From NCBI RefSeq assembly GCF_000564855.1, contig NZ_AYXG01000169.1:1-36752 (forward strand): 36,752 nucleotides of DNA, given 5' to 3'. Shown one piece after another: positions 1-36,752 of the stretch. Numbering within the stretch: the stretch's first letter is position 1; each line of letters starts with the position of its first letter. Below the pieces are notes generated by a model, which saw only the letters and a list, made by a program, of their open reading frames with translations, did no database searches and was not told the origin of the DNA. The stretch is from Actinokineospora spheciospongiae (GTDB lineage: Bacteria > Actinomycetota > Actinomycetes > Mycobacteriales > Pseudonocardiaceae). A program made the translations under genes and the position numbers.

Positions 1-7
1 AGAGGCT

Positions 8-92
8 GTCACATGATCGCCACCCCCGGCCAAACACATCCACCCACCCGGGCATCTGCTTAGCCGGGCCGCCGGTTTTGGGGGTGGTCGGC
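8..92 (+). repeat. Left arm of an inverted repeat shared with the right end
   Basis: These 85 bases recur in reverse complement at 36668-36752. The outer 47 bases are identical, and by eye 81 of 85 match. Only seven bases (AGAGGCT) lie outside the arm on this side. The arm starts GTCACATGATCGCC and contains the ACATCCACCC..CCCGGGCAT core that is repeated in the tandem array beside it. No transposase or terminal protein gene is next to it. Confidence 0.9.
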
Positions 93-101
93 TGGCCGAG
101 C

Positions 102-305
102 ACATCCACCCTCCCGGGCATGTCTGTGGTCGGGCTGGTGGTTTTCGGGGTGGCCGGTCTGCGTTGAGGACATCCACTCACCCGGGCATGTCTGTGGTCG
201 GGCTGGTGGTTTTCGGGGTGGCCGGTCTGGGTTCAGGACATCTACCCACCCGGGCATGTCTGTAGTCGGTCCGGCGGTTTGTGGGTAGTCGGTTGTTCTT
301 GCTGT
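102..305 (+). repeat. Tandem array of about 68-bp units
   Basis: The core ACATCYACYCWCCCGGGCAT begins at 36, 102, 170 and 238, giving periods of 66, 68 and 68 bp. Units 102-169 and 170-237 are nearly identical; the unit from 238 is more diverged and fades near 305-350. The array lies directly downstream of the leftward-reading gene that ends at 354. The units abut without unique spacers, so this is not a CRISPR. Related GC-rich units occur inverted at the right end. Function is unknown. Confidence 0.85.
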
Positions 306-353
306 GCCGGTGGGGTTCGCGGTGGCGGGCGTTGGGGACAGGCCCCGGTGGGG

Positions 354-3300
354 TCACATCCGCCCGGCGGTGTGCCGGTACAGCAGTGCCGCGACGTCGT
401 CGTCGTGGCCGTGTTCGGGGGCCAGTCCGGTGATCACCCGGTGCAGTGCCTCGTCCAGTGTCGGTGCGTCCCCGGCTTCCACGAGTGCTCGCACGGCCCG
501 TTCGATGCCGTCGTCGATGACCTCCCCTCGCCGTTCCACCAGGCCGTCGGTGTAGAGCAGGACGGTGCAGCCGTCCTCCAGGGTCACCGTGGCCTGCGGG
601 CGCGCCGCGGTGCCGCGCACCGCCAGCGGCACCGAACTCGCCCCGTCCAGTTTGCTGGTGCGCCCGCCCCGGCCCGCGACGAGGCCGGGCAGGTGTCCCG
701 CGCTGCTGTAGACGAGGGTGCCTGCCTGGTCGTCGACGATCGCGCAGAACACCGTGGTGCAGGTGGCGCCGGGCAGCAGCTCGGCGAAGTCGTCCAGGGC
801 GGTGAGCACCTGGGCCGGGTCGATCGCCTGTTGCAGCAGTGCGCGGCAGGCGCTGCGGAGTTGGCCCATCACCGACGCCGCGCGCAGCCCGCGGCCCACG
901 CAGTCACCCACCACCACGCCCACCCGGTGCTCGTCGAGGCGCACCACGTCGTACCAGTCGCCGCCGACCTCCAGCGGTTCCAGGGCGGGCTCGTAGCGCA
1001 CGGCGAAGCCCTCGGGCAGGTCGGTGGGGCCGAGGATGGAGCGCTGCAGCGTCACCGCCACGGTCCGCTGCTCGTCGAACGAGCGGGCCCGGGTCAGCGC
1101 CAGGCCGAGCTGCGCGCACAGCGAGCCGAACAGGTACCGGTCCACATCGGACACCCGCTGCGGCGGGTCCAGCTCCAACCAGACGGCGGTCTCCTCGCCC
1201 CCGGCGTCCAACCGGGCGGCGATGCCCAGCGAGCGCCGGTCCGCCCCCGGTTCGGGCACCACCTGCGGGGTGCGGGTGCGCCGGGCGGCGTCCAGCGCCG
1301 AGCGGGCGTGGGCGGGCAGGTCGTCCCAGCCGCGCCCGTCGGCGTCGGCCACCACCTCGGGCCGGTCGCCCCGGGTGCCCGACCCCTCCGAACCCCGGGA
1401 CCAGGCGACCGCCACCGCGGGCCGGGTCGACCACGCCCCGCCCAGGCCGCTGCTGCCCGCCGCCAGCACCTCGCCCACGTCGGTGGCGTCGGCCAGCGCG
1501 GCGGCGAAGGTGGCCAGGGCGGCGTCGCGCTCGGCGGCCACCCGGTCGGAGGTCACGTCGCGCACGGTGCCCACGAACAGCTTCGGGCCCGCGCCCAGCG
1601 GCGGCACCTCGTTGACGCTCACCGCCAGCCACACCCGGCGCCCGGTGTCGCGCCGGGCGGGCACCTCGAACCGGCCGCCGCCCCCGGCCAGCGCCTGGTC
1701 CAGGGCGTCCTCCAGCCGCTGCGCGGCGCGCGGGTCGACCTCGCTGACCGGCCACCACGGGTAGGGGCGCGGGTAGGGCAGGCCGCGGGCGTCGAAGCCG
1801 AGGATCTGCCCGCAGGCGGCGTTCATCTCCAGGATCGTGCCCGCCGCGTCCATCATGAAGAACCCGTCGTCCAGCGACTCCACCAGCGCCGCCCGCCAGG
1901 CCGCCTGGTGGCTGCGCAGCCGGGCCAGCTCCAGGTTCGACCGCACCCTGGCCACCAGCTCCTGGGCGGAGAACGGCTTCGACAGGTAGTCGTCGGCGCC
2001 CGCGGCCAGGCCCTCGATCGCGGCCTCCTCACCCGCCCGCGCCGACAGCAGGATCACCGGGATGTGTTCGGTGCTGGGGTTGCCGCGCAGCGCGGCCAGC
2101 AGCCCGTACCCGTCCAGGCCGGGCATCAGCACGTCGGTCAGCACCAGGTCCGGCCTGCCCCGGCGGACCGCGGTCAGGGCCTCGTCGCCGTTCGCCGCGA
2201 CCGCCACCTCCCAGTGCCTGCTCAGCAGCCGCACCAGGAACCCGCGCAGGTCGGCGTTGTCCTCCACCACCAGCACCCGGGAGCCGCCGGTGGCGCGCGG
2301 GTCGGCCCGCGGCAGCGCCTCCACCCAGGACGTGCCCCCGCTCCAACCCAGCGCCTCGTCCAGGTACGCCTCGGCGACCGCGCCGCGCGCCGGGGTGGCG
2401 GTGCCCGGGGAAGCCTCGCCGTAGGGCAGGGTCACGGTGAACGTGGTGCCCACCCCCGGCTCGCTCGCCGCGTGGATGTCGCCGGAGTGCAGGTGAACCA
2501 GCTCCGCTGCCAGGGCCAGCCCGATACCGGTGCCCTCGCGGGAGCGGGCGGCGGGCTCGCGGACCCGGTGGAACCGGTCGAACAGCCGGGGCAGCTCGTG
2601 GGCCGGGATGCCCAGGCCGGTGTCGGTCACGGTCAGCACGGCCCGGCCGCCGCGGTCGGCGACGGCCACCTCGATCGAGCCGGTGAGGGTGAACTTCAGC
2701 GCGTTCGACAGCAGGTTCAGCACCACCCGCTGCCACATGTCGCGGTCGACCGCCACCTCCCTGGGCAGCGGCGGGGCGTCCACCCGCAGCTCCAGGCCCG
2801 CCCGCTCGACCGCCGGGCGGAACGAGTCGGCGATCGCGGCGGTGAACACCGACAGGTCGGTGGCGCCGGGCTCGGCCCGCAGCGAACCGCTCTCGATCCG
2901 GGTGAAGTCGAGGATGTTCTCCACCATCCGCACCAGCCGGGCGGCGTTGCGGCGGATCACCTCCACCCGCTCGCGCTGCGCGGGCGGCAGCGGCTCGACC
3001 ACGTCGACCAGCGCGTCCTCGGCGGGACCGGCGATGAGCGTCAGCGGGGTGCGCAGCTCGTGGCTGACGTTGGCGAACAGCTCGGTCTTGGCCCGGTCCA
3101 GCTCGGCCAGCGACTCGATCCGCCCGCGCTCGGCGTCGTGCGTGGCCGCGTTCGCCAGGGCCGCGGACACCGCCGCTGCCACCAGGTCGAGGAACTCGCG
3201 GTACCCCGACGACAGGTCCAGCATCGGGTTCGGCACCGCGACGAGCACCCCGCCCACCCCGGTCAGCGAGGTCAGCGGCAGCGCCAGCGCGCGCGCCCCG

Positions 3301-4163
3301 CCGCCGGGCGGTTCCGGGAGCCACGCCGCCTCCCCGTCGGCGAACACCGTGCGCAGCACCTCGACCACCGGGTCGGGCCCCACCAGGTTGATCGTCAGCG
3401 GCGCGGACTCGCGGTGGACCGCGCCCGCCAGGACGAGCTGCTCGCCGTCGAGCAGGTAGAGCAGCGCCCGGGGCACGTCCTCGGGGTCGTCGGCGAGCGC
3501 GGTGGCGGTGACCCGGCCGATCCGCTCGGTGTCCGACAACCCGGTCAGCAGCGTGCCGAGCCTGCCCAGCGCGCGCATCCGCCGCTCGCCCAGCACCCGG
3601 CCGGTGGTCTCGGTGACCAGGCACAGCACCCCGCCGACGTACACCGCGCCGTCCCCGCCCCCGGGGGCGTCGACGAACACCGGGTCGTAGGAGACGTCGA
3701 AGTAGGTCTGCTCCAGGAAGCCGTGGCGCTCGATCGAGAACGGGTGGTCCTGCGCCCAGAACGGGGTGCCGGTGCGGTGGACGCGGTCCAGCAGCGGCGC
3801 CAGCACCTCCCACAGCTCGCCCCAGTTCTCCTCGGCGGGCCGCCCCAGCGCGCGGGGGTGCTTGTCGCCGATGGTCGGGGCATAGGCGTCGTTGTAGACG
3901 GCGATCCGCTCCGGCCCCCAGAACAGCACCATCTGCTGGCGGGAGGAGATCATCGTGCGCACCACCGACCGAAGCTGCGGGTGCCAGCCCTCGGCGGGCC
4001 CGAGCGGGGTGCGCGCCCAGTCGACCGCGGCCAGCAGTCCGGTCACCGGGTCCGACCCGGTGAACGGTGGGCCGGACCGCCCGCTCTCGTGCTCGACCGC
4101 CAACCCAGCCGCCTTCCCGTCGTCGCCTGGGACAGTATCCGGGCAGAACCCGGGTGCCCGCAC
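354..4163 (-). CDS. Hybrid histidine kinase / receiver / PP2C (SpoIIE-type) phosphatase
   Basis: About 1,269 residues with no transmembrane segment seen, so a cytosolic signalling protein. Order: N-terminal PAS-like region (~55-190), GAF-like region (~205-350), HisKA with the HELRTP H-box (His368), HATPase with NALKF, DTGLGIP and GTGIGLAL, receiver (~628-745) with acceptor Asp677 in LTDVLMPG and Lys in SKPF, a second PAS (~760-880), a GAF-like region, and a C-terminal PP2C domain (~1060-1265). The metal-binding aspartates of PP2C are visible in GGDWYD, GDCVGRG, YTDGL and HDDDVA. The family dephosphorylates anti-sigma antagonists, so phosphorelay input to its receiver may gate the phosphatase. 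It is divergent from a MEDS-HATPase gene, a plausible partner. The start is uncertain: GTG 4163 lies upstream of a possible -10 (TACTGT, complement of 4132-4137), whereas TTG 4103 has GGGAAGG ahead of it and may be the true start. Residue numbers use 4163. Confidence 0.93.
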   Translation of the reverse strand: MRAPGFCPDTVPGDDGKAAGLAVEHESGRSGPPFTGSDPVTGLLAAVDWARTPLGPAEGWHPQLRSVVRTMISSRQQMVLFWGPERIAVYNDAYAPTIGDKHPRALGRPAEENWGELWEVLAPLLDRVHRTGTPFWAQDHPFSIERHGFLEQTYFDVSYDPVFVDAPGGGDGAVYVGGVLCLVTETTGRVLGERRMRALGRLGTLLTGLSDTERIGRVTATALADDPEDVPRALLYLLDGEQLVLAGAVHRESAPLTINLVGPDPVVEVLRTVFADGEAAWLPEPPGGGARALALPLTSLTGVGGVLVAVPNPMLDLSSGYREFLDLVAAAVSAALANAATHDAERGRIESLAELDRAKTELFANVSHELRTPLTLIAGPAEDALVDVVEPLPPAQRERVEVIRRNAARLVRMVENILDFTRIESGSLRAEPGATDLSVFTAAIADSFRPAVERAGLELRVDAPPLPREVAVDRDMWQRVVLNLLSNALKFTLTGSIEVAVADRGGRAVLTVTDTGLGIPAHELPRLFDRFHRVREPAARSREGTGIGLALAAELVHLHSGDIHAASEPGVGTTFTVTLPYGEASPGTATPARGAVAEAYLDEALGWSGGTSWVEALPRADPRATGGSRVLVVEDNADLRGFLVRLLSRHWEVAVAANGDEALTAVRRGRPDLVLTDVLMPGLDGYGLLAALRGNPSTEHIPVILLSARAGEEAAIEGLAAGADDYLSKPFSAQELVARVRSNLELARLRSHQAAWRAALVESLDDGFFMMDAAGTILEMNAACGQILGFDARGLPYPRPYPWWPVSEVDPRAAQRLEDALDQALAGGGGRFEVPARRDTGRRVWLAVSVNEVPPLGAGPKLFVGTVRDVTSDRVAAERDAALATFAAALADATDVGEVLAAGSSGLGGAWSTRPAVAVAWSRGSEGSGTRGDRPEVVADADGRGWDDLPAHARSALDAARRTRTPQVVPEPGADRRSLGIAARLDAGGEETAVWLELDPPQRVSDVDRYLFGSLCAQLGLALTRARSFDEQRTVAVTLQRSILGPTDLPEGFAVRYEPALEPLEVGGDWYDVVRLDEHRVGVVVGDCVGRGLRAASVMGQLRSACRALLQQAIDPAQVLTALDDFAELLPGATCTTVFCAIVDDQAGTLVYSSAGHLPGLVAGRGGRTSKLDGASSVPLAVRGTAARPQATVTLEDGCTVLLYTDGLVERRGEVIDDGIERAVRALVEAGDAPTLDEALHRVITGLAPEHGHDDDVAALLYRHTAGRM

Positions 4164-4201
4164 GACGCGGTGTCCGGCCGGGGTGGACGGGGCGGGCTAG
4201 A

Positions 4202-4215
4202 TTGAGCGCACTCAA
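4202..4215. promoter_or_regulatory. Short palindrome between divergent signalling genes
   Basis: TTGAG-CGCA-CTCAA is a perfect 5-4-5 inverted repeat. It overlaps a possible -10 (TAGATT, 4198-4203) for the rightward MEDS-HATPase gene. A repressor here could act on that gene. This is inference from position and symmetry only. Confidence 0.4.
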
Positions 4216-4244
4216 CCCGTGATGGCCGAGAGGGGCGTGGAAGG

Positions 4245-5198
4245 TTGACGGCACCACCGGCCCGCGCGCACCCGGTGCCCACCGCGCGCGACCACACCGC
4301 GCTGTTCTACCGGGACCACGACGAGTACCTCGACTGCGTCGCCGCCTTCGTGCGCGAGGGCGTCCTCGGCGGCGAGTCGGTGACCGTGGCTGTGCCCGCC
4401 CCGAACCTCGGACCGCTGCGCGACCGCTGCGCCGACGACGGCGTCGGTGAGCGGGTGCGCTGGCTCGACATCGCCGACGTCGGCGGCAACCCCGGCAGGC
4501 TCGTCCCCGCCGTGCTGCACCCGGTGCTGCACCTGGGCGCCCGGGTCGTCACCGAGGTGGTCTGGCCGGGGCGCGCGCCGATGGCCTACCCGTCCTGCGT
4601 GCGGTACGAGGCGCTGACGAACTCCCTGCTCGACGGTCGGGCCGTGCGGGTGCTCTGCCCCTACGACGCCCGGCGGCTGCACCCGAGGGAGCTGGCCGAC
4701 GCGCTGGCGACCCACCCCGGGGTGCTGGAGCACGGCGCCCGGCGACCCAGCCCCGGTTACGCCCCGCAGGTCGCGCTGGAGACCTACAACCAGCCCTTCC
4801 CCGACACGACCGAGACCGCGGTCGAGCTGGAGGTCGACAGCGGACGGTTGGCGAACGCGCGCGGCCTCGCGGGCGAGCGCGCCCGCGCCGTGGGCCTCGA
4901 CGAGGAGCAGGCGGGTGACGTGGCGCTGGTGGTCACCGAACTGCTCACCAACAGCGTCGAGCACGGCGGCGGCGCGGCCGTGCTGCGGCTGTGGGCCGAC
5001 GCGGGCGGCCTGGTGTGCGAGGTGCGCGACCGGGGCAGGCTGGTCGACCAGCTCGCGGGCCTGCGCCCGGCCCCGCACGACCAGCCCAACGGCCGCGGTC
5101 TGCTGCTGGTGAACACCCTCGCCGACCTCGTCGCGGTGCACACCGGTGCGGGCGGGACGACGATCCGCGCGCACTTCGCCCGCAGAACGGGTGCTTGA
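4245..5198 (+). CDS. MEDS sensory domain - HATPase (RsbW-like) protein
   Basis: 317 residues. The N-terminal ~190 residues fit a MEDS (DcmR-type sensory) domain: HTALFYRDHDEYLD near the start, then the conserved PxCxRYEALxN and LCPYDA segments. The C-terminal ~120 residues form a Bergerat ATPase fold of the anti-sigma kinase type, with N-box TELLTNSVEHGG, a DRG equivalent of the G1 box, and GRGLLLVNTLAD. Such proteins are expected to phosphorylate or bind STAS antagonists or sigma factors. It is a paralogue of the gene at 14932-15864 and is divergent from the large PP2C protein, so kinase and phosphatase could act on one target. The start is TTG 4245, chosen for the GAGAGGGG Shine-Dalgarno eight bases upstream; GTG 4275 is an alternative. 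Confidence 0.88.
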   Translation: MTAPPARAHPVPTARDHTALFYRDHDEYLDCVAAFVREGVLGGESVTVAVPAPNLGPLRDRCADDGVGERVRWLDIADVGGNPGRLVPAVLHPVLHLGARVVTEVVWPGRAPMAYPSCVRYEALTNSLLDGRAVRVLCPYDARRLHPRELADALATHPGVLEHGARRPSPGYAPQVALETYNQPFPDTTETAVELEVDSGRLANARGLAGERARAVGLDEEQAGDVALVVTELLTNSVEHGGGAAVLRLWADAGGLVCEVRDRGRLVDQLAGLRPAPHDQPNGRGLLLVNTLADLVAVHTGAGGTTIRAHFARRTGA

Positions 5199-5269
5199 CC
5201 CGGCGGAAGACCGGGTACGTCCCCAGGCAGTGACAGTCAGATCCTGATTGCGACCTGGAGGACGAGGAG

Positions 5270-5737
5270 ATGACCGAGCACCCCCGCGGCATGGCCCGCA
5301 GGCTCGTCGCCGTCACCCGCGGTGGCGGTGCCGACCCGCGTGGCACCGACGGTGCGCTCGACGTGCTGACCGGTCCCGACCGCCACGAGCGCCTGACCGC
5401 CGTGCTGCACGAACTGGTGGTCGCCACCGCCGACATGATGCTGCTGCGCGCCGACACCCCGGTGGCGGAGAAGGCCTTCGTGCTCGACCTGCGCGACGAG
5501 GAAGGTCAGCCCGTCGTCGTCGACCAACTCGACCCGCCGGTCCGCGCGCTGGTGCGCGCCCTGCTCGCCGAGCTGAACGGAAGGCCGGAGGACACCGACT
5601 TCCAGCTTTCCCTGGCGCTGCGCGAGGACGAGCGCTACGACCCGGTCGACGTGCTGGTCCTGGCTCTGCTGTGGACGGTCGGCTCCATCGAGTGGTGCGA
5701 GGAGAACGACGCACCCACCCCGGGCTGGCTCGTGTAA
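5270..5737 (+). CDS. Hypothetical protein, 155 aa
   Basis: I do not recognise the family. The protein is acidic and soluble, without signal peptide or membrane segment. It has a helical middle (HELVVATADMMLLRAD) and an acidic C-terminal half ending in PTPGWLV. The ATG has a strong GGAGGACGAGGAG ribosome-binding site and lies 71 bp after the MEDS-HATPase gene on the same strand, so co-transcription is possible. The start is well supported; the function is open. Confidence 0.8.
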   Translation: MTEHPRGMARRLVAVTRGGGADPRGTDGALDVLTGPDRHERLTAVLHELVVATADMMLLRADTPVAEKAFVLDLRDEEGQPVVVDQLDPPVRALVRALLAELNGRPEDTDFQLSLALREDERYDPVDVLVLALLWTVGSIEWCEENDAPTPGWLV

Positions 5738-5765
5738 CCGGTGTGGACGTGGGTACTCGGTCCCC

Positions 5766-6170
5766 ATGTGCCACTACAGCCACACCGCCACCGCGGCCGT
5801 TCCAGCGGACGAGGTCTTCGCCTACCTCGCCGACGTCCGCCACCTGCCCGAGTTCTTCCCCAGAATGGTCAGCGCGGAACCCGTGGGGGAACAACCGTCC
5901 GGGAACCGGGAGGTGGCGATCGAGACCGATGTGGACGGTGAACGGGTCGCCGCCAAGGCCTGGGTGCTGGTCGACCCGGAGACCCGCTCCCTGCGCTGGG
6001 GCGCGGACGGCCCCAACGACTACCACGGCTGCCTCCAGGTGACCGACATCGGTGCCGGGGAGTGCTCGATCGAGGTCTCCCTGCACACCGCGCGCACCGA
6101 CGACCCGGACGTCCAGTCGGGGATCGAGATGACCGTGGCCCAGCTCACCCAGGCCGTCGCCGCCGCCTGA
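5766..6170 (+). CDS. SRPBCC (START/Bet v1-like) family protein
   Basis: 134 residues. It opens with the typical pattern of polyketide-cyclase-like SRPBCC proteins: YSHTATAAVPADEVFAYLADVRHLPEFFP, a beta strand followed by the VFAYLAD helix. The fold usually binds a hydrophobic ligand; the ligand here cannot be told. The length suits a single SRPBCC domain. It follows the previous gene by 28 bp. A possible -10 (TACTCG, 5754-5759) six bases before the ATG would make it leaderless, but no -35 is clear. It converges with the VOC gene at 6258. Confidence 0.85.
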   Translation: MCHYSHTATAAVPADEVFAYLADVRHLPEFFPRMVSAEPVGEQPSGNREVAIETDVDGERVAAKAWVLVDPETRSLRWGADGPNDYHGCLQVTDIGAGECSIEVSLHTARTDDPDVQSGIEMTVAQLTQAVAAA

Positions 6171-6257
6171 CCCCCCTCGAAGGCCCCGTCGTGGAACGTG
6201 TTCGGCCCGAACCGGGCACGCGGAACCGCCAGGTGTCGGTGAGCGGGTGGCAGTGGA

Positions 6258-6647
6258 CTACTTCATGGCGGCGAGCTGGATCAGGTTGCCGCAGGTGTCG
6301 TCGAAGACGGCGACGACCACCGGTCCCAGGTCCGTCGCGTCCTGGGTGAACCGCACGCCCAGCCCCTTGAGCCGCTCGACCTCGGCGGGCACGTCGTCCA
6401 CGGCGAACTGGGTGAACGGGATGCCGTCGGCGACCAGCGCCTCCTTGAACGGGCCCGCCGCCGGGTGGCCGTCCGGCTCCAGCAGCAGTTCGACACCGTC
6501 CGGGTCGGCGGGGGAGACCACGGTGAGCCAGCGGGCCTCGCCGGTGGGCACGTCGGTCTTCTTGGTGAATCCCAGCTTCTCTGTGTAGAAGGCCAGCGCT
6601 TTGGCCTGGTCGTCGACGAACACGCTGGTGATGTTGACGCGGATCAC
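6258..6647 (-). CDS. VOC (glyoxalase/bleomycin-resistance fold) protein
   Basis: 129 residues from GTG 6647, beginning MIRVNITSVFVDDQAKALAF, the usual opening of VOC proteins, with the second module ending FDDTCGNLIQL. The family includes metal-dependent isomerases, dioxygenases and drug-binding proteins; the sequence does not say which. Metal positions look partly preserved (the Glu of GVELLLEP), but no full set can be assigned. The GTG overlaps the TGA of the upstream HTH gene (GTGA, 6644-6647), so the two are translationally coupled. A longer reading from 6677 exists but lies inside the HTH gene and is less likely. Confidence 0.88.
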   Translation of the reverse strand: MIRVNITSVFVDDQAKALAFYTEKLGFTKKTDVPTGEARWLTVVSPADPDGVELLLEPDGHPAAGPFKEALVADGIPFTQFAVDDVPAEVERLKGLGVRFTQDATDLGPVVVAVFDDTCGNLIQLAAMK

Positions 6648-6940
6648 GGGTTCGGTTCTCCTGGGGTGGGGGGCCACCGCTCCACTATGGAGCGCAGCGG
6701 GCCCGTGTCGATGTGGTGGAACTTGTACCGGCCTTCCCGCCGGGTGCGCACCAGGCCCGCCTGTTCGAGCACCGCGAGGTGTTGCGAGATGGCCTGGCGC
6801 GAGGAGCCCAGGCCGTGCTTCATCGTCAACCTGCCGCAGATCTCGAACAGCGTCTGACCGTCCTTGTCGGTCAACTCGTCCAGGATGGTGCGCCGCGTCG
6901 CGTCGCCGAGGGCCTTGAACAGCTCGGGGTCCGCGTCCAC
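6644..6940 (-). CDS. ArsR-type winged-helix transcriptional regulator
   Basis: 98 residues from GTG 6940. Core: ELFKALGDATRRTILDEL, then the recognition region SSRQAISQHLAVLEQAGLVRTRREGRYKFHHID, typical of ArsR/SmtB regulators. No metal-binding cysteine cluster is visible, so it is likely one of the non-metal ArsR proteins often paired with VOC or SRPBCC genes. The start was chosen because a near-consensus promoter ends seven bases before this GTG; an in-frame TTG at 6958 would lie upstream of the -10. It forms a two-gene operon with the VOC gene and probably autoregulates. Confidence 0.9.
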   Translation of the reverse strand: MDADPELFKALGDATRRTILDELTDKDGQTLFEICGRLTMKHGLGSSRQAISQHLAVLEQAGLVRTRREGRYKFHHIDTGPLRSIVERWPPTPGEPNP

Positions 6941-6977
6941 GAGCACAGTTATACGCAAGCTGTCACTTGCCTGTCAA
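6941..6977 (-). promoter_or_regulatory. Near-consensus promoter for the HTH/VOC operon, leaderless
   Basis: On the minus strand: -35 TTGACA (complement of 6972-6977), an 18-bp spacer, -10 TATAAC (complement of 6948-6953), then seven bases to the GTG start, implying a leaderless transcript. The promoter region carries tandem inverted half-sites, CTTG-n5-CAAG-n6-CTTG, and a direct repeat TGACAG, a plausible autorepressor operator. Confidence 0.75.
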
Positions 6978-6981
6978 GGCG

Positions 6982-7014
6982 GGGTGGGCCGGGGGAGCGC
7001 CCCCCGACCCACCC
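6982..7014 (-). terminator. GC-rich hairpin after the MerR gene
   Basis: GGGTGGG..GGGGG-AGCG-CCCCC..CCCACCC, a long imperfect stem just beyond the stop of the leftward MerR gene and before the promoter of the HTH operon. There is no T-run, as is common for high-GC terminators. Confidence 0.6.
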
Positions 7015-7025
7015 GGGGTCGCACC

Positions 7026-7763
7026 TCAGCCGGTCGTGTTGGCGCGGGTGATGAAGTCGATCAGCTCCTGGTCGGGGCCGCAGAACTCCTGCTCGACCCG
7101 CGCCGCGTTCTCCTCGTACATCCGGTACAGGGAGTCGCGCAGCCCGCTGTCGCCGCCGTGGAACTGCTCCAGCAGGCCCATCCACTCGCGGGCCAGCTCG
7201 CGGGCCTCCGGCGCGCCGGGGTCCATGCCCGCCGCGACCGCCGCCCGAACGCGGGGGATGAGCACCTGCCAGGCCTGCTCGGCACCCGCGATGGTGTCCT
7301 CGCCCAATCGCTCCCGGCGCTCGGCCAGTTCGGCGAGCTGGGTCTGGTCGAAGTACCTCTGCATCGTCTCGTCCACTGTGGTCACCTTCCGGATCAGGTC
7401 CAGGAAGTCGGTGACGTCGGCGCGCCGGTCCCCCCGGACCGCCGTCAGCACGGTGCCCAGTTGCGCGCGCAGTGTGCGCAGGGCCGTGATCCGGTCGTCG
7501 AGGTGTTCGCGGTGCCGGGCGAGCAGCGGCTCCAGGGGAGCGTCGCCCGCCAGGACCCGACCGATGGCCTCCAGGGACAGTCCGATCTGGCGCAGGGCCA
7601 GGACCCGGTAGAGGCGGACCACGTCCGCCTCCCCGTACAGGCGGTGGCCCGCCTCGGTCCGCGCCGACGGGCTGACCAGGCCCAGGCGGTCGTAGTGGTG
7701 CAGGGTGCGCACCGTGAGACCCGCCGCCTCGGCGAGCTGCCCGATCTTGTGGAGTTGCCCCAT
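7026..7763 (-). CDS. MerR-family regulator with TipAS effector domain
   Basis: 245 residues. The N-terminal MerR DNA-binding domain (HKIGQLAEAAGLTVRTLHHYDRLGL..GHRLY) is followed by a dimerisation helix (~75-110) and a TipAS-like domain (~135-245; QLAELAERRERLGED, then MGLLEQFHGGDSG). In Streptomyces TipA the domain captures thiopeptides and other amphipathic drugs; ligand binding here is inference. One cysteine (EFCGPDQ) lies near the C-terminus. The start is the ATG at 7763, immediately before the MerR core; the in-frame extension upstream has no family match and overlaps the promoter. Neither neighbour looks like an obvious target apart from itself. Confidence 0.92.
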   Translation of the reverse strand: MGQLHKIGQLAEAAGLTVRTLHHYDRLGLVSPSARTEAGHRLYGEADVVRLYRVLALRQIGLSLEAIGRVLAGDAPLEPLLARHREHLDDRITALRTLRAQLGTVLTAVRGDRRADVTDFLDLIRKVTTVDETMQRYFDQTQLAELAERRERLGEDTIAGAEQAWQVLIPRVRAAVAAGMDPGAPEARELAREWMGLLEQFHGGDSGLRDSLYRMYEENAARVEQEFCGPDQELIDFITRANTTG

Positions 7764-7810
7764 CGCGCCGTTCACCTCCTCCCACCGGCCCGTTCGCGCC
7801 GGCACGGACG

Positions 7811-7841
7811 ACGCTAAGTCCTGACGTCGCGTCAGGTGCAA
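7811..7841 (-). promoter_or_regulatory. MerR-type operator-promoter with 19-bp spacer
   Basis: On the minus strand: -35 TTGCAC (complement of 7836-7841), 19-bp spacer, -10 TAGCGT (complement of 7811-7816). The spacer carries CCTGACG-CGA-CGTCAGG (7820-7836), a perfect 7-3-7 inverted repeat. An over-long spacer with a centred palindrome is the hallmark of MerR-activated promoters, so the regulator probably controls its own gene. Confidence 0.8.
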
Positions 7842-7853
7842 GGCCGAATCCGG

Positions 7854-9875
<2,022 letters not shown>

Positions 9876-9887
9876 GCGGCGATACTA
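9876..9887 (-). promoter_or_regulatory. Likely leaderless -10 element of recQ
   Basis: TAGTAT (complement of 9882-9887) ends six bases before the GTG start of recQ, the spacing expected if transcription begins at the start codon. No clear -35 is visible. Confidence 0.5.
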
Positions 9888-9935
9888 CGGCGATCGGCCG
9901 ACACGGCGGCGACCGCCGCGTCCCGCCTGTGGACA

Positions 9936-9955
9936 ACTCCGAGTCATCCCGGAGT
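9936..9955. terminator. Hairpin between the GH16 gene and recQ
   Basis: ACTCCG-n8-CGGAGT lies about 45 bp beyond the stop of the leftward GH16 gene and upstream of recQ. It could terminate the GH16 transcript. The stem is short and has no T-run, so support is weak. Confidence 0.35.
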
Positions 9956-9998
9956 CGCCCCAGGTCAGGATGCGGCGGTCAGCTCGGGACGGGTCGGC

Positions 9999-11258
9999 TC
10001 AGGGAGTGGTCCACTTCTGCTGCGCGGCGCCGGTGCACGCCCAGATCTGGGTCCGGGCACCGTCGTTCGAGCTGCCGTCGACCACGTCCAGGCACTTGTT
10101 CGCGGTGACGTTGACGATGTCGCGCGCCCCGCTGACCGCCCACCTCTGCGCGCCGGTGCCGTTGCACGTCCACAACTGGACCCGGGCGCCGTTCGCGGTC
10201 GACCCCGAGGTGACGTCGAGGCACTTGCCGAACGCCCTGATCGTGCCGTCGGTGCCGAAGGTCCAGCTCTGCGCGGGGTTCGACGAGCAGTTCGCGATCT
10301 GCACCGGGGTGCCGTCCGCGGTGGCGGCCCCGGCCACGTCCAGGCACTTGCCCGCGATGCCGGTCACCCGGCCGGTGCGCGGCGCGGTGCCACCGTCCCC
10401 GCTGGTCACGTGCACGTAGTCGACCACGAGCTGGTTCGGGAACGGGGTCGAGCCGTTGGGGTCGCCCGGCCAGTAGCCGCCGACGGCGAGGTTGAGGATC
10501 ATGTAGAAGGGGTGGTCGAAGACCCAGCGGTTGCCGCCGACGTCGGCGGTGGTCTTGGTGCTGTAGGCGTTGCCGTCCACCGACCAGACGATCCGGCCGG
10601 GGGTCCAGTCGACGGCGAAGGTGTGGAAGCCGTCGGCGAAGGTGGGGCCGCTGTAGCCCGCGCCGATGCCGCCGGAGCCGGAGTAGCCGGGGCCGTGGAT
10701 GGTGCCGTGCACGGTGTTGGGCTCGAAGCCGACGTTCTCCATGATGTCGATCTCGCCGGAGTTGGGCCAGCCGACGCTGCCGATGTCGCTGCCCAGCATC
10801 CAGAACGCGGGCCACATGCCCTGCCCGCGCGACATCTTGATCCTGGCCTCGTAGTGGCCGTAGGTCTGGGTGAAGGTCTGCGCGGTGGACAGCCGCGCCG
10901 AGGTGTACTCGCAGCGGCCGTACCAGCACTGGTAGTTGCCGGGGTTCTCCCGCTTGGCGGTGATGACCAGGTTGCCGTTGCCGTCGAGGGCGGCGTTGTT
11001 GGTGCCGCTGGTGTACCACTGGCGCTCGTGGTTGTTGACGTTGTCGCCGGTCTCGAAGCGCCACTTCGAGCCGTCGACCGGCGCCCCGGCGGGGCCGTTG
11101 AAGTCGTCGGTGAAGGTGGCCGCCGCGGCGCTGACGTCGGCGGCGGGCGCCGCCTGGGCGTCGGTGCCGGGGGAGAGCGGGACCACCAGGGCGGCCACGG
11201 CCACGGCGGCCAGGGAGAACGCGCCGCGGAGACGGGATCTGGTCGACTGCACTGTCAC
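9999..11258 (-). CDS. Secreted GH16 endo-beta-1,3-glucanase with ricin-type lectin domain
   Basis: 419 residues. A Sec signal peptide (SLAAVAVAALVV, probable cleavage after AQA near residue 36) is followed by a GH16 laminarinase domain (~47-285) with the catalytic motif GEIDIMENVG (nucleophile Glu169, Asp171, acid/base Glu174), then a ricin B/CBM13 trefoil (~300-419) with three CLDV repeats and Q-x-W-type motifs (QSW, QRW, QKW). It should cut beta-1,3-glucans such as laminarin, curdlan or fungal wall outside the cell. The start was set at GTG 11258 because AGAGG lies eight bases upstream; ATG 11285 is possible but precedes that site. A DasR-like operator lies in its promoter. Confidence 0.94.
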   Translation of the reverse strand: MTVQSTRSRLRGAFSLAAVAVAALVVPLSPGTDAQAAPAADVSAAAATFTDDFNGPAGAPVDGSKWRFETGDNVNNHERQWYTSGTNNAALDGNGNLVITAKRENPGNYQCWYGRCEYTSARLSTAQTFTQTYGHYEARIKMSRGQGMWPAFWMLGSDIGSVGWPNSGEIDIMENVGFEPNTVHGTIHGPGYSGSGGIGAGYSGPTFADGFHTFAVDWTPGRIVWSVDGNAYSTKTTADVGGNRWVFDHPFYMILNLAVGGYWPGDPNGSTPFPNQLVVDYVHVTSGDGGTAPRTGRVTGIAGKCLDVAGAATADGTPVQIANCSSNPAQSWTFGTDGTIRAFGKCLDVTSGSTANGARVQLWTCNGTGAQRWAVSGARDIVNVTANKCLDVVDGSSNDGARTQIWACTGAAQQKWTTP

Positions 11259-11350
11259 CGGTGTCACCTCTTTTGCGGACGCCACGGAGCACGCCTGCCC
11301 GGTCGGGGCCGGTGGGGCGCGTCGTGGGTGTTTGTGCGGGGTGACAACAA

Positions 11351-11380
11351 ACTATGCCTGGTCCAGACCACTGCGAGCAA
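11351..11380 (-). promoter_or_regulatory. Promoter of the GH16 gene with a DasR-like operator
   Basis: On the minus strand: -35 TTGCTC (complement of 11375-11380), 18-bp spacer, -10 CATAGT (complement of 11351-11356). The spacer holds AGTGGTCTGGACCAGG (complement of 11357-11372), matching 14 of 16 positions of the Streptomyces DasR site ASTGGTCTAGACCAST. DasR is the GntR-family repressor of chitin and N-acetylglucosamine genes. Placement between -35 and -10 suits repression. Confidence 0.65.
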
Positions 11381-11431
11381 GGGGAACTTTTTCCCGAACG
11401 TCCCGGTGGTGCGGGATCGGTGCACGGGTGC

Positions 11432-12412
11432 TCACTTCGCGGGGGCGTCGCCACCGGCCCGCTCGGCCGCCCGCTTGCGGCGCTTGCCCTCGTGCATGGC
11501 CTGCACCCTGGCCACCGGGATGGTGTGCCCCTCGGCGACGAGGTCCCCGGGCAGCGCCACCGGCCGGGGCATCAGGTCGGCCCACGGGTCCCGGCCGCCG
11601 AGCAGCGCGGGCGCGGTGGTGATGGTGAAGTCGCCGGGGCGCGCGTCGTCGAGGTCGGACCAGGGCAGGGGGAAGGAGACCGGGAGGCCGGGGCGCCTGC
11701 GCGGGCTGTAGGCGGCGGCGACGGTCGCGCCGTGCGCGCGGGTGGAGTCCAGGAACACCCTGCCGTGCCGGTCGTCGCGGATGAACGCCGTCGTCGCCAG
11801 CTCGGGGTCGAGCCGCTCGGCGCGGGCGGCCAGCGCGCGCATCGCCGCGGCCATGTCGTCGGCGCTCTCCTCCTCCGTCACCGGGACGAAGATGTGCAAC
11901 CCCTTGGCACCGCTGGTCTTCACCACGCCCGCCAACCCGCAGTCCTCCAGCGCCCGGCGCACCAGGTGCGCCGCGCGGACGGCCACGGCGAAGTCGCCGC
12001 CCTCGGGCGGGTCGATGTCGAGGACCAGGTGCGTCGGCCTGCCCGGCCGGGCGGCGGTGGCCAGCGTCGGGTGGTACTCGATCGCCCGCTGGTTGCCGAA
12101 CCACAGCAGCGTGCGGCGGTCGTCGCACAGCGCGTAGGAGATCTCCCGCTTCGACGACTCCGCCCACACCGGCACCGTCCTGACGAACGAGGGGGTGTAC
12201 TTGGGGACGTTCTTCTGCATGAACGCGTCCTGCCCGCGCAGCACCCGCACCACGGACAGCGGCCTGCCCGACAGCACGGGCAGGAACCGGTCGGCCACGG
12301 CGTCGAGGTAGTCGACCAGGTCGCGCTTCGTCGCGCCCGCGCCGTCGAACAACTCCTGGTCCAGGTTGGTGAGGCCCACGCCGTCCCTGGTCTCGCCCTT
12401 GTCGCCGCTCAT
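11432..12412 (-). CDS. LigD-type polymerase domain protein (NHEJ primase-polymerase)
   Basis: 326 residues, the size of an isolated LigD PolDom of the archaeo-eukaryotic primase superfamily. Family signatures: SGRPLSVVRVLRGQDAFMQKNVPKYTP, the catalytic pair in THLVLDIDPPEG (Asp132, Asp134), the nucleotide-binding histidine in GAKGLHIFVP (His173), and the PLPWSDLDD region near the third acidic residue. Such enzymes fill gaps and add ribonucleotides during end joining. No ligase or nuclease domain and no ku gene lies in this window, so partners would be elsewhere. A basic tail (EGKRRKRAAER) ends the protein. The start is the ATG at 12412. Confidence 0.93.
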   Translation of the reverse strand: MSGDKGETRDGVGLTNLDQELFDGAGATKRDLVDYLDAVADRFLPVLSGRPLSVVRVLRGQDAFMQKNVPKYTPSFVRTVPVWAESSKREISYALCDDRRTLLWFGNQRAIEYHPTLATAARPGRPTHLVLDIDPPEGGDFAVAVRAAHLVRRALEDCGLAGVVKTSGAKGLHIFVPVTEEESADDMAAAMRALAARAERLDPELATTAFIRDDRHGRVFLDSTRAHGATVAAAYSPRRRPGLPVSFPLPWSDLDDARPGDFTITTAPALLGGRDPWADLMPRPVALPGDLVAEGHTIPVARVQAMHEGKRRKRAAERAGGDAPAK

Positions 12413-12624
12413 CGCCCCACCCTGCCCACCCCGGGCACCCCCGGCAACCTCGCCACCGGCGCGGGGACGCGCGGGGCCGGTCCGCCGCGGGGTTTGTGCA
12501 GGATGCGCAATGCAGTGGCGGAAAGGGATGGTTGTCCGCTGGTGACAATGTCGGGAAAAATTGTGCGCACACCCGGACGTTCACCGTTTGGGTGCCTCCC
12601 ACCAGGGGTAATTGACATAGGCGG

Positions 12625-12674
12625 GGATTGCCGCGCAAGACACTCACGTCCATGAGTGGTCGGGTCGGCAATCC
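12625..12674. promoter_or_regulatory. Nested, symmetric palindrome upstream of the polyester hydrolase
   Basis: GGATTGCCG-n7-CACTCA-n6-TGAGTG-n7-CGGCAATCC. Both the outer 9-bp and inner 6-bp arms are perfect and share one centre near 12649.5. It lies in the 362-bp gap between the divergent LigD-type gene and the hydrolase, about 100 bp before the hydrolase start. Possible promoter elements for the hydrolase are TTGCCC (12694-12699) and TAATGC (12719-12724), or TAGCGT (12730-12735). A TTGACA (12612-12617) flanks it. The form suits a dimeric or tetrameric repressor. The rest of the gap shows nothing I can name. Confidence 0.6.
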
Positions 12675-12774
12675 ACGGACATTTGTGCACTCTTTGCCCG
12701 CACCCGTTTTCCTCGCCGTAATGCTGCCTTAGCGTACGAACTCCGGAACCGCCCAAATGTCGAGGAGTTCGATC

Positions 12775-13680
12775 GTGCGTCGTAACATCGTGAAGAGGTC
12801 GGCGGTGCTGGCCGCCGCCGCGGCGGTGGGCGCCGCGGCATTCCTCGGCCCCCAGGCGTTCGCCGGGCAGCCCGACACCACCACCTCGGCGGCGCTCCAG
12901 GTCAGCGCCTTCGCCAAGGGACCGGACCCGACCGACCAGTCCATCCGGGCGCAGAAGGGCCCGTTCGCCGTCCAGCAGCAGTCCGTCGCCGCCCAGTCCG
13001 GCCGCGCGTTCAACCGGGGCACGGTCTACTACCCGACCGACACCTCCCAGGGCACCTACGGCGCCGTCGCGGTGATCCCCGGGTTCCTGGAGCCGGAGTT
13101 CACCACCTCCTGGTACGGCCCCACCCTGGCCTCCTACGGGTTCGTGGTCATCACCCTGGAGCCCAACTCCATCACCGACTTCCCGGAGCCGCGCAGCAAC
13201 CAGCTCCTGGCCGCGGTGGACTGGCTGGCCAACGAGTCCCCGGTCAAGGACCGGGTCGACCCGAACCGCCTCGCGGTCATGGGCCACTCCATGGGCGGCG
13301 GCGGCACCCTGCTCGCCGCGAGCAAGAACCCGGCGCTGAAGGCCGCGATCCCGCTGGCCCCGTGGAACATGTCCTCCAACTTCAGCGACGTCACCGTCCC
13401 CACCCTGATCATCGGCGCGGACAACGACGTGATCGCCCCGACGTTCATGCACGCGGACCCGTTCTACGAGTCGCTGAAGGGCAACCAGAACCAGGGCTAC
13501 CTCAAGCTCAAGGGCGCGGACCACTTCACCACCAACGGCTACACGGCCACGGTGACGAAGTTCGCCGTGTCGTGGCTCAAGCGCTTCGTCGACGACGACA
13601 CCCGCTACTCGCAGTTCCTCTGCCCGGCCCCCAGCCCGGACGCCTCCTTCGTCAGCTTCAAGGTCGGCTGCCCGGTCTAG
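12775..13680 (+). CDS. Secreted cutinase / PETase-family polyester hydrolase
   Basis: 301 residues. A signal peptide (VLAAAAAVGAAAFLGPQAFA, cleavage near 30) leads into an alpha/beta hydrolase closely resembling Thermobifida cutinases. Triad: Ser172 in GHSMGGGGTL, Asp218 in GADNDVIAP, His250 in GADHF; the spacings (46 and 32) equal those of TfCut2. Trp197 sits 25 residues after the serine as in that enzyme, the tail WLKRFVDDDTRYSQFLCP is nearly the family sequence, and two C-terminal cysteines match its disulfide. The oxyanion-hole tyrosine is Phe104 here (PGFLE). It should hydrolyse cutin-like or synthetic polyesters outside the cell; activity on PET is only possible. GTG 12775 has GAGGAG seven bases upstream and is preferred over ATG 12757. 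Confidence 0.93.
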   Translation: MRRNIVKRSAVLAAAAAVGAAAFLGPQAFAGQPDTTTSAALQVSAFAKGPDPTDQSIRAQKGPFAVQQQSVAAQSGRAFNRGTVYYPTDTSQGTYGAVAVIPGFLEPEFTTSWYGPTLASYGFVVITLEPNSITDFPEPRSNQLLAAVDWLANESPVKDRVDPNRLAVMGHSMGGGGTLLAASKNPALKAAIPLAPWNMSSNFSDVTVPTLIIGADNDVIAPTFMHADPFYESLKGNQNQGYLKLKGADHFTTNGYTATVTKFAVSWLKRFVDDDTRYSQFLCPAPSPDASFVSFKVGCPV

Positions 13681-13690
13681 CCCGAACCGG

Positions 13691-13730
13691 CGGGGGGTGG
13701 GGCGGACAACGGTGTCCACCCCGCCCCCCG
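13691..13730 (+). terminator. Strong terminator of the polyester hydrolase gene
   Basis: Stem CGGGGGGTGGGGCGGAC, loop AACGGT, then its partner arm, with one G-T pair and one mismatch in 17. It begins 10 bp after the stop codon and isolates the gene from the regulator downstream. Confidence 0.8.
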
Positions 13731-13773
13731 TCCTCGTTCCCGTCCTGCACCGACGACAGCGGGGGGCACCGGC

Positions 13774-14919
13774 ATGACCGCGGCGCGCACGACCCGCACC
13801 ACCCCGCCCGCCGAGGACCTGCGCCTGGCCGTCGCCGCCCGCGCCCGCCGCTCGGACCTGGTCCGCACCGCGGTCGAGGCGATCACCCGGTCCGCGGGCC
13901 CGCGCGATCCCGCGGACCTGGCCGCCCTCACCGCCACCGTCACCGCCGCCGTCGACGTGGGCCTGGACGCGGTGTTCGACGGCCGCTGCGCCCCACCGGC
14001 GTGGCGGCTGCTGCTGGGCGAGGTGGGCGCGGCGGAGCGGCGGGCGGGCCGCGGCCTGGAGGTGGTCGAGTCCGCCACCCGGGTCGCCGCCAGGGCGGTC
14101 TGGCACCACCTGATCGTGCTCGCCCGCAGGCTGCGGGTGTCCCCCACGGCCACGGTCGCCGTGGTGGACGCCCTCTTCGCCTTCACCGACACCGTGTGCG
14201 AGGCCGCCCGCGACGGCCACCGGGCCGCGGCGGGGAGCACCGACCCCGGCCGGGCCGAACTGCTGGCCCTGCTCCTGGCCCCCGCGCCCGTCCCCGACCT
14301 GACCGCCCGGGCGGCCGAGGCGGGCTGGCCGCTGCCGGACCGCGTCACCGCGCTCGTCGCCGACACCCCGTTCCGCGTCGATCCCGCCCGCCTTCCCCCC
14401 GGCGCCCTCACCGACCCGGACCGGGCGGGCACCTGCCTGCTCGTCCCCGCCGACCAGCCGATCCCCGAGGCCCCCAGCACCCGCCGGGGCATCCGCTTCG
14501 CCGCGGGCCCCCCGGTGCCCACGGCCGACGCCCACCGCTCGGCCCACTACGCCAGGACCCTCCTCGACCTCGTCGACCGGGGCACCCTGCCCACGCGGCG
14601 CCTCACCCGGGCCGACGACCACCTGCTCACCCTCCTGGCCGCGGCGGACGACGGCCTGCTGCCCTGGGTTCGCTCGGCCACCCTCGCCCCGCTCGCCGCG
14701 CTCTCCCCGGGCCGCCGCGCCAAGCTGCTCACCACCCTCGCCCTGTGGCTGCGCCACGACGGGGACGTGCGCGAGGTGGCGCAGCGGGTGGGGCTGCACC
14801 CGCAGACGGTGCGCTACCGCCTCCAGCAGCTCAGGGACCTGCTCGGCGACTCGGCGCTGGAGGGCGAGCAGCGCTTCCTGCTGCGGTTGGCCCTGGTCAC
14901 CGCCCCCCGGGCGCGCTGA
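13774..14919 (+). CDS. PucR-family helix-turn-helix regulator
   Basis: 381 residues. The end carries the PucR C-terminal HTH: LWLRHDGDVREVAQRVGLHPQTVRYRLQQLRDLLGD, where HPQTVRYRL is the diagnostic recognition helix. The N-terminal half is helical (ATRVAARAVWHHLIVLARRL) and resembles the sensory part of actinomycete PucR/CdaR-like proteins; the ligand is unknown. The ATG at 13774 follows GGGGGGCACCGGC, a poor but adequate ribosome site. It converges on the MEDS-HATPase gene with only 12 bp between the stops. A second PucR-type protein is encoded at 16762-18003, so two regulators flank the MEDS pair. Confidence 0.88.
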   Translation: MTAARTTRTTPPAEDLRLAVAARARRSDLVRTAVEAITRSAGPRDPADLAALTATVTAAVDVGLDAVFDGRCAPPAWRLLLGEVGAAERRAGRGLEVVESATRVAARAVWHHLIVLARRLRVSPTATVAVVDALFAFTDTVCEAARDGHRAAAGSTDPGRAELLALLLAPAPVPDLTARAAEAGWPLPDRVTALVADTPFRVDPARLPPGALTDPDRAGTCLLVPADQPIPEAPSTRRGIRFAAGPPVPTADAHRSAHYARTLLDLVDRGTLPTRRLTRADDHLLTLLAAADDGLLPWVRSATLAPLAALSPGRRAKLLTTLALWLRHDGDVREVAQRVGLHPQTVRYRLQQLRDLLGDSALEGEQRFLLRLALVTAPRAR

Positions 14920-14931
14920 GCGCGCTCGGGT

Positions 14932-15864
14932 TCAGGGCAGCCGGAAGTACGCGCGGATCGTGGTGCCCGCGTCCCCGGTGTGGACGCGGACCAGGTCGGC
15001 GATGCTGTGCACCAACCACAACCCGCGCCCGGACGGCTGGCCCACGGTCAGCGGGCGGGTCCCGGCGAGCGGGTCGGTGAAGCTGCCGGTGTCGCTGACC
15101 GAGCAGACGAGCCGGTGCCCCTCCCGCCACACGGCGAGGGTGCACCGCCCGCCGCCGTGGGTGAGGCTGTTGGCGACGAGTTCGGAGAGGACCAGTTCGA
15201 GGTCGGGCACCCGGTCCCCGGGGAGGCCGAGGTCGGTCGCCAGGAGGGTGATCACCCCGCGCAGGGGGCGGATCTCCGCGGCGGTGGCGATCGCGTGGAC
15301 GGTGGCGTGCGGCACGTGGGGCAGCGGGTGGTTGTGGTTGACCAGCACGTCGTGGGGTGCGTAGCGGTCGCTGGCGCCGCGCGCGCCCCCGGCCCAGACC
15401 TCCGGGTGGGTGGCGCGCGCCTCGGCCAGGACGTGCGGGTCGAGGGCCGCGGCGTCGTAGGGGCAGAGGATGGTGGCGGCGCGGTCGGCGAACGCCAGGT
15501 TGATCAGCGCCTCGTGCCGGGCGCAGGCCGGGTACTCGGTGGCGTCGCGGCCCGGCCAGACCGGTTCGCCGACGATGCGCACGCGCCTGCCGGGGTGCCG
15601 GTCGGCGAAGTGGCCGAGCACGGTGGCCAGGATGCGGCCCGGGTTGCCGCCCGCCACCGCCATGTCCCGCGCCCACACCGCCTCGGCGTGCCCGCCCAGG
15701 GCCTCGCGCAGCAGCTCCAGCCGCCGGGCGGGCACGGCGACGGCGACCGGCTCGCCCGCCTCCACGCCCTCGACGACGAAGGGCACCAGGGTGTCGAGGT
15801 AGTCGGCGTCGTCGTCGTAGAAGAAGGCGGGGTGGGTGAACGCGGGGGAGGCGGGTCGGGTCAT
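14932..15864 (-). CDS. MEDS sensory domain - HATPase (RsbW-like) protein, second copy
   Basis: 310 residues, same architecture as the protein at 4245-5198. The MEDS domain opens HPAFFYDDDADYLDTLVPFV and includes YPACARHEALINLAF and LCPYDA. The C-terminal Bergerat ATPase has N-box SELVANSLTHGG, G1 box SDTG and GRGLWLVHSIAD, as in anti-sigma kinases. ATG 15864 overlaps the stop of the MEDS-STAS gene (ATGA), so a putative kinase and its putative antagonist are made together in a strict ratio. This is a partner-switching pair in which both halves carry a sensor domain of the same kind. The sigma factor or other target is not in the window. Confidence 0.9.
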   Translation of the reverse strand: MTRPASPAFTHPAFFYDDDADYLDTLVPFVVEGVEAGEPVAVAVPARRLELLREALGGHAEAVWARDMAVAGGNPGRILATVLGHFADRHPGRRVRIVGEPVWPGRDATEYPACARHEALINLAFADRAATILCPYDAAALDPHVLAEARATHPEVWAGGARGASDRYAPHDVLVNHNHPLPHVPHATVHAIATAAEIRPLRGVITLLATDLGLPGDRVPDLELVLSELVANSLTHGGGRCTLAVWREGHRLVCSVSDTGSFTDPLAGTRPLTVGQPSGRGLWLVHSIADLVRVHTGDAGTTIRAYFRLP

Positions 15865-16712
15865 GCGGGCAGCTCCACGCGCACGCCGTCGAGCCCCAGC
15901 AGGCCGGTGATCCGCGCGGCCCCGCGGTGGGCGGTGCGCAGGACGAGCGTCGCCCCACGCGACCTGGCGTGTTCGGCGAGGGTGATCAGGTTGCGGTGGT
16001 CGACGAACTCCAGGCCGGTGGCGTCGAGGGTGATGGTGGCGTCGTGGACCGGCAGGTCCGCCCGGTCGAGCGCGGAACCCAGGTGGTCGGCGCCGCACAG
16101 GTCCAGTTGGCCGCCCAGGGCCGCGGCGCAGCCCGGCAGCGGGGAACCGTGCAGGCGGAAGCCCGCGGTGTCGGAGTTGGCGTGCGGGTGCATGACCGCC
16201 AGCCGGGTGATGGTGTCCTCCCCGAGGACCCGCTGGTCGTAGCCGCAGAGCGCGGAGAACGGCCGGGCCGTCATGTACCGGTCGACGAGGTGCTCGTACC
16301 GGGTGAACGCCGCCGCCTGCGGGGCGGTCCGCACCAGGGGGGTCACCTCCGCGGCGACCCGCAGGCCCGCGAACCCGGCGGCGACCGCCTCGTCGGTGGC
16401 CGCGGCGTACCGGTCGACCTGCTCGCCCGGCTCGATCACCGCGTCGTCCGCGTAGGCGGAGTCGAGGGGGGTGACGCGCAGGTCGCCCTCGTCCAGGGCG
16501 CGGTCGAGCCGGGCCGACCGGCGCAGCTCCCCGACCGCCGGTGCCGCGTCGTCGGCGGAGACCACGTACATCGGGCGCAGCCCGAGCCGCAGGCCGTCGG
16601 CGAGGAAGTCGCGTGCGTGCGTGCGGAACTCGACCGGATCGCGGTACCGCCAGCAGGCGTGCGCCTGCGGTCCCAGTCCCCGGGTGCCGTGGACCACCCC
16701 GGCTGATCTCAT
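15861..16712 (-). CDS. MEDS sensory domain - STAS (anti-sigma antagonist-like) protein
   Basis: 283 residues. MEDS-like residues ~1-180 (AHACWRYRDPVEFRTHARDFLADGL, CGYDQRVL), then a STAS domain (~195-283) with LDATGLEFVDHRNLITLAEHARSRG. In RsbV-like STAS proteins the loop after the Asp carries the phosphorylated Ser/Thr (DST/SGL); here that place holds His239 (VDHRNL), so classical phosphorylation by a HATPase kinase may be lost. It starts at ATG 16712, 49 bp after a PucR-type gene, and is translationally coupled to the MEDS-HATPase gene downstream. Expected role: binding partner of that kinase, relieving or sensing inhibition. Confidence 0.88.
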   Translation of the reverse strand: MRSAGVVHGTRGLGPQAHACWRYRDPVEFRTHARDFLADGLRLGLRPMYVVSADDAAPAVGELRRSARLDRALDEGDLRVTPLDSAYADDAVIEPGEQVDRYAAATDEAVAAGFAGLRVAAEVTPLVRTAPQAAAFTRYEHLVDRYMTARPFSALCGYDQRVLGEDTITRLAVMHPHANSDTAGFRLHGSPLPGCAAALGGQLDLCGADHLGSALDRADLPVHDATITLDATGLEFVDHRNLITLAEHARSRGATLVLRTAHRGAARITGLLGLDGVRVELPA

Positions 16713-16761
16713 GCGGCCATCGTAGGCCACCCCGCCGCCGCCCCGGCCCGTTCGCGCCCGG

Positions 16762-18003
16762 TCAGGGGACCCGCGTCGGCACGTCCCGGTCCACCGGCTC
16801 ACCCGCCGTGCGCAGCAGCGCCCGCAGCCGCAGGACCACCTGCGCCTCCAACCGGAACGACGGGTCGCTGAGCCGGTCACCGAGCAGCGACTCCAGTTGC
16901 CGCATCCGGTTCCTGGCCGTCTGCGGGTGCACGCCCAGCGCCTCCGCGACCTCCGGCGCCGTCCGGCCCCACGACGACAGCAGGGCGTCCAGCGTCTCCT
17001 CCAACCGGGTCGCCTTGCCCCGGCTCAGGTCCGTCAGGCAGGACACGGTGCGCTGCGCCAACAACCGCCCCAGCGGCTCGTTGCCGGTCAGCATCACCTC
17101 GCTCAGGTGGTCCGCCGCGCTGACCATCCCGTCTCCCGACGCCTGCACCATCTTGCGCCGCACCAACCGGTTCACCGACCGCGCGCAGTGCAGCGACAGC
17201 CACGCCTCGGCCAGCGGGACGGTCGGCCCCAGCACCGCCTGCCGCTCCCGCAGCCGGGCGCGGACCGCGGCCAGGCTGTCGTCGATCGCCGTGTCCGGCA
17301 GCACCAGCACCAGTTCCGGGCCGCGCGGCAGCACCAGCACGTCCCGGTCGAACGCGTCCTGCTCGGCCGGGGTCGTCAGCACGCACGCCACCGCGGCGGG
17401 CAGCGGCCACTGCGCCCGCGCGGCCAGACCGGACAGGGGGGCGCCGCCGGTGGGGCGGCGCTCCAGCAGGCGCTCGGCGAGGGCGCGGCGGTCCTGGCCC
17501 AGGCGGTTGTCGTCGTTGTGCTCGCGGGCGGCGGCGTAGCCCTTCACCGATTCGTTGGCCAGGGCGTTGATGTGGATCAGCACCGCCTCGCTCAGCACCA
17601 GGACCGTCTCGGTGGACAGGCCCGCGTCCCGGGCGAGCTGGATGTAGCAGCGGCAGCCGACCCGCGCCCCGATGCGGTAGGCGGCCTGGAGCAGGTCGAG
17701 GCTGCGGCCGTTGCGGTACTCGGTCTCGCCCAGCCCGCGGAAGAACAGCGCGTTGTCCGCCCGCGGGCTGCGCGGGTCCTCGACCAGGTCGGCGAAGTCG
17801 TGCAGGGCGCGCTTGACCGCGCTGGTGAAGTCGTGGCCGAACGGGGAGTCCGCGGGCTTGCGGTAGTCGGGCAGTTCGCGGGCGATGGTCTCGATCATCT
17901 CGCGGCCGATCACGTCGATGCGCGGGCGGAGCACCGCCGCGAACTGCCGCGGTATCCTCGGCCACGCGTTCGCCGACCGCTCCGCCGGACCGCCTGGCTG
18001 CAT
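16762..18003 (-). CDS. PucR-family regulator
   Basis: 413 residues. The C-terminal HTH reads SSWGRTAPEVAEALGVHPQTARNRMRQLESLLGD, the PucR/CdaR signature. The N-terminal part (VLRPRIDVIGREMIETIARELPDY..., then LGETEYRNGRSLDLLQAAYRIGARVGCRCY) is the helical sensory region of actinomycete PucR-like proteins. The ligand is unknown. ATG 18003 has GAGGAG eight bases upstream. It has its own promoter, whose -35 overlaps the stop of the acyl-AMP ligase gene. It leads a likely PucR / MEDS-STAS / MEDS-HATPase operon. Confidence 0.9.
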   Translation of the reverse strand: MQPGGPAERSANAWPRIPRQFAAVLRPRIDVIGREMIETIARELPDYRKPADSPFGHDFTSAVKRALHDFADLVEDPRSPRADNALFFRGLGETEYRNGRSLDLLQAAYRIGARVGCRCYIQLARDAGLSTETVLVLSEAVLIHINALANESVKGYAAAREHNDDNRLGQDRRALAERLLERRPTGGAPLSGLAARAQWPLPAAVACVLTTPAEQDAFDRDVLVLPRGPELVLVLPDTAIDDSLAAVRARLRERQAVLGPTVPLAEAWLSLHCARSVNRLVRRKMVQASGDGMVSAADHLSEVMLTGNEPLGRLLAQRTVSCLTDLSRGKATRLEETLDALLSSWGRTAPEVAEALGVHPQTARNRMRQLESLLGDRLSDPSFRLEAQVVLRLRALLRTAGEPVDRDVPTRVP

Positions 18004-18037
18004 GTTCCCACTCCTCGCGCCCACCGGCGACCAGTCG

Positions 18038-18066
18038 AGGTTATCGGCCCGCCCGAACGCGGTCAA
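18038..18066 (-). promoter_or_regulatory. Promoter of the PucR / MEDS-STAS / MEDS-HATPase genes
   Basis: On the minus strand: -35 TTGACC (complement of 18061-18066), 17-bp spacer, -10 TAACCT (complement of 18038-18043). The -35 overlaps the stop codon of the upstream ligase gene. The start codon is about 35 bp downstream. Confidence 0.65.
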
Positions 18067-19757
18067 TCGTGCCCCGCCCGCCCCGCCAGGTACCGCTCCC
18101 TGCTCGCTGACCTGCGGATCTTCCCGCTCGACGTGCGCGGTGCCTGCCCCGGTTCGAGCAGCACCACCTCGTGCACCCGCACCCCGTGCGCGGCGGCGAC
18201 CGCGGGTCGGATGGCCGAGGCGACGTCGGCGCGGGTGGCGATCCCGGCGCCTGCGGTCCGGGACCGCTCGGCCACCACGACCAGCCTGCCGCCGTCCGGG
18301 CCGGGCACCCCGAACGCGGCGACCGCGTGCGGGCGGACCGCGGGGTGCGCCCGCTGCACCGTGCGCTCGATGTCCTGCGGGTGGTGCTCGCGCCCGCCCG
18401 CGGTGATGACCTGCGTGCGCGGGCCGAGCACGAACAGCGCGCCGTCTACGACCACGCCGAGGTCGCCGGTGCGCAGCCAGCCCGCCCCGTCGACGACCGG
18501 CCCGCCGTCGCGCCAGCGGCCCCGGGCGACGTTGAGGCCGCGCACCCGGATCTCGCCGACGCGCCCGTCCGGCACCGGGTCCGCCGTCTCCGGGTCCACG
18601 ATGGACAGTTCCTGGCCGACCGCCGCGCCGCACCCGACGAGCGTGCTCGCCCGCCGCCCCCGACCAGCGGGCACCGCCTCCCCGAGCCCGAGGCGCCGGG
18701 CGTCGAACGAGCGCACCACCGGCGCCCCCGCCGGGCTCGCGGCCACCAGCACCGTCGCCTCGGCCAGGCCGTAGGCGGGGCGGTGCGCGTCGGCGCGCAG
18801 CCCGCACTCGGCGAAGACCCGGTGGAACAGCTCGACGTCGTGGTGGTGCACCGGTTCACCGCCGTTGACCAGGGCCACCACGTGCTCCAGCCGCAGCCCC
18901 GCCCGCTCGGCGGCGGTGCTGCGCTCGGCGGCGTGGGCGTAGGCGGAGCTGGGGGCGCCGGTCACCGCGCCCGGGTTGTCCGACAGCGCCCGCAGCCAGC
19001 GCCCCGGCCGGTGCAGGAAGGCCCTGGGGGCCATCAGCACGGTCCGCTTGCCCAGCAGCAGCGGCACGGTCAGCCCGATCGCCAACCCCATCTCGTGGAA
19101 CAGCGGCAGCCAGTTCACCGCCACCTCCGCGCCCGCCCCGAAGCACGCCCCGGCCTGCGCCGCGCCCGCGTGCAGGTTGCGGTGGGTCAGCGCCACGCCC
19201 ACCGGGTCGCGGGTGGTGCCGGAGGTGTACTGCAGGTACGCCACGGCGTCGAGGTCCGGCTCGGCCGGGCCGGTTCCCCGGCCCTCGGCCGGGGGCAGCG
19301 CGTCCACCGGCACCACCCGCGCGGGCGCGCACCCGGCCACGAACGCGGCCACCGCCTCCAGCCCGGTCCACGTGGTCAGCACCAGTTCCGGCGCGCAGTC
19401 GACCAGCGCGGCCACCAGGGTGTCGTCGTGGCGGGAGGCGGGCGGGAACAGCGGCACCGCGATCCGCCCGGCGCGCAGCACCGCCAGGAACGCCGCCACG
19501 TAGGACGGCGACTGCTCCAGCAGGATCGCCACCCGCGCCCCCGGCGCGCAGCGCGGGCGCACCCAGGCCGCGATCGAGTCGACCAGGTCGTCGAGGCCGC
19601 GCCAGGTCAGCGTCTTCTCGGCGTCGCGGTCGTGGTCGAGGAAGGTCAGCGCGGGCAGGTCGGGGGTCCGGTCGGCCCACCGCCGCAGCAGCGCGGGCAG
19701 CGCGACCGCGTCCGCCACCGCGGTCGTGGTCCGCCGCGCGGCGGGAACGGTCGTCAC
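18063..19757 (-). CDS. Fatty acyl-AMP ligase (FAAL-type)
   Basis: 564 residues, an adenylate-forming enzyme. ATP motif YLQYTSGTT (~178-186), the FAAL-type block NWLPLFHEMGLAIGL, VLMAPRAFLHRPGRWL and VTGAPSSAYAHA, NGGEPV, PAYGLAEATVLV, RTGDLGVV, and catalytic Lys546 in SSGKIRRS. FAALs activate fatty acids as acyl-AMP and pass them to an acyl carrier protein. No carrier protein, PKS or NRPS is in the window, so the acceptor is unknown. GTG 19757 has GAGGAG two bases upstream, closer than usual; the translation from here opens like the family. The PucR-type gene follows 59 bp downstream and may be linked to its control. Confidence 0.92.
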   Translation of the reverse strand: MTTVPAARRTTTAVADAVALPALLRRWADRTPDLPALTFLDHDRDAEKTLTWRGLDDLVDSIAAWVRPRCAPGARVAILLEQSPSYVAAFLAVLRAGRIAVPLFPPASRHDDTLVAALVDCAPELVLTTWTGLEAVAAFVAGCAPARVVPVDALPPAEGRGTGPAEPDLDAVAYLQYTSGTTRDPVGVALTHRNLHAGAAQAGACFGAGAEVAVNWLPLFHEMGLAIGLTVPLLLGKRTVLMAPRAFLHRPGRWLRALSDNPGAVTGAPSSAYAHAAERSTAAERAGLRLEHVVALVNGGEPVHHHDVELFHRVFAECGLRADAHRPAYGLAEATVLVAASPAGAPVVRSFDARRLGLGEAVPAGRGRRASTLVGCGAAVGQELSIVDPETADPVPDGRVGEIRVRGLNVARGRWRDGGPVVDGAGWLRTGDLGVVVDGALFVLGPRTQVITAGGREHHPQDIERTVQRAHPAVRPHAVAAFGVPGPDGGRLVVVAERSRTAGAGIATRADVASAIRPAVAAAHGVRVHEVVLLEPGQAPRTSSGKIRRSASRERYLAGRAGHD

Positions 19758-19890
19758 GGCTCCTCGAATCCTGCGACAGCGTCGTCGTCCCGTCGACCCT
19801 ACGGCCGCCCGACCAGGGCGGACAGGTCCTCGACCCGGTCGCCCCGGAAACGCTCACCGGGATCAGCGCGCGGGGCGCCACCGTGCTCAA

Positions 19891-19922
19891 CGGGGTGCGC
19901 GTTCCGCCGGTGGCGCACCCCG
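19891..19922. promoter_or_regulatory. Perfect 10-bp inverted repeat upstream of the YchJ-like gene
   Basis: CGGGGTGCGC-n12-GCGCACCCCG. It lies in the 194-bp divergent gap between the ligase and the YchJ-like gene, 30 bp before the latter. It could be an operator or a 5' untranslated hairpin. Nothing else is recognised in this gap. Confidence 0.5.
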
Positions 19923-19951
19923 TGCCGCACCCTCTGGCGCACAATGGCGCC

Positions 19952-20332
19952 GTGCCCCCCATCCCTTGCCCCTGCGGAACCGGCCTGCCCCTCGTGGACT
20001 GCTGCGGTCGTGCCCTCTCCGGCACCGCCCCCGCGGCCACCGCCGAAGCCCTCATGCGCTCCCGCTTCACCGCCTTCGCCGAGGGCGACGCCGACTACCT
20101 GCTGCGCAGTTGGCACCCCGACACCCGCCCGCGCCGGGTCGAGCTCGACCCCGACCAGCGCTGGGTCCGGCTGGAGGTCCTCGGGCGCACCGGCGGCGGC
20201 CTGCTGCACGCCGAGGGCACCGTGGAGTTCCGCGCGCACTACCTCGAGGGCGCGGGCCAGGGCGTCCTGCACGAGAACAGCCGCTTCACCCGCAGCGACG
20301 GGAATTGGGTCTACTGGGGAACCGTGCGCTGA
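19952..20332 (+). CDS. YchJ-family SEC-C metal-binding domain protein
   Basis: 126 residues from GTG 19952, beginning MPPIPCPCGTGLPLVDCCG: the CPCG..DCC cysteines form an N-terminal SEC-C-type zinc motif. Then ALMRSRFTAFAEGDADYLLRSWHPDTRP, the characteristic YchJ segment with an NTF2-like fold, ending HENSRFTRSDGNWVYWG. The length is that of YchJ. The biochemical role of the family is not established. An upstream reading to 19883 is in frame but lacks homology. The stop codon abuts the -10 of the next transcription unit. Confidence 0.92.
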   Translation: MPPIPCPCGTGLPLVDCCGRALSGTAPAATAEALMRSRFTAFAEGDADYLLRSWHPDTRPRRVELDPDQRWVRLEVLGRTGGGLLHAEGTVEFRAHYLEGAGQGVLHENSRFTRSDGNWVYWGTVR

Positions 20333-20338
20333 TACGGT
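20333..20338 (+). promoter_or_regulatory. -10 element for a leaderless leader peptide
   Basis: TACGGT fits the actinobacterial TANNNT -10 and ends seven bases before GTG 20346, so the transcript probably begins at that codon. The -10 starts right at the YchJ-like stop codon. No convincing -35 was found. Confidence 0.5.
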
Positions 20339-20345
20339 CCCGGGC

Positions 20346-20387
20346 GTGGCACGTGAACGCCGTCCTTCCGCCAAGTACGCGGTGTAG
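20346..20387 (+). CDS. Putative regulatory leader peptide, 13 aa
   Basis: GTG-initiated short frame reading MARERRPSAKYAV, then TAG. It lies 71 bp upstream of the MFS exporter start and probably at the very 5' end of the transcript. Codons 7-9 contain CCTTCCG (20364-20370), the exact complement of the exporter's Shine-Dalgarno region CGGAAGG (20446-20452). The R-E-R-R segment just before resembles the Arg/Lys-X-Arg/Lys (+X+) motif at which macrolides are known to stall ribosomes. Its existence as a translated peptide is inference. Confidence 0.55.
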   Translation: MARERRPSAKYAV

Positions 20388-20400
20388 CTCCGCGGACCCA

Positions 20401-20424
20401 GCCCGCCGGTGACAACCGGCGGGC
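20401..20424 (+). promoter_or_regulatory. Hairpin in the exporter leader (attenuator candidate)
   Basis: GCCCGCCGGT-GACA-ACCGGCGGGC, a perfect 10-bp stem with a four-base loop, 13 bp after the leader-peptide stop and 35 bp before the exporter start. With no T-run after it, it could be a high-GC terminator, or it may bring the leader codons and the Shine-Dalgarno close together. Confidence 0.6.
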
Positions 20425-20458
20425 CGGTTCGCCCTGCTCACCCACCGGAAGGAAATCC

Positions 20459-21829
20459 GTGCTCCGCCCACGTCCGACGGCCGTGCTGGCCGTCGTCCTG
20501 CTCTCCACCGTCGTCTTCCCCCTCACCATCACCGGCTCCTCCGCCGCGCTGCCCGACATCGCGACCTCGCTGTCGGCGGGGCCGGGCGCCACGCGCTGGG
20601 TGGTGACCGGCTACAACGCCGCGTTCGCCGCGTTCCTGGTGTTCACCGGCTCCCTAGCCGACGTCCTCGGCAGGCGCCGCTGCTACCTGGCGGGAGTCGC
20701 ACTCTTCGCCGCCGCGGGCCTCACCAGCGCCTTGGCCACCGACGTCGTCGCGCTCGACGCCCTGCGCTTCGCGGCCGGGATCGGCGCCGCCGCGGCCGTC
20801 ACCGGCGGCGGCTCGATCCTCGCCGAGACCTTCTCCGGGGCCGCCAGGGCCAGGGCCTTCGGGCTGCTCGGGACCGTCCTCGGCGCCGGTCTCGCCTTCG
20901 GCCCCACGATCGGCGGCCTGCTCGTCGACCACCTGGGCTGGCGGGCGGTGTTCGCCGTGCCCGCGGCGCTGGCTGCTTTCGCGCTCGTCTGCGCCCCGTT
21001 GCTCCCGGTCCTGCCCGGGAACCCCCACCGCCGCGTCGACTGGGCCGGGGCGGCGCTGTCGACCGCGGCGCTGCTGGTGGTGATCACCGCGGTGTCCGAG
21101 GCGGCCTACTGGTGGCTGCTGCTGGTGCCGCTGCTCGGCGCCGCGTTCGCCCGGGTCGAGCGGCACCGGCCCGACCCGCTGTTCGACCTGGGGTTGCTGC
21201 GCAACCGCCGGTTCACCGCGCTGTCGGCGGCGGCCGGGTCGTTCATGGCCGTGCTGGTGCCGCTGCTGGTCTACCTGCCGTCGTACCTGATCTCCGTGGT
21301 GGGGATGGGCGCGGGCGAGGCCGGGCTGTGGCTGCTGCTGCTCACCCTGCCCACGGTGGTGCTGCCCCCGCTCGGGGCGCTGCTGGTGCGGGCCGTGCCC
21401 GTGCCCGTCGTCGTGGTGGGGTCGCTGCTGGGAACCGGCGCGGGCGCGCTGCTGCTGGTCACCGCGACCCCGCGCCCGGGGCCGTGGATGGGCGCGTTCG
21501 TGCTGGTCGGCGCCGGTGTCGGGCTGACGACGGGCCTGCTGGACGGGCTGGCGCTGGGCGCCGTCCCCGGCGAGCAGGCGGGCGCGGCGTCGGGCATGTT
21601 CAACGCCGCGCGGCTCGGCACGGAGACGGTGGCGCTGGCCGCGGTGGGCCCGCTGCTGGCCGCGCTCGGCGGCGGGTCGCTGATCGGCACCGACGGGCTG
21701 CGGGTGGTCGGCGCCCTGCTGGGCTGCTTCGCGGCGGTCGCCGCCGGGGTCGTCGGGTGGACCTGGCACAATGGTCGGTCGAACACCGGTTTCGGTTCAC
21801 CCCGTGACGGGGACCCGACGACCACCTGA
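20459..21829 (+). CDS. MFS transporter, DHA2-type drug/H+ antiporter
   Basis: 456 residues with about 14 hydrophobic segments, as in the DrugH+ antiporter-2 group. Motif A appears as [17 protein letters not shown], and the motif-C-like stretch [28 protein letters not shown] lies in the fifth helix. It should export a cationic or amphipathic compound using the proton gradient. GTG 20459 has GGAAGG six bases upstream. The leader peptide, complementary sequence and hairpin suggest drug-dependent translational or transcriptional control. The C-terminal tail after the last helix ([18 protein letters not shown]) is written over the promoter and leader of rpmE, 13 bp before its start. Confidence 0.92.
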
Positions 21830-21842
21830 CGAGGAGAGAACC
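21766..21842 (+). promoter_or_regulatory. Promoter and structured leader of rpmE
   Basis: TGGCACAAT (extended -10, hexamer CACAAT at 21766-21771) lies inside the exporter's last codons. The ~65-base leader includes the hairpin CCCCG-TGA-CGGGG (21800-21812) and partly complementary GGTCG (21773-21777) and CGACC (21819-21823) segments, then GAGGAGAGAACC before the ATG. It may be the L31-type autoregulatory leader known from Actinobacteria; I could not test it against that model. Confidence 0.5.
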
Positions 21843-22055
21843 ATGAAGAGCGGCATCCACCCGGAGTACGCGCCCATCGAGGTCACCTGCAGCTGCGGCG
21901 TCAAGTTCACCACCCGCAGCACCAACACCTCGGGCTCGCTCTACGTCGACATGTGCTCGAACTGCCACCCGTTCTACACCGGCAAGCAGCGCATCATGGA
22001 CACCGGCGGCCGGGTCGCGCGCTTCGAGAAGCGCTACGGCAAGCGCCAGAAGTAA
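21843..22055 (+). CDS. rpmE: 50S ribosomal protein L31, zinc-binding type
   Basis: 70 residues, [19 protein letters not shown]..., full length. The four zinc ligands Cys16, Cys18, Cys38 and Cys41 are present, so this is the zinc-containing (C+) form, as opposed to the zinc-independent paralogue induced in zinc starvation. It is a large-subunit protein at the bridge to the small subunit. The ATG is preceded by GAGGAGAG. A strong terminator follows 19 bp after the stop. Confidence 0.98.
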
Positions 22056-22074
22056 GCGCTTCCGCCAGACTCAC

Positions 22075-22114
22075 CGAACGGCGCCCGCCTCGCACCGAGG
22101 CCGGGCGCCGTTCG
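22075..22114 (+). terminator. Strong hairpin terminator of rpmE
   Basis: CGAACGGCGCCCG-CCTCG-CAC-CGAGG-C-CGGGCGCCGTTCG, an 18-bp stem with one bulged C and a three-base loop. Confidence 0.9.
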
Positions 22115-22189
22115 CCGTCCGGTGGGTCCGACCGGGAACCGGGACGCCCGCGAATCCGACCACTGGACAGGTGTGAGGGGGTGCCGGGC

Positions 22190-22810
22190 ATGACGTGGGC
22201 GGAACCGTCCCAGCTCGACCGGTTGCTCGACGCGGTGCTGGTCGTGGTGGCGGACAAGGGCTACCCGGCGGCGACGGTCGGGGACGTGGTCGGGTTGGCC
22301 GCGGTGTCGAAGCGGACCTTCTACCAGCACTTCGACGGCAAGGAGTCGTGCTTCGTGGCCGCGCACGACCGGGCGGTGGCCCGGGTGCGGGCCCGGCTGC
22401 GGGCCGCCGTCGCGCCGCTGCCCGCCGACGACTGGTCGGGCCGGGTGCGGTTGGCCTGGCAGGTCTTCCTGGGCACCCTGTCGGTCCGCCACGCGGTCGC
22501 GTGGTCGCTCTACGTCGAGGGGCCCAGGGCGGGCGAGGCCACCGCGCGGCGGGGGATGGCGGCCAACCTGGTCTTCGCCGAGGCGTTCGCCGAACTGCAC
22601 CGCCGAGCCCGCCTGCGCGACCCGGCGATCCGGCGGCTGCCCCCCGACGTGTTCGAGCTGTACGTCGGCGGCGCCGTCGAACGCATCCGCCGAACCCTCT
22701 ACACCGACGGCGTCCGCGCCCTGCCCCAGCTCGTGGAGCCACTGGTGCAGACGGCCCTGATCTTCTTCGAACCCGCCCCGGTCCCCGGCGTCGACTGCCT
22801 CGCGGGCTGA
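22190..22810 (+). CDS. TetR/AcrR-family transcriptional regulator
   Basis: 206 residues. The HTH is clear: LLDAVLVVVADKGYPAATVGDVVGLAAVSKRTFYQHFDGKESCF. The C-terminal ligand domain is helical and carries no recognisable signature. ATG 22190 has a GGGG ribosome site nine bases before; GTG 22181 in frame is an alternative. It lies between the rpmE terminator and a DNA-alkylation-repair gene on the same strand, and regulates an unknown target. No palindromic operator stood out upstream. Confidence 0.92.
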   Translation: MTWAEPSQLDRLLDAVLVVVADKGYPAATVGDVVGLAAVSKRTFYQHFDGKESCFVAAHDRAVARVRARLRAAVAPLPADDWSGRVRLAWQVFLGTLSVRHAVAWSLYVEGPRAGEATARRGMAANLVFAEAFAELHRRARLRDPAIRRLPPDVFELYVGGAVERIRRTLYTDGVRALPQLVEPLVQTALIFFEPAPVPGVDCLAG

Positions 22811-22956
22811 CCGCCCCGTTCACCCCGGCGCGGTGGGGGAGGCGGGACCGGTCAGCGGCGCCACCGAGGTCGTCCGGACCCGCGCGGTGGCCCCGGGAAC
22901 CGCCGGTTCTGTCGGTCCCCCGCGGCACACTCCTCCCGATCCCCCCGGAGGCCCCC

Positions 22957-24069
22957 ATGCCCTTCGCCGACGAACTCATCGGCACACCGACCGCCCGCGC
23001 CCTGACCACGGCCATCCGCGCCGCCGCCCCCGCCGCCCGGCTCACCGCCCTGCGCGCCGCACCGGGGCGGTTCGACGCGCTGGGCCTGCGCGAGCGCAGC
23101 GACCTGCTGCGCGACGCGCTGCTGGCGGACCTGCCCGGCGACTACGCCACCTTCGCCGCCACCATCCGCGCCGCCCGGGACGGGGACCGGCCGTTCGCGG
23201 GCTGGCTGATCTGGCCGGTCACCTCCGCCGTGGCGGCGAAGGCCATCGCCGAGCGGACCGACACCGCGTTCGACGACGCGCTGGCGCTGCTGGCGGAGCT
23301 GACCCCGCGGCTCACCTCCGAGTTCGCCCTGCGCCCCCTGCTCGACCACGACCCCGACCGCGCCCTGGCCACCATCACCACCTGGACGACCTCGCCCGAC
23401 CCCCACGTGCGCAGGCTGGCGTCGGAGGGCACCCGGCCGTTCCTGCCGTGGGCCACCCGGGTTCCCGGCCTGCTCACCCGGCCCGGGATCACCCTGCCGA
23501 TCCTGCACGCACTCCACCGCGACGACAGCGAGTACGTCCGCCGCTCGGTGGCCAACCACCTCAACGACCTCAGCCGGGACCACCCGGACCTCGTCGTCGA
23601 CACCGCCGCGGGGTGGCTGTCGGAACCGGGCGGCAACACCCCCGCCCTCGTCCGCCACGCGCTGCGCACCCTGGTCAAGCGAGGCCACCCGGGAGCGTTG
23701 CGGCTCCTGGGGTTCGCCCCGGTCGACGTCGACACCACCGGCCCGGAGCTGTCCGCGTCCTCGGTGCCCTTCGGCGGCACGATCACCTTCCGCGCCTCCA
23801 TCGTCAACACCGAACCCGACCCGGTCCGCATCGCCGTGGACTACACGGTCCACCACCGCAAGGCGAACGGCGGCCAGACCGGCAAGACGTTCAAGCTCAC
23901 CACCCGCACCCTCGCCCCCGGCGAACGCCTGGACATCACCCGCGACCACTCCTTCCGCCCCATCACCACCCGCCGCTACCACCCGGGCGAACACGGCTTG
24001 GAACTCCACGTCAACGGCGCCTCCACCGGCCGAGCCGACTTCACCCTCCTGCCGCCGCGGGAAACCTGA
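22957..24069 (+). CDS. DNA alkylation repair protein (AlkC/AlkD-like HEAT-repeat family)
   Basis: 370 residues. MPFADELIGTPTARAL and then helical HEAT-like repeats (LWPVTSAVAAKAIAE, RPLLDHDPDRALATITTWTTSPDPHVRRLASEGTRPFLPW, YVRRSVANHLNDLSRDHPDLV) match the AlkC-type alkylpurine glycosylase fold. Residues ~255-370 form a beta-rich extension (VPFGGTITFRASIVNTEPDPVRIAVDYTVH) that looks immunoglobulin-like, a form seen in longer actinobacterial members. It likely removes N3/N7-alkylated purines. The ATG has GGAGG six bases upstream; an in-frame reading continues further upstream but lies in the TetR gene. It converges with the DUF4291 gene, 10 bp apart. Confidence 0.9.
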   Translation: MPFADELIGTPTARALTTAIRAAAPAARLTALRAAPGRFDALGLRERSDLLRDALLADLPGDYATFAATIRAARDGDRPFAGWLIWPVTSAVAAKAIAERTDTAFDDALALLAELTPRLTSEFALRPLLDHDPDRALATITTWTTSPDPHVRRLASEGTRPFLPWATRVPGLLTRPGITLPILHALHRDDSEYVRRSVANHLNDLSRDHPDLVVDTAAGWLSEPGGNTPALVRHALRTLVKRGHPGALRLLGFAPVDVDTTGPELSASSVPFGGTITFRASIVNTEPDPVRIAVDYTVHHRKANGGQTGKTFKLTTRTLAPGERLDITRDHSFRPITTRRYHPGEHGLELHVNGASTGRADFTLLPPRET

Positions 24070-24079
24070 GCGCGGTGCG

Positions 24080-24688
24080 TCAGCGGCTCGCCGCCAAGGC
24101 GCTGATGTCCTGTTCCTCCAGGGGGTACACCCGCTCCCGGGGCAGGAGTTCCCGCGCCCGCGCGGTCTCCCCGGCCCGCACCAACCGCCCCACCTCCCGC
24201 ATCAGCGGTGTGACGTCGGTGAGCCCCACGACCCACTCGTCGACGTACCGGCGGACCGCCTCGCCGCGCAACCCGAGTTGCAGCGACCGGTGGCCCAGCG
24301 CCTCGTGCCGCAGGCCCCGCTCCGGGTCCCACTGCACCCGCACCGGCGACCCGGCCACCCGCGCCGACCAGGTCGCGTGGTCGCCGTGCACCGCCGCGTC
24401 GAAGTGGCTGAGCACCGCCCGCCCGATCGCCCAGTGGAAGCCCTCGCGGCTGATGTCCACGGCCAGCACCCGCTCCTGCCCCGCCTTGTCCGCGTACCCG
24501 CACCGGTAGGCCATCCACAGGAACGACGGCTTGACCCAGGTCATCCGGTCCCGCTTGAACGGCGGCGCGAACGTCCCCGCCGCCAACGCGGCGTCGGCGA
24601 TCTCGGCGGGGTACGCCTGGTAGACCCTGATCGTGCTGTCGGTGTGGACCGCTCGCACCTCTCGGTACGCCTCGCCTTGCTCTCTCAC
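24080..24688 (-). CDS. DUF4291 family protein
   Basis: 202 residues. It matches DUF4291: IRVYQAYPAEIADAALAAGTF, PSFLWMAYRCGYADKAGQERVLAVDISREGFHWAL-like region, VRVQWDPERGLRHEALGHRSLQLGLRGEAVRRYVDEW. The function of the family is unknown; it is widespread in actinomycetes and fungi. GTG 24688 gives the usual length. It is divergent from the oxygenase operon, with 123 bp between the starts. No promoter was identified for it. Confidence 0.9.
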   Translation of the reverse strand: MREQGEAYREVRAVHTDSTIRVYQAYPAEIADAALAAGTFAPPFKRDRMTWVKPSFLWMAYRCGYADKAGQERVLAVDISREGFHWAIGRAVLSHFDAAVHGDHATWSARVAGSPVRVQWDPERGLRHEALGHRSLQLGLRGEAVRRYVDEWVVGLTDVTPLMREVGRLVRAGETARARELLPRERVYPLEEQDISALAASR

Positions 24689-24799
24689 CCGGTGATGGTC
24701 GCAACCGGTCGGGGGGTGGCGCACCCGGATATCCGCTGGACCGGGTGGTCTGCGCGTCCGGATCGTGGGAGTCGGTGCTGGTGGTCTGGACGGGGGTCC

Positions 24800-24805
24800 T
24801 AGGGT
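24800..24805 (+). promoter_or_regulatory. Likely leaderless -10 of the 24.8-33.0 kb operon
   Basis: TAGGGT fits TANNNT and ends six bases before ATG 24812. No Shine-Dalgarno precedes the ATG, which agrees with a leaderless transcript. The -35 is not clear. Confidence 0.5.
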
Positions 24806-24811
24806 CGGGGC

Positions 24812-25828
24812 ATGAGCAGCGTGGAGCGGGTGGAGGCCCTTCCGCTGATCGACATCTCGCGGTTCCGGGGTGCCGGTCGGGAGGGGTTCCTCGACGAGTT
24901 GCGGTGGGCCGCGCACGAGGTCGGGTTCTTCTACGTCGTCGGGCACGGGGTGCCCGAGGCGGTGACGGACGGGATCTTCCGGGTGGCGCGGGAGTTCTTC
25001 GCGCTGCCGCAGGAGCGGCGGCTGGCCATCGAGAACATCCACTCGCCACAGTTCCGGGGGTACACCCGGACCGGGTACGAGTTCACCGGCGGCACCCGCG
25101 ACTGGCGCGAGCAGGTCGACATCGGTCCCGAGCGGGTCCCCGTCGAGGCGCCGGAGCACGACTGGCAGCGGTTGGTCGGGCCCAACCAGTGGCCGGAGGA
25201 CCTGCCCGGGTTCAAGCGGACCGTGCTGGCCTGGCAGGACGAGGCGCTGCGGGTGAGCCGGGAGGTGCTGCGGGCGCTGGCCGCCGCGCTGGGCGCCGAC
25301 GAGGGCCACTTCGACCGGTGGTTCGACGAGGAGGCCTCGACCCACGTCAAGGTCGTGCGCTACCCCGGCCGCCCGGCCGACGACGCCGAGCAGGGCGTTG
25401 GCGCGCACAAGGACTACGGCTACCTGGCCCTGTTGCAGCAGGACGACGTGGGCGGGTTGCAGGTGCAGCTCTCCGACGGGTCCTGGATCGACGCCACCCC
25501 GGTGCCGGGCAGCTTCGTGTTCAACATCGGCGAGATGCTGGAGATCGCCACCGGCGGCTACCTGACCGCCACCCGCCACCGCGTGCTCAGCCCGCCCGCG
25601 GGCGTCGAGCGCTTCTCCGTGCCGTTCTTCCTCGGCCCGCGCCTCGACGCCGTGGTGGAGCCCCTCGACCTGCCCGCCGACCTCGCCGCGCAGGCGCGCG
25701 GGGTCAGCGCGGACGCCGACAACCCGCTGCACGCCGCGTTCGGGGAGAACGCCCTGGTGGGGTGGCTGCGGTCGCACCCGAAGGTGGCGCGGCGCTGGTG
25801 GTCCGACGTGCTGGCGGCCCGCGCGTGA
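24812..25828 (+). CDS. Fe(II)/2-oxoglutarate-type oxygenase, isopenicillin N synthase-like
   Basis: 338 residues. The N-terminal DIOX_N domain (LPLIDISRF, EVGFFYVVGHGVPE, FFALPQERR) precedes the double-stranded beta-helix with the iron ligands His199, Asp201 (GAHKDYG) and His256 (TRHRV), and Arg267-x-Ser269 (RFS) for a 2-oxoacid or carboxylate. Members hydroxylate, desaturate or oxidatively cleave small molecules; the substrate is not readable. It is the first gene of an eight-gene operon. The next gene's GTG overlaps its stop (GTGA), so enzyme and sulfhydrylase are co-translated. The ATG is probably leaderless. Confidence 0.93.
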   Translation: MSSVERVEALPLIDISRFRGAGREGFLDELRWAAHEVGFFYVVGHGVPEAVTDGIFRVAREFFALPQERRLAIENIHSPQFRGYTRTGYEFTGGTRDWREQVDIGPERVPVEAPEHDWQRLVGPNQWPEDLPGFKRTVLAWQDEALRVSREVLRALAAALGADEGHFDRWFDEEASTHVKVVRYPGRPADDAEQGVGAHKDYGYLALLQQDDVGGLQVQLSDGSWIDATPVPGSFVFNIGEMLEIATGGYLTATRHRVLSPPAGVERFSVPFFLGPRLDAVVEPLDLPADLAAQARGVSADADNPLHAAFGENALVGWLRSHPKVARRWWSDVLAARA

Positions 25829-27099
25829 CCCACCGGTTCGAGACCCGCCAGGTCCACGCGGGCGCCCAGCCCGACCCCACGACGGGCGCGCGGGCGACCC
25901 CGGTGCACCTGTCCACGTCCTTCGTCTTCCGCGACGCCGAGCACGCCGCCGCCGCGTTCGCGCTGCGAGACCTGGAGACGCACGCCTACTCCCGGCTGTC
26001 CAACCCGACGACCGCCGTGGCCGAGGCCCGCCTGGCCGACCTGGAGGGCGGGGTGGCGGCGGTCGCGGTGGCCAGCGGGCAGTCGGCGACCGCGCTGGCG
26101 GTGCTGAACCTGGCGCGGGCGGGCGAGCACGTCGTGGCCGCCTCCTCCCTCTACGGCGGCACGCACACCCTGCTCGCGCACACCCTCGACGACCTGGGGA
26201 TCACCACCACCTTCGTCGACGACCAGGACGACCCGGCCGCCTGGCGGGCCGCGACCCGCCCGAACACCCGCGCCTACTACGCCGAGACCGTGGGCAACCC
26301 GCGCGGCAATGTCCTCGACATCGCCGCCGTCGCCGACACCGCGCACGCGGCCGGGGTACCGCTGATCGTCGACAACACCGTGCCCACGCCGTACCTGTGC
26401 AGGCCGATCGAGCACGGCGCCGACGTCGTGGTGCACTCGACCACCAAGTTCCTCGCCGGGCACGGCACGGTCATCGGCGGCGCGGTCGTCGACAGCGGGC
26501 GGTTCCCGTTCGCCGCCGACCCCGACCGCTGGCCGCAGTTCTCCCGGCCCGACCCGACCTACCACGGCCTGGCCTTCGGCGACTCCGGCGAGCTGGCCTA
26601 CTGCCTGCGGCTGCGCACCCGCCTCGTCCGCGACCTGGGCCCCGCGGTGTCGCCGCTCAACTCGTTCCTGCTGCTCAACGGCATCGAGACGCTGTCGCTG
26701 CGGTTGGAGCGGCACGTGGCCAACGCGACCGCCGTGGCCCGGTGGCTGCGCGAGCGGCCCGAGGTGCGGGCGGTGCACTACGCGGGCCTGCCCGACAGCC
26801 CGTGGCACGCCGCGGCGCGGCGGTACCTGCCGCTGGGCGTGGGCGGCGTGCTGGCCTTCGAGCTGCCCGACTTCGACGCGGGCCGCCGGTTCGTCGACCG
26901 GCTGACCCTGTTCAGCCACCTGGCCAACATCGGCGACCTGCGCAGCCTGGTGATCCACCCGGCGTCGACCACGCACGCCCAGCTCGACGAGGAGCAGCAG
27001 CGCGCCGCCGGGGTCACCCCCGGGTTGGTGCGGTTGTCCGTCGGGATCGAGGGCACCCAGGACCTGCTGGCCGACCTGAACCAAGCCCTGTCCCGGTGA
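25825..27099 (+). CDS. metY: O-acetylhomoserine sulfhydrylase-like PLP enzyme
   Basis: 424 residues from GTG 25825, a Cys/Met-metabolism PLP enzyme. Landmarks: RFETRQVHAG, ATPVHLSTSF, YSRLSNPT, ASGQSATALA, Asp183 in LIVDNTVPTPYLC, PLP-lysine Lys208 in HSTTKFLAGHGT, and IGDLRSLVIHPASTTH near the end. Length and the long insert after the lysine suit the MetY type, which makes homocysteine from O-acetylhomoserine and sulfide; a gamma-lyase or thiol-transfer role on a special substrate is possible. It is set inside an importer operon with no other methionine gene, which argues for substrate catabolism or sulfur salvage as opposed to routine biosynthesis. Confidence 0.9.
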   Translation: MTHRFETRQVHAGAQPDPTTGARATPVHLSTSFVFRDAEHAAAAFALRDLETHAYSRLSNPTTAVAEARLADLEGGVAAVAVASGQSATALAVLNLARAGEHVVAASSLYGGTHTLLAHTLDDLGITTTFVDDQDDPAAWRAATRPNTRAYYAETVGNPRGNVLDIAAVADTAHAAGVPLIVDNTVPTPYLCRPIEHGADVVVHSTTKFLAGHGTVIGGAVVDSGRFPFAADPDRWPQFSRPDPTYHGLAFGDSGELAYCLRLRTRLVRDLGPAVSPLNSFLLLNGIETLSLRLERHVANATAVARWLRERPEVRAVHYAGLPDSPWHAAARRYLPLGVGGVLAFELPDFDAGRRFVDRLTLFSHLANIGDLRSLVIHPASTTHAQLDEEQQRAAGVTPGLVRLSVGIEGTQDLLADLNQALSR

Positions 27100-27113
27100 C
27101 GAGGAGTACCACC

Positions 27114-28661
27114 ATGCGCCCCCTGCTCTGGATTCCCGCCGCCGTCGTCGCGCTCGCCGCGACCACGGTCGCCTGCGGCACCGGTGGTGACCCCGGCGCC
27201 CCGGCCACGACCGCCACCCAGGCCGCCACCCCGCCCGACGACCAGCTCGACCTCGGCGCCACCGTCGACGTGCGGCTGATCCTCGAACCGGTCAGCCTCA
27301 ACCCGTTCTCCACCTCCGGTGTCGCGGTCGACCAGCTCCTGCTCGACAACGTCTACGAGGGACTGGTCAGCGCCGACACCGCCGACGGCGACAAGATCGT
27401 CCCCCGGCTGGCCACCTCCCACGAGGTCTCTCCCGACGGCCTGTCCTACACCTTCACCCTGACCCCGGACGCCAAGTTCCACGACGGCTCCGCGCTGACG
27501 TCGGCCGACGTGGTCTGGTCGCTGCAACAGCAGATCGCCCCCGGCTCCAAGGGGCTGCGCGCGGCCGAGTTCGCCTCCGTCGCCGCGGTGTCCGCACCGG
27601 ACCCGACCACGGTGAAGGTCGACCTCAAGCAGCGCGACACCTTCCTGCTGTGGAACCTGACCCAGCGCGGCGGGATCGTGTACAAGAAGGACACCGACTT
27701 CGCCACCCTGGACGCGAAGGACAACGGCTCCGGCCCGTACACCATCGCGAACTGGAACCGCGGCGCCGACATCACCCTGGCCCGAAACGACGCCTACTGG
27801 GGCGCGAAGCCGAAGAACGCCAAGGTGGTGCTGCACTACATCCCCGAGCCCAGCGCGGCGAACAACGCGCAGACCACCGGGCAGACCGACGTGCAGACCG
27901 CGGCCGACGCGACGCTGCTGCAACCGTTCACCGCCAACCCCGGCTTCACCATCCTCAGGGGAACGACGACCGACAAGTTCACCCTGGCGCTGAACAACAA
28001 GCGGGCACCGTTCGACAACCCCGACGTCCGGCACGCCTTCCGCCAGGCGATCAACAAGGAGGACGTCATCGCCGCGTACGGCGCGGGCATCCCCATCGGC
28101 GGCCCGGTCCCGCCGCAGGACCCGTGGTACACCGACCTCACCGGCACCGACGCGCACAACCCCGAGGGCGCCAAGGCCCTGCTGGCCAAGGCGGGCCACG
28201 CGGGTGGCCTGGCGGTGACCCTGGACGTCCCCAACGTCTACCCGCGCGCCATCGCCGACGTGCTGGTGTCGAACCTCAAGCAGGTCGGCGTCACCCTCAC
28301 CGTCCGCCAGGTCGAGTTCCCCACCTGGCTGACCCGGGTGTTCACCAACCACGACTACGAGCTGAGCATCGTCGACCACGCCGAGGCCCGCGACATCGGC
28401 AACTACGCCAAGCCCGACTACTACTTCGGCTACGACAACAAGCAGGTCCAGGCCGACTACGCCGCCGCCCGCGCCGCCGCCTCCGACGGCGAGCGCGACG
28501 AACTGCTGCGCAAGGTCGCCAAGCAGGCCTCCGACGACGCCGCCACCGACTGGCTGTTCGTCAACCAGACCCACACCGTCGTGCGCACCGGCGTCTACGG
28601 CGTGCCGTCGGCGGAGACCACCAACCGGTTCCCGCTCAGCGGCATCGCGGTCGGCAAGTGA
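27114..28661 (+). CDS. Peptide/nickel-type ABC transporter substrate-binding lipoprotein
   Basis: 515 residues, SBP_bac_5 family. The signal peptide ends in the lipobox AATTVAC with lipidated Cys21. Then a Thr/Ala/Pro-rich linker and the domain: EPVSLNPFSTSG, VYEGLV, ATSHEVSPDGLSYTFTLTPDAKFHDGSALTSADVVWSL, GSGPYTIANW, NPDVRHAFRQAINKEDVIAAY. It delivers a peptide-like or other polar solute to the permeases downstream. ATG 27114 has GAGGAG nine bases upstream and lies 14 bp after metY. Which ligand it binds cannot be read from the sequence. Confidence 0.94.
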   Translation: MRPLLWIPAAVVALAATTVACGTGGDPGAPATTATQAATPPDDQLDLGATVDVRLILEPVSLNPFSTSGVAVDQLLLDNVYEGLVSADTADGDKIVPRLATSHEVSPDGLSYTFTLTPDAKFHDGSALTSADVVWSLQQQIAPGSKGLRAAEFASVAAVSAPDPTTVKVDLKQRDTFLLWNLTQRGGIVYKKDTDFATLDAKDNGSGPYTIANWNRGADITLARNDAYWGAKPKNAKVVLHYIPEPSAANNAQTTGQTDVQTAADATLLQPFTANPGFTILRGTTTDKFTLALNNKRAPFDNPDVRHAFRQAINKEDVIAAYGAGIPIGGPVPPQDPWYTDLTGTDAHNPEGAKALLAKAGHAGGLAVTLDVPNVYPRAIADVLVSNLKQVGVTLTVRQVEFPTWLTRVFTNHDYELSIVDHAEARDIGNYAKPDYYFGYDNKQVQADYAAARAAASDGERDELLRKVAKQASDDAATDWLFVNQTHTVVRTGVYGVPSAETTNRFPLSGIAVGK

Positions 28662-29608
28662 CCTTCTGGCTGCTGCGCCGGGTCGCGCTGTTCGCCGTCT
28701 CGCTGCTGGTGGCGAGCGTGCTGGTGTTCGCCCTGCTGCGGCTGCTGCCCGGCGACGTGGCGGCCACCATCGCGGGCACCGACGCGACCCCGCAGCGGCT
28801 GGCAGCCATCCGCGCCGAACTGGGCCTGGACCGGTCGCTGCCCGCCCAGTACGGCTCGTGGCTGGCGGGGGTGCTGCGCGGCGACTTCGGCACCTCGCAG
28901 CTCAACGGCGCCTCGGTGAGCGCTGAGCTGGGGCGCAAGCTGTCGGTGACCGCGCCGCTCGTGCTCGGCGGCGCGCTGCTGGCGGTGCTGGTCGCGTTGC
29001 CGTTCGGGGTGCTCGCCGCGGTGCGCAACCGGACGTTCGTGGGCACCGGGATCAGCGCGGTGTCGCAGGTCGGGATCGCGGTGCCGACGCTGTGGCTGGG
29101 CCTGGTCCTGGTGCTGGTGTTCTCGGTGCAGCTCGGCGCGCTGCCCGCGCAGGGCTTCCCCGTCGACGGCTGGGCGGACCCGGGGTCGGCCGTGCGGAGC
29201 CTGGTGCTGCCGTGGGTGGCGCTGGGGCTGACCGAGGGGGCGGTGCTGCTGCGGTTCGTGCGCTCGGCGGTGCTCGGCGTGCTGCACTCGGACTTCCTGC
29301 GCACCGCCAGGGCCAAGGGGTTGACCAGGGGGCAGGCGTTGCGCGCGCACGGGTTCCGCAACGCCGCGCTGCCGGTGGTGTCGGTGCTGGGCGTGCAGTT
29401 GGCGACGCTGATCGTGGGCGCGGTCGTGGTGGAGCGGGTGTTCACGCTGCCGGGGGTGGGCAGCATGCTGGTGGTCGACGTGGGCAACCGCGACCTGGTG
29501 AAGGTGCAGGGGGAGGTGTTCCTGGTGGTGGCCGCCGTACTGGTGATCAGCCTGCTGGTGGACGTCGCGCACCGGTTGATCGACCCGCGGTTGCGGGAGG
29601 TCCGGTGA
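28658..29608 (+). CDS. ABC transporter permease, DppB-type
   Basis: 316 residues with six predicted transmembrane helices. It starts RRVALFAVSLLVASVLVFALLRLLPGD, typical of DppB/OppB, and the EAA loop appears as FLRTARAKGLTRGQALRAHGFRNAALPV. It forms the channel with the DppC-type protein. GTG 28658 overlaps the stop of the binding-protein gene (GTGA). Confidence 0.94.
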   Translation: MTFWLLRRVALFAVSLLVASVLVFALLRLLPGDVAATIAGTDATPQRLAAIRAELGLDRSLPAQYGSWLAGVLRGDFGTSQLNGASVSAELGRKLSVTAPLVLGGALLAVLVALPFGVLAAVRNRTFVGTGISAVSQVGIAVPTLWLGLVLVLVFSVQLGALPAQGFPVDGWADPGSAVRSLVLPWVALGLTEGAVLLRFVRSAVLGVLHSDFLRTARAKGLTRGQALRAHGFRNAALPVVSVLGVQLATLIVGAVVVERVFTLPGVGSMLVVDVGNRDLVKVQGEVFLVVAAVLVISLLVDVAHRLIDPRLREVR

Positions 29609-30450
29609 CCGCCCTGCGGGTCCTGCGGCTGGTCGCCCGCCGCCCGACCGGGGCGTTCGGGCTGGTCTGGCTGGGGCTGCTCACCGTGGGCGCGGTCGTG
29701 TCGCTGTTCTGGACGCCGTTCGACCCGCAGCGGACCGACCCGGGCAGCGCGTGGCTGCTGCCGTTCACCGACGGGCACGTGCTGGGCACCGACCGGATCG
29801 GGCACGACCAGTTCAGCCAACTGCTGGTCGGTGCGCGGGAGACGCTGGTGGTGGCGGTCTGCTCGGCGTTGGTGGCCGCCGTCGTGGGGCTGGCGCTGGG
29901 GCTGGTCGCCGCCCTGGGACCGCGCTGGGTCGGGTTCTCGGCCGTGGCGCTGATCGACATCCTGGTGGCGTTCCCGACGCTGCTGCTGGCCATGGTGCTC
30001 GCCGCGGTCTACGGCAGCTCGCTGGGCACGGTCGTCGTCGCCATCGGCATCGGGTTCGGCGTGGCGGTGGCCAGGGTCGCCCGCGCGGAGATCACCGCCG
30101 TGCGGGGCACCGACTACGTGCTCGCCGCCCGCGTCGGCGGCGCCGGGACCGGGCGGATCATCCGCCGCCACCTGCTGCCCAACATCGCCCCCACGCTGAT
30201 CGTGCAACTGTCGCTGGTCATGGCGCTGGCGGTGCTGGTGGAGGCCGCGCTGACCTACCTCGGCTACGGCAGCGCGCCGTCGTCGCCGTCCTGGGGCGGG
30301 ATGCTGCACGAGCAGCAGGCGCACATCGCCGCCCGGCCGCTGCTGGTCATCTGGCCCGGCCTGGCGGTGGCGCTGACCGTGCTGGCGTTCAACCTGCTCG
30401 GCGACGCGCTGCGCGAGGCCACCGACCCGAGGCTGGTGCGGACCCGATGA
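29605..30450 (+). CDS. ABC transporter permease, DppC-type
   Basis: 281 residues. The DppC layout is clear: one N-terminal helix, FTDGHVLGTDRIGHDQFSQLLVGARETL, then five helices with the EAA loop YVLAARVGGAGTGRIIRRHLLPNIAPTL, and SWGGMLHEQQ near the end. GTG 29605 overlaps the DppB-type stop (GTGA). Confidence 0.94.
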   Translation: MTALRVLRLVARRPTGAFGLVWLGLLTVGAVVSLFWTPFDPQRTDPGSAWLLPFTDGHVLGTDRIGHDQFSQLLVGARETLVVAVCSALVAAVVGLALGLVAALGPRWVGFSAVALIDILVAFPTLLLAMVLAAVYGSSLGTVVVAIGIGFGVAVARVARAEITAVRGTDYVLAARVGGAGTGRIIRRHLLPNIAPTLIVQLSLVMALAVLVEAALTYLGYGSAPSSPSWGGMLHEQQAHIAARPLLVIWPGLAVALTVLAFNLLGDALREATDPRLVRTR

Positions 30451-31232
30451 GCCTGCTGACCGTGCGCGGCCTGACCGTGCGCCTGGGCGGCAAGACCCTG
30501 CTCGACGGCATCGACCTCGACCTGGGGGCGGGGGAGCGGCTGGGGCTCATCGGCGAGTCCGGTTCCGGCAAGTCGCTCACCGCGCTGGCGGTCCTGGGGC
30601 TGCTGCCCGACGGCGCCGAGGTCGGGGGCAGCGTCCGGCTCGACGGCACCGAACTGCTCGGCCTCGACGACCGGCGGATGTCGCGGGTGCGCGGCGAGCG
30701 GATCGCCATGGTGTTCCAGGAGCCGCGCACCGCGCTGAACCCGCTGATGCGCGTGGGCAGGCAGGTGGCCGAGCCGCTGCGCCGCCACCGCGGCCTGTCC
30801 ACCCGCGCCGCCGCCGCCCGCGCGGTCGAGCTGATCGACAGCGTCGGCCTGCCCGACCCCGAGCGCGCCGCCCGCGCCTACCCGCACCAGCTCTCCGGCG
30901 GCCAGCTCCAGCGCGTCGGCATCGCCACCGCCCTGGCCTGCGACCCGGCCCTGCTGCTCGCCGACGAACCCACCACCGCCCTCGACGTCACCGTGCAGGC
31001 CGACGTCCTCGCCCTGCTCGACCGGCTCGTCGACGAGCACGGCACCGCCCTGCTGTTCATCACCCACGACCTCGCCGTCCTGGCCAGGGTCGCCCGCCGG
31101 GTGCTGGTGCTCGGCGGCGGGCGGGTGCTGGAAGAGGGCACCCTGACCGACGTCCTGCGCGCCCCGACCCACGACTACACCCGCACGCTGCTCGCCGCCG
31201 CCCGCGCCACCTCGTTCACCCGGGAGGCCTGA
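30447..31232 (+). CDS. ABC transporter ATP-binding protein, DppD-type
   Basis: 261 residues. Walker A GESGSGKS, Q-loop VFQEPRTALNP, signature LSGGQLQRVG, Walker B LLLADEPTTALD and the switch His in ITHD are all intact. It lacks the long C-terminal oligopeptide-transporter extension with the iron-sulfur cysteines seen in some DppD proteins. ATG 30447 overlaps the previous stop (ATGA). Confidence 0.94.
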   Translation: MSLLTVRGLTVRLGGKTLLDGIDLDLGAGERLGLIGESGSGKSLTALAVLGLLPDGAEVGGSVRLDGTELLGLDDRRMSRVRGERIAMVFQEPRTALNPLMRVGRQVAEPLRRHRGLSTRAAAARAVELIDSVGLPDPERAARAYPHQLSGGQLQRVGIATALACDPALLLADEPTTALDVTVQADVLALLDRLVDEHGTALLFITHDLAVLARVARRVLVLGGGRVLEEGTLTDVLRAPTHDYTRTLLAAARATSFTREA

Positions 31233-32005
31233 TGCTCACCGCCGAGGGGCTGAACCGCACCTACCGCCTGCCGCGGCGGTCGCTGTTCGGGGCGCCGGGG
31301 CAGCGGTACGCCGTGCGCGACGTCAGCCTGGCGCTGGCCCCGGGGGAGCGGCTGGGCGTGGTGGGCGAGTCCGGGTCGGGCAAGTCGACGCTGCTGCGGC
31401 TGCTGCTGGCCCTGGACCGGCCGGACTCCGGCGCGGTCACCTTCCGCGGCCGGGCCGTGCACCCCACCGGGGACCTGCGCTGGTTCCGCCGCGAGGTGCA
31501 GATGGTGCCGCAGGACCCGTACGGCTCGCTGGACCCGAGGATGCGGATCGGCGACAGCGTCCGCGAGCCGCTGGAGTGCCTGCGGGTGCCCGGTGACCAC
31601 CGGGCCCGCGTCGCCGAACTGCTCGCCGCCGTGGGCCTCGACGCCGACGCCGCCGGGCGGTACCCGCACGAGTTCTCCGGCGGGCAGCGCCAGCGCGTCG
31701 CCATCGCCCGCGCGCTCGGCCCGGAACCCGCGGTGCTGCTCGCCGACGAACCGTTCTCCGCCCTCGACGTGGCGGTCCGCGTCCAGGTCACCGCGCTGGT
31801 GCAGGACCTGGTGGACCGGCTCGGGCTGGCGCTGGTCCTGGTCTCGCACGACATCGGGGTGGTCCAACAGCTCTGCGACCGGCTGCTGGTGCTCAAGGAC
31901 GGCGTGGCGGTGGAGTCCGGGGCCACCGCGGACGTCCTGCGCGCGCCGTCGCACCCGTACACCCGGGCCCTGCTCGACGCCGTCCCCCGGCTGCCGGAGG
32001 TCTGA
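31232..32005 (+). CDS. ABC transporter ATP-binding protein, DppF-type
   Basis: 257 residues. Walker A GESGSGKS, Q-loop MVPQDPYGSLDPRM, signature FSGGQRQRVA, Walker B VLLADEPFSALD, switch SHD. The N-terminal TYRLPRRSLFGAPGQRYAVRDVSLAL and PYGSLDPR are typical of the DppF/OppF partner. Its ATG shares one base with the stop of the previous gene (TGATG). With the DppD-type protein it makes the heterodimeric motor. Confidence 0.94.
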   Translation: MLTAEGLNRTYRLPRRSLFGAPGQRYAVRDVSLALAPGERLGVVGESGSGKSTLLRLLLALDRPDSGAVTFRGRAVHPTGDLRWFRREVQMVPQDPYGSLDPRMRIGDSVREPLECLRVPGDHRARVAELLAAVGLDADAAGRYPHEFSGGQRQRVAIARALGPEPAVLLADEPFSALDVAVRVQVTALVQDLVDRLGLALVLVSHDIGVVQQLCDRLLVLKDGVAVESGATADVLRAPSHPYTRALLDAVPRLPEV

Positions 32006-32009
32006 ACCC

Positions 32010-32999
32010 ATGCGCGCCGGACCGCACAACGCCCTCACCGACGTCCCCGGGGTCCTCCTCGGCCACGCCACCCGCATCGGCGGCGGCGCCCTCACCGGCA
32101 CCACCGCCGTCCTGCTCCCGGAGGGCACCGTCACCGCCGTCGACGTGCGCGGCGGCGGCCCCAGCACCCGCGACACCCTCGCCCTCGACCCGCGCGAGGA
32201 CCGCCGCGCCGTCGCCGCCCTGGTGCTCACCGGCGGCAGCTCCTACGGCCTGGGCACCGCCCACGGCGTCCTCGACTGGGTCGCCCGGCACCGCCCCTGG
32301 GCCGACCCGGTCGTCCCCACCGCCGCCCTGTTCGACCTGGGCCGCGGGGGCGACTTCACCGCCCACCCGCGCCCCGAGGTCGGCCACGAGGCGGCGTCGG
32401 CCGCCGCGGGCGGGCCGGTCGCGCAGGGCAACGTCGGCGCCGGGACCGGGGCGCTGACCGCGCAGATGAAGGGCGGCCTCGGCACCGCCAGCGCCACCTT
32501 CCCCGACGGCACCACCGTCGCCGCCGTGGTCGGCATGAACTCCCACCACCCCGCGGTCGACCCGGCCACCGGGCTCCCGCTCGGCGTCGCGTTCGGCCTG
32601 CCCGGCGAGTTCCCGCTCGTCCCCGTCGCCCCGGAGGTGATCGCCGCGGGCCGGGAGCGGTTGCGGGCCACGTTCGAGGCCCGGCGGTTCCGCGCGCCGC
32701 TCAACACCGTCATCGGCGTCGTGGCCACCACCGCCCCGCTCACCCCCGGCCAGGCCCACCGCCTCGCCGACGCCGGGCACAACGGCCTGTCCCTGGCCAT
32801 CCGCCCGTCGCACGGCCTGGCCGACGGCGACACGATCTTCGCCGCCGCCACCGGGTCCTCCGGCACCGCCGCGACCGCGCTCTCCGCCGCTCCCGGCGTG
32901 TTCGCCCGCGCCATCGCCCACGCCGTCCTCGCCGCCACGTCGATCACCACCGACTGGGGCGAACTGCTCGCCCACCGGGACCTCTACCCGCAACCCTGA
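32010..32999 (+). CDS. P1/DmpA-family aminopeptidase (Ntn-type)
   Basis: 329 residues. It resembles the mycobacterial Rv1333-like branch of peptidase family S58: LTDVPGVLLGHATR, VDVRGGGPSTRDT, LTGGSSYGLGTAHGV, GNVGAGTGA, MKGGLGTASATFPDG, VDPATGLPLG. By comparison with DmpA (Gly-Ser before IIVVVATDAPL), the self-cleavage and nucleophile site should be Asn232-Thr233 in PLNTVIGVVATTAPL. DmpA relatives release N-terminal amino acids, including D- and beta-residues, from small peptides. It lies four bases after the ATPase gene and closes the operon, so it probably opens the imported substrate in the cytoplasm. No signal peptide is present. Confidence 0.9.
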   Translation: MRAGPHNALTDVPGVLLGHATRIGGGALTGTTAVLLPEGTVTAVDVRGGGPSTRDTLALDPREDRRAVAALVLTGGSSYGLGTAHGVLDWVARHRPWADPVVPTAALFDLGRGGDFTAHPRPEVGHEAASAAAGGPVAQGNVGAGTGALTAQMKGGLGTASATFPDGTTVAAVVGMNSHHPAVDPATGLPLGVAFGLPGEFPLVPVAPEVIAAGRERLRATFEARRFRAPLNTVIGVVATTAPLTPGQAHRLADAGHNGLSLAIRPSHGLADGDTIFAAATGSSGTAATALSAAPGVFARAIAHAVLAATSITTDWGELLAHRDLYPQP

Positions 33000-33042
33000 A
33001 CGGGTGTTCTCCGCTCCACAGAGGACTCGCGAAACTTTCCCC

Positions 33043-33072
33043 TTGACCCCGTGGCCGGACGACTGGCACCAT
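33043..33072 (+). promoter_or_regulatory. Possible promoter for the DUF5302 leader transcript
   Basis: -35 TTGACC (33043-33048), 18-bp spacer, weak -10 CACCAT (33067-33072). A start about seven bases later would coincide with ATG 33079 of a three-codon frame. The -10 is poor, so this is tentative. Confidence 0.35.
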
Positions 33073-33078
33073 CTACCC

Positions 33079-33090
33079 ATGCGCCTTTGA
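33079..33090 (+). CDS. Possible three-codon leader frame (Met-Arg-Leu)
   Basis: ATG CGC CTT TGA would sit at the 5' end of the transcript if the upstream promoter is real. Met-Arg-Leu is the core of macrolide-stalling erm leader peptides, but a frame this short can easily arise by chance. Kept at low confidence because a structured leader follows. Confidence 0.2.
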   Translation: MRL

Positions 33091-33350
33091 GATTCCGGGA
33101 CCTGATCCCCGCTGACGGACCACCTGCCGCAGGCTGAACCAGCCCGGTCGAGTGGGTTCCGGGGACTCCCGTCGACACCCCGCCCAGGCAGGTTCCCCTG
33201 CCGCACAGTTGGCGATCACGCATGTCCACTGACCGGTCCGCACCCGCTCGTCGGACCGGGTACCCGCCACGCCCACGGTCCGGCACCGCCGCGACCGCGG
33301 TCGGCGACCTCTTCGAGCGGCTTCGCACCATCCCTTTCCAGGAGGCCACC
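33091..33350 (+). promoter_or_regulatory. Structured leader region upstream of the DUF5302 gene
   Basis: About 260 bases with no convincing gene. CCTGCCGCA occurs twice (33123-33131 and 33197-33205). GGCAGG (33187-33192) can pair with either copy: locally as GGCAGG-TTCC-CCTGCC (33187-33202), or with the distant first copy. A further stem CCGGTCCG-n11-CGGACCGG lies at 33233-33259. An in-frame ATG at 33222 would extend the DUF5302 protein, but that part has no family features. I could not match the region to a known riboswitch. Confidence 0.4.
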
Positions 33351-33530
33351 TTGGCTGCCAAGAAGTCCCGCACCCCGTCGATGGACGACATCAAGAACCG
33401 CTTCTCGCAGGCCCTGGCCCAGAAGGGCACCGGCCCGCACCCGCACGAGTCGCACCGCGCGCAGAGCACCCGCGGCGGCACCAACATCCCGGTACCGCGC
33501 AAGCACACGCTGCGCCGCAAGACCGGGTGA
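33351..33530 (+). CDS. DUF5302 family small protein
   Basis: 59 residues from TTG 33351: MAAKKSRTPSMDDIKNRFSQ, then a basic, probably disordered tail (PVPRKHTLRRKTG). It matches the actinobacterial DUF5302 small-protein family, whose function is unknown. The TTG was chosen because AGGAGG lies five bases upstream and the product then has the usual length and opening. It converges with yidC across a very strong shared terminator. Confidence 0.88.
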   Translation: MAAKKSRTPSMDDIKNRFSQALAQKGTGPHPHESHRAQSTRGGTNIPVPRKHTLRRKTG

Positions 33531-33537
33531 CCGGGTG

Positions 33538-33579
33538 GACCGCTTGCCCCGCAACGAAACCGTTGCGGGGCAAGCGGTC
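33538..33579. terminator. Bidirectional terminator between DUF5302 and yidC
   Basis: A perfect 19-bp stem: arms GACCGCTTGCCCCGCAACG (33538-33556) and its complement (33561-33579), with loop AAAC. It sits between two converging stop codons and should serve both transcripts. Confidence 0.93.
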
Positions 33580-33585
33580 TGTCCA

Positions 33586-34437
33586 CTACCGACCGCGCCG
33601 CGGCTTCTGCCCCGGTCGCGGTGTGGTCATCCGCGGCTTGACCACCGCGGGCGCCCCACCGCCGGGTGACTGGCCGTCCACTTTGGTCGAAAGGATGTGC
33701 TGCTGCCCGAACGTCCACACGTTGTTCGCGAGGAAGTACAGCAGCACGCCGATCGGCACCGGGAACAGCAACCCGGACACCAGCATCCCCGCGGGCGCGA
33801 GGAACGCCATCACCTTGCCGATGGCCGCGAACTGCGGGTTGTCCGCGGGCTGCTGCTTCTGCCCCGCCCGCAGCGACAGGAACGTCGCCGCCCCCGCCAA
33901 CAGCATCAGCGGCACCCCCACGGCGAGCATGTGCGCCCGGTCGGTGGCGAACGCGGCCAGGTCGGCGGCGGACTGGCTCACCCAGTTGCCCAACCGCGCG
34001 CCGAACAGGTCGGCCCGCAGGAACGACTCCACCCCGGCCCGGTCGAACACGTGGTTCGACTGCGCGGTCGGGGTGAAGTCGCGCAGCACCCAGTACAGGC
34101 TCAGGAACACCGGGACCTGCAGCAGCGCGGGCAGGATCGCGCCGAACGGGCTGGTCCCGTTCTCGGCGTGGAGCTTCTGCACCTCCCGCCCCATCCGCAC
34201 CCGGTCGCCGCGGTGCTTCTCCCGGATGCGCGCCAGGGCGGGGGCCAACTCCCGGGCGCGCCGCGCCGCGCGCAGTTGACCGAGCGCGGGCCGGATCAGC
34301 AGCACCCGCACGGTGAAGACCAGGAACACGATCGCCAGCACCCAGGCGGCCCCGCTGCCGGGGCCGAAGAGGGCGCCGAAGAGCCGGTGCCAGAACCAGA
34401 GCACGCCGGAAACGGGGTAGAGGAAGACGTCGAACAT
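33586..34437 (-). CDS. yidC: YidC/Oxa1-family membrane protein insertase (second type)
   Basis: 283 residues with five hydrophobic segments: FLYPVSGVLWFWHRLFGALF, AAWVLAIVFLVFTVRVLLI, PALLQVPVFLSLYWVL, HMLAVGVPLMLLAGAATFLSL and GKVMAFLAPAGMLVSGLLFPVPIGVLLYFLANNVW. The conserved Arg of the insertase groove appears in VRVLLIRPALGQLRAARR. The cytoplasmic tail is short and basic (KPRRGR). It inserts membrane proteins alone or with Sec. The housekeeping gene normally lies with rpmH, rnpA and jag; here the neighbours are DUF6412 and DUF5302, so this is probably the second actinobacterial paralogue. The start is ATG 34437. Confidence 0.93.
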   Translation of the reverse strand: MFDVFLYPVSGVLWFWHRLFGALFGPGSGAAWVLAIVFLVFTVRVLLIRPALGQLRAARRARELAPALARIREKHRGDRVRMGREVQKLHAENGTSPFGAILPALLQVPVFLSLYWVLRDFTPTAQSNHVFDRAGVESFLRADLFGARLGNWVSQSAADLAAFATDRAHMLAVGVPLMLLAGAATFLSLRAGQKQQPADNPQFAAIGKVMAFLAPAGMLVSGLLFPVPIGVLLYFLANNVWTFGQQHILSTKVDGQSPGGGAPAVVKPRMTTPRPGQKPRRGR

Positions 34438-34507
34438 CGGGGATTCACTCCGTCGGAAGAGTCGGGAAGCGGACACCGACCGCCCACGTCCGACCTCGAC
34501 GCACTGC

Positions 34508-34813
34508 TCAGGCGGTCGCGCCACCCCGTGACGGAGCCCTGGGCCGAGTCCGCCCCCGCGCGTCCGGGTCCCGCAACCGCACCGCGGAGACCAGCCGCGC
34601 CCGTTCGCGCAGGCTGATCGCCCGCACCCCGGCGGGCGCCACCGCCACCACGAGCCCCACCACGACCACGGCGCACACCACCGCGGCGGCCATCACCCCG
34701 AGGCCCACGGCTGAGGCCGCCGCCCCGGAACCCCCGGTCGTCGGCAGCACCACGAAAAGGGCAGGCAGGAACAGCGCGAGCAGCAACCGCAGGCGCATCC
34801 CCACCGAGACCAT
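34508..34813 (-). CDS. DUF6412 family small membrane protein
   Basis: 101 residues. Two hydrophobic segments (RLLLALFLPALFVVLP; VGLGVMAAAVVCAVVVVGLVVAV) are followed by a cytosolic tail LRERARLVSAVRLRDPDARGRTRPRAPS, the DUF6412 pattern. Its function is unknown; it is encoded 70 bp upstream of yidC on the same strand, as is usual for this family, and may assist the insertase. ATG 34813 is supported by a -10 (TACGCT) six bases upstream. Confidence 0.85.
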   Translation of the reverse strand: MVSVGMRLRLLLALFLPALFVVLPTTGGSGAAASAVGLGVMAAAVVCAVVVVGLVVAVAPAGVRAISLRERARLVSAVRLRDPDARGRTRPRAPSRGGATA

Positions 34814-34819
34814 GCCGCG

Positions 34820-34825
34820 AGCGTA
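34820..34825 (-). promoter_or_regulatory. Likely leaderless -10 of the DUF6412-yidC unit
   Basis: TACGCT on the minus strand (complement of 34820-34825) ends six bases before ATG 34813, the spacing of a leaderless start. No -35 was recognised. Confidence 0.45.
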
Positions 34826-35173
34826 CACGCGCCTGCGCGGCACGCGGCCGACTCGCGGTGGCCCCGGTCCGCCTCCCGACACCGGAAATCGGCTGTTCAC
34901 ACACGCGACCAAGGCGGCGACACGGTCAGCGAGGGGCAGGCGTACGCGCTCCTGCTCGCCACCACCCCCTCGCCCCGTGCGGCTGACCCGCTCCGAACCG
35001 TGATCCCACCCAGGAACGCCATGGAACCCCACGCTTTCGCCGCCTGATCACCTGCGGCGGCGGCTGACGGTTCCAGCCCACCACTCCCGGCGCCCGGGGC
35101 TGCTGGTGCCGTCCGACGGGTGAGCGCCGGAAATGGCATCCTGGAGTCGATTCCCGAGTGGGGGTTGCTTGAA
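34826..35173. other. Intergenic region between DUF6412 and the ABM gene
   Basis: About 350 bases between divergent genes. Apart from the -10 element at 34820-34825, an imperfect hairpin near 34926-34958 (GCGAGGGGCAGG against CCTGCTCGC) and the motif GGCATCCTGG at 35135-35144, I see no gene or clear signal. Confidence 0.5.
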
Positions 35174-35497
35174 ATGATCTTCATCACCGCCAAGTTCGCG
35201 ATCAAGCCCGAGCACGCCGACCGGTGGCCCGAACTCTCCCGCGAGTTCACCGAGGCCACCCGCGCCGAACCCGGCTGCCTCTGGTTCGACTGGTCCCGCT
35301 CCCTGGACGACCCCACCGAGTACGTCCTCGTCGAAGCCTTCCGCGACGGTGGGGCGGGCGGTGCCCACGTCAATTCCGCGCACTTCAAGGCCGCCCAGGA
35401 GACCCTCCCGCCCTACCTGGCCGCCACCCCGCGCATCGTCAACGTCGAAGCCCCCGGCACCGAGTGGTCCCTCCTCGGTGAGATGGCCGTCGACTGA
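35174..35497 (+). CDS. Antibiotic biosynthesis monooxygenase (ABM)-domain protein
   Basis: 107 residues, one dimeric alpha-beta barrel: MIFITAKFAIKPEHADRWPELSREFTEATRAEPGCLWFDWSRSLDDPTEYVLVEAFRDGGAGGAHVNSAHF. The pattern EPGCLWFDW..EYVLVE..H..SAHF is that of YgiN-like putative quinol monooxygenases. Such enzymes oxidise quinols or other aromatics without cofactor; the substrate here is unknown. ATG 35174 has GGGGG eight bases upstream. A terminator-like hairpin follows the stop by 7 bp. Confidence 0.92.
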   Translation: MIFITAKFAIKPEHADRWPELSREFTEATRAEPGCLWFDWSRSLDDPTEYVLVEAFRDGGAGGAHVNSAHFKAAQETLPPYLAATPRIVNVEAPGTEWSLLGEMAVD

Positions 35498-35504
35498 GCC
35501 GCCG

Positions 35505-35529
35505 GGGGACGTCCACCTCGACCGTCCCC
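35505..35529 (+). terminator. Hairpin after the ABM gene
   Basis: GGGGACG-n11-CGTCCCC, a perfect 7-bp stem just beyond the stop codon. Confidence 0.5.
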
Positions 35530-35701
35530 AGGGTGCGCGGCTGATCGCGGTCAACAGGCAGTCGACACCGCCCTCCGGGTCGACCGGTCCCGGCGCCGGT
35601 TGTCGTCCCACTGGTCCATCCGCGCGTCCCGCGCCCGACACGTCGCGGGGAACCGCCTCCGGCGGCGGCCGGGCTGGGGCATCCTGGGCCCCGGAGGTTC
35701 G

Positions 35702-36358
35702 ATGCGCATCCTGGTGGTGGAGGACGACGACGGTGTCGCGGCGGCGGTGGTCGACGCGCTGGTGGCCCGCGGGCACGGGGTGGTGCGCGCGGCCAGGGCG
35801 GCGGAGGTGCCCGGACTGCGCCCCGGCGCGGAACTGGTGCTGCTCGACCTGACCCTCCCCGACGGGGACGGCCTGGAAGTGCTGCGGGACCTGCGCCGCG
35901 CCTCCGACGTCCCGGTGCTGGTACTGACCGCGCGCTCGACGGAGCGGGACGTGGTGCGCGGCCTGCGCTCGGGCGCGGACGACTACCTGGTCAAACCGAT
36001 CCGCCTGGCCGAACTGCTGGCCCGGATCGACGCGGTGACCCGCCGAGCCGCCGCCCGGGGAGGTGTCCCGGAGGTGGTCGAGGTGGAGGACCTGCGGGTC
36101 GACCTGGCGGCCCGGCGGGTCAGCGTCGCCGGTGCGGAACTGACGCTGACCGGCAAGGAGTACGACATCCTCGCCGCCCTGGCCCGGCGGGCGGGGGTCG
36201 CGGTGAGCAGGCAGCAGGTACTGGACGAGGTCTGGGGAGACGCGACCGTGGCGGTGTCGCGGGCACTGGACGTCCACCTGGCCTCGCTGCGCACCAAGCT
36301 CGCCCGGCCCGGACTGCTGTCCACCGTCCGGGGCTTCGGCTACCGGCTCGGCCGCTGA
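35702..36358 (+). CDS. OmpR/PhoB-family response regulator without adjacent kinase
   Basis: 218 residues. Receiver domain: acidic pair in VVEDDDG, phospho-acceptor Asp49 (LLDLTLPDGDG), Thr in LTARST, Lys98 in VKPIRL. Then a winged-helix Trans_reg_C domain (~125-218) with LTGKEYDILAALARRAGVAVSRQQVLDEVWGD and HLASLRTKLARPGLLSTVRGFGYRLGR. ATG 35702 follows GGAGG. No histidine kinase lies downstream: the repeat arm begins within about 70 bases, so the partner is beyond the window end or elsewhere. The regulon is unknown. Confidence 0.94.
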   Translation: MRILVVEDDDGVAAAVVDALVARGHGVVRAARAAEVPGLRPGAELVLLDLTLPDGDGLEVLRDLRRASDVPVLVLTARSTERDVVRGLRSGADDYLVKPIRLAELLARIDAVTRRAAARGGVPEVVEVEDLRVDLAARRVSVAGAELTLTGKEYDILAALARRAGVAVSRQQVLDEVWGDATVAVSRALDVHLASLRTKLARPGLLSTVRGFGYRLGR

Positions 36359-36423
36359 CCCACCGCAGCCCCGACCCACCGCAACTCCAGGACCGTCACC
36401 CCACCGGCCGCAGCCCCGCCTGC

Positions 36424-36600
36424 CTGCCATCCCGAACCCACAGGCGCAGCCGCCGACCACCCATCGCACCGCCGGCCCGTCCACCAGTCATGGACCCGAC
36501 AACCGGCCACCCCGAACCCCACCGGCGCAGCCGCCGACCACCCCACCAGCCGCAGGCCCGACTGCCGGCCACCCCGAACCCCACCGGCGCAGCAGCCCAG
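36424..36600 (-). repeat. Diverged tandem GC-rich units at the right end
   Basis: The block CCGGCCACCCCGAACCCCAC occurs at 36503 and 36565 (period 62), with a diverged copy from 36424, each followed by GGCGCAGC and, in most, CGCCGACCACC. In reverse complement the block resembles the last left-hand unit (CCGGTGGGGTTC at 307-318). No gene is seen between the response-regulator stop and the window end. Confidence 0.75.
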
Positions 36601-36667
36601 CCGATCACCCCCGAAAACCGCCGGCCCGACTACGGACATGCCCGGTGGGTGGAGGTCCTGAACGCAG

Positions 36668-36752
36668 GCCGACCACCCCCGCAACCGGCGGCCCGGCTAA
36701 GCAACTGCCCGGGTGGGTGGATGTGTTTGGCCGGGGGTGGCGATCATGTGAC
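36668..36752 (-). repeat. Right arm of the inverted end repeat
   Basis: Reverse complement of 8-92 with about 81 of 85 bases equal; the outermost 47 bases are identical. The window stops exactly at the arm's outer edge (GTGAC). Confidence 0.9.

Follow-up and report, generated by a model that had tools for sequence, protein, structure and literature searches.

An Oxygenase–MetY Operon with a Peptide-Type ABC Importer in Actinokineospora spheciospongiae: A Candidate Organosulfur-Salvage Unit

Overview

Eight plus-strand genes of Actinokineospora spheciospongiae, at positions 24812–32999 of the window (the whole 36,752-nucleotide stretch of DNA analyzed), encode an iron oxygenase, a MetY-like enzyme, a peptide/nickel-type ABC importer and a P1 family enzyme, with intact family motifs and in a conserved order. 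The operon is best explained as an organosulfur-salvage unit combining import, amide hydrolysis, oxidative C–S cleavage and sulfur capture by MetY, a reading to which we give an even chance. Its steadiest part and widely conserved core is the oxygenase–MetY pair, not the eight-gene set. The host is called a soil actinomycete.

Organization and Conservation of the Operon

The sequence-only reading had described eight tightly coupled genes here, and rechecking of the ORF coordinates confirmed every gene, overlap and gap. All eight were also chosen by a codon-position gene caller, and family profiles agree with the gene families first proposed. Four-base overlaps occur at the starts of MetY, both permeases and the first ATPase, and a one-base overlap at the second ATPase; gaps of 14 bp and 4 bp separate MetY from the substrate-binding protein (SBP) and the second ATPase from the P1 enzyme, respectively.

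The identical eight-gene order is found in two other Actinokineospora species (loci L037 and L038). The series oxygenase, MetY, SBP, two permeases and two ATPases, with or without a hydrolase after MetY, forms an unbroken run at 12 loci in five genera. Nine further loci (L041, L085, L086, L087, L089, L090, L093, L146 and L149) carry the first seven genes contiguously with an alpha/beta-hydrolase after MetY. Such recurrence exceeds what chance would give. A check of gene-order conservation had been proposed with the sequence-only reading, and the order proved to be kept beyond the ABC genes. Judged from gene order, the view that the eight genes form one conserved transcription unit is supported. 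Variant operons gain flavin monooxygenases of the NtaA/DmoA family and luciferase-like types; for instance, two NtaA/DmoA-family enzymes of L084 pass the curated cut-off of 279.7 bits with 362.8 and 530.4 bits. The P1 enzyme is replaced, truncated or lost in variant operons and is among their least constant members.

The Oxygenase

The first gene (24812..25828, + strand) encodes a 338-aa IPNS-like Fe(II)/2OG-type oxygenase that passes the Pfam cut-offs for DIOX_N/2OG-FeII_Oxy. The HxD...H iron ligands and the RxS motif are present as H199, D201, H256, R267 and S269, all invariant in 25 orthologues. Its closest solved relatives, at 35–37% identity, are an ancestral ethylene-forming enzyme (9ovh, E 6e-62) and an IPNS-like oxygenase of P. 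aeruginosa (6jyv, E 6e-52), neither of them tied to sulfur salvage in the entries examined. Isopenicillin N synthase proper was rejected as an identity, as IPNS chains match at only E 5e-16, far below 9ovh and 6jyv. No NRPS for ACV occurs among the eight operon genes.

The MetY-Like Enzyme

The second gene (25825..27099, + strand; GTG start) encodes a 424-aa MetY-like O-acetylhomoserine sulfhydrylase. An STTK-type motif (STTKF) places K208, presumably the PLP-binding lysine, within VVHSTTKFLAGHG. The protein passes the TIGR01326 OAH/OAS sulfhydrylase subfamily cut-off (593.3 vs 495.1 bits), and no equivalog cut-off was passed among the best 25 of 46 families. It is a second copy in the genome, alongside a housekeeping MetY; likewise, all 16 genomes that carry a MetY of 72–100% identity also carry one of 60–65%.

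A PLP enzyme of this family could instead break down methionine or its relatives, acting as a methionine gamma-lyase rather than making homocysteine. Among solved structures, the second-best match, 8wko, carries the label L-methionine gamma-lyase. However, the protein clears the sulfhydrylase cut-off and fails that of met_gam_lyase (341.1 vs 549.7 bits), its YGGT probably occupies the cysteine position of P. putida MGL, and the oxygenase adjoins both MetY and MetX in L060 and L061. Even though the partner of a similar oxygenase is called MegL-like in the available part of PMC3228920, the lyase direction appears highly improbable.

The Importer

Genes three to seven provide the full makeup of a peptide/nickel-type ABC importer: a 515-aa family-5 SBP with a lipoprotein-like N terminus (27114..28661), permeases of the DppB/NikB (28658..29608) and DppC/NikC (29605..30450) types, both with GTG starts and assigned by family profiles, and ATPases of the OppD/NikD (30447..31232) and OppF/DppF (31232..32005) types, each with a Walker A motif and signature, all on the + strand. 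The SBP falls short of the equivalog cut-offs for NikA (115.3/393 bits), GsiB (93.4/594) and DppA (80.8/1005). Its nearest folds bind ligands as varied as glutathione, agropinic acid and dipeptides, among others, and do not settle what it binds.

Resemblance of the SBP, permeases and ATPases to Dpp, Opp, Nik and Gsi proteins would also suit an importer of nickel or of ordinary peptides that has its enzyme genes beside it by accident, in which case the operon would serve general peptide scavenging. SBP orthologues of 36–42% identity are consistent with this, none of the six having an adjoining oxygenase. Among SBPs of at least 52% identity, on the other hand, oxygenase and MetY lie directly ahead in six of ten loci, with a relic in a seventh, and two Nocardia loci share this arrangement. 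These linked enzymes make incidental association very unlikely.

The P1 Enzyme

The last gene (32010..32999, + strand) encodes a ThnT-like P1/S58 family enzyme that passes the Peptidase_S58 profile (162.5 vs 23.9 bits). It had initially been taken for a DmpA-type peptidase, an assignment that does not hold: its match to the pantetheine hydrolase ThnT (3tm1, E 6.6e-70) is much stronger than that to the aminopeptidase 1b65 (E 1.5e-7), which we take to be DmpA. ThnT (3tm1, 3s3u) is its best solved match, and the N-T self-cleavage site is present, with LNT (N232-T233) aligned to LNT of ThnT and to LNC in 3s3u. Unlike ThnT, which is part of thienamycin biosynthesis, the P1 enzyme is encoded by the last gene of an import operon.

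This kinship raises the idea that pantetheine or a close relative is salvaged, the P1 enzyme acting as pantetheine hydrolase, the oxygenase freeing the cysteamine sulfur and MetY catching it. The kept LNT site agrees with such a role, but many of the operons have P1 absent or truncated. Moreover, nylon hydrolases also match P1 (9cxr, E 8.8e-33), and the family name therefore does not fix its substrate. We consider pantetheine salvage improbable.

The Oxygenase–MetY Pair across Bacteria

Among nearer relatives, MetY is found at 10 of 26 oxygenase loci and is missing from the other 16. MetY lies within two genes in 14 of the best 80 named oxygenase relatives and MetQ/MetI-like genes within three genes in 3 of the 80; 61 lack any sulfur marker up to three genes away, and a sulfur role therefore need not hold for the entire oxygenase family. 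Where the association occurs, it is recurrent and extends to MetQNI-like importers and organosulfur-type monooxygenases. The oxygenase adjoins MetY proteins from three different MetY lineages. In Alphaproteobacteria, the pair adjoins NMT1-type importers and SfnB/NtaA-like enzymes; L158 combines it with an importer of the NMT1 type, an enzyme of the NtaA/DmoA family and a protein resembling SfnB. Pseudomonas, Mesorhizobium and actinobacteria hold oxygenase relatives grouped with MetQNI-like importers. The MetQ, MetN, SfnB and CBS assignments in relatives are below NCBI cut-offs.

The sequence-only reading had proposed a dedicated sulfur-linked uptake route, and this was borne out in part: the importer, the oxygenase and a dedicated second MetY are tied to sulfur through relatives, but the eight-gene set is not a widely conserved core. 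The genes and order of an organosulfur-salvage operon are present; the substrate, each reaction, the reaction order and the use of 2OG are what we infer. In the preferred salvage reading, the importer would take up a small sulfur compound with an amide bond, which the ThnT-like P1 enzyme would hydrolyze, with the alpha/beta-hydrolase perhaps replacing or assisting it in other species. The oxygenase may then oxidize the carbon adjoining sulfur, such that the C–S bond would break and release a thiol or sulfide. Finally, the dedicated MetY would transfer the freed sulfur to O-acetylhomoserine, yielding homocysteine or methionine.

The two enzymes could also act in reverse order. MetY would load an incoming RSH onto O-acetylhomoserine to give S-alkyl-homocysteine, and the oxygenase would strip the alkyl group to leave homocysteine, making the pair a general thiol-to-homocysteine converter with changing importers. 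In keeping with this, the pair is constant and importers vary, from the peptide type (12 loci) to the NMT1 type (L158, L169 and L214) to none nearby, and MetQNI-like importers beside the oxygenase would bring S-alkyl-homocysteine analogues straight to it. Against it, P1 and the flavin monooxygenases would be reduced to mere suppliers, and MetY would have to accept a range of thiols. The reverse order is a doubtful alternative. Put as a portable two-enzyme sulfur-salvage module, in which MetY joins thiols of foreign origin to homoserine and the distal C–S bond is severed by an iron/2OG S-dealkylase to give homocysteine plus an aldehyde or ketone, with any importer, the idea is likewise tentative and on balance unlikely; if true, it would be an undescribed organic-sulfur route into methionine common to actinobacteria and proteobacteria.

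Promoter Element and Regulation

Many of these operons share a promoter element of the type GTCCGnnATnTGRGA, located before oxygenase orthologues. The window holds a copy, GTCCGGATCGTGGGA (24756..24770, + strand), whose leave-one-out score of 11.8 is the second best of 73,476 window positions. This copy has diverged, hence the strict pattern has no match in the window's own genome. TAGGGT at 24800..24805 (+ strand), read by eye six bases before the ATG, is a possible -10 box, and TAnnnT can be seen by eye at this place in many oxygenase orthologues. Fifteen of 2000 random 180-base pieces from these loci also reached 15 bits; their loci each hold the element, and ~15 pieces were expected to contain it.

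The pattern also seemed to precede metK in many genomes. This link was rejected as a coding artefact: in all 10 translated loci, of 29 metK loci, the site falls within the final stretch of the preceding gene, read as coaBC, where it follows 440–466 open residues and encodes the C-terminal ...WD... of that gene. Sites that overlap the ATG of a sigma-factor-like gene, seen in L245-L247, L253 and L254, were dropped as likewise coding. The element was not found before housekeeping metY in the 9 of 12 loci read, where best scores of 3.2–10.7 were scattered, each of them on the opposite strand. The window showed neither a SAM riboswitch nor a known sulfur operator; its sole Rfam hit reaching the gathering score is an L31 leader in another part of it. 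The element is at most a possible sulfur signal.

Comparison with Known Systems

To our knowledge, bacterial organosulfur routes rely on flavin monooxygenases or TauD-type dioxygenases, with sulfite or cysteine as the end product, a picture drawn in part from PMC8557817 and PMC12757645. The presence of an IPNS-like iron oxygenase beside MetY across several phyla suggests that sulfur may pass directly into homocysteine or methionine. Such a route, if true, would offer a function for some members of a large, unassigned oxygenase family and would open the pcbC/megL pair of the MetJ regulon, as yet unexplained, to testing. The eight-gene set was not found described in the literature searched. With the terms searched, no mention of the oxygenase was found in the accessible parts of papers on P. 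aeruginosa (PMC12581299), Gordonia (PMC7661421) and DMS (PMC13352529), and "isopenicillin" is absent from the accessible text on Rhodococcus IGTS8 (PMC8557817). According to that text, MetY is more abundant in Rhodococcus on dibenzothiophene sulfur than on sulfate, in a different operon, and a table includes MetQ, MetN, MetY and NtaA-type proteins.

An oxygenase/PLP-enzyme pairing of this kind is already in print for gammaproteobacteria. As far as the available part of PMC3228920 goes, a MegL-like enzyme is always clustered with an IPNS-like oxygenase, with no function given, and the pair carries MetJ boxes in five of seven species. This pcbC/megL pair resembles the operon in clustering an IPNS-like oxygenase with a gamma-family PLP enzyme, a likeness of description rather than of homology comparison, but it comes without a described importer or P1 enzyme, and its partner is MegL-like.

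For variant-operon proteins, the nearest models are TIGR04027 (KPN_01858 luciferase-like monooxygenase) and TIGR04028 (KPN_01854 binding protein). The luciferase-like enzymes score 203.1 and 193.8 bits, below the TIGR04027 cut-off of 412.9, and the SBP of the second importer, L131, scores 340.2 bits, below the TIGR04028 cut-off of 468.5. The window lacks a KPN_01858-type monooxygenase, and its SBP reaches only 46.2 bits against the KPN_01854-type model.

The scm (yxe), ytn and yha clusters of Bacillus subtilis, which serve S-alkylcysteine breakdown, likewise direct a monooxygenase and an amide hydrolase at a blocked sulfur amino acid, according to the available part of PMC12757645. Those clusters employ a flavin monooxygenase, an acetyltransferase and an M20 deacetylase, with cysteine as the product, whereas the window has in their place an iron oxygenase, a P1 enzyme and MetY.

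Conservation of the operon

The operon is real and conserved. Gene coordinates confirm its eight genes (24812-32999, forward strand) at the positions, and with the overlaps, claimed in a sequence-only reading, and a survey of gene order extends the finding to other genomes: the eight-gene order recurs at two loci (L037 and L038), and an unbroken oxygenase-MetY-(hydrolase)-importer order at 12 loci in five genera, the window counted. The window makes up contig 168 of an assembly totalling 7.5 Mb. Oxygenase relatives were sought in 150 related genomes; of the 29 loci listed besides the window's own, the 26 with ≥47% identity were fetched as longer stretches. MetY adjoins the oxygenase in 10 of these 26, and the complete order occurs in L037 and L038 only. 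L041 likewise carries the importer, and its P1 is reduced to a short remnant; L049, whose oxygenase was overlooked by the gene caller, has no MetY at the locus. Within the genus, the oxygenase is present in 11 of 16 genomes (E 1e-125 or better); in six of the genomes, including the window's, it is paired with MetY, and in three the importer follows the pair.

A search from the importer side, using relatives of the substrate-binding protein (SBP) in 390 genomes, yielded 16 further loci. Oxygenase-MetY-hydrolase stands in front of the SBP in 6 of the 10 loci with an SBP of ≥52% identity, and the Nocardia loci L146 and L149 have the order oxygenase-MetY-hydrolase-SBP-B-C-D-F. At L084 only a relic precedes the SBP, the oxygenase start running into the hydrolase end, and L088, L091 and L092 have neither oxygenase nor MetY, although L092 retains the hydrolase. 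No oxygenase lies beside the six SBPs of 36–42% identity.

The genome of L084 (G263) carries an intact oxygenase-MetY-hydrolase set at a separate locus (L136, 7293-10403). Its operon is split in two, the other part being importer-monooxygenase-P1 headed by the fused relic (L084, 7703-7930); both parts carry the promoter element described below. In G078, an aliphatic aldoxime dehydratase gene (L041, 8093-9151; 649.4 vs a cut-off of 600 bits) directly precedes the oxygenase-MetY operon. Elsewhere in the window, an L31-Actinobacteria ribosomal leader (21786-21823; Rfam RF03158, 45 vs 35 bits) is followed immediately by a small ORF (21843-22055) whose product looks like ribosomal protein L31.

The encoded proteins

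The oxygenase matches the DIOX_N and 2OG-FeII_Oxy domains, and H199, D201, H256, R267 and S269 are unchanged across 25 orthologues. Its structure model is good (pLDDT 93.5), and the nearest solved structures are 9ovh, an ancestral ethylene-forming-enzyme construct, and 6jyv, an IPNS-like protein of P. aeruginosa, with IPNS itself far behind. Since RxS is found in IPNS as well, use of 2OG is no more than likely.

The MetY-like protein exceeds the subfamily cut-off TIGR01326; among the 25 families listed, it stays below every equivalog cut-off. It appears to be a dedicated second copy: a MetY with 72–100% identity to that of the window occurs in 16 of 20 genomes searched, each of which encodes another of 60–65%. 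In a 42-row tree, the actinobacterial oxygenase-linked MetYs group together with support (21 rows, 95/98), those of L060 and L061 fall within the housekeeping set, and the alphaproteobacterial enzymes make up a third set (6 rows, 100/98). Two rows are poor, namely L169_9, a gamma-synthase-like neighbour six genes off that was mislabelled as oxygenase-linked, and the long-branched L184. Three MetY lineages next to one oxygenase family speak for a functional tie between the two.

The SBP scores at most one third of the NikA, GsiB and DppA cut-offs. Its model (pLDDT 78.6) most resembles a glutathione-binding protein, and proteins that bind agropinic acid or dipeptides rank close after it; such predicted fold neighbours do not fix the ligand. 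The P1 enzyme matches ThnT (6.6e-70), nylon hydrolase (8.8e-33) and aminopeptidase 1b65 (1.5e-7); its LNT aligns onto that of ThnT, where entry 3s3u shows LNC. The hydrolase of variant operons is an S33-type alpha/beta enzyme.

Genes after the ATPases differ by species, comprising P1 and luciferase-like or NtaA/DmoA-family monooxygenases. P1 follows the ATPases in the window, L037, L038, L084 and L093, follows the SBP in L092, and is truncated in L041 and L086. Luciferase-like enzymes occur behind the ATPases in L041, L084 and L088, with shorter versions in L085 and L086. Two NtaA/DmoA-family enzymes of L084 score 362.8 and 530.4 bits (cut-off 279.7); those of L088 and L090 were identified by reading the sequence.

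A second peptide-type importer bears the promoter element (L131, 6134-7747; also L129 and L130). The L131 binding protein is nearest TIGR04028, below its cut-off (340.2 of 468.5 bits), and TIGR04027, its numbered neighbour, is the closest model for the luciferase-like enzymes found in variant operons.

A shared promoter element

GTCCGnnATnTGRGA occurs at similar positions upstream of many oxygenase orthologues. Eighteen chosen genomes contain 29 exact sites, vs 8 for a reversed control pattern. Fourteen precede oxygenases (one being the relic), two an MsnO8-type monooxygenase (G009, G012), two a DUF1684 protein (G003, G009) and three the second peptide-type importer (G005, G008, G015), these non-oxygenase families being assigned on one member each; the other eight lie within genes or at no clear promoter. 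Among the matches listed in a 390-genome scan, an exact site lies about 60 bases or less from the matched start in 10 of 26 oxygenase genomes.

Of 397 scored promoters, 25 reach 15 bits: 16 oxygenase promoters, whose scores are partly circular because the matrix derives from oxygenase sites, four neighbours sharing the same stretch, and five from loci fetched via the pattern. With itself left out of the matrix, the window's element scores 11.8 and ranks second of 73,476 positions. At six Amycolatopsis-like loci the element lies between divergent genes, one reading as serC. Presence of the element is no proof of control by sulfur.

DUF1684 proteins are encoded at L134 (9169-9936, by Pfam) and, by similarity, at L135 (9727-10521) and L094 (13643-14467). 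Two of these three genes have the element, and one lies directly behind a 42%-identical importer of another genus.

Sulfur genes in the wider family

When the oxygenase alignment was scanned against species genomes, at least 571 relatives were confirmed. Among the best 80, 14 have MetY within two genes of the oxygenase, 3 have MetQ- or MetI-like genes no more than three genes away, and 19 have some sulfur marker within three genes, leaving 61 loci with none at that distance. Sulfur markers make up 29 of 446 genes at distances 1–3, 11 of 398 at 4–6 and 8 of 276 at 7–9. The sulfur link therefore holds for part of the oxygenase family, chiefly the closest relatives and a scattering of Alphaproteobacteria.

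Individual arrangements vary, and the names MetQ, MetN, SfnB and CBS (cystathionine-beta-synthase) here denote likeness at scores below NCBI cut-offs: SfnB-like and NtaA/DmoA enzymes adjoin oxygenase-MetY-NMT1-type importer in L158; L169 has oxygenase-MetY-importer plus a CBS-like enzyme; L214 reads importer-MetY-oxygenase; L208 reads oxygenase-MetQ-MetN-MetI, and L206 is alike with no MetI called; and L188, L055 and L057 read MetQ-MetN-MetI-oxygenase. NlpA of L206 exceeds its cut-off, as do the two MetYs that were scanned (L158, L169). L060 and L061 have oxygenase-MetY-MetX, the MetX of L060 being above its cut-off, plus a gene reading as a nickel/cobalt transporter.

Two unrelated neighbourhoods of the oxygenase include such transporter-like genes (L059, 8117-9274; L060, 13331-14422), which are perhaps tied to B12-dependent methionine synthase. 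An Rrf2-family regulator gene is next to the oxygenase in two Alphaproteobacteria (L155, 4710-5153, by Pfam; L152, 11727-12170), with amino-acid importer and CBS-like genes nearby.

Proposed function and known systems

In the simplest order, the ABC importer would take up the substrate, P1 would cleave an amide (or the hydrolase would perform the cleavage), the oxygenase, in other species together with flavin enzymes, would break a C-S bond oxidatively, and MetY would capture the freed sulfur. The oxygenase-MetY pair stays constant while importers change, so the reverse order, with MetY acting first and S-dealkylation following, is also allowed. The operon likely functions in sulfur salvage.

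In the literature searched, no paper describes this eight-gene set. One study reports a group of MegL-like genes always clustered with an IPNS-like oxygenase; pcbC/megL is given for 7 species, with MetJ boxes in 5, and the authors thought it improbable that MetJ would govern an enzyme that breaks down methionine (PMC3228920). Such control would make sense if the partner were a MetY-type supply enzyme. Clusters of B. subtilis degrade S-alkylcysteines via acetylation, a monooxygenase and a deacetylase (PMC12757645); they would work like the window operon, but with other enzymes.
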